The position numbers were made by a program, and so were the translations under genes. Below, piece after piece: positions 1 to 38,936 of a stretch of DNA of 38,936 nt. The DNA is taken from contig JARGFS010000010.1 of the NCBI GenBank assembly GCA_029211095.1, positions 1 through 38,936 of the forward strand, given 5' to 3'. The notes beneath the pieces were generated by a model, which was given only the letters and a program-made list of their open reading frames with translations, searched no databases and was not told where the DNA came from. Source of the stretch: a bacterium. GTDB taxonomy: Bacteria; Zixibacteria; MSB-5A5; GN15; FEB-12. Position 1 is the first letter of the stretch; the number at the start of each line of letters is the position of its first letter.

Positions 1-8
1 CCAGTTTT

Positions 9-317
9 CTATTTGGTAGCATTGCTTTCATATAGAGAGCGGATATCTTGTTCAATGGAATTGCGTTCAACTTGATCATAGCTCGGAGTATATAGAACAG
101 CAAAACACAGTGTCCCGGTGGAAGCAAACTTCTTCCATCTGGTATTACTCCCGTGTATCTCAACACATTCTCGAATGTTGTTGGATTCACCTACATCGAT
201 CAACGCACCACGATCACCATTTGCCACTATAACGGCGAAGATACCTGGGTCATTCATTATGTCTTTGGTGATAGTATAGGGACCATCAAACTTATGTTTA
301 CCTATTGTAATAGACAT
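9..317 (-). CDS. GIY-YIG-like small protein, paralog of the neighbouring ORF (start trimmed to MSITIGKHKF..., 102 aa)
   Basis: PGIFAVIV...ALIDVGESNNIREC...H resembles the GIY-YIG core (GIYAI...YIGES.NLR.R...H). Start moved from 380 to 317 because a GGAGAG Shine-Dalgarno-like site precedes it and the length then matches the 102-aa paralog. Confidence 0.6.
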   Translation of the reverse strand: MSITIGKHKFDGPYTITKDIMNDPGIFAVIVANGDRGALIDVGESNNIRECVEIHGSNTRWKKFASTGTLCFAVLYTPSYDQVERNSIEQDIRSLYESNATK

Positions 318-339
318 TTCTCTGTTCTCTCTCCTTCCG

Positions 340-648
340 TCAGTTTCCACACGGGACATCCATTGTTCCACGAATGTCATTTACGAGTATTTCTCGTTTT
401 TTCTTATCATCTGTGGTTTGATATCGTACTACAAAAGCATGCCCGACTGGTTTTGATAGCTTTTGCCATATTCTCTTTCTGGGGTGTTTCTTGACAGATT
501 CACGGGTATTTTCACCTGAGTCTATATCTATCAAAACAGGAGATGTATCCCAAACTGTAATCACAGCAAAAACTCCAGGGAGTGTTTTGAGGTCGCCGCT
601 TGTCATTATTGGTCCTTCGAATTTGTATCCCGCCAGCGTCATCGACAT
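340..648 (-). CDS. GIY-YIG-like small protein, paralog of 9..317
   Basis: 102 aa; MSMTLAGYKFEGPIMTSGDLKTLPGVFAVITVWDTSPVLIDIDSGENTRESVKKHPRKRIW aligns by eye with the downstream ORF; same strand, short spacing. Confidence 0.6.
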   Translation of the reverse strand: MSMTLAGYKFEGPIMTSGDLKTLPGVFAVITVWDTSPVLIDIDSGENTRESVKKHPRKRIWQKLSKPVGHAFVVRYQTTDDKKKREILVNDIRGTMDVPCGN

Positions 649-654
649 TATCAG

Positions 655-1257
655 CTAAGCGCTCCTTTGTTCATTTCGGGTTTGGTCTTGACTTTCTATC
701 GTTTTTGAATCAGCATCTTTTTCTCCAATTACATTGAGTTGGCCTGTCTCAAGGATTGGGGCGGCGTCGAGTTGTTCAGCTTCCATGAGATCAACGACTC
801 GTTGAAGGGAGAATGCAATTGTGGCTTGTTCTAACACTGGTAATTGTTGAAGTGCGTTGGCTAGATTATCCTGCAAGGGGGATGGCGCTACTTTTGCAAG
901 CTGTATTCCCTGGTCGGATGCTGTTACATTCACAATTCGTCTGTCATTGCTATCCCGTTCCCTGGACAACAAACCGCGTGATTCAAGCCTGTCGAGGATA
1001 CCAACAATTGTACTTGGGCTAAGAAAGACACTCTTAGAAATGGCAGCAGAATTCAAGGGCCCTTCCTCCACCACACAGAGCAAACATATCAATTGGGGGG
1101 CTGTCAGTTGATGAGTTGTCTTCAACTTTCGGGAATATATGTCAACTGCCTGAATGATTCTCCTCAGGGACCGTAAGACTTGAAGGTCATATCTTGCCTT
1201 TGGCACCGAAGGAATTTGTACGGGCAAGTCAGCTTGTCCATTCGATTTCTTATTCAT
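655..1257 (-). CDS. MarR-family winged-helix transcriptional regulator
   Basis: LTAPQLICLLCVVEEGPLNSAAISKSVFLSPSTIVGILDRLESRGLLSRERDSNDRRIVNVTASDQG is a typical MarR wHTH and wing. Confidence 0.9.
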   Translation of the reverse strand: MNKKSNGQADLPVQIPSVPKARYDLQVLRSLRRIIQAVDIYSRKLKTTHQLTAPQLICLLCVVEEGPLNSAAISKSVFLSPSTIVGILDRLESRGLLSRERDSNDRRIVNVTASDQGIQLAKVAPSPLQDNLANALQQLPVLEQATIAFSLQRVVDLMEAEQLDAAPILETGQLNVIGEKDADSKTIESQDQTRNEQRSA

Positions 1258-1672
1258 TGATGTCCCTCAGAATAGTAATTAACACCATTTCAGCACACCG
1301 ACACATTGTCGAGATGCGTAACAGATGACATAACAACATATTACGCCATCTCCTCGTCTTTTCATACGTCAGCCCAACCAATTACAACAACAAGAATCGT
1401 TTCAACACAAATCATTTCTATAAGAAATACAATTTTATTAACGTTGTCAAGAGTACTTCGGACTTCTTTGGGTCAATCAACGGCCATATCATGAACATTG
1501 GACGCTCATTTTAAGCGACCCCAAGAAGGCGGATAAAAGAGAATTTGAAGCGGGCAATTTCAAATCTGTTATGTTTGAGCATGCGATTGAGCGACTAACG
1601 AAAGTCAGGGGATTCAGAATAAGAGGTGCAGAAAACAGTTGTTTTGGTCTTTTGTGAGATCATCGCAACAAA

Positions 1673-2404
1673 TTGATTCACTTTTTCAATGCATCATATT
1701 CACCGACTCCAGACGCATCAGTGGTCCAAGAAGTTGCAACCGAACAGTGCCGGGCATGGTACTACCTACACTCCTGGTTAACTGTTGATTGGGACGATGT
1801 GTTCAATGATTATCGCTCTGATATCAACAATATACATTTGAAGATTTCGAGAAACAGGCAGTTCCTCAACGCCAAGTACGATGAACTCTCGCCACTCATT
1901 GCGAAATTGAAGGCAACAGGCAACATATTCTCTGTATGTCAGGTATGCCAATTCGAATCAGCATTAGAGAATAGTCTTCACAAGCAGTCTGACCTTGAAC
2001 TCATCAGGAAAAGCTGTAGGGTCTGTGAACATCAGGGATGGATATTTAGGATCAGTTGCCCCGACTGCCAGCAATTGGTAGACATAGCAGAACCGTGCGA
2101 GGGAAAGTGTATCAACTGCCAAAGGGATTTTGATTTTGTGACCGTTTTGGAACTTGTAGGACCCGATACTTCTACAGAGGATTATTCGATAAATCCAACT
2201 CTTGTCTACTGCTCTGAATGTAGTACAACTTCTGAGCCGACTGTGATCCCGTTGAATGGGAACCAATATCTTTGTCTTGTATGTTTAGATTTTACGGACA
2301 AAGTGACAGAATGTGAGTATTGCAACGAAACTGTTACTGGCGAACTATATGATACATTTCTCACCGGTTGTTCGATATGCGATGGGTACGGGTTTGATGA
2401 CTGA
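1673..2404 (+). CDS. Hypothetical protein with multiple zinc-ribbon-like CxxC motifs
   Basis: Eight CxxC pairs (CQVC, CRVC, CPDC, CINC, CSEC, CLVC, CEYC, CSIC). Start is TTG directly downstream of an in-frame TGA, so the N-terminus is uncertain. Confidence 0.6.
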   Translation: MIHFFNASYSPTPDASVVQEVATEQCRAWYYLHSWLTVDWDDVFNDYRSDINNIHLKISRNRQFLNAKYDELSPLIAKLKATGNIFSVCQVCQFESALENSLHKQSDLELIRKSCRVCEHQGWIFRISCPDCQQLVDIAEPCEGKCINCQRDFDFVTVLELVGPDTSTEDYSINPTLVYCSECSTTSEPTVIPLNGNQYLCLVCLDFTDKVTECEYCNETVTGELYDTFLTGCSICDGYGFDD

Positions 2405-2452
2405 CCCGAGCCTGCTCTACTGGCTTATTTCTTAAGCCGCGCTTACATGTGA

Positions 2453-2728
2453 ACACTTATTGCATGGCTAACCAAACCGCAATGCTTAGTCGAACCACGC
2501 GCTGATGTACTTGATAATCCAGAGCCGGAAGTTCTGCTTTCTGGATTTGGAGATTCTTCCTGGAATATGATATTGAGAGCTTGGGTAGCTCATCCGAAAA
2601 GGCACTATATCACACGGTCGGAAATCAACTGTGCAATTGTTCGGAAGTTTCGGGAATCCAACGTTGAGATTCCATTCCCACAGCGAGACCTGCACGTCAA
2701 ATCACTCAACGATTCTTGGCTCAAATGA
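2453..2728 (+). pseudogene. Remnant of an MscS-family mechanosensitive channel (C-terminal domain only)
   Basis: Open frame ending at TGA 2726-2728 translates to ...VEPRADVLDNPEPEVLLSGFGDSSWNMILRAWVAHPKRHYITRSEINCAIVRKFRESNVEIPFPQRDLHVKSLNDSWLK*; PEPEVLLSGFGDSS and EIPFPQRDLH are MscS C-terminal hallmarks. No plausible start or membrane domain upstream. Confidence 0.8.
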
Positions 2729-3075
2729 GTGGTCAGACAAACTATCTGGCTGCAAAACAGGACCGCTACCACTCTTACATTCCACTCGATTTCGACACGG
2801 CATCCGATGGGTCAAATGTAATTACATCCAATCAGAACACTCGTTGATCTCCCACAATGCTGCCGAGACAAAGAAAGTCAAGAGCCCTTCAAAAGTTCTA
2901 ACAATGTCCAACCGGGGGAGCTTTTCTGTCGCACAGACAAATTGTAGGCCAGCTTGGTCATAAGCATTTCCAACCCTATACCTGACAATAATCAGCGATC
3001 GCCAATTATTAGGTTTTCATTAGTCGTAGATTTTTGGCGTGCTTTTTCTTCAACTACTCCCTACCATTTCCGAAC

Positions 3076-4797
3076 ATGAATCAAAAGTGGAGACATTCGT
3101 CAGAGAGTCTAACCAGAGCCGCCATCGGATTAGCAGCCATACTTGGCTTGACCGTCCTCCTTTCGGCGGTGGGGTGTCGAGGACTATCAGACTTTCTGGA
3201 TAAATATCTTGTGCTGAGTCAGAAACACTGGGGTTTTAGCGGATCCGCACTTGTAATCTACAAAGATGAGGTTCTGATACAAAAAGGATATGGATGGGCC
3301 GATCAGGAATTCAGGCAGAAGAATGGGTCGGAGACCAAGTTCTTTGTTGGTTCTGTTACCAAACAGTTTACCGCCCTGGCGGTTCTTCTGCTGGAAGAGG
3401 ACGGTCGTCTCAAGCTTGATGACCCAATCACAAAACATATAGCAGAACTTCCCCAACAAGATGCCGCCAACATCACCGTTCACCACCTTCTCTCGCACAC
3501 ATCAGGACTCTACAATTACACGGACGATTCAGAAGTGATGCTTCTGCGAACAACACCGGTCGCATTAAATGAAATAATAGAGGAGGTAAAAAGCCGGGCG
3601 CTGAGGTTCAAACCGGGGACTCGCTTTGAGTACAGTAATACCAACTATGTCCTTCTGGGAGAGATTATAGAACGTGTCTCCAGACAATCATATGAAGCGT
3701 TTCTACATCACCGTATTCTGAAACCGCTGGGAATGCTGTCATCAGGATACGGCCGTCGAGATATGGCTGTCCCCCGGCGCGCCTCCGGCTACACTATGGA
3801 GGAAAGTGGTCACTTAACCAATGCCCCCGCCGCCCGCTTTTCCATGCTCCATAGTGCCGGTGCTCTTTATACGACCACTAACGATCTTGAGAAATGGTAC
3901 GGACTGTTGGCGCGGGGAGATGGCCTTGGAAGTGGACCGATCCAAAAGATGCTGACTCCGTACGCCGGTCACTACGGTTACGGCTTCTGGCTCGAACGCA
4001 AAGATGGACACCGTCACGCTTTTCATGCCGGATTCATTGATGGATACTACAGCAGAATAGATTGGTGGCCTGACAACGGGTTATTTGTGGCTGTTCTTGC
4101 CAACGATGACGAAGCACCGGTTCCCAGAATTGCCAACGGACTGGCCAGTATTGTATTTGGCGAACGACCAATAACACCGGAAGTCCGTAAATCAATCCAG
4201 CTCCCGGTAGAGGCCCTGGTCCCGTATGCAGGTCTGTTCACCGACAGTGCCTCCAATGGCTTATCGGTAACCCTGATTGATCGCACCCTCCAGCTGCAAT
4301 TCAGCATGCAGCCACCCAAACAGCTTGTTCCAGAGGCTGCAGATACTTTCTTTGTTGGGACAGATAACAACCAGCGGGTTATTTATCAGAGAGACCTCAA
4401 TGATTCCATTGTCGGACTTGATCTGTTTGATACCCAGGCCTGGGGAAGTTTCAAAAAGCAGGTGATCAGGCATTCTGATTTACAATCCGAACCAATTGCC
4501 GGGCGATGTGACTCAGTCCCCTCCCTGTCCCAGTATGTTGGCACGTACGAACTTCGCTCAAGATTCGCAGATGGAACTGACAAGTTGGTCATGGAGGTAT
4601 CTTTGTCTGACAATCAGTTGTGCGCTTCTCTCCCCGGAACCAGTCATATTATCTTGCAACACATTGAAAACCACCGTTTTGGCCACCAACTTTCAGGTTT
4701 TTCCATCACCTTTGAGCCAAAATCAGACTCCAAACCTCAAAAATGCCGGGTTGTTCTGGGAAATGCCCGTATCAATGGTGTTCTTATCTCCCGGTGA
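3076..4797 (+). CDS. Serine hydrolase, class C beta-lactamase / penicillin-binding-protein-like, exported
   Basis: SVTKQFTA (SxxK), YSNTNY (YxN), HLLSHTSGLYNYT, HAGF near the KTG-equivalent; N-terminal hydrophobic segment ending LLSAVGC (possible lipobox). Start trimmed to MNQKW. Confidence 0.85.
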   Translation: MNQKWRHSSESLTRAAIGLAAILGLTVLLSAVGCRGLSDFLDKYLVLSQKHWGFSGSALVIYKDEVLIQKGYGWADQEFRQKNGSETKFFVGSVTKQFTALAVLLLEEDGRLKLDDPITKHIAELPQQDAANITVHHLLSHTSGLYNYTDDSEVMLLRTTPVALNEIIEEVKSRALRFKPGTRFEYSNTNYVLLGEIIERVSRQSYEAFLHHRILKPLGMLSSGYGRRDMAVPRRASGYTMEESGHLTNAPAARFSMLHSAGALYTTTNDLEKWYGLLARGDGLGSGPIQKMLTPYAGHYGYGFWLERKDGHRHAFHAGFIDGYYSRIDWWPDNGLFVAVLANDDEAPVPRIANGLASIVFGERPITPEVRKSIQLPVEALVPYAGLFTDSASNGLSVTLIDRTLQLQFSMQPPKQLVPEAADTFFVGTDNNQRVIYQRDLNDSIVGLDLFDTQAWGSFKKQVIRHSDLQSEPIAGRCDSVPSLSQYVGTYELRSRFADGTDKLVMEVSLSDNQLCASLPGTSHIILQHIENHRFGHQLSGFSITFEPKSDSKPQKCRVVLGNARINGVLISR

Positions 4798-4871
4798 GAA
4801 AGCCCAGGCCCATAATTAACGCCTCGCTAATAATACATTAATAATTAATCTGCATTTTCTTCGTCAAAAGA

Positions 4872-5585
4872 ATGATAGTGACAGCTGCAAAAATGATAGA
4901 GAAGAAGATTCTGGTAGTCGAAGATGACCCTGATATCCGCGAACTGGTTGGATACAACCTTCGCAAAGAAGGATATAAGGTCTTGTTCGCCTCTTCCGGT
5001 GTTGATGGCCTTGAAATGGCAATCTTTGAAAGGCCGGATTTGATACTTCTGGATATTATGCTTCCGGGGATGGATGGATTTCAGGTATGCCGGGAAATCC
5101 GGCGCTCCGATGTAGTGAGCAAGACTCCAATCATCATGATGACCGCCAAGTCCGATGAGCGGGATATGGTTTCATCCCTTGATATTGGAGCGGATGATTA
5201 CATTACCAAGCCGTTTGGGGTCCGGGTACTGGTTGCCCGGGTCCGCGCCAAGCTTAGAGCCGCCGCGTCACTAAAATCTGACAAAGATATTGTTGAGGCA
5301 GGGGGGCTAAAGATCGATCCGCGGAGCTATTCGGTAACTATTGACGATAAACCAGTCGATCTCACTCTGACCGAGTTTCGGATACTGATGTTACTGACCA
5401 AGAACCCGGGCTGGGTTCTTTCGCGATACGAAATTATTGATGCCGTTCATGGGCAACACATAGTGGTCACGGATCGCTCGGTCGACGTGCAAATATTTGG
5501 GCTTCGCCAGAAATTAGGACGGCTTCGGAATTCAATTGAGACAATTCGGGGTGTCGGCTACAAATTCACCACCCCTTCAAACTAA
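4872..5585 (+). CDS. OmpR/PhoB-family response regulator (receiver + winged helix)
   Basis: ILVVEDDPDIRELVGYNLRKEGY, LLDIMLPGMDGFQVCREIR, DDYITKPF, C-terminal VDLTLTEFRILMLLTKNPGWVLSRYEII...RSVDVQIFGLRQKLG...IRGVGYKF. Confidence 0.93.
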   Translation: MIVTAAKMIEKKILVVEDDPDIRELVGYNLRKEGYKVLFASSGVDGLEMAIFERPDLILLDIMLPGMDGFQVCREIRRSDVVSKTPIIMMTAKSDERDMVSSLDIGADDYITKPFGVRVLVARVRAKLRAAASLKSDKDIVEAGGLKIDPRSYSVTIDDKPVDLTLTEFRILMLLTKNPGWVLSRYEIIDAVHGQHIVVTDRSVDVQIFGLRQKLGRLRNSIETIRGVGYKFTTPSN

Positions 5586-5970
5586 CTACATATTCATCAA
5601 TGCCTTACGTAATTCTACTCCCCAGGTAGACTGATTCCATGTGCCTTATTGCAAGGCAAATCGACGAATAATCTTTCCCAAATATAGCGCTAACACAAGC
5701 AGCCGACCTTGTTGCTGTTATGAACAGAGCCAATAAATTCAAGCAAACCAAGCGTGATGGATTTCTGCAATATCTGGGAACATGGGCAATCATGCGCACT
5801 CCGGGATCGCGAGTAATTGAATCACCAATGAGGGGCAACGAGAGTCTGGGGAGACTTCATCGTTCCTCTTCAGGTCCGCAGAAAGTTTGAAGCTGTGTGA
5901 GACGGAATGGTAAGGGAAGTGAGAACATCAGGTTTCATTGGAAACAAGGAATGGTTAAAGGAGAACAAGA

Positions 5971-8900
5971 ATGGAGAAAACTAAAGCTAATTGGAGTGGC
6001 CGGTTCTTTCGGTTGGCAGTGATACTGTTATTGCCCCTGGCCCTGTCTGGTTTGGCGATCACAAGCAACGCGGCTGAGATGGGAAAAATTGCTGGACAGA
6101 TCGTAAATGCGGCGACCGGTGAGACTCTTATTGGGGCTACCATTACGGTCAAGGGGACTGAGTTGGGAGCCATGACGGATCTGGATGGCAACTACCTGAT
6201 CAAATCGGTTCCGGCAGGAACATATACGCTCGTAATAAGCAGCATTGCATATACGCCAGTTGAAATCACCAGCGTTATTGTAACCGCGGGCGAGACTAAT
6301 CGCATCAATACTTCTCTTAAGGAGCAGGCGCATCAGGTTCAGGGAGTTAAAATTGAGGCTCGGGCGGTTCAAAATACTGAAGCAACCATGCTGGTAAAGC
6401 GCCAGAAAGCGGCGGCGGTGAGCGATGCCATAAGTGCGGAGCAGATATCTCGCTCCGGAAGCGGAAATGCAGCCGAAGCAATGGCCAAAGTCACCGGAGC
6501 TTCGGTAGTAGGTGGTAAATTTGTCTATATCCGAGGTCTCGGAGATCGTTACTCAAGTACCAAACTCAATGGCAGCGTTCTTCCGAGCCCGGATCCGGAC
6601 AAGCAGTCAATGCCGATTGACATTATTCCATCCTCCCTGTTGGACAATATTATTGTAGAGAAGACGTTTACACCGGATAAGCCGGGTGATTTTGCCGGTG
6701 GGTCGGTGAACCTCGGAACTAAAGACTATCCGGATGAACGCACCCTGAAGTTCTCTTCCTCAACCGGGTACAACTCAAATACTAACGGTGACAGCGACTT
6801 CCTTTATCAGACTCCGAGCTCAAAAGACTGGCTGGGTTACGATGATGGCAGCAGAAGTCTTCCTGACTATATCCGGGACAATGCGGACTTGCAGGATCGG
6901 GTTAATGAAGAGGTTTCCCATTTTGTGACTTTCAATGAAGACAGTCGGGATTCTCTTTTTCCGCTGGTTGTGTTCATGGACTCTTCTACCCGGGCCTTTT
7001 CAACCGAGATGAAGCCGCAGACCAAAAAAGCACCGCTGGACCAGGGGCATTCAATCTCCTATGGTGACCAGTTCCGACTCTTTGATCGGCCCCTCGGCAT
7101 TACCGGTTCTCTCTCCTACGGTCGCAGCTACCAATCTTATGTGAACGGTTTTGACGGCAAATACAAACTCGCTGGAGGCCAAGGTTCTCAGGGATTGACT
7201 GTTGATCATGAACTTCGGGACTGGCAGGGTATAGAGGAAGTTCTATGGGGCGGTCTTCTCTCGGCCAATGTCGGCGTACACCGTAATCACAAGTTAGGCG
7301 CAACGTTCTCATATACCCGCAACGGGGAATCCACGTCCCGTTACTTGACCGGCATAAATCTGGAACATCTTGATTCCGGACAGACCTTGCGCACCTACGC
7401 CATGACCTATTCTGAACGCAAATTGAATTCCCTTCAGTTCACAGGCAAACATCATCTCCCTCAGTCACTGTTGCTGGAATGGGTTGTATCTGATGCAAAC
7501 ACTAACCAATATGAGCCGGATACCCGCTTCTTCACCGATTACAGTTACTGGGAATCTTATGAAGATGATGAAACCGGTGAACTGATTGATACGCTTCGCT
7601 GGGATATTGATCCCAACCGCTTCCCCACTCCGCAGCGACTCTGGCGGGAGCTGGATGAATCCAACCGGGAATACCGCGCCGATCTGTCCATTCCGGTCAC
7701 TACTCAAATAAAGGGTAAAGTCGGCTTCGCGGCCATACGCAAAGAGCGCTCCAGTCGGGAGGATCGGTACCGCTACTCTCGCGAAGGAAGCAATGACTAC
7801 GATGGCGAAATTGACGTGTATGCCAGTGACGTTGGGATTGATACTTCCTGGACCACCCAATATGGAAATACCACCTACATTTTCCGCAACTACATCAAAA
7901 ACGCATACCAGGACAGAAATCAGTACACCGGTGAGAAGAATGTCGATGCCGTTTACGGCATGGTTGATTTACCACAGCTTGGCCAACTGCGCGTAATCAC
8001 CGGCCTCAGGTATGAGACAACATACATGGAGACCGTTTCGCAGGATTCCACCGTTGGTACTTTGTCAAACGATGGAACCGATGGAAATCCGCGAACCTAT
8101 ACGTATGGTCCCGGAATCTCACGCATAGAAGCAACAGACATTCTCCCATCTGTCAATTTAATCTATGCCCTGAACGACAACATGAATACCCGCTTTGCTT
8201 ATGGACGCACCCTCGCCCGGCCAACTCTTCGGGAAATGTCCGCGGCGGCTTCCGAAGAATTTGGTGTGAGTCGATTCTTCCTGGGGAATCCCAATATAAG
8301 ACAGACATACATCAACAATCTTGATTTCCGCTGGGAATGGTTCATCCGTCCCGGCGAAGTACTGGCCGTAAGCGCATTCCACAAGAGCTTCACTGATCAT
8401 ATTGAGCATGGGATTCTGATTACCTCGGCCAATGGGAACCTCTCCCCTATCAATGTTGACGAAGCAACCGTGCTCGGTGTGGAAGTGGAATTCCGTCGTC
8501 GTCTTGATCATGTCGGATCGCTTTTGAGGAATTTTGTTCTCGGTGGAAATGTAACCCTGGCCAAGTCGGAAGTGGCAATCCCGGAAGATGAGATGCTGTC
8601 GATCAAAGAATTTGATCCAAACGCCTCATCCACCCGCCCCATGGCCGGCCAGTCTCCATATTTGATCAACCTTGACCTTGGCTATTCTACTGCCGACAAC
8701 GGACTACGGGCCTCACTGTTCTATAACGTGTTTGGCCGCCGTCTGGCTTTCAATGCTATGGGCAAGACTCCAAATGTATATGAGATGCCTCGCCACCAGG
8801 TTGATCTGGTTGTATCCAAAAGTCTCCTCTTTGGAGCAACGCTCAATTTCAAGGCCAAGAACCTGCTTGACGAAGATGTTCGGTTTGTTCACGACAATAT

Positions 8901-8988
8901 CGGTCTTCCGGATGGAGTTGAATATGTTTACAGGGAGCATCGTGTCGGTCGGTCATTTTCAATCGGGATGGACTACCAGGTTTGGTAG
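5971..8988 (+). CDS. TonB-dependent receptor with N-terminal carboxypeptidase-regulatory-like domain and plug
   Basis: Signal peptide; KIAGQIVNAATGETLIGATITVKGTELGAMTDLDGNYLIKSVPAGTYTLVIS; plug SGSGNAAEAMAKVTGASVVGGKFVYIRGLGDRYSSTKLNGSVLPSPDPDKQ; C-terminal barrel. Confidence 0.93.
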   Translation: MEKTKANWSGRFFRLAVILLLPLALSGLAITSNAAEMGKIAGQIVNAATGETLIGATITVKGTELGAMTDLDGNYLIKSVPAGTYTLVISSIAYTPVEITSVIVTAGETNRINTSLKEQAHQVQGVKIEARAVQNTEATMLVKRQKAAAVSDAISAEQISRSGSGNAAEAMAKVTGASVVGGKFVYIRGLGDRYSSTKLNGSVLPSPDPDKQSMPIDIIPSSLLDNIIVEKTFTPDKPGDFAGGSVNLGTKDYPDERTLKFSSSTGYNSNTNGDSDFLYQTPSSKDWLGYDDGSRSLPDYIRDNADLQDRVNEEVSHFVTFNEDSRDSLFPLVVFMDSSTRAFSTEMKPQTKKAPLDQGHSISYGDQFRLFDRPLGITGSLSYGRSYQSYVNGFDGKYKLAGGQGSQGLTVDHELRDWQGIEEVLWGGLLSANVGVHRNHKLGATFSYTRNGESTSRYLTGINLEHLDSGQTLRTYAMTYSERKLNSLQFTGKHHLPQSLLLEWVVSDANTNQYEPDTRFFTDYSYWESYEDDETGELIDTLRWDIDPNRFPTPQRLWRELDESNREYRADLSIPVTTQIKGKVGFAAIRKERSSREDRYRYSREGSNDYDGEIDVYASDVGIDTSWTTQYGNTTYIFRNYIKNAYQDRNQYTGEKNVDAVYGMVDLPQLGQLRVITGLRYETTYMETVSQDSTVGTLSNDGTDGNPRTYTYGPGISRIEATDILPSVNLIYALNDNMNTRFAYGRTLARPTLREMSAAASEEFGVSRFFLGNPNIRQTYINNLDFRWEWFIRPGEVLAVSAFHKSFTDHIEHGILITSANGNLSPINVDEATVLGVEVEFRRRLDHVGSLLRNFVLGGNVTLAKSEVAIPEDEMLSIKEFDPNASSTRPMAGQSPYLINLDLGYSTADNGLRASLFYNVFGRRLAFNAMGKTPNVYEMPRHQVDLVVSKSLLFGATLNFKAKNLLDEDVRFVHDNIGLPDGVEYVYREHRVGRSFSIGMDYQVW

Positions 8989-9254
8989 AGGGAAACTGAA
9001 TGAACCTGGTGACTTTCATAGTTAACGAAATAATAGGAAAAAACCCCTGCGTGTTTCATATCGCAGTTGCTCAAGTTGGGAGCCACACCATAAGCTGCGA
9101 GCAACGACCTTGGACGGAAGTTAAGAATCCTGACCGGAAAGGAGGACTGACAAGGGAATTTACAAGTAACAAATCCAATGATGATTGCAAAAAGAACTGT
9201 GTAGTAGCTAAAAAACCGTGACTCTAAGACGGATTACTCTGGAGGTAACCAAAA

Positions 9255-10895
9255 GTGAATAGAATCTTAACCATGTGCCTGCTTCTGTTAGCGCTCGCAA
9301 TTTCGGCGTCGGCTCAGGTCAGCGATGATGGTAAACCGGTGGTGGTTGTCACCAACGCTGATATTGTTGGGAATGTGACCTGGACAGCCGGCAATGTCTA
9401 CAACCTTTCGGGCTTTATGTATGTAGAGAGTGGAGAAAAACTGACCATTGAACCGGGCACCATAGTTAAAGGTAACCCCGGGCAGGGCGCCAACGCTTCA
9501 GCATTGATCGTGGCACGCGGAGGCCAGATCTTTGCCAACGGTACTCAGGCCCTTCCTGTCATCTTTACGTCCATTCAGGACGATCTTGATGATCCCAGTG
9601 ATATTCCCCTGGACGCCAATGGACGCGGTCTTTGGGGCGGTCTCATTATTCTCGGCAATGCCAAGATCAACACAACCACCGGCGTTGGCCAGATTGAAGG
9701 AATCCCGGAAACCGAACCCCGCGGCGCCTACGGTGGAAATGACGACAACGACAATTCCGGCGTTTTGACTTACGTTTCTATCCGTCACGGCGGTTCAGAA
9801 ATTGGTGCCGCTAACGAAATCAACGGACTCACCATGGGAGCCGTTGGCCGTGGAACTACTGTCAGTCATGTCGAAGTCTTGTTCAACCTCGATGATGGCT
9901 ACGAGTGGTTTGGTGGAACTGTAAATGCCGACCACCTGGTAACAGCATTCTGCGGAGACGATGCCTTTGACTACGATGAAGGCTGGCGCGGCGGCGTTGA
10001 ATACTCGTTCTGCATCATGTCTACCGATGTTGGCGACCGCGGCGGCGAGCATGACGGCGGTACTTCGCCTGTCGATGGCACCCCGTATGCCACTCCGCTG
10101 TTTAGCAACGTCACCTATTTCGGGCGCGGAGCTGTTAACGGCGGTCAGCGTTGTTTTGAAATTCGCGACAACTCTGGCGGCGGCTGGTACAACTCGATCT
10201 TCTATGATCACGGAACCTACGGTATCAAGGTTGAAGAAAATCTGGCTGAGCCGACTGACTCCCAGGATCGGTTGGCGGCCGGTCATATTAAATTCATGAA
10301 CAATCTCTGGTATGAATTTGGAGATGGAAACAGCACCACAGCAATTTGTAATGGTGTCGCCACAACGGAAGCAGCCATTTTTGGAAGCGGCAATGACCTC
10401 GCGGCCGATCCGGGAATCGCCAGTGTTTCCCGTATTCCCAATGGATTGCTTGATCCTCGTCCAACGAATCTGTTCGGCGCAGGATGGGGCGGATGGGTAG
10501 ATCCTCAGGGTGCCTCCGGATTCTTCCCGGCCGGGGCCGAGATTGATGTAAGCTATCCTGCATACAATTCTGGTCCGTACCCGTATGCAGGTGCCTTTGA
10601 TCCGGATCTGCCCATGACCAGTCAGTGGACTGACAACTGGACATTTTTGAGCTTTGCCGGATATCTCTCAACCGCTCCGGTAGCATGCTGTAAGTTGCGT
10701 GGTGACAACAACCACAGTGGAGCGATTGACATCTCTGACCTGACCTTCCAGGTGGACTTCCTCTTTGGCGGCGGTGCTTCGCACCCGTGCGAAGATGAAG
10801 GTGACTTTAATGCCTCAGGAGCTATTGATATCACCGACCTGACAGATATGGTTGACTTTTTGTTCGGTGGCGGTTCGGGACCGTCCCCTTGCTGA
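9255..10895 (+). CDS. Secreted beta-helix-type protein with two C-terminal dockerin-like repeats
   Basis: GTG start with GGAGGT upstream; signal peptide; LTIEPGTIVKG...LIVARGGQIFANGTQALPVIFTS; C-terminal GDNNHSGAIDISDLTFQVDFLFGGG...GDFNASGAIDITDLTDMVDFLFGGG. Confidence 0.85.
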   Translation: MNRILTMCLLLLALAISASAQVSDDGKPVVVVTNADIVGNVTWTAGNVYNLSGFMYVESGEKLTIEPGTIVKGNPGQGANASALIVARGGQIFANGTQALPVIFTSIQDDLDDPSDIPLDANGRGLWGGLIILGNAKINTTTGVGQIEGIPETEPRGAYGGNDDNDNSGVLTYVSIRHGGSEIGAANEINGLTMGAVGRGTTVSHVEVLFNLDDGYEWFGGTVNADHLVTAFCGDDAFDYDEGWRGGVEYSFCIMSTDVGDRGGEHDGGTSPVDGTPYATPLFSNVTYFGRGAVNGGQRCFEIRDNSGGGWYNSIFYDHGTYGIKVEENLAEPTDSQDRLAAGHIKFMNNLWYEFGDGNSTTAICNGVATTEAAIFGSGNDLAADPGIASVSRIPNGLLDPRPTNLFGAGWGGWVDPQGASGFFPAGAEIDVSYPAYNSGPYPYAGAFDPDLPMTSQWTDNWTFLSFAGYLSTAPVACCKLRGDNNHSGAIDISDLTFQVDFLFGGGASHPCEDEGDFNASGAIDITDLTDMVDFLFGGGSGPSPC

Positions 10896-10945
10896 TCTGA
10901 TGAATTAGTGCTCTTGTGAATTAGTGTCTCCCAGAGCACTACTGT

Positions 10946-10973
10946 TACAGGGGGCGGTAACACGCTCCCTGTA
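10946..10973. other. Intergenic hairpin between the dockerin-repeat gene and the T9SS-type gene
   Basis: ACAGGGGGCG-GTAACA-CGCTCCCTGT (one G.U), extendable by T-A; no T-tract on either side. Confidence 0.5.
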
Positions 10974-11026
10974 CAAATTGAGTATGAGAATGGAATCTTG
11001 GGAATGAATTTTACGGAGAAAATAAA

Positions 11027-11905
11027 ATGAAGAAAATGTTAAGAAATTTGATTCTTGGTGGGGTGATTCTTGCATCACCTTCGGTTTTTGCGCAGAGTGG
11101 AGCAGTTTCACTCGATCATGTCGATGGACTCATCAATTCCAGCGATACGGTGGATACAAGTACTCCGCTTACCTTTCACATAAGAATTAATAATTCCACC
11201 GGAGAAACTCTCAGAGGCGTGTCCAACGGATTTCGTATCTATTCTCCCGAAGGCGTTCTCTGGAACCAGGTGGGCGGGGCATCTACCGGAACAATTGACT
11301 CCACTATCTTTGAACTGTCAAAGGGGATTGTGATTGACACAACCGCCCTGGACCAGAATACAGATAATAAACCAGATACGATTGGAATCTGGGGAGCCCG
11401 CCTGTTTGCAGGATTGGCCAGTGGGTTTGATGATGTCTATGCCACAATCACACTTAATGTTCTGCCTAATCTGGCCGGTGGCACAATTTGCCTTGACTCA
11501 GCTTTCTTTGGCCAGTCCACCGGCGATTCCTGGCTCTGGTCGGGAGTGTCACAGGACTTCACCCCTGCCTGGGACGGACCCCATTGCTTTATTGTTCCTG
11601 CCGATCCGATGAGTGTTGAAGACGATGACTCCGAAGCTCTGCCGGAAGGAATTGAACTGATACAGAATTATCCCAACCCATTCAACCCCAGCACGACCAT
11701 TAGCTTTGAATTGTCCGAACGATCAAGCTATTCGGTTACGATCTATAATACCATCGGTCAGTTGGTGCAGGAATTCAATGGAGGAGCGACAGTCGGACGG
11801 GTCAATATAGATTGGGATGCTTCAGACTACTCAAGCGGTATCTACTTCTATCGTCTTGAAGTTGCAAGCGGAAACTATGTCAAGAAAATGGTCTTACTTA
11901 AATAA
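11027..11905 (+). CDS. Secreted protein with PorSS/T9SS type A C-terminal sorting domain
   Basis: Signal peptide; C-terminus IELIQNYPNPFNPSTTISFELSERSSYSVTIYNTIGQLVQEF...WDASDYSSGIYFYRLEVASGNYVKKMVLLK. Confidence 0.9.
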   Translation: MKKMLRNLILGGVILASPSVFAQSGAVSLDHVDGLINSSDTVDTSTPLTFHIRINNSTGETLRGVSNGFRIYSPEGVLWNQVGGASTGTIDSTIFELSKGIVIDTTALDQNTDNKPDTIGIWGARLFAGLASGFDDVYATITLNVLPNLAGGTICLDSAFFGQSTGDSWLWSGVSQDFTPAWDGPHCFIVPADPMSVEDDDSEALPEGIELIQNYPNPFNPSTTISFELSERSSYSVTIYNTIGQLVQEFNGGATVGRVNIDWDASDYSSGIYFYRLEVASGNYVKKMVLLK

Positions 11906-11932
11906 ATCTCCCCAACCATTCCTTCTCAATTC

Positions 11933-11971
11933 AAGCGGTCCTATCTCTTCTGATGGGACCGTTTGATTTTT
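11933..11971 (+). terminator. Rho-independent terminator after the T9SS-type gene
   Basis: AAGCGGTCC ... GGACCGTTT stem (one G.U), then GATTTTT. Confidence 0.7.
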
Positions 11972-12061
11972 GCGGCCAGTTTGCTTGTTTGAGGGGACTG
12001 GAGCATTGGGTTGTCGAATGACTACTGGCAGCAGTGGAACACCAGACGATGAAAAATCAAC

Positions 12062-13132
12062 TCACTGTCTTTCTTCGCTCTCCCGGCGATTGATTATCTG
12101 AACAAGCCATTCTTCGCGATTTTTAAGACGATCTATTTCAGACTGCAAACGATCTCTCTCCCCCTCATCTTCCGCTTTGTCCCGCTCCTTGTTAGTCGCT
12201 TTCAGCTTGTCGCCAATCTCTCGTAGCTTCTCATTCAGCCTTCCAATTGACTCAGCTTCGTCCGCCTTATCAAAAACAAGAGACTCCGCCTTTTCGATTT
12301 CCGATACCACTTTGTCAACCCGAGAGACCGGCGCTATGAATGCGTCTTTAGGATTATAAGCCCGGGTGTTCATGAAGGTTGGTGAGACAATTTCAATCTT
12401 TGCCTTGTGAAGAGAGTCCAGCATGCTTTCGCGCAGTCTTGAGCGGGCTGACAGAAGATGTTTTACTTCCGTCAATAATCCGGACACTTTGTAGGAAACA
12501 GAGTAGTTGCCAAGTTCAACCACATGAGCAAACGGCTCTTCCAAACCGGCATCTGAAGCTGCCTTACAGAGTAGCTCGGAGATTTTTGAGTGGGGCACAT
12601 CATAGCCGAGCGAAATATCAGCCGTAACCATTGTACCGGAAGATCGGACTACTCTCACCGGCGTGGTTATCAGGTAGAGGTTGGGAATGCTGGTCAGGTT
12701 GCGGTCTTCGGTCTGTATTTCAATATGGAAAAGGCCGCGTTCGGTCACTCGGCCAAAGTTGTCTCCGGACTGGATGAAGTCGCCAAGCTTAAAAGACCTG
12801 ACCGCCCTCAGCATCATTCCGGCCATCATGTTGCCAACAAAGGTCGTGGCCGAGAGCGCGATGGCCGCCGAAAGCAAAATGCCGATCAGGCTGAGCAGCT
12901 GGCCGCGCGTATTCTCTGTAATTGGAAGGGCCATAATTATGGCCAGCCCCCCGGCGAATGACAACAGCAGCAAACTCATCTGTATCCGAAAGCGGCTGCT
13001 GGAGGTGCCGGGAAATTTCCTGTCGAGAATCAGCCTGACTATGGTGATTATCCCAAACACAACCGCCACCGTGATCAGAGTTGGCAACAGAGCATTGACT
13101 ATTTCAACTATACGGGTAAGCAGATCACTCAT
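12062..13132 (-). CDS. MscS-family mechanosensitive ion channel with C-terminal coiled coil
   Basis: Several TM segments; GNMMAGMMLRAVRSFKLGDFIQSGDNFGRVTERGLFHIEIQTEDRNLTSIPNLYLITTPV is the MscS pore/beta core; charged C-terminus with heptad-like pattern. Confidence 0.88.
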   Translation of the reverse strand: MSDLLTRIVEIVNALLPTLITVAVVFGIITIVRLILDRKFPGTSSSRFRIQMSLLLLSFAGGLAIIMALPITENTRGQLLSLIGILLSAAIALSATTFVGNMMAGMMLRAVRSFKLGDFIQSGDNFGRVTERGLFHIEIQTEDRNLTSIPNLYLITTPVRVVRSSGTMVTADISLGYDVPHSKISELLCKAASDAGLEEPFAHVVELGNYSVSYKVSGLLTEVKHLLSARSRLRESMLDSLHKAKIEIVSPTFMNTRAYNPKDAFIAPVSRVDKVVSEIEKAESLVFDKADEAESIGRLNEKLREIGDKLKATNKERDKAEDEGERDRLQSEIDRLKNREEWLVQIINRRESEERQ

Positions 13133-13449
13133 ACTATCTACCTTTCAGGGTACTGACAGAACCAATATAAGGGCTTGACTCATTGCAGGGCAACAACATA
13201 AAGAGAGCGCTCGGACCCGCTGTTATCCTGCCGGACCGGCTCATGCAGTCGGTAGTTGCTGATTAACGGGTAGTCAGGCCGGATTGTCCGATTTGTAAAC
13301 GATTCAAAAAGGATACAATACAACAGCTGTCTCCATTTGCGGTCCAGCCTGAACGAAGCAAAACTTATCTTGAAAAATGGGTAATATATATCTATAATAA
13401 CCCGGTAGACCAGATAGTATTTGACCATTTCTTGAAAGGTGATAAAAGC

Positions 13450-16104
13450 ATGGCTCTTGAAGCAGGCAGTAAACTCGGTCCTTATGAAATAATCTCCCTC
13501 ACCGGTGCCGGTGGCATGGGCGAAGTTTACAAAGCCAAGGACACCCGTCTGGACAGAACGGTCGCTATCAAAGTACTCCCTTCGCATCTTACGGCAAGTG
13601 ATCAGATAAAGCAGCGTTTTGAGCAGGAAGCCAAGGCTATCTCCAGCCTGAATCACCCCAACATTTGTATTCTCCACGATATTGGGGAACAGGATGGCAC
13701 CGCCTACCTGGTCATGGAATTCCTTGAAGGTCAAACCCTGTCTGAGAGAATCCTTGAAGGTCCTCTCAGCAATGATCAGATGGTTGAGTATTCGCTCCAG
13801 ATTGTGGATGCCCTTGACAAGGCGCACAAGCAGGGTCTGGTCCACAGAGATCTGAAACCGGCTAACGTCATGCTGACCAAAGAGGGCGCCAAGCTGCTTG
13901 ATTTTGGACTGGCCAAACTGCAGGTTCCTTCAGGCGGCTTTGAGGAAACTTCGGGACTTACCAGAACCTCAACCCCCTTGACTCAACAGGGAACAATACT
14001 CGGCACAATTCAGTATATGTCTCCGGAACAGCTGGAAGGGTTGGAAGCCGATGCCCGCTCCGATATTTTTGCCTTTGGGGGTATTCTGTTTGAAATGGTC
14101 ACCGGTCAGAAAGCGTTCAACGGCAAGAGTCAGGCTTCGCTGATAGCCTCGGTATTGAAGGAAGAGCCAAAGTCTGTTTCCGAAGTCCAGCCGATGGCCC
14201 CGCCAATGTTCGAACGCATTATCAAACGTTGCCTGGCCAAAGATCCGGATGATCGATGGCAGACGGCGGGGGACCTTAAGCACGCCATTGAATGGACCGC
14301 CGACGGAGGCTCACAGATTGGTATTCCGAAAGCTGTTTCTACCCGGAGAAAGCGCCACTTCACTCTGGCAACCGCACTGGCCGTTCTATTTTTTGTCACC
14401 ACCGCTTATCTTTCGTTTATTTATTTCACCCAACCGGTAGAAGAGAAACTGATATCCAGGTTCACGGTTGAAGTAGAACAGGGACTCACTAACATATCAT
14501 GGCCGCGCATCTCTCCTGATGGCAAACTAATCGCCTTCCGAGGAACCGACTCAACCAACACGCGAAGAATATGGGTGCGACCCCTTAGCTCCCTTGAAGC
14601 CTATCCCCTTTTCGGCACCGAAACGGCTGACCGCCATTATTGGTCGCCGGACAGTAAGTTCCTGACCTTCTTTGATGGAAACAAGCTGATGAAAATGCCC
14701 GTTACCGGCGGTCAGAGCCAGCTGTTGAGCGAGGGGGTTAACGGGGCAGACTGCAGCTGGGGCTCAAAGGATATTATCCTGTTTGATGGAGCAGAAAGCG
14801 ATCCGCTCCGCATGGTTTCAGCAAACGGCGGACAGGTAACCACGACCGCAGAAGTTGATACCGCCTCGGGGGAGACTTTTATAGGCTGGCCCTGGTTCTT
14901 GCCGGACGGTGAGAATTTTATATTTCAGGCCAACAGCATGGATTCTACGAACAAGACCATATCAACAATTAAGCTCGGCTCAATCAATTCTTCAGACAGC
15001 AGGGTCCTGCAGGTTCTCAAACATGATGTGCGCATAGAATTCAGTGCGGGCTTCATTCTCTTTGTTCAAGACAACAACCTGATGGCCCTGCCTTTCGACG
15101 ACCAGAAATTGGAAGTAACCGGCGAAGCCAAACCAATTGCCCAGGATATCAGTTTTTCCGGCAATGCCGAAGCGTTCAGCATGGCTGACAATGGGACGTT
15201 ACTGTACCACAGCAGCAATACAAATGCGACCAGCCAGTTTATGTGGGTCGATCGAAGTGGGAAGGAGTTAAGCAAGGTTGGGGCGATTGGAAACTACCTT
15301 GACTGCAACCTCTCTCCCGATGAAACAAAACTGGTCTACGCCCTTACGGAAGATGGCAACAAGAGCAATATCTGGGTGTACGACCTGAATCGGAATGTCC
15401 CCACCAAGTTGACGTTTGATCCGTCTGATGAAGTATGGCCAATCTGGTCGCCGGATGGAGAGGCTGTCATTTATGCTTCCAACAGAGATGGTAGTTACAA
15501 CATTTATGAAAAAAACCTGAATGGTGTTGAAGAACCGCACTTGCTCTTTGGCAGTGATTCCGGACAGATTGGTCCCGGAACTTTCACTTCTGACGGGAAG
15601 CGGCTCACTTTTACTCTCTTGAAGTCAAATAGAGACATTGGCATTCTCTATCTCTCAGACAGCAATAGAATAGACATGTTTGCCAACAGTTCCTTCAGTG
15701 AGCAGATGTCTGAAATATCACCCAATGACAAATATGTTGCCTATATAAGTTCTGAATCCGGCCAGCCGGAAGCATACGTGAGGCAGCTCGACGGCAAAGG
15801 TGGGAAATGGCAGATTTCTAAGGAAGGGGCAGTCTTCCCACGCTGGCGAGCGGATGGAAAGGAACTGTACTTCTATTCCTACAGTGACAGCAAGATCGTT
15901 GCGATTCCGGTTGAAACCGACGGTCCTTTTACGGCAGGCAATCCAATTTCCCTGTTTACCGCGGCCCTTCAACAACGAATCGGATTTCAAATTGGCCCGT
16001 ACGACGTGAGCAAGGATGGGCAGAAATTTCTTTTGAATACTCGCTTAAGCGGAATATCTACGCGGAAGATGATAATCGTACTCAACATGAATGAGCAGAT
16101 TTAG
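13450..16104 (+). CDS. Serine/threonine protein kinase with C-terminal TolB/WD40-like beta-propeller
   Basis: GAGGMGEVYKAKD, VAIKVL, HRDLKPANVML, LLDFGLAK, GTIQYMSPEQL, one TM (TLATALAVLFFVTTAYLSFIYF); repeats WSPDSKFLTFF, LSPDETKLVYA, WSPDGEAVIYASNRDG. Start trimmed to MALEAG (AAGGTG upstream). Confidence 0.92.
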   Translation: MALEAGSKLGPYEIISLTGAGGMGEVYKAKDTRLDRTVAIKVLPSHLTASDQIKQRFEQEAKAISSLNHPNICILHDIGEQDGTAYLVMEFLEGQTLSERILEGPLSNDQMVEYSLQIVDALDKAHKQGLVHRDLKPANVMLTKEGAKLLDFGLAKLQVPSGGFEETSGLTRTSTPLTQQGTILGTIQYMSPEQLEGLEADARSDIFAFGGILFEMVTGQKAFNGKSQASLIASVLKEEPKSVSEVQPMAPPMFERIIKRCLAKDPDDRWQTAGDLKHAIEWTADGGSQIGIPKAVSTRRKRHFTLATALAVLFFVTTAYLSFIYFTQPVEEKLISRFTVEVEQGLTNISWPRISPDGKLIAFRGTDSTNTRRIWVRPLSSLEAYPLFGTETADRHYWSPDSKFLTFFDGNKLMKMPVTGGQSQLLSEGVNGADCSWGSKDIILFDGAESDPLRMVSANGGQVTTTAEVDTASGETFIGWPWFLPDGENFIFQANSMDSTNKTISTIKLGSINSSDSRVLQVLKHDVRIEFSAGFILFVQDNNLMALPFDDQKLEVTGEAKPIAQDISFSGNAEAFSMADNGTLLYHSSNTNATSQFMWVDRSGKELSKVGAIGNYLDCNLSPDETKLVYALTEDGNKSNIWVYDLNRNVPTKLTFDPSDEVWPIWSPDGEAVIYASNRDGSYNIYEKNLNGVEEPHLLFGSDSGQIGPGTFTSDGKRLTFTLLKSNRDIGILYLSDSNRIDMFANSSFSEQMSEISPNDKYVAYISSESGQPEAYVRQLDGKGGKWQISKEGAVFPRWRADGKELYFYSYSDSKIVAIPVETDGPFTAGNPISLFTAALQQRIGFQIGPYDVSKDGQKFLLNTRLSGISTRKMIIVLNMNEQI

Positions 16105-16173
16105 CCAGGAAACCAAACACTCCTGGTGATGAGCGAGCCTTCTATTTCTTGTATGGAGGAGCCGCTCCCCTTT

Positions 16174-17916
16174 CTACCAGCTGCCGCCGCCCCCACCGCC
16201 GCCACCGCCACCTGATGATCCCCCACCTGATGAGCCGGAACTGCGTGGCGCGGAGAAAGTGGCCGTGGACAGATGCGAAGTTGTCGTATTGATAGCATCT
16301 GAAAAGGCTACCGGGTGGAAGTGCGTCATACCGTGCGCCCCCACATACCAGGCGGGCATATTCTGCTCAATCCCTTCAAACGCCTTGGCCCACCGGTCAA
16401 CCACATCCAGAGCGATAGCATACGGAAGGTACTTACTGAACAGATCTTTGTCTTCCATCCGCTCCAATTTGTCTTTTTCCGCTCGCTCCAGAAATTCCTG
16501 AAAACCGAGCACGTCGGCAAGCGCCAGAGCTCCCTGTCTGGTCTTGGCTGGCATTGCTTTGGAAAAGAGAAAAAACGGCATGGCAGTTAATATTGAGATG
16601 ATAATTAATTTTGGCTGAAGACTGAAATCTGTTGAGATTAATTGTGAGACCCCGGCCAGTATCAGCACCAGGGCTCCATACCCCATGTACCTGCCCACAG
16701 TCTGTTGCGGTGAGGTAGCAAAAAATCGATGACTGACAAGTTGCTTGTAAATTGCCTTGGACAGTTTGGGAAGATACTTGTAGAATTTGTTCTTCAAGTC
16801 CGAGACAAGAACTTCTGTCTTCCCGTTCTGGAACAGACCAGCCATCAGCCACTGTTCAAACTCGGTGAGTTCCTGAAACTCAGTCTTAAGGGCTGTAAGT
16901 TTGTAGTCCTTCCTGGAAAACACGAGAATCTTCATTTCCACTTCTTCTATTTTCAGATAGCCTTTTACGGCCAGACCAACCATGGTGGCGGAAATATCTC
17001 GGGGGTCAAGGTTCTCATCAATCAGCGTTCCAACTTCGGCAGCCGTAAGTTCCCTGCCGTTAACTTCGGGCGGGTTGTATTTTACTACCGTCGCCTCCCT
17101 GACTTTTGGATCACGCCCCTTTTTCTTCCAGTGCGAAAACATGAAAAAGAAAGAGATTATCGGGAGGATGAAACCCCAGTTTTCAGGGAGATTTAAGGCA
17201 AGCAGGGACCTTTCAAAATCTGACGGTTCGGCAACTATCCCTTTATCAAATGAGAAGGCGATCGTCATTCCTTCATTTGGATTAAGTGGAGCAGTTGAGT
17301 AGAACTTACCACCGTTCTCTGAAGATTCAAAATAGCAGTCAGACTTTTTGGAACCAAACTCGCCGGTATAACAGGAGAAATCCATATTCCGGATCTCACT
17401 GGGCGTATTGATAGTTACCTGAGCGCTCACTTGCTCAATCTCGGCCAGCCAGAAATTACCGGTGACATTCCAGTAGAGTTCATCATGATCTTCAAAGTAG
17501 AGAAGACCATTCTCCACGCGATAGACGATCCTGTATTCCTGTTCCCCCCGGACATACTTGTCTGCATCCCCAATACGGATATTGACCACGTTGCCAGTCT
17601 TGCTCGTCTTACTTGTTAAACGATTGCCGTTGCCGTCGGTTACCGAGATAACATCAATTGGCATGAGCACAGTGCGGCCAAGTTCATCTTCGTACCGGAA
17701 GGGAATCTCACGATATATCCCGTGCTTTTCCCGATGAAAATCTACTGCAATATACTCTGAGACAGTAAAACTGCCATCTTCGTCTATTACGATATCGGCG
17801 CGAAAATCATTGATGGTGAAGTGCTGGGCATGACTGACAATCGGCGACAGGAGAAGGCATCCAAGAATGAGTAGTTTTGCAAAAAGAAGGGCAGCTTTCA
17901 TAATAGTGTCCGTCAC
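16174..17916 (-). CDS. DUF2207-family membrane protein with Gly/Ser-rich C-terminal tail
   Basis: FTINDFRADIVIDEDGSFTVSEYIAVDF...HGIYREIPF; TM segments; C-terminal SSGGGSSGGGGGGGGGGSW; directly downstream of lemA-like gene. Confidence 0.88.
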   Translation of the reverse strand: MTDTIMKAALLFAKLLILGCLLLSPIVSHAQHFTINDFRADIVIDEDGSFTVSEYIAVDFHREKHGIYREIPFRYEDELGRTVLMPIDVISVTDGNGNRLTSKTSKTGNVVNIRIGDADKYVRGEQEYRIVYRVENGLLYFEDHDELYWNVTGNFWLAEIEQVSAQVTINTPSEIRNMDFSCYTGEFGSKKSDCYFESSENGGKFYSTAPLNPNEGMTIAFSFDKGIVAEPSDFERSLLALNLPENWGFILPIISFFFMFSHWKKKGRDPKVREATVVKYNPPEVNGRELTAAEVGTLIDENLDPRDISATMVGLAVKGYLKIEEVEMKILVFSRKDYKLTALKTEFQELTEFEQWLMAGLFQNGKTEVLVSDLKNKFYKYLPKLSKAIYKQLVSHRFFATSPQQTVGRYMGYGALVLILAGVSQLISTDFSLQPKLIIISILTAMPFFLFSKAMPAKTRQGALALADVLGFQEFLERAEKDKLERMEDKDLFSKYLPYAIALDVVDRWAKAFEGIEQNMPAWYVGAHGMTHFHPVAFSDAINTTTSHLSTATFSAPRSSGSSGGGSSGGGGGGGGGGSW

Positions 17917-17921
17917 CGGAT

Positions 17922-18479
17922 TCAGGAGAAATCCGGCTTGATAGCATTGCGTTCTTCGGGAGTCTCTATTTCAAAAAATTCCTTTTTGGTGAAATTGAAC
18001 ATAGAGGCTACCATGGCCGAAGGAAACGTTTCGGTCTTTATGTTGTAGTCTCTAACCACGGCGTTGTAGTATCTCCGGGCTGATTCAATATCACTCTCAA
18101 TCTCTTCAAACTGTTTTTGAAGTTCCAAGAAATTGCTGTTCGCTTTTAGGTCGGGGTATGCTTCGGAGACGGCAAACAAAGACTTCAGGGTGCCGGTCAA
18201 CATATTGTGTCCGGCGGCAATCTCTTCAGGAGACCCGCCTTGCATAGCCTGTGATCTGGCTTTGGTCACTTTTTCAAAGAGTCCGCTTTCGTGCTTAGCA
18301 TATCCTTTGACGGTCTCGACCAGGGCAGGCACGAGGTTGTATCTCTTTTTCAGTTGGACATCAATATCCGACCAGGAGGACTCGGCGGTCGTGCGAAGTT
18401 TTACCAGGCCGTTGTAAATGGCGATAGCAAACATGGCCAGCGCAATGATCGCACCTATAAATATTAGGAAAGCTGTCAA
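17922..18479 (-). CDS. LemA family protein
   Basis: N-terminal TM then YNGLVKLRTTAESSWSDIDVQLKKRYNLVPALVETVKGYAKHE...RRYYNAVVRDYNIKTETFPS. Confidence 0.93.
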   Translation of the reverse strand: MTAFLIFIGAIIALAMFAIAIYNGLVKLRTTAESSWSDIDVQLKKRYNLVPALVETVKGYAKHESGLFEKVTKARSQAMQGGSPEEIAAGHNMLTGTLKSLFAVSEAYPDLKANSNFLELQKQFEEIESDIESARRYYNAVVRDYNIKTETFPSAMVASMFNFTKKEFFEIETPEERNAIKPDFS

Positions 18480-18654
18480 GTGAACTCCTTTTACATACTT
18501 AAGTTCTGACTGTTTTCATCTGTTTCAAGAATTCGATGCATCGGTAAAATGCAACCGTAATCCTTACCCGTCAAGTTTAGACATTCTTCACCAGCAATTG
18601 CTGCAAATTTATATTTTCTGTTAACAGATTTGTTCAATTCCTGCTTACATTGCA

Positions 18655-19875
18655 TTGGAACCTGTCAAAAAGAGGATTAGCCAAAGAGTGACCAGACCGA
18701 AATATGAATTGATGGCCCCGGCGGGAAATCTCGCTATGTTCACAGCTGCTGTAAAAGCGGGCGCGGATGCGGTCTATTTTGGACTCAGTGATTTTTCGAT
18801 GCGGGCCTCCTCTAAGAATGTCACCATTGCCGATCTGGATGAGATGAAGAAGATAGCTGCTGCTTCGCCCAGAGATCTGAAGATGTATTTGACCCTGAAC
18901 ACTATCATCTACAACGAAGAGATTACGCAATTGGAGCAGATCATTGAAGAGGTCAAGGGCAGAATTGATGCTGTCATCTGCTGGGACCTGGCGGTGATTT
19001 CGCTCTGTAAAAAGCACAAGATTCCATTTTTTATCTCAACTCAGGCCTCAGTGGCCAATATTGCTTCGGCTGAGTATTACAAGGAACTCGGGGCACAGCG
19101 GGTGGTGCTGGCGCGCGAACTAAACCTGGAGCAGATTGCGGAGATAGCGAAGATAATTGATGTGGAGTGTTTTGCTCATGGCGCTATGTGCGTGGCTATC
19201 TCGGGGCGCTGTTTTATGTCTCAATTCACTTATAATCGATCCGCAAACCGGGGGGAATGCAATCAGAATTGTCGCAGGAGTTACACCGTCACCGATGACG
19301 CTGGTCATGAACTGGAAGTCGAGAACTCACGAATCATGTCGGCCAAAGACCTCTGCACCCTCCCGTTTATTGAAGAAATGAAACAGGCGGGCGTGATCAG
19401 TTTTAAGATTGAAGGGCGTGGTCGGGACCCAAGATATGTTGACCTGGTTACTTCGGTTTATCGAAAGGCATTGGACAATTCTCTGACTCCGGAAGAGATT
19501 CAGACTGAGATGAAAGAGCTTGAGAAGGTGTTCAACCGCCAGTTTTCTTTCGGGTTCTATCTCGGAGAACCGACCGATCATGACTTCTCTTCGACCGAAA
19601 ACAGTGCGGCAACCGAAGTCAAACAGGGCCTGGGAAAAGTTGTCAACTACTATGCCCGTAACCAGGTCGCTTCGATTAAGCTGACCGCCGATCTGACGGT
19701 GGGAGACAAAATTGTTGTTATCGGGCATAAGACAGGGATTGAGACAACGGTTGTTACTTCGATGGAAGTTGAGAACCAGCCGGTGAAGGAGGCGAAAAAG
19801 GGGGACTTTGTCGGTGTCAAGATAGCTGGCATTCGCAAAAATGACGCCGTATACAAAGTTATTGCCAAAGAGTGA
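18655..19875 (+). CDS. Peptidase U32 family protein
   Basis: YELMAPAGNLAMFTAAVKAGADAVYFGL; CFAHGAMCVAISGRCFMSQFTYNRSANRGECNQNCRRSYTV; SAKDLCTLPFIEEMKQAGVISFKIEGRGRDPRYV. Start codon uncertain (TTG 18655 or a downstream GTG/ATG). Confidence 0.9.
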   Translation: MEPVKKRISQRVTRPKYELMAPAGNLAMFTAAVKAGADAVYFGLSDFSMRASSKNVTIADLDEMKKIAAASPRDLKMYLTLNTIIYNEEITQLEQIIEEVKGRIDAVICWDLAVISLCKKHKIPFFISTQASVANIASAEYYKELGAQRVVLARELNLEQIAEIAKIIDVECFAHGAMCVAISGRCFMSQFTYNRSANRGECNQNCRRSYTVTDDAGHELEVENSRIMSAKDLCTLPFIEEMKQAGVISFKIEGRGRDPRYVDLVTSVYRKALDNSLTPEEIQTEMKELEKVFNRQFSFGFYLGEPTDHDFSSTENSAATEVKQGLGKVVNYYARNQVASIKLTADLTVGDKIVVIGHKTGIETTVVTSMEVENQPVKEAKKGDFVGVKIAGIRKNDAVYKVIAKE

Positions 19876-19883
19876 GCGAGCAG

Positions 19884-20029
19884 ACCGCACAATGGACAGT
19901 TTCTAAACCCGAACAAATCTGCGGTTACACCCTAATATTGCGAAGCCTCAGACAGGAATCTCCGGTTCAATCCTGTTCACCTTCCAATTGAGGCTGGGGG
20001 TATTGTCTTGCTCCGGGTAAGCGCCGGAG
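19884..20029 (+). other. Multi-hairpin intergenic region (candidate structured RNA / leader)
   Basis: Perfect inverted repeats ACCGCA/TGCGGT (19884-19889/19920-19925); AGCCTCA/TGAGGCT (19944-19950/19989-19995) enclosing ACAGGA/TCCTGT (19952-19957/19971-19976); CTCCGG/CCGGAG (20011-20016/20024-20029). Confidence 0.4.
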
Positions 20030-20078
20030 TTATATTTTACTGTGATATCAAATCAAATCTAACACAGGAGTAAGAACC

Positions 20079-20189
20079 GTGGGCGACAAAGGAAGTAAAG
20101 ATAAGGGGAAGAAGGAAACGCAGAAAAAAGCGCAGAAAACTCCAAAGGAAAAACGAAAAGAGAAAAGAGAGAAAAAGAACAGCAAGTAA
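20079..20189 (+). CDS. 36-aa Lys-rich small protein (absent from the ORF track)
   Basis: GTG start preceded by AGGAG; MGDKGSKDKGKKETQKKAQKTPKEKRKEKREKKNSK, stop TAA 20187-20189. Confidence 0.6.
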   Translation: MGDKGSKDKGKKETQKKAQKTPKEKRKEKREKKNSK

Positions 20190-20237
20190 CTATTCGATTC
20201 TTTTCGTTGATTCAGGCTCACACCGGAGTAGATAACA

Positions 20238-20271
20238 AAAAAAGAGAGACTGGCCTTAAGCCGGTCTCTCT
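20238..20271 (-). terminator. Strong Rho-independent terminator, downstream of the minus-strand RRM gene
   Basis: AGAGAGACTGGC-CTTAA-GCCGGTCTCTCT, 12-bp stem (one G.U); A-tract on the plus side gives a T-tract on the minus transcript. Confidence 0.85.
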
Positions 20272-20318
20272 CAAAATCTACCAGCGCTTGTTATAACGCA
20301 GGATGTGTGATTTTTTGA

Positions 20319-20609
20319 TTAGTAGGAATTGCGATAGCGATTTCCGCCATTGCGATTGCCACTGTCAGTTTTGGGCTTGGCTTCATTGACGTTCAGTTCC
20401 CGTCCATTCACTTCTTTGCCATTCAGACCGGTGATAGCGGCAGTAGCCTCTTCCTGACCGGACATCTCGACAAACGCGAACCCTTTCGGACGGCCGCTGT
20501 CTCTGTCCATAATGACTCTTACAGATGTGACTTCACCAAAAGCTTCAAAAGCCTGGCGTAAATGATCTTCGGTCGTATCGTACGACATGTTTCCGATGTA
20601 GATATTCAT
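20319..20609 (-). CDS. RNA-binding protein, single RRM with short Gly/Asn/Arg-rich tail
   Basis: MNIYIGNMSYDTTEDHLRQAFEAFGEVTSVRVIMDRDSGRPKGFAFVEM (RNP2 and RNP1). Start trimmed to 20609 with AAGGAGTG upstream. Confidence 0.93.
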   Translation of the reverse strand: MNIYIGNMSYDTTEDHLRQAFEAFGEVTSVRVIMDRDSGRPKGFAFVEMSGQEEATAAITGLNGKEVNGRELNVNEAKPKTDSGNRNGGNRYRNSY

Positions 20610-21249
20610 TCTACACTCCTTAGGTTGCTTATCCCGAAGTGATCTGCGTTCAGTCGAAAACAGATTCTCCCAGACAAAAAACGATTTGCGCAGGATTGCG
20701 CGGTAATTCGAGATTAAGCTTTGGCGGAGGATTGTAGATTGGGACAATACTGCGATAAAGGTCTAACTCAAATAATTAGTTACACTTTAGTATATCGGCT
20801 TTAATCACAAAAACCTACGATTATTTTGGACAAACTGGGTCAAATATTGAAATTTTTTTGATTGTCCCTATTTTGGTCCCTGGAGGTCAAGGCCTGTTTG
20901 AGGCATAAGCTGATGTGCCGCAACAGGAACCTTTGCCACCACGGACAGAATATCTATCTGCTGTCCGATTTGTTCTTGGTGCTAAAGAAACTCGAAAACG
21001 GCCTGGTCATTCGGCAGGTGGGAAGTCCCATAATCTTGTGAGGAGGATGAATAGCATACTTGAACAAAACTAAGGAATACAACTCCAGGGGAAAGGAATC
21101 ATGGAGTGTTATCCCCTGGCCGTAATTCTGAATCTGCAGGAAAATCTTGGAAAATCGTCATTTTGGATGTATACTATCCATGTTTCGCAATTGTAAGTTA
21201 CACTGATTTCAGACTATTTGATCAGGTATACAAAGAAAGGTACTACATT

Positions 21250-21762
21250 ATGCAGCCCCCCGTTTATAAAGCCGAAGCGGTTCGCCCCATGTGGGAAGAG
21301 TTGGCCCAGGTAGGAATCAAGCCGCTCACCACCGCTGACGAAGTTGATGAGTACGTCACAAAAAAAACAGGCACAACGCTGGTGGTCATTAATTCTGTCT
21401 GCGGCTGTGCGGCCGGTAATGCTCGCCCTGGCGCTATGCTGGCGTTACAGCACAAAACCATACCAGATCATCTGACCACTGTCTTTGCCGGAATGGATCA
21501 CGAAGCGGTAGATAGAGCCCGGTCCTATATGCCGGTTCCCCCTTCCTCCCCCTGTATCGGGCTGTTCAAAGAGGGACAGATGATCCATTCGCTGGAGCGT
21601 CGACAGATCGAACAGATGGATGCCGAAGAGATCGCCGAGAATCTCACCGCCGCTTTTGACAACTATTGCACGGCCCAAGGCCCTTCCTGCCCCCCGGAAA
21701 CATTCCAGAAGATAATTCCGGTCGATATGTGTGGTTCGGATGTTCCTCCTCATGTAGAATAG
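21250..21762 (+). CDS. BrxA/BrxB family bacilliredoxin
   Basis: TGTTLVVINSVCGCAAGNARPGA (CGC motif) and VFAGMDHEAVDRARSYMPVPPSSPCIGLFKEG. Start trimmed to MQPPVY. Confidence 0.9.
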   Translation: MQPPVYKAEAVRPMWEELAQVGIKPLTTADEVDEYVTKKTGTTLVVINSVCGCAAGNARPGAMLALQHKTIPDHLTTVFAGMDHEAVDRARSYMPVPPSSPCIGLFKEGQMIHSLERRQIEQMDAEEIAENLTAAFDNYCTAQGPSCPPETFQKIIPVDMCGSDVPPHVE

Positions 21763-21882
21763 GGTCAGATTGCTTGACCAGCCCGGAGGCCGACCTCAGG
21801 CTTCCGGCTATTCCATTCTCTCTCTTGGGTATATAGAGACGGGGTGGATAGTATAAAAGAACGGCCCGGCTGAGAGTTTTCA

Positions 21883-21910
21883 TTGACAAATTCTGAAAAT
21901 AGCCTATTAT
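21883..21910 (+). promoter_or_regulatory. Sigma70-like promoter upstream of typA
   Basis: TTGACA (21883-21888), 16-nt spacer, TATTAT (21905-21910). Confidence 0.6.
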
Positions 21911-21929
21911 AGTCAGGCTTCATACTCTT

Positions 21930-21961
21930 CCCGGCCAGCCTGAAAGCTGATCGGGTTTTTT
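21930..21961 (+). promoter_or_regulatory. Terminator-like hairpin + T6 in the typA leader
   Basis: CCCG-GC-CAGC-CTGAAA-GCTG-AT-CGGG followed by TTTTTT. Confidence 0.55.
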
Positions 21962-22049
21962 CTGCGTGATTATTCCCTGAAAGTTTAATCGGTAGATGAC
22001 AGATTTTGCAAACGGCAGATATGACTGCCCTTGGAAGGTGTTTTGAATA

Positions 22050-23963
22050 ATGACTGATATCGCTCGTATCCGAAATCTTGCTATCGTGGCTCATATTGAT
22101 CACGGGAAGACCACTCTCATTGACTCCGTGTTCAAAGCCACGCAGACTTTCCGTGACAATCAGGAAGTCGCTGAGCGGCTGATGGACAACAATGTCCTGG
22201 AACGTGAGCGCGGTATTACTATTCGGTCCAAACACTGTACCGTCTCCTGGAATGATTATCTCATCAATATCATTGATACCCCTGGTCATGCCGATTTTTC
22301 CGGCGAGGTTGAACGGGTTCTGTCTATGGTTGACTCTGTCCTGCTGTTGGTTGATGCCAACGAGGGTCCTATGCCCCAGACACGCTATGTTCTGATGCGT
22401 GCCCTCAAGCTGGGTCTTCGTCCTATTGTGGTTATCAATAAAGTCGACCGACCCAATGCCCGGCCCGACTACGCCCTGAATAAGACTTTTGACCTCTTCA
22501 TAGAACTTGGCGCTACCGATGAACAAAGCCACTTTCCCGTCCTGTATGGTTCCGGCCTTGACGGTTGGTTTGTCACCGATCTGGATAAAGAGGCACACGA
22601 AGGAACCGATGCGCTATTCCAGACTATTATTGATGAAGTCCCCCCGCCCCAGGTTAACCAGGAGGGAGACTTCCTGATGCAGGTCAGCTCGCTGGACTGG
22701 AACGACTATATCGGCCAGATTGGTTGCGGGCGAGTGCTGCGCGGCTCCCTGAAAAAAGGGGAAGAATTCACCCGTATGGTCACCAAGCTCAATAACCCTT
22801 CCTCGCCAAACAACGGCTGGTCTTTTGAATCCTCCTCCAAAGCCAGGGGAGTCCACATGTGGATTACTCGTGGCCTGACCAGAGTGGAAACGGATGAGAT
22901 CTCAGCCGGGGACATTGTCTGGATTGCCGGACCACCGGAAATTACTATCGGCGATACTTTTTCAGAAAACGAAGATAGCAACGAAGCGCTCAAGCCACAT
23001 GAAATTGAGGAACCGACCCTCTCTATGTTCTTCCTGGTGAATAACGGACCCTTTTCCGGTCAGGACGGGACCGCCATTATGCTTCGGCAGCTCAAAGACA
23101 GACTGGAAAGAGAGCTTCGCGTAAATGTCGCCCTGAGGATGGAAGATATAGGTCGGGCCGATGGCGTCAAAGTATCGGGCCGTGGGGAACTTCACCTGGC
23201 TATCCTGATTGAAGAGATGCGCCGTGAAGGGCTTGAGTTCTGTATCTCAAGACCGGAAGTTATCACCCATCTGGACGATAAGAACAACGTCACCGAACCG
23301 ATTGAGCAGCTTATAATTGATGTCCCCGAAGAGTACCAGGGGATTGTCATTGAGAAGTTGGCCAGGCGCAAAGGGGAGTTGACTTCGGTAGAAAATGGTG
23401 GGACCAACAGCGTCCGTATTGAGTTTGAAATCCCCACTCGCGGACTGATTGGTTATCGATCCGAATTTTTGACCGACACGCGCGGTCTCGGTATCATGGC
23501 CTCACGATTCAGCGGTTACGGTTCCTGGCGCGGTGACATTGTCTCTCGGAACAGAGGATCGGTGGTCAGTATAGAGACCGGACCGGCCACCGCCTATTCG
23601 CTGGAGAGTCTGCAGGAACGCTCAGTTGTCTTTGTTGAACCGACTGAGAAAATCTACTGCGGCCAGATTGTTGGCGAAAACTCCAGAAACATGGATATGA
23701 CCTGTAACCCGACCAAGAAAAAAAACCTGACCAATCATCGGTCATCCACAAAGGATATCGGCGTAAAACTGGATGTCCCCCGCAAGATGACGCTGGAGCA
23801 GGCGATGGAATGGATCAGGTCTGACGAGTTGGTGGAAGTGACGCCAAAGTCTATTCGGATAAGAAAAACGATTCTGGATTCCGATGAACGTAGGAAAGCA
23901 GAAAAGAGACAGATGATTCTCGATGAGAGCGCTGCGGCTCTTCAGCCCCGCCCTATTGCCTAA
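22050..23963 (+). CDS. typA: Translational GTPase TypA/BipA
   Basis: [89 protein letters not shown]; typical BipA C-terminus ([20 protein letters not shown]). Confidence 0.97.
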
Positions 23964-23990
23964 AAGCGGTCATAATACTCAACAAGCTCT

Positions 23991-24018
23991 AAGGCAGGTC
24001 AGTAGATCTGCCTTTTTT
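23991..24018 (+). terminator. Rho-independent terminator of typA
   Basis: AAGGCAGGTC-AGTA-GATCTGCCTT followed by TTTT. Confidence 0.8.
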
Positions 24019-25438
24019 ATAATACTCCCAGAACCGTCCGATCCAGGTACAAAATACCAAGCATAATAATCACACCAATCACGGAAATCAGGGTACCGTA
24101 ACGAGCCAGTTCCCTCGTTGTAATCGCCTGTGTGGCAAATGCGATAGCATTGGGCGGCGTTGATATGGGCAAGCTCATGGCCAGGGAGCAAGCCAGGGCA
24201 ACTCCGATTGCGCTCAGGACTGGATTGACAAATGACATAGAGACTACAATAGGTATGAGAAGATTTGCCGCAGCGGTATGGCTCATGAAATTAGACAATA
24301 CCAGGGCGATCAATGCAATAGCTGCAAGCATAGAAGCTCCCGAAAGAGGTATCTGGGCGAAGTAAAAGACAATGATCTCTGATAGTCCGGAGTATTGCAT
24401 GGCCACTCCCAGGGTCAACCCGCCCGCAATTAATATCAGGACATGCCATTCAATCTTCTTGAGGTCTTCGCGATCAATAATACCGAACATGGTGAACACA
24501 AATATCGGCAAAAGAGCCACAACTGCCGATGGAATCTTAACAACCGGCTGCATTAGCCAGAGAAAGACAGTCACACAAAAAGTGATCACAACCACAACCA
24601 GGTCCCAGGTCAGTTTCAGTTGGTCCGGAAAGAGAATCTCAAACCGATCCTCTCGCGGCTTGAACACTTTGACCAGGACTACCCAAAGACCAAAGATAAG
24701 TACCAACACGATAGGCACACCGATAGTCATCCATTTGATAAAGGATATCTCGTACCCGATTTTTCCCAGCACCGATGCGGCCACGGCATTTGGCGGCGTT
24801 CCAATTATAGTACCCATCCCCCCAATGTTGGCGGCAAATGGTACGGACAGAACCAGCGCTCTTTTGAAGGGATCGCGCCCTTCAAAATGACTGAAGACCG
24901 GTCCCAGGATGGCAATCATCATCGCCGTGGTGGCCGTGTTTGACATAAACATGGAAAAGAGAGCCGTGATGAGAATCACTCCAAGTAGAACCATCTTTGG
25001 TTTGGTGCCAAAAGGCTTGATAAAGGCCTTGGCCAACCGAATATCAAGCCCATGTTTGGAAGCGGCCAGGGCCAGGACAAAACCGCCAAAGAATAGGACT
25101 ATCACCGGTGAAGCCATCGGGTTGAGAAAAATCTGGTAGCTGCTCTGGATACCGGAAGCATCCAATCCCAAGGGGCCCCCCGCCTGACCTAATAGATAGA
25201 TCGAAAGAACAATAACCATAATGCCGGTCGCAAACGGAGGAACCGCCTCCGTCACCCAGAGTCCGGCCGCCCCGACAAAAATCATCAAGCAAATTCTTGA
25301 TGCTTCGGTCTGCCCCTCCAACTGCAAATAGCCAGCACCAATGGTGCAAACTATCACGGCTAACAACTTTATGATTGGTTTGAGCTTAAGTCTGAGAATG
25401 ATGCTTCCATCGTCGTCAAAATCTATTTCGTGTGCCAC
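24017..25438 (-). CDS. DASS/SLC13-family anion (dicarboxylate/sulfate):sodium symporter-like transporter
   Basis: Multi-TM; SNTATTAMMIAILGPV, PFAANIGGMGTIIGTPPNAVAASVL, SNFMSHTAAANLLIPI, SLPISTPPNAIAFAT. Confidence 0.92.
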   Translation of the reverse strand: MAHEIDFDDDGSIILRLKLKPIIKLLAVIVCTIGAGYLQLEGQTEASRICLMIFVGAAGLWVTEAVPPFATGIMVIVLSIYLLGQAGGPLGLDASGIQSSYQIFLNPMASPVIVLFFGGFVLALAASKHGLDIRLAKAFIKPFGTKPKMVLLGVILITALFSMFMSNTATTAMMIAILGPVFSHFEGRDPFKRALVLSVPFAANIGGMGTIIGTPPNAVAASVLGKIGYEISFIKWMTIGVPIVLVLIFGLWVVLVKVFKPREDRFEILFPDQLKLTWDLVVVVITFCVTVFLWLMQPVVKIPSAVVALLPIFVFTMFGIIDREDLKKIEWHVLILIAGGLTLGVAMQYSGLSEIIVFYFAQIPLSGASMLAAIALIALVLSNFMSHTAAANLLIPIVVSMSFVNPVLSAIGVALACSLAMSLPISTPPNAIAFATQAITTRELARYGTLISVIGVIIMLGILYLDRTVLGVL

Positions 25439-25769
25439 AGATGGCTCCGCTCTTATTGAACGAATTAATATTATTCGCGACCATTAATAGGTAACAGACT
25501 GGTAACTGTCAAGACATCTCCGGCTCAGATCGCAATTATATTTGAACAATCCGGTGGTAAATAGGAATCTTCCAACAAGCTGTTTCTGGTGGTGAATCCA
25601 ATGAAGACCTATTGAGTATCGTACCCGATGCGCAGACCGCAGCTTCCGGTTGCTCTCCATGCAGAAGAAACAGGTGCGGCTTTAACAAATCTTAACAAAC
25701 CTAAGACTTTCCATCGTCGTAGTGATGTATTAATTGAGGGGAAACATACAAATAGATACTGGAGGTCCG

Positions 25770-27263
25770 ATGCTTTTCAAAAATACAGTTTTAACAAGCC
25801 TGACTGTTTTGGTTCTTTTGGCCAATTCGCCTTTTGCGGCGGATTCGGTAGAGTTCAAGCTGCCCGACACCAGAGTGGGTGAATTAACGGCTGAATTTAT
25901 CAAAGCTTTCAATTCCGGCGATAAAGAGCAATGGACAATGTTCATCTCTGAATACTGGAAACCTTCGGAGCAGGAGGGCGCCACCGAGCGACGTCTCGGC
26001 TTTTTTGAAATGCTGACTAATGACCTCGGCCCTATTGAACCGGTGATAGTTGAGAGTTCCGATGAATTCTCAATCCGCTTTCTCGCCCGGGGAACCGTGC
26101 CGCAGGGTCCTTTCGAGTGGATTAGGATCGGTTTCCAGATCGACACTCTGGCGCCCAATTTGATATTGCGTGCCTCGGCTGATCCCGGCGAAAACCCCAA
26201 GTACGCAATCCCCGAAGGAAAGCTGACTGACAAAGATATAGCCGCCTTCCTGGAAAAATACATGGCCGATCTGGCGGCAGATGATAAATTTTCCGGAGCG
26301 GCCATACTGGCCCGGGAAGGAGAACCAATTTTTGCAGGGGCTTTTGGTCTGGCCAGTAAGCGGTGGAACATACCCAACAAGCTGGACACAAAGTTTAACC
26401 TGGGTTCCATGAACAAGATGTTTACCTCTGTCGCCATTGCCCAGTTAGTCCAGCAGGGGGAGCTGTCTTTCGATGACAAGGTGGGTACGTACCTGCCTGA
26501 TTGTCCAAGTAAAGAGATCGCGGACAAGGTGACGATTCATCACCTCCTTACTCACACGTCAGGGATGCAGGATTACTGGGAAGAACTGTTCGATTCTCAC
26601 TGGTGGGAGATTAAAACTGTGGATCAGCTGGCCGCACTGATCTACGATGATCCACTGCTGTGCGAGCCGGGCGAAGAATTTCATTACAGCAACTCCGGGC
26701 CAATCGTGCTGGGCCAGATTATCGAGAAGGTAAGCGGCCGGAGCTACTATGACTATATCAGAGAAAATATATGCAAACCGGCCGGAATGATAAATACTGA
26801 CTGCTATGAAGTCGACACCCCGACGCCAAATCTGGCCATTGGATATACCAAAGAGACCTACACCGACAATGAGCCGCGCCCCGACCACTGGCGGAACAAC
26901 CTGTTTATGCATGCCTCCAAGGGCGGACCGGCCGGTGGAGGCTATTCGACGGTCGAAGACCTGATTCGGTTTGATCTGGCCCTGCACTCAGGGAAACTGC
27001 TGAGTAAAGAGTACGTGGATATCATCACCGCCGGAAAGGTGGAGATAGGTGGCCCGGAAATGAAGTACGGCTACCTCTTTGGCGATGAAAATTTTGATGG
27101 TATCCGGTCGGTCGGTCATAATGGGGGCGCACCCGGGATTAACGCCGAGCTTAAAATGTATGTTGACCTGGGTTACACCGTAGCGGTCATGGCAAACTAC
27201 GATATGGCCGCTGACCAGGTGGCCCACAAAATGGATGAGCTGATCCGGCAGCAACAGGAGTAG
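25770..27263 (+). CDS. Serine hydrolase, class C beta-lactamase-like, with N-terminal NTF2-like-looking domain
   Basis: NLGSMNKMFTSVAI (SxxK), HHLLTHTSGMQDYW, YSNSGP (YxN), HNGGAPG; start trimmed to MLFKN with GGAGGT upstream. Confidence 0.87.
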   Translation: MLFKNTVLTSLTVLVLLANSPFAADSVEFKLPDTRVGELTAEFIKAFNSGDKEQWTMFISEYWKPSEQEGATERRLGFFEMLTNDLGPIEPVIVESSDEFSIRFLARGTVPQGPFEWIRIGFQIDTLAPNLILRASADPGENPKYAIPEGKLTDKDIAAFLEKYMADLAADDKFSGAAILAREGEPIFAGAFGLASKRWNIPNKLDTKFNLGSMNKMFTSVAIAQLVQQGELSFDDKVGTYLPDCPSKEIADKVTIHHLLTHTSGMQDYWEELFDSHWWEIKTVDQLAALIYDDPLLCEPGEEFHYSNSGPIVLGQIIEKVSGRSYYDYIRENICKPAGMINTDCYEVDTPTPNLAIGYTKETYTDNEPRPDHWRNNLFMHASKGGPAGGGYSTVEDLIRFDLALHSGKLLSKEYVDIITAGKVEIGGPEMKYGYLFGDENFDGIRSVGHNGGAPGINAELKMYVDLGYTVAVMANYDMAADQVAHKMDELIRQQQE

Positions 27264-27314
27264 TTCTATCCCGGAGCATCTTCTCTTTTGAAATTACAGT
27301 TAGAAGGATATATT

Positions 27315-27349
27315 CTCCTGTCCGATATATGTAGTGATCAAGACAGGAG
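27315..27349. repeat. 8-bp perfect inverted repeat upstream of the efflux operon
   Basis: CTCCTGTC (27315-27322) / GACAGGAG (27342-27349), 19-nt spacer. Confidence 0.6.
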
Positions 27350-27395
27350 GCTTCCCTGAGCGAAATATCCGAATTTCAACCTGATAGGTCTACTA

Positions 27396-27424
27396 TTGAC
27401 TGATCGGACAATTACCCGTATATT
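27396..27424 (+). promoter_or_regulatory. Sigma70-like promoter for the metal-efflux operon
   Basis: TTGACT (27396-27401), 17-nt spacer, TATATT (27419-27424); next start codon only 8 nt downstream. Confidence 0.6.
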
Positions 27425-27432
27425 GACTTGAT

Positions 27433-27861
27433 ATGAGACTGAGACTCAAACATGCTTTGGCCGTAGGTGTCTGCCTGCTTCTTTTTGTCGGACTAAATTT
27501 CGGCAGCTTTGGAGGCGTGTTATGTGTAGGAGGTGATGGACACTTACAGGTTGAACCCGTCTGTGAGCCCGGATGCAATGAGGATGACTACGCCTGCTTA
27601 CCAGAGGTTTGTGACAGCGAAAGCGAAGATCACCAGGATTGCAAAAGCTGCTCTGATCTGCCTCTGGAGGGGCCTGTCTGGCACTGGCAGAAGAAAAAGT
27701 CCCTCACTCAACAAGAAAACTCAACTACCCATGATTGTACGGTCGCTTTGATACTCGATAATCAGAGCATCAACTATCCCTCTTATAAACAATTTCATGG
27801 TTCTCCTCCCCCCGAAGAGATCTCCGTCCATCTGATTTCCACATCCGTTTTTCTCTGCTGA
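27433..27861 (+). CDS. Small Cys-rich exported protein at the head of a metal-efflux operon
   Basis: N-terminal hydrophobic signal; VLCVGGDGHLQVEPVCEPGCNEDDYACLPEVCDSESEDHQDCKSCSDLPLEGP; immediately upstream of TolC/adaptor/RND genes. Confidence 0.65.
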   Translation: MRLRLKHALAVGVCLLLFVGLNFGSFGGVLCVGGDGHLQVEPVCEPGCNEDDYACLPEVCDSESEDHQDCKSCSDLPLEGPVWHWQKKKSLTQQENSTTHDCTVALILDNQSINYPSYKQFHGSPPPEEISVHLISTSVFLC

Positions 27862-27962
27862 TCCACCAGCAATAATTCAATCTCAGAATAGACAGATCAT
27901 TCGCACTCGTAGGAAGTGCGCTTGTATTGCTGTTTGGAAAAATTGTTGTGGAGAGAAAAGCG

Positions 27963-29264
27963 ATGAAAATAAAAATGCCCATACTCGCCTTCATGGCCGT
28001 ATGGTTGGTAACTCTGACTGCAAGTATAGCCGCTAATGACCGCTGGCAAAGCGGTTTGGAATCTAACGGCTCTGGTCAGATGGAAAAGAGCTCAGTTCTG
28101 ACCTTTGCCGATGTTCTCAAGCGGGTCGCCGCCAACAATCCGTTGCTTCGATCAGTCAGTTTCCGGAACGAGGCTGCCGCTAATCGTTTGGAGCAGGCAG
28201 GTCTCAAAAGCAACCCGGAATTTTCAGCCGAAATTGAGGAAGTAGGCTGGAATGCACCCGGATTCTCAGAATCTGAATTGACCATATCGTTGTCGCAGGA
28301 AATTGATATATTCGGCAAACGGAAGGCGCGCAAGAATGTCGCCTCGGTTGAATATCAATCAACTGACTTTAGCGGTAAGGTTCGGGCGTTTGACCTGTAT
28401 ATCGACACCAGAAACAGGTTCAACAAACTCCTTCATGCCCAGAGATTTGCGGTTCTGGCCGCATCTTCGGTGCGACTGGCCGAAAATATCGTGGAAGGGC
28501 TTGAATACCGCGTAAGTCGTGGTGTCACTCTTCGATCAGACCTGCTTCTCGCCCAGCTTGAACTTCAGAGAATTATCCTTACTGATGAAGAAGCGCAGCA
28601 GGAGTTGGCTGGCGCCCGGCTTGCCCTGGCCGCACTATGGAACAGCAGCTCGGTCGATTTCACACTCTTTGCACCTGAGGAGCCCGACCTGCAACCGGTC
28701 CGCAGGAAACTGCCTACGCTGCTGAAGCAGATTGATTCAACCAGAATAGTGCGGGAATCACAGTACGATAAAGATATCCTGCAGGCCGGAATTGCCCTGG
28801 CCGAAGCCGAAGCAAAACCGACGCTGACTCTGGGTGGCGGTTTCAAAAGACTCCAGTTGGACAATTCCAAGTCATTTCTCTTTGGAGTCTCAATTCCACT
28901 TCCATTGTTCAATCGCAACCAGGGAGAGATCGCCGCTCTTAAGGCATCGTTGAACTCCAAAGAGTATGAGCAGGCACAGGCCAGGACAGAGACCATGGCT
29001 TATATTAGGATGACAACAGCCCGCCTGGACCAGCTTTTCAGCCGACATATAGCTCTTGATACTCTGCTGCTGCCTATTGCCGAGCGTGCCTATGCCAGCC
29101 TTGAGGAGACGCACAAAGTTGGACGCTTGCCATACACCACGCTGTTAGAGGCAGAACGCTCCCTGATTGAATTACGGTTTGAACACAATGATGTCCTCTT
29201 TGAAATCAATGAGCAGCTGGTAGCTCTGGAGCAGATAACAGGCATAAAAATGCATGACCAATAA
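27963..29264 (+). CDS. TolC-family outer-membrane efflux protein (CzcC/CusC-type)
   Basis: LTFADVLKRVAANNPLLRSVSFRNEAAANRLEQAGLKSNPEFSAEIEEVG...ISLSQEIDIFGKRKARKNVA; start trimmed to MKIKMP. Confidence 0.88.
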   Translation: MKIKMPILAFMAVWLVTLTASIAANDRWQSGLESNGSGQMEKSSVLTFADVLKRVAANNPLLRSVSFRNEAAANRLEQAGLKSNPEFSAEIEEVGWNAPGFSESELTISLSQEIDIFGKRKARKNVASVEYQSTDFSGKVRAFDLYIDTRNRFNKLLHAQRFAVLAASSVRLAENIVEGLEYRVSRGVTLRSDLLLAQLELQRIILTDEEAQQELAGARLALAALWNSSSVDFTLFAPEEPDLQPVRRKLPTLLKQIDSTRIVRESQYDKDILQAGIALAEAEAKPTLTLGGGFKRLQLDNSKSFLFGVSIPLPLFNRNQGEIAALKASLNSKEYEQAQARTETMAYIRMTTARLDQLFSRHIALDTLLLPIAERAYASLEETHKVGRLPYTTLLEAERSLIELRFEHNDVLFEINEQLVALEQITGIKMHDQ

Positions 29265-29281
29265 ACTCTGAGGTAGATGAA

Positions 29282-30271
29282 ATGAAAATATTGATGGTAA
29301 TTATCTCACTGGCCCTTCTCGCTCTGACGCCAGTCTACACAACCGCACAGGATGATCATGATCGTCATGATCATGGTGCGGAAGCGCCAACCCATGAGGA
29401 TGCGGCGCCAACCGGAGACCACGATGGTCATGAAGATGAATTAGTTGTGGAACTCTCTGCCGAGTCTGCCCGATTGGCCGGAATAGAGATTTCAACCGCT
29501 GTAACCGGACATGTTGACAGGACTGTCGATTTGCCCGGTGAGATAGGATTTAACGAGGACAGACTTGCGCATATCGCACCGCGATTTGCCGGTGTTGCCC
29601 AGCAAGCCAGGTTTCGTGTTGGAGACTATGTCAGCAGAGGTGACACGGTAGCCATTGTGGAGAGCAATGAGAGTATGAACAATTACTCAATCACGGCTCC
29701 TATCTCCGGTTGGGTTTTGGAAAGACATATTACTCCGGGGGAATTTGTCTCCGAAGAAAATAGTATTTATCTGATTGCTGATCTCTCCACCGTCTGGGTC
29801 AATCTGGCTGTCTACCCCAAAGATGCCGGACAAGTGAAAAAGGGACAGTCGGTAAAAATCTCCGCCATCGGATCAGAGAATGTCACTTCCGGAACTATCG
29901 AGTACATCACGCCGATTGTAGATCTTCGCACCCGAAGTCTCACCGCGCGCATCACTCTTTCCAATCCGGACAATCTCTGGCGTCCCGGATCGTTCGTCCT
30001 CGGGAAAATTGCTGCCGAATCGGGTACGAAAGGTCTGATCATCGAAAAAAGTGCGGTGCAGTACCTGGATGAGAAGAGCGTAATTTTTCTCCTTGATGGA
30101 CCCAACCGATTCAGGCCGGAGGAAGTGACCACCGGAGATAGCAACCAGACCATGGTTCAACTGTTGACCGACATCGGCGAGGGGACCAGGTACGTTTCCA
30201 AAGGTGCTTTTGAGCTCAAAGCCAAAATAGTCACCAGTAATCTGGACGCCCATGCGGGCCATGGCCATTAG
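29282..30271 (+). CDS. RND efflux periplasmic adaptor (CzcB/CusB-type) with His-rich ends
   Basis: DDHDRHDHGAEAPTHEDAAPTGDHDGHEDE N-terminus, DAHAGHGH C-terminus; GYV-type lipoyl/barrel hybrid (VDLPGEIGFNEDRLAHIAPRFAGVAQQARFRVGDYVSRGDTVAIVES). Confidence 0.92.
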   Translation: MKILMVIISLALLALTPVYTTAQDDHDRHDHGAEAPTHEDAAPTGDHDGHEDELVVELSAESARLAGIEISTAVTGHVDRTVDLPGEIGFNEDRLAHIAPRFAGVAQQARFRVGDYVSRGDTVAIVESNESMNNYSITAPISGWVLERHITPGEFVSEENSIYLIADLSTVWVNLAVYPKDAGQVKKGQSVKISAIGSENVTSGTIEYITPIVDLRTRSLTARITLSNPDNLWRPGSFVLGKIAAESGTKGLIIEKSAVQYLDEKSVIFLLDGPNRFRPEEVTTGDSNQTMVQLLTDIGEGTRYVSKGAFELKAKIVTSNLDAHAGHGH

Positions 30272-30284
30272 CGCTGGGATAAAC

Positions 30285-33200
30285 ATGAAAAATTTATTTG
30301 AGTTAATACTGAAAAACCGTCTGATCGCAGTAATGCTGCTGTTGGGCATATTTGCCCTGGGGTCGCTCAGCTACCGGCAGCTGCCTACCGATGCTTTCCC
30401 GGACATCTCCCCCGTTATGGTGCCGATATTTGCCGAGGCACACGGTATGGCCCCGGAAGAGGTTGAGCGCCTGATTACCTTTCCGATAGAATCAGCCATG
30501 AATGGTCTGCCCGGAGTGCGACTCATCAAGTCAACTTCGGCATTCGGAATGTCTGTCATATATGTCTATTTTGAAGATAACGTTGACATCTATTTCGCGC
30601 GACAAATTGTATCCGAACGGTTGGCCAGCGCCCGCGGTGATCTTCCGGAGATGCATGAACAGCCCGGATTAGGCCCGATCTCCACCGGATTGGGCGAGGT
30701 ATTTATGTATTATCTTTCGGCTGACAGTACGGTTGAGACGGACGGGAAACCGCTTGACACTTACCTGCGCGAAATCAACGACTGGTCCATAAAATATCAG
30801 TTGCAGTCAGTCCCCGGAGTGACCAAAATTCTGTCCATGGGCGGCCATGTATTGCAGTACCAGATCAAGATCAACCCCTATGCGCTCAACAAATATGGGT
30901 TTGGTCTGGAAGACATTGTAGAAGCGGTCTCCAACAATAACCGGAATGCCGGCGGCCAGTTTCTGGTCCTGGGATCAGAAGAGTATCTTGTTCGGGGGAT
31001 CGGACTGCTGGAGAAGCGGGATGATCTGGCCAACCTGCAGCTGGAAGTGGTCAATGGAACCCCGATCCGATTGGGAGATGTAGCCGAAGTTGACTTTGGA
31101 AAAGAGATACGAAGAGGGGTGGTCACCCGAAATGGGGAAGAAGAGATTGTCGCCGGAATTGTGATGAAACTCTATGGCACCAATACTTCGGAAGTGATTG
31201 AGGGATTAAACCGGAAAATCCCGGAAGTACAGAACTCATTACCCCAGGGAGTCCACCTGGTCCCCTACTACAACCAGTCGGCTCTGGTCAGCAACGCCGT
31301 TAACACGGTTCGGGAGGCACTCTTCTACGGCGGGTTTCTGGTGGTGCTGGTGTTGGTGATGTTCCTCGGAAATATCCGGTCCGCCTTCATCGTCTCCCTT
31401 GCTCTACCGATTTGTGCCCTGATCGCGGCAATCTTCATGAACGGCGCTGAGATGTCGGCAAATCTTATGTCGTTGGGGGGGATCGCCATTGCTATCGGCC
31501 TCCTGGGGGATGCATCAATCGTGATTGTTGAGAACATCTACCGGCAACTGGGCGAAAGGAATAATGAAGAGAAGAGCAGATTTGAGATTATTGTCGCTGC
31601 CTGCACCGAGGTGGCCCGACCTATAATCTTTTCCGTCTCCATTATCATTATTGTCTTTTTGCCCCTGTTCACTCTGGAAGGTGTGGAGGGAAAGATGTTT
31701 TCACCGATGGCCTTCACAATAACATTTGCTCTTCTGGGCTCACTTGTGGCCGCATTGGTGATTTCTCCCGTCCTTTCCTCGTTTCTGTTAAAGAAAGGGG
31801 TCAGACGAGAATTTTTCCTGGTTAATCTGCTCAAAAACAGCTACCGACCCATTCTAAAATATGTCCTGAGGTTCCGGGCGATCATTTTGGCCGTTACTCT
31901 GGTGGTCTTCATTGGTACTCTGGCTATGGTTCCATATCTGGGGACGGAGTTTATTCCAACCCTTGAAGAGGGAGCTATTCAGATTAACGTGACAATGGCC
32001 CCGTCAATATCACTGGTCAAAGCGACTGAGACGATTATGCGGCTGGAAAAGGTTGTTATCGGCTTTGATGGCGTACAGCAGACGGTGGCGAAGATTGGTC
32101 GGCCCGAAGCTGGCAGCCATCCCCATCCGGTAAACTCTTCTCACATCCAGGTGATGCTCAAGCCGCCGGAAGAGTGGCGAGTGTACCGCTCCAAAGAGGA
32201 GTTGGTGGAAGCGTTAAATCAGAAACTGTCCGACTATCCCGGGGTTCAATTGGTTTTTTCGCAGCCGATACAGAGCATGTTTGATGAACTTCTTTCCGGA
32301 GTCAAAACCCAGCTGGCTATCAAGCTGTATGGCGAAGACTTAACGATCCTCAGGACCAAATCAGAAGAGATCAAAGAACTAATCCAGCCGGTTGAAGGTC
32401 TGGTTGATCTTTCGACCGAGCAGAGTTTTGGCCAGCCGCAGGTGCAGATTGTTGCCGACCGTGAGGCCTGCGCCAGGTATGGTGTTGATGTTTCCGGTAT
32501 TCTGGACGTGGTTGAGCTGGCTATCGGCGGTGAAGTAATTTCTCAGATATTCCTCAACACCCGGCGCTTTGGGATATATGTGCGTTATGACGAGTTGTAT
32601 CGCAAGGACCCGGAATCAATCAGGAATCTTCTGGTCCACGCCTCGGATGGCGTACTGCTTCCCCTGTCACAGGTGGCCGAAGTAAAAACGATAGTCGGCC
32701 CGATCCAGATCAACCGTGAAAAAAACCAGAGGCGCTGGATAATTTCCGGAAATGTGCGGGGACGTGATATGGGTGGGGTGGTCTCGGACATTAAAGGGCT
32801 GGTACAAGAGAGGATTGAACTTCCCCCCGGCTATTATGTTGAGTACGGAGGACAGTTTGAAAATCAGGAGCGAGCCATGAAGCGGCTTGGTATTATTGTA
32901 CCGGTTACGCTCTTTTTAATCTTTCTCCTGCTATACATGTCATTCGGCAGCATTAAGAGCGCTACGCTGATATTCATAAACGTCCCTCTCGCCCTGATCG
33001 GCGGAGTCTTGGGGTTGTATTTCACCGGTGAGTATCTCTCGGTCCCGGCCTCGGTCGGGTTTATCGCCCTGTTTGGTATCGCCGTTCAGAATGGCCTCGT
33101 GCTGGTCTCATATATAAATCAGCTTCGTGACAATGGTCTTCCGACCGAAGATGCAATAACCGAAGCCTGCATGCTTCGCTTGCGTCCGGTACTAATGACA

Positions 33201-33404
33201 GCCCTGACAACGATCCTCGGGCTGGTGCCGCTACTGCTGTCGCATGGAATGGGTTCCGAAGTTCAGCGGCCGTTGGCGGTGGTAGTGGTTTTTGGCCTGT
33301 TGTCTTCGACCTTCCTAACCCTGGCTCTCATTCCTGCTCTTTATAGCTGGTTTGCTCCAAAGCAAGTAGTAAAGGAAGTGCAAACCGATCAGGCGGTGTT
33401 TTAG
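30285..33404 (+). CDS. CzcA/CusA-type heavy-metal efflux RND permease
   Basis: LIAVMLLLGIFALGSLSYRQLPTDAFPDISPVMVPIFAEAHGMAPEEVERLITFPIESAMNGLPGV; TM4 GGIAIAIGLLGDASIVIVEN. Start trimmed to MKNLFELIL; the track start (30252) overlaps the adaptor gene. Confidence 0.95.
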   Translation: MKNLFELILKNRLIAVMLLLGIFALGSLSYRQLPTDAFPDISPVMVPIFAEAHGMAPEEVERLITFPIESAMNGLPGVRLIKSTSAFGMSVIYVYFEDNVDIYFARQIVSERLASARGDLPEMHEQPGLGPISTGLGEVFMYYLSADSTVETDGKPLDTYLREINDWSIKYQLQSVPGVTKILSMGGHVLQYQIKINPYALNKYGFGLEDIVEAVSNNNRNAGGQFLVLGSEEYLVRGIGLLEKRDDLANLQLEVVNGTPIRLGDVAEVDFGKEIRRGVVTRNGEEEIVAGIVMKLYGTNTSEVIEGLNRKIPEVQNSLPQGVHLVPYYNQSALVSNAVNTVREALFYGGFLVVLVLVMFLGNIRSAFIVSLALPICALIAAIFMNGAEMSANLMSLGGIAIAIGLLGDASIVIVENIYRQLGERNNEEKSRFEIIVAACTEVARPIIFSVSIIIIVFLPLFTLEGVEGKMFSPMAFTITFALLGSLVAALVISPVLSSFLLKKGVRREFFLVNLLKNSYRPILKYVLRFRAIILAVTLVVFIGTLAMVPYLGTEFIPTLEEGAIQINVTMAPSISLVKATETIMRLEKVVIGFDGVQQTVAKIGRPEAGSHPHPVNSSHIQVMLKPPEEWRVYRSKEELVEALNQKLSDYPGVQLVFSQPIQSMFDELLSGVKTQLAIKLYGEDLTILRTKSEEIKELIQPVEGLVDLSTEQSFGQPQVQIVADREACARYGVDVSGILDVVELAIGGEVISQIFLNTRRFGIYVRYDELYRKDPESIRNLLVHASDGVLLPLSQVAEVKTIVGPIQINREKNQRRWIISGNVRGRDMGGVVSDIKGLVQERIELPPGYYVEYGGQFENQERAMKRLGIIVPVTLFLIFLLLYMSFGSIKSATLIFINVPLALIGGVLGLYFTGEYLSVPASVGFIALFGIAVQNGLVLVSYINQLRDNGLPTEDAITEACMLRLRPVLMTALTTILGLVPLLLSHGMGSEVQRPLAVVVVFGLLSSTFLTLALIPALYSWFAPKQVVKEVQTDQAVF

Positions 33405-33473
33405 ATTGCTGAACATGAATCATAGAACTTAGAAAGAGACAATATTCCTTCTGCCGATAGATAGTCGAAAGTT

Positions 33474-33783
33474 ATGAACGCCAGAGTGGGAATATACCGT
33501 CGGTTGGATGCCGGTGTCGGTTACGCCGTTGACACGGAGAAGCTGCTCTGGAGTGCACGCTTTCAGCCGCTGTATGACCAGAGCGCGATCTGGAGACCGG
33601 GGCTCATTTTGGGAACGGGCAGTGTGCAGGCAGGTGGGAGTGACCAGGCCGCTTACAACCCAGGGGTTCAAATCCCTGAGCTTGAATGAATCCTGCAGCA
33701 TCATCTTGTCGGACGGTCTGGCAACACTGCTGCCGGATTCTGGACCAGACATTTGGGCTGGGCGCATCCTTCCTGCTCATTGA
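33474..33783 (+). pseudogene. Frameshifted remnant, probably of an outer-membrane beta-barrel protein
   Basis: Frame A MNARVGIYRRLDAGVGYAVDTEKLLWSARFQPLYDQSAIWRPGLILGTGSVQAGGSDQAAY... continues in frame B as ...KSLSLNESCSIILSDGLATLLPDSGPDIWAGRILPAH; the switch lies near 33650. Confidence 0.55.
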
Positions 33784-33904
33784 ATCGGAGTTTCCTGCTT
33801 TTTCACTTTCGGTCAGGCTGTAGTTCTTGATCTCTTGACCCCGGCTGTTGACTCTGTTATTGTTGTGGGCAACGTTGCACTCTTGCATGAGGACTGTTAC
33901 GAAT

Positions 33905-34396
33905 ATGGACAAGTCATTTAGAGAGATGGTATGGCGTCAATTTGGTGCCGCTATTGATGCGCTGGAAGAAGCCATCAACGTCTGTCCCGAGAAACTCTGG
34001 GCGGATCGTAAAAGACAACCGGAGTTCTGGTACCTCGCTTTTCACACCCTTTTTTGGCTGGATTATTATACGTCAGAAGAGTATGAAGGGTTTACTCCCC
34101 CGCTTCCATTTGGTCTGGAGGAGAGGGACCCAGCTGGTGTCCTGCCGGAACGTCCGTATACCAAAGAGGAACTCCTGACTTACCTGGAGCATGGGCGCAC
34201 CAAAGGGAAAAAGAGAATTCTTTCCCTGACAGACCAGGAAGCAACCCGTACGGTTGCGCTTCGAAAAGCCACGCTCAGTTTTTCGGAGTTACTGCTCTAT
34301 ATAATGCGGCATATCCAGCACCATTCCGCTCAGCTCAATCTGATTCTTCGCCAGGAGACCGGATCGGCTCCCGGCTGGACTTTCATATCCAGGTGA
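33905..34396 (+). CDS. DinB-family (DinB_2-like) protein
   Basis: FWYLAFHTLFWLDYY and HIQHHSAQLNLILRQ helices with conserved His; start trimmed to MDKSF. Confidence 0.8.
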   Translation: MDKSFREMVWRQFGAAIDALEEAINVCPEKLWADRKRQPEFWYLAFHTLFWLDYYTSEEYEGFTPPLPFGLEERDPAGVLPERPYTKEELLTYLEHGRTKGKKRILSLTDQEATRTVALRKATLSFSELLLYIMRHIQHHSAQLNLILRQETGSAPGWTFISR

Positions 34397-34439
34397 CCGG
34401 ATGAGCAGGTGGAAGTTGAATGCGTACGAACAATAGATG

Positions 34440-37271
34440 TCAGCCGGTATTTCTCATCCCGGCTGCCACTCCCGCAATCGTGACCAGCAACGCTTTGTTG
34501 AGAGCCTGACTGGTGCGTCCCGAAGATTGTCGTGTCCGGTATAGAGCTTCAATTTGAAACAGGTTGAGCGGATCGGTGTAAGGATTTCTAACATCAATGG
34601 ACCTTCGTATGACCGGCGAATGCGACAGCAATTGACGATGTCCGGTCAGTTGCTTCAATGAGCTGATCGTGAGGGCCAGCTGCTTCCTTAATTCATGCCC
34701 CAGCGGATGTAGTTTTGTATCGGTTAATCTCTGCTCATAGTGGCGGGTGATTTCCGGTTCCGCTTTGGCGAGGACCATTTCCAGCATGTCGAGAATAGTC
34801 CTGAAGTAGTGCCAGTCTTTTGCCATTTTCAGAATCAGGTTTTTGTTACCACTGTTTATTGCATGGTCCAAAGCCATGCCGGTCCCAAGCCAGGCGGGCA
34901 ACATGAGGCGAACCTGGGTCCAGGCAAATACCCAGGGGATAGCGCGGAGGCTCTCCAGACCGCCGCTCTCTTTCCGCTTGGCCGGTCTGCTCCCCAGTGA
35001 CAGTTTCTGCAATTCCAGCTCGGGCGTAGTGGTTCTGAAGTAAGAGATGAACTCATTTTTGTCCTGCACAATTTCCCGATACTGGCTTTTTGACTCCTCA
35101 GACATTTCGTCCATCAATTGTCGCCACTGGCTGGTGGGAGAGACTGGCGGTGAGACCATAGCTTCCAGCGTGGCCGAAGTATACACTTCCATAGTCCGCA
35201 CCGCGATTGGCGTCATACCAAATTTGAATCGGATAACTTCCCCCTGCTCGGTAACTCGCACAGAACCATCAACAGACCCGGGCGGAAGGGAGAGCAGTGC
35301 ATTATACGAAGATGCACCACCACGGCTGACCGATCCCCCCCGGCCATGAAAGAAAGTCAGATGAACACTATGTCTCTTTGCCACCGCCAGTAGCTCTTCC
35401 TGTGCCTTATACTGAGCCCAGGACGCGGCCAGGAATCCGGCATCCTTGGCCGAGTCTGAGTAACCAATCATTACCTCCTGTCTCCCATTGATTGTCTTAC
35501 GATACCAATCAAGCGAGAGCAGTTGATCCAGTGTTGCGGCCGCGTTGTTCAGATCATCCAATGTTTCAAACAGTGGGACAACCCGGAGATAGTCCTCCAC
35601 CCCCGCCTCCTGCTGAAGCAGCAAAACGGCCAGAACATCCGAAGGCTCTTTGGCCATTGAGATTACATAAGCACCCAGGGCCTCCCGCGGCTGCCTTGCC
35701 AACATCTCAAACGTATCCCAAACCACCTTCTCCTTGGGGCCGGGAGCAAAATTCTTGGGGATGAGAGAACGGTTAGTCTTTAGTTCCTCGAGCAGGAACT
35801 GCTGCCTCTCACTCTCACTCAGTTTTGAGTATACTGTGAGACCGAGTTGATCTGTTATTTGATCAAGTAATTTACTGTGACGGTTTGATTCCTGCCGAAT
35901 ATCAAGCGTGAGCAGGGTAATGCCAAAACAGTTGAGCCGCGTTATGATATCCCGGAGGTGGCCGTTGGCTATCTCCTGCATGTTGCAATCAATCAGAGAG
36001 TCATAGCACAACATGAGCGCTTTTCTCAATGGTCCTTCATGGAGGTAGATCGGAATCTGGGTTGGCTCCTGACCCTCAAGTCTTGCCTCCACCCAATTCC
36101 TGGCCTCTTTCAGCAACCTGAGCGACTGCTTGAGGAAGACACGATACGGTTCACGCACCTGACCCACCACCGCTCTTAGTTCCGATGAGCAGGAAGTCAT
36201 GGAGAGTTCTGAACGAAGCTCCGTGATATCCTCTGTCAACAGTTCCAGAGCCTGCCAGCGACCCAGTAATAAAACCTGTTCGGTAATTTCAGCCGTTACG
36301 TTCGGGTTGCCATCCCGGTCCCCCCCTATCCAGGAAGCAAACCGGACCGGCGTATAGTCTATCGGCAGACTTTCACCGAGATTCAACTCCACAGTCTTGT
36401 TGAGATCACGAATAAAAATGGTGACTCCCTTCCAGAGGGACTGTTCAATCACCGCAAAACCCCACCGGGCTTCATCAATCGGTGTCGGCTTGGTGGTTCG
36501 AATCTCATCACTGTTCCATGATGACAGCAGCAATTGTCGCATTTTTGAAACATGTTCTTCCCGTTCAGAGATTGTCAAATCAGGACGATCCAGCGTCAGC
36601 AGCAATCGTGATATCTCATCATGTTTCCGGATCATCGTCCGCCGCTTGACTTCGGTTGGATGAGCGGTCAGCACGAATTCAATACCGGTTCTCTTGATCG
36701 CGTCCATAATCTCCTGCTTGCTCTTGTCCATTTTGAGCAGCCGCGGCAGAAGTTCCTGTACCGACCCAGCCTGCGGCAAGGTGTCCGGCAGCAGGTTGTA
36801 TGCCCGTTTTCTTCGGACCCGATGAACCTGCTCGGAGATATTGGCCAGTGTCAGGAACTGAGTAAAGGCTTTGCTCATCAGCAGAAGTTCTTGATCGGTC
36901 AACTGTTCAATCTGTTTGACCAACTGCTGCCAGGATTTTTTGTCTCCGCCCCTGGCTCGCTGCGAAGTTTCCCGCAAGAGGGTGACCTTGTCAAGAACCT
37001 GCTGCCCCTCCTGCGACAGGATTACTTCGCCCAGAAGATTCCCCAGGAGTCTGATATTGTTCCGGAGCGGCTCCTGTGTATTATGAACAAAACTCTGTTT
37101 TTTCAATGTCGCACCAGAGATAAGATTGTATTCTCCAAGCGTCGAGCCATCGGCTCGTTGACCCATTGGCTCGCTGACCCATTGGCTCGCTGACCCATTG
37201 GCTCGCTGACCCATTGACTCCAAGATGCCGGTTCTTCGATTGCAAATCAAATATAATTCGATTGTTAACAA
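34440..37271 (-). CDS. ppc: Phosphoenolpyruvate carboxylase (N-terminal start uncertain)
   Basis: FVLTAHPTEVKRRTM, FASWIGGDRDGNPNVT, MIGYSDSAKDAGFLAASWAQYKAQEEL, FFHGRGGSVSRGG, C-terminal GVAAGMRNTG. The first ~50 codons are repeat-encoded and probably not the native N-terminus. Confidence 0.95.
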   Translation of the reverse strand: MLTIELYLICNRRTGILESMGQRANGSASQWVSEPMGQRADGSTLGEYNLISGATLKKQSFVHNTQEPLRNNIRLLGNLLGEVILSQEGQQVLDKVTLLRETSQRARGGDKKSWQQLVKQIEQLTDQELLLMSKAFTQFLTLANISEQVHRVRRKRAYNLLPDTLPQAGSVQELLPRLLKMDKSKQEIMDAIKRTGIEFVLTAHPTEVKRRTMIRKHDEISRLLLTLDRPDLTISEREEHVSKMRQLLLSSWNSDEIRTTKPTPIDEARWGFAVIEQSLWKGVTIFIRDLNKTVELNLGESLPIDYTPVRFASWIGGDRDGNPNVTAEITEQVLLLGRWQALELLTEDITELRSELSMTSCSSELRAVVGQVREPYRVFLKQSLRLLKEARNWVEARLEGQEPTQIPIYLHEGPLRKALMLCYDSLIDCNMQEIANGHLRDIITRLNCFGITLLTLDIRQESNRHSKLLDQITDQLGLTVYSKLSESERQQFLLEELKTNRSLIPKNFAPGPKEKVVWDTFEMLARQPREALGAYVISMAKEPSDVLAVLLLQQEAGVEDYLRVVPLFETLDDLNNAAATLDQLLSLDWYRKTINGRQEVMIGYSDSAKDAGFLAASWAQYKAQEELLAVAKRHSVHLTFFHGRGGSVSRGGASSYNALLSLPPGSVDGSVRVTEQGEVIRFKFGMTPIAVRTMEVYTSATLEAMVSPPVSPTSQWRQLMDEMSEESKSQYREIVQDKNEFISYFRTTTPELELQKLSLGSRPAKRKESGGLESLRAIPWVFAWTQVRLMLPAWLGTGMALDHAINSGNKNLILKMAKDWHYFRTILDMLEMVLAKAEPEITRHYEQRLTDTKLHPLGHELRKQLALTISSLKQLTGHRQLLSHSPVIRRSIDVRNPYTDPLNLFQIEALYRTRQSSGRTSQALNKALLVTIAGVAAGMRNTG
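37145..37217. repeat. 16-bp tandem repeat at the 5' end of ppc
   Basis: Three perfect units ACCCATTGGCTCGCTG (37161-37208) flanked by a degenerate unit (37145-37160) and a partial unit (37209-37217). Confidence 0.9.
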
Positions 37272-37312
37272 AAGTGGTTTGACGGGGGATTCTCAACCGG
37301 CGCGATAGAAAC

Positions 37313-37357
37313 CGGGAGCCAAAAAGTACGGACTTTCGTCCGGCTCCAAGGCTCCCG
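37313..37357 (-). other. Nested hairpin between the ABC permease gene and ppc (terminator or structured leader)
   Basis: CGGGAGCC (37313-37320) / GGCTCCCG (37350-37357); on the minus strand encloses GGAC-GAAA-GTCC followed by a T5 run. Confidence 0.5.
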
Positions 37358-37398
37358 ACAGGTGCAAAAGAGATTCTCTGCCAAAATGGACAGCTATT

Positions 37399-38865
37399 TT
37401 ATCTTACGTCATAGCGCAAAAAGGATACAAAGGCAGCCGCAAAACTGAGCAGGCAGAGGGTTGACAGCAATCCAAAATCCAAAACAACCGCCTGGGCAAC
37501 TTTGGAATCATTTGTTTTGGGATGTTCAAACTGCGGCTTGTCTGTAATATCCAGCCCGGCATCATCGTGGGAAGTGCCTATCGTAACTCCTTTTTCAGAA
37601 TCCATCTCGATCATGATACCCCCGAACTGACCGGACTCAGCCTGCTTCTGCTCCGTATACTCGTTGAATTTGGTTCGGAACTCATCAATGCTGGCCTCGT
37701 ATCTTGATTTCATTTCAGTATCGTTTCCAGCCAATGTCATGGCGCCCAGTTGGAGCGCCGAAGCTGGCGAGAAACGGGATACAGTGAACCCGAGTCGCCG
37801 CTGGACCTGTTTTTTGTTCTGCCAATCGTTCATGATTTTCCGCTCGTATTCTTCAATCTCCAGTTGAACAACTCGCCGGGCTGAATCTTCCGCCTTCATC
37901 CGAGCCCACATAGCCATTTCCGCCTCTTCTTCTTCTTCGGGAGTCATGCTCTCGAGATTCTGGCGCTCGGTCTCCGTCCACCTTTTCTCGGAAGCATCAT
38001 AATACTGAGCCCAGAGATCTTTGGCGTATCCATCACGGACCCCTTCAATCTCGGCCAGGCTGGGGACATCCACAATGCTCCCGGCCGCCATCACCCCGGC
38101 CCGCGGGATGATCAGAACAAAGGCCACCCATAGCACCAGCGAGAACAAAAACGAGATACTGGATCGCCTGGTCAGAGCTGAGATCAGTACGCCTATCATC
38201 ACAAAGAGCGTTATGTATTGCAACGAGAGTGCAATTAACAACAGCAGCCGGAGCCAGTCCGAGCCGGTCAGGGGAACCCCAAAAAGCTGGACGATCAGCA
38301 GTGACAAAAGAATGGGAATACAGACTGGCAAAACCAAGCCCAACCAGGAACCAATCGCTTTACCCAGTATATACTGGGCTCGTGGAATGGCGTTGGAGAA
38401 AACCAACCGAAGGGTTCCGTTTTCTCGCTCGCCGTTGATGGCGTCATAGGTAAAGAGAATTGCAAAGAGTGACAGGACGATCTGGATTATAAAAACAAAA
38501 TCCGTAATCCGAAAGACGGCAAAGATAGGATCATCGGAGTACGGACTATGCTTCATTTTGACCGATGACTCGGTTGACACCGCACTCCACCTCCCAATGT
38601 CATAGTTGAGCCCCGAGACAAATATGGACATCGGGTTTGGCTCTCTGTATACCTTCTCGGTAAGGGAATGCCATGAACTCTGCTGCTCCATCCGCTGCTG
38701 CGCCAGCGAGACAGCGGTGTTGTACTGATCCACTGACTGCCGGTACTCCATAATGCCGATGAAGACGCTCAATAGAAGGAGCAATGAGCAGACAGCAAAA
38801 GTGGCCACAAATTTCGGGCTTAGCAGAATTGCTCTGAGCTCTTTTTGTATCACCAACTTAATCAT
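37399..38865 (-). CDS. ABC-2 type transporter permease (DUF3526-like)
   Basis: IQKELRAILLSPKFVATFAVCSLLLLLSVFIGIMEYRQS...FTYDAINGERENGTLRLVFSNAIPRAQYILGKAIGSWLGL; TMs at both ends. Confidence 0.88.
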   Translation of the reverse strand: MIKLVIQKELRAILLSPKFVATFAVCSLLLLLSVFIGIMEYRQSVDQYNTAVSLAQQRMEQQSSWHSLTEKVYREPNPMSIFVSGLNYDIGRWSAVSTESSVKMKHSPYSDDPIFAVFRITDFVFIIQIVLSLFAILFTYDAINGERENGTLRLVFSNAIPRAQYILGKAIGSWLGLVLPVCIPILLSLLIVQLFGVPLTGSDWLRLLLLIALSLQYITLFVMIGVLISALTRRSSISFLFSLVLWVAFVLIIPRAGVMAAGSIVDVPSLAEIEGVRDGYAKDLWAQYYDASEKRWTETERQNLESMTPEEEEEAEMAMWARMKAEDSARRVVQLEIEEYERKIMNDWQNKKQVQRRLGFTVSRFSPASALQLGAMTLAGNDTEMKSRYEASIDEFRTKFNEYTEQKQAESGQFGGIMIEMDSEKGVTIGTSHDDAGLDITDKPQFEHPKTNDSKVAQAVVLDFGLLSTLCLLSFAAAFVSFLRYDVR

Positions 38866-38885
38866 ATTGCTTCCCTTCTCTCCAA

Positions 38886-38936
38886 CTAACGGGCGTCATA
38901 ACGGTTAAAACCAACAAAGGCGCCGGCGAAAAATAT
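38886..38936 (-). CDS. C-terminal end of a second ABC-2 type permease, truncated by the window edge
   Basis: Reverse strand reads IFFAGAFVGFNRYDAR*, matching AAFVSFLRYDVR* at the end of the downstream permease. Confidence 0.6.
   Translation of the reverse strand: MFFAGAFVGFNRYDAR

Follow-up and report, generated by a model that had tools for sequence, protein, structure and literature searches.

A conserved Lys-rich microprotein gene behind a hairpin-containing intergenic region in Zixibacteria, possibly linked to cold-shock RNA remodelling

What might a bacterium encode in a gap that holds several hairpins and an open reading frame (ORF) of only 36 residues, and do the hairpins belong to that ORF? 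The window, the whole stretch of 38,936 nucleotides analysed here (positions 1–38,936 of contig JARGFS010000010.1, assembly GCA_029211095.1, Zixibacteria), contains such a gap behind a U32-family peptidase/hydroxylase-like gene (18655..19875, + strand). The first-pass annotation had described three inverted repeats after the U32 gene, one of them with nested 7-bp and 6-bp stems, and all of these are present at 19884–20029. It had also read a GTG-initiated ORF after AGGAG, and the quoted 36-mer is encoded exactly at 20079..20189 on the + strand, with the Shine-Dalgarno sequence AGGAG at 20066..20070 (GGAG at -12..-9). Proteins so short fall under annotation limits, and standard annotation misses this ORF.

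The ORF at 20079–20189 is almost certainly a genuine gene. It stands beyond chance because it is conserved across phyla and because the control with a reversed profile was clean: the reversed profile, identical in composition, found homologues in 0 of the 111 genomes of the window's phylum, versus 22 of 111 with the forward profile. Among aligned homologues, the mismatch was 0.45 at the third codon position, versus 0.15 at the first and 0.12 at the second, and the NG86 method gave dN of about 0.1 and, where computable, dS of 0.6–1.3, with dN/dS of about 0.1. When 90 homologous genes were aligned on the start codon, 89 began with ATG, the window copy alone having GTG, and GGAG occupied -12..-9 in most of the leaders. 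That a Lys-rich frame merely recurs by chance in A-rich DNA is hardly credible: its composition is of low complexity and the sole genome of the same genus (G001, 85% complete) has no copy, but the reversed-profile control, the low dN/dS, and the fixed positions of the start codon and ribosome site refute a spurious ORF. The frame, the start, and the Lys-rich content, on whose conservation in relatives the first-pass annotation had staked the ORF, are kept across phyla.

The window peptide contains 17 Lys and Arg among its 36 residues, the "about half" estimated earlier, with a pI of about 10.3 and a net charge of about +10. AlphaFold (23 sequences) placed helices at residues 4–17 and 22–35 (mean pLDDT 79; pTM 0.35); the predicted fold is two helices, the relative position of which is uncertain. 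We defined group A, the "MGDKGSKDKGK" family, as ORFs of 33–43 residues with a full-length match to the A2 profile (consensus MGDKGSKDKGKREQQKKAxxTPKEKRKLKxEKK). The window peptide matches this profile over its full length at 3.1e-15, being itself one of the 23 profile rows, and all three group A criteria, namely the profile match, the start/GGAG position, and purifying selection, are found in the window gene. Profiles from Pfam, NCBIfam, and PHROGs gave no match to the microprotein (HMMER composition filters may hide weak ones), PDB chains gave no convincing match (the only one, at E 2.1, was to a eukaryotic nucleolar protein), and a literature search for peptide strings or the neighbour association returned nothing relevant. 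The family is uncurated and without an entry in the libraries searched (Pfam, NCBIfam, PHROGs, PDB), although 34 residues share 75–85% identity between some species of different phyla.

How widely is the gene distributed? A DNA search with a 371-nt query found matches in 14 of 61 genomes, nearly all within query positions of about 193–330, a span made up of the promoter-proximal leader and the ORF. The profile search of the order was positive in 28 of 81 genomes, paralogues included. A scan of named genomes revealed at least 42 loci in at least seven phyla, nearly all from metagenome-assembled genomes (MAGs); those listed come from Planctomycetota, Zixiibacteriota, Deltaproteobacteria/Desulfobacterales, Acidobacteria, Kiritimatiellia, Krumholzibacteria, Methylomirabilota, Nitrospiraceae, Gammaproteobacteria, and Anaerolineales records, with identity up to 85% over 34 residues among the named loci listed. 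One cultured carrier is Adhaeretor mobilis (L078). A genome of the same family (G033) carries a homologue, the peptide of which recurs identically at the named locus L050. The copy number is usually one per genome, and the homologue was re-found in 18 of 18 tested genomes. At a stringent limit, the gene was detected in 14 of 392 genomes in the phylum of the planctomycetotal locus L067 and in 14 of 395 in that of L073, from a Desulfobacteraceae MAG, that is, in about 3.5% of the genomes sampled in these phyla. This patchy distribution implies that the microprotein is dispensable. A plasmid or phage origin was set aside, as the searches gave no match (a BLAST low-complexity filter applies). One gammaproteobacterial copy (L077, near 372–480) contains an in-frame stop (SPKE*RKLKK) and is likely a pseudogene. 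Genome G034 holds two copies (L006 and L015) 24 kb apart; a DEAD-box helicase gene comes about 100 nt after each of them, which makes this a duplicated pair.

The group A profile also retrieved a paralogue within the same order, group B (A3; MGDKGGKKDKxKSxKQKKSKDxQKxKKxQDKQQKKTP), which shares the N-terminus, size, and charge of group A but has a distinct C-terminal half. In L041, an intact tmRNA gene (1664–2019, - strand) has a group B ORF about 60 nt downstream. At the corresponding place upstream of the ORF, three further loci (L038, L040, and L043) have a tmRNA-like 3' end (GTTCGATTCCCC..CTCCA), at which tmRNA itself was not detectable; these ends may represent the scar of an integration or else a tmRNA that has degenerated.

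Do the hairpins belong to the microprotein gene? An alignment of the window with the upstream regions of seven relatives revealed two conserved boxes about 17–18 bp apart. In the window, these are a -35 box, TTGCTC (20008..20013, + strand; TTGC is invariant in the eight sequences), and a -10 box, TATATT (20031..20036, + strand; TATATT in seven of eight sequences, TATAAT in one), with 17-bp spacing. A strict sigma-70 scan gave no score to these boxes, and it is their conservation that marks them as a putative sigma-70-type promoter. Judged from the -10 box, the mRNA would begin with a probable leader of about 36 nt (20043..20078, + strand), the 3' part of which aligns with the relatives' conserved TCA-TTTT-AA-CACGGAG block.

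All three hairpins, on the + strand, precede this leader, and they exceed chance only marginally. The first (stems 19884–19889/19920–19925; 19884..19925) lies just after the U32 stop codon and is weak, with a z-score of -0.5. The second (19944..19995) has an outer stem of 19944–19950/19989–19995 with 19952–19957/19971–19976 nested inside (z -1.4). The third (stems 20011–20016/20024–20029; 20010..20030) is the only one standing out from shuffled sequences (z -2.6); it takes up the spacer of the conserved promoter and reaches into the -35 box, which places all three upstream of the gene's own transcript. We therefore hold it very probable that the hairpins are outside the microprotein mRNA. Directly before the -35 box, several relatives have a GC-rich stem and then a T-run (a CCCCGG..CCGGGG-T terminator); at that place the window has its nested hairpin, with GGGGGTATTGTCTT. 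A simple terminator scan flagged part of the second hairpin, and also the third, as terminator-like. The U32 gene probably has its terminator, in degenerate form, in the second hairpin, and the third may double as a terminator of the U32 transcript. The most economical order is the terminator of the upstream gene, then the promoter, then the leader of about 36 nt.

The first-pass annotation had taken the region for a structured leader or an independent ncRNA, and a role of the hairpins at 19884–20029 in regulating the microprotein could draw on the three stems within 150 nt and on the strength of the third. This is highly unlikely, since the stems are upstream of or inside a promoter sequence conserved in eight loci, the folding energy of the region as a whole equals that of shuffled sequence (z -0.2), no Rfam family matches it, and homologues were found neither in relatives by DNA search nor as a second copy elsewhere in the genome. 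For the same reasons the hairpins cannot show covariation; the alignment for covarying base pairs that had been proposed finds no homologous sequence in relatives to work on. The third hairpin is not conserved among relatives, and the sequence that follows the U32 orthologue of G002 on its 3' side is unrelated to the hairpin region. A mobile repeat was rejected, as the region is single-copy in the genome. The hairpins, probably ordinary, fit the 3' end or terminator of the U32 gene better than a leader or ncRNA.

Other leaders of the family were compared as well. The leaders of close relatives gave no support for a conserved RNA structure: their consensus energy is only -1.6 kcal/mol and the covariation term is unfavourable. 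Ten loci (L009, L027, L068, L069, L073, L074, L084, L143, L144, and L155) carry the inverted repeat CCGAA-N6-TTCGG, or close variants, about 40–65 nt upstream of the ORF, and such leaders, from different phyla, also have a TTTTCAA-CAAGGAGAAACAGAT block before the start. This cross-phylum repeat, with a consensus energy of -1.8 and essentially one varying pair, is a candidate RNA element or operator. Seven loci (L073, L074, L080, L084, L143, L144, and L147) have a conserved block like GACGCCAAACGATCTCATCTGCTAAC about 70–100 nt upstream of the ORF. The block resembles a promoter whose spacer is conserved, and it occurs in both Desulfobacterota and Gammaproteobacteria MAGs.

Which genes accompany the microprotein? 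The U32 gene shows no link to it in relatives. Most relatives tested are without a close U32 orthologue, and G002 has the two genes on different contigs; an operon with U32 as a general feature was rejected on these grounds and on the unrelated 3' flank in G002. On the other side, a convergent gene for an RRM-domain RNA-binding protein (20319..20609, - strand; ATG at 20609, the ORF being open to 20747) is separated by an inverted repeat, GAGAGACTGGC-CTTAA-GCCGGTCTCTC (20244..20270, T-run on the - strand side), a probable terminator. Beyond the RRM gene, an ORF matching Pfam Disulph_isomer (BrxA/B-like; 21106–21762) precedes a TypA-like GTPase ORF at 22050.

For 81 group A loci, we compared the ORFs lying up to 600 nt away, all against all. 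Few families recur in unrelated loci, among them DEAD-box helicases in two phyla, RRM proteins in two phyla, and cold-shock-domain (CSD) proteins in several Planctomycetota. Six loci (L048, L055, L061, L065, L067, and L070) have a CSD gene 46–59 nt upstream, on the strand of the microprotein; all six are Planctomycetota and five are close in sequence; RRM genes adjoin the microprotein in the window and in L087, and DEAD-box genes are near it in L006, L015, and L060. Matches to these three families numbered 11 within 600 nt versus one beyond, with the nearer DNA making up 31% of the total, and the corresponding binomial p of about 2e-5 is optimistic because the families were chosen after inspection and the CSD loci are related. 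CSD, RRM, or DEAD-box genes stand beside 11 of the 81 loci, above the within-locus control, and about 70 of the 81 have none nearby. Response regulators, secreted repeat proteins, and SGNH-like proteins, which are large and common families, also recur, likely by chance. In L055, from an uncultured Gimesia, the adjoining cold-shock gene is without its middle part, and L130 has a similar remnant of a cold-shock gene; the microprotein is intact in both.

What function might these observations suggest? The Lys-rich composition suits binding to DNA, RNA, the ribosome, polyphosphate, or a membrane equally. Of the first-pass reading, the highly basic microprotein held up as genuine and conserved, and its proposed association with RNA or the ribosome is a reasonable guess in view of the cold-shock, RRM, and DEAD-box neighbours in some lineages. 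The gene, its conservation, that of the promoter sequence, and the enrichment of neighbours are what was observed. On the basis of neighbours and composition, we infer with roughly even odds a basic, helical protein that would bind RNA or the ribosome as an accessory of cold/stress RNA metabolism. The gene would stand alone under its own sigma-70-type promoter, downstream of hairpins that would belong to the U32 3' end and to the promoter spacer, outside the microprotein mRNA, and it would encode a strongly basic, two-helix protein of 36 residues belonging to a family in several phyla. The Lys/Arg helices would most likely bind RNA or the ribosome, and the protein would probably be a small accessory to cold-shock/stress RNA remodelling by CSD and RRM proteins and DEAD-box helicases, possibly as a factor that neutralises or anneals RNA or that docks on rRNA.

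The main competitor, possible but clearly less favoured, would make the microprotein a basic peptide associated with DNA or the nucleoid, or else a general polyanion/stress (hydrophilin-like) protein, and its proximity to RNA-chaperone genes would reflect stress co-expression alone. Composition does not separate DNA from RNA, and a GroEL-like gene upstream in L080 suggests general stress loci. However, the conserved pattern MGDKGxKDKGK..E..KK...PKEKRK has a specificity beyond that of a generic polybasic tail, and the neighbours recurring across phyla prominently include RNA-remodelling genes. Doubtful is an extra small ribosomal protein in some lineages. The small basic ribosomal or ribosome-associated proteins bTHX and SRA/bS22 have 20–45 residues and are rich in Lys/Arg. 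The microprotein resembles them in this size range and composition and in being encoded by one small gene that has a ribosome site of its own, and its charge and single copy in most genomes would fit such a bTHX/bL38-like role. It differs from them in its patchy occurrence, in its other neighbours, and in having no match in Pfam, NCBIfam, or PDB, where ribosome chains were among those searched; most genomes are without the gene, even within the family, and no ribosomal-protein cluster is found among the recurrent neighbours of the 81 loci within 600 nt.

An accessory of cold/stress RNA metabolism would share its neighbourhood in several lineages with the cold-shock RNA-remodelling set (CspA-type CSD, RRM, and DEAD-box proteins), but none of the domains of that set (CSD, RRM, helicase) occurs in it, and it would be an accessory. 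A more specific version, which we offer tentatively, is that this undescribed family is horizontally mobile or repeatedly lost and would serve cold-shock RNA chaperones and helicases as a dedicated partner, its expression in many carriers being controlled by a conserved leader element of its own (CCGAA-N6-TTCGG plus TTTTCAA-CAAGGAGAAACAGAT). The placement beside CSD, RRM, and DEAD-box genes gives the microprotein a concrete, testable role, and this recurrent adjacency may suggest that small basic accessories have been overlooked in bacterial cold/stress RNA remodelling.
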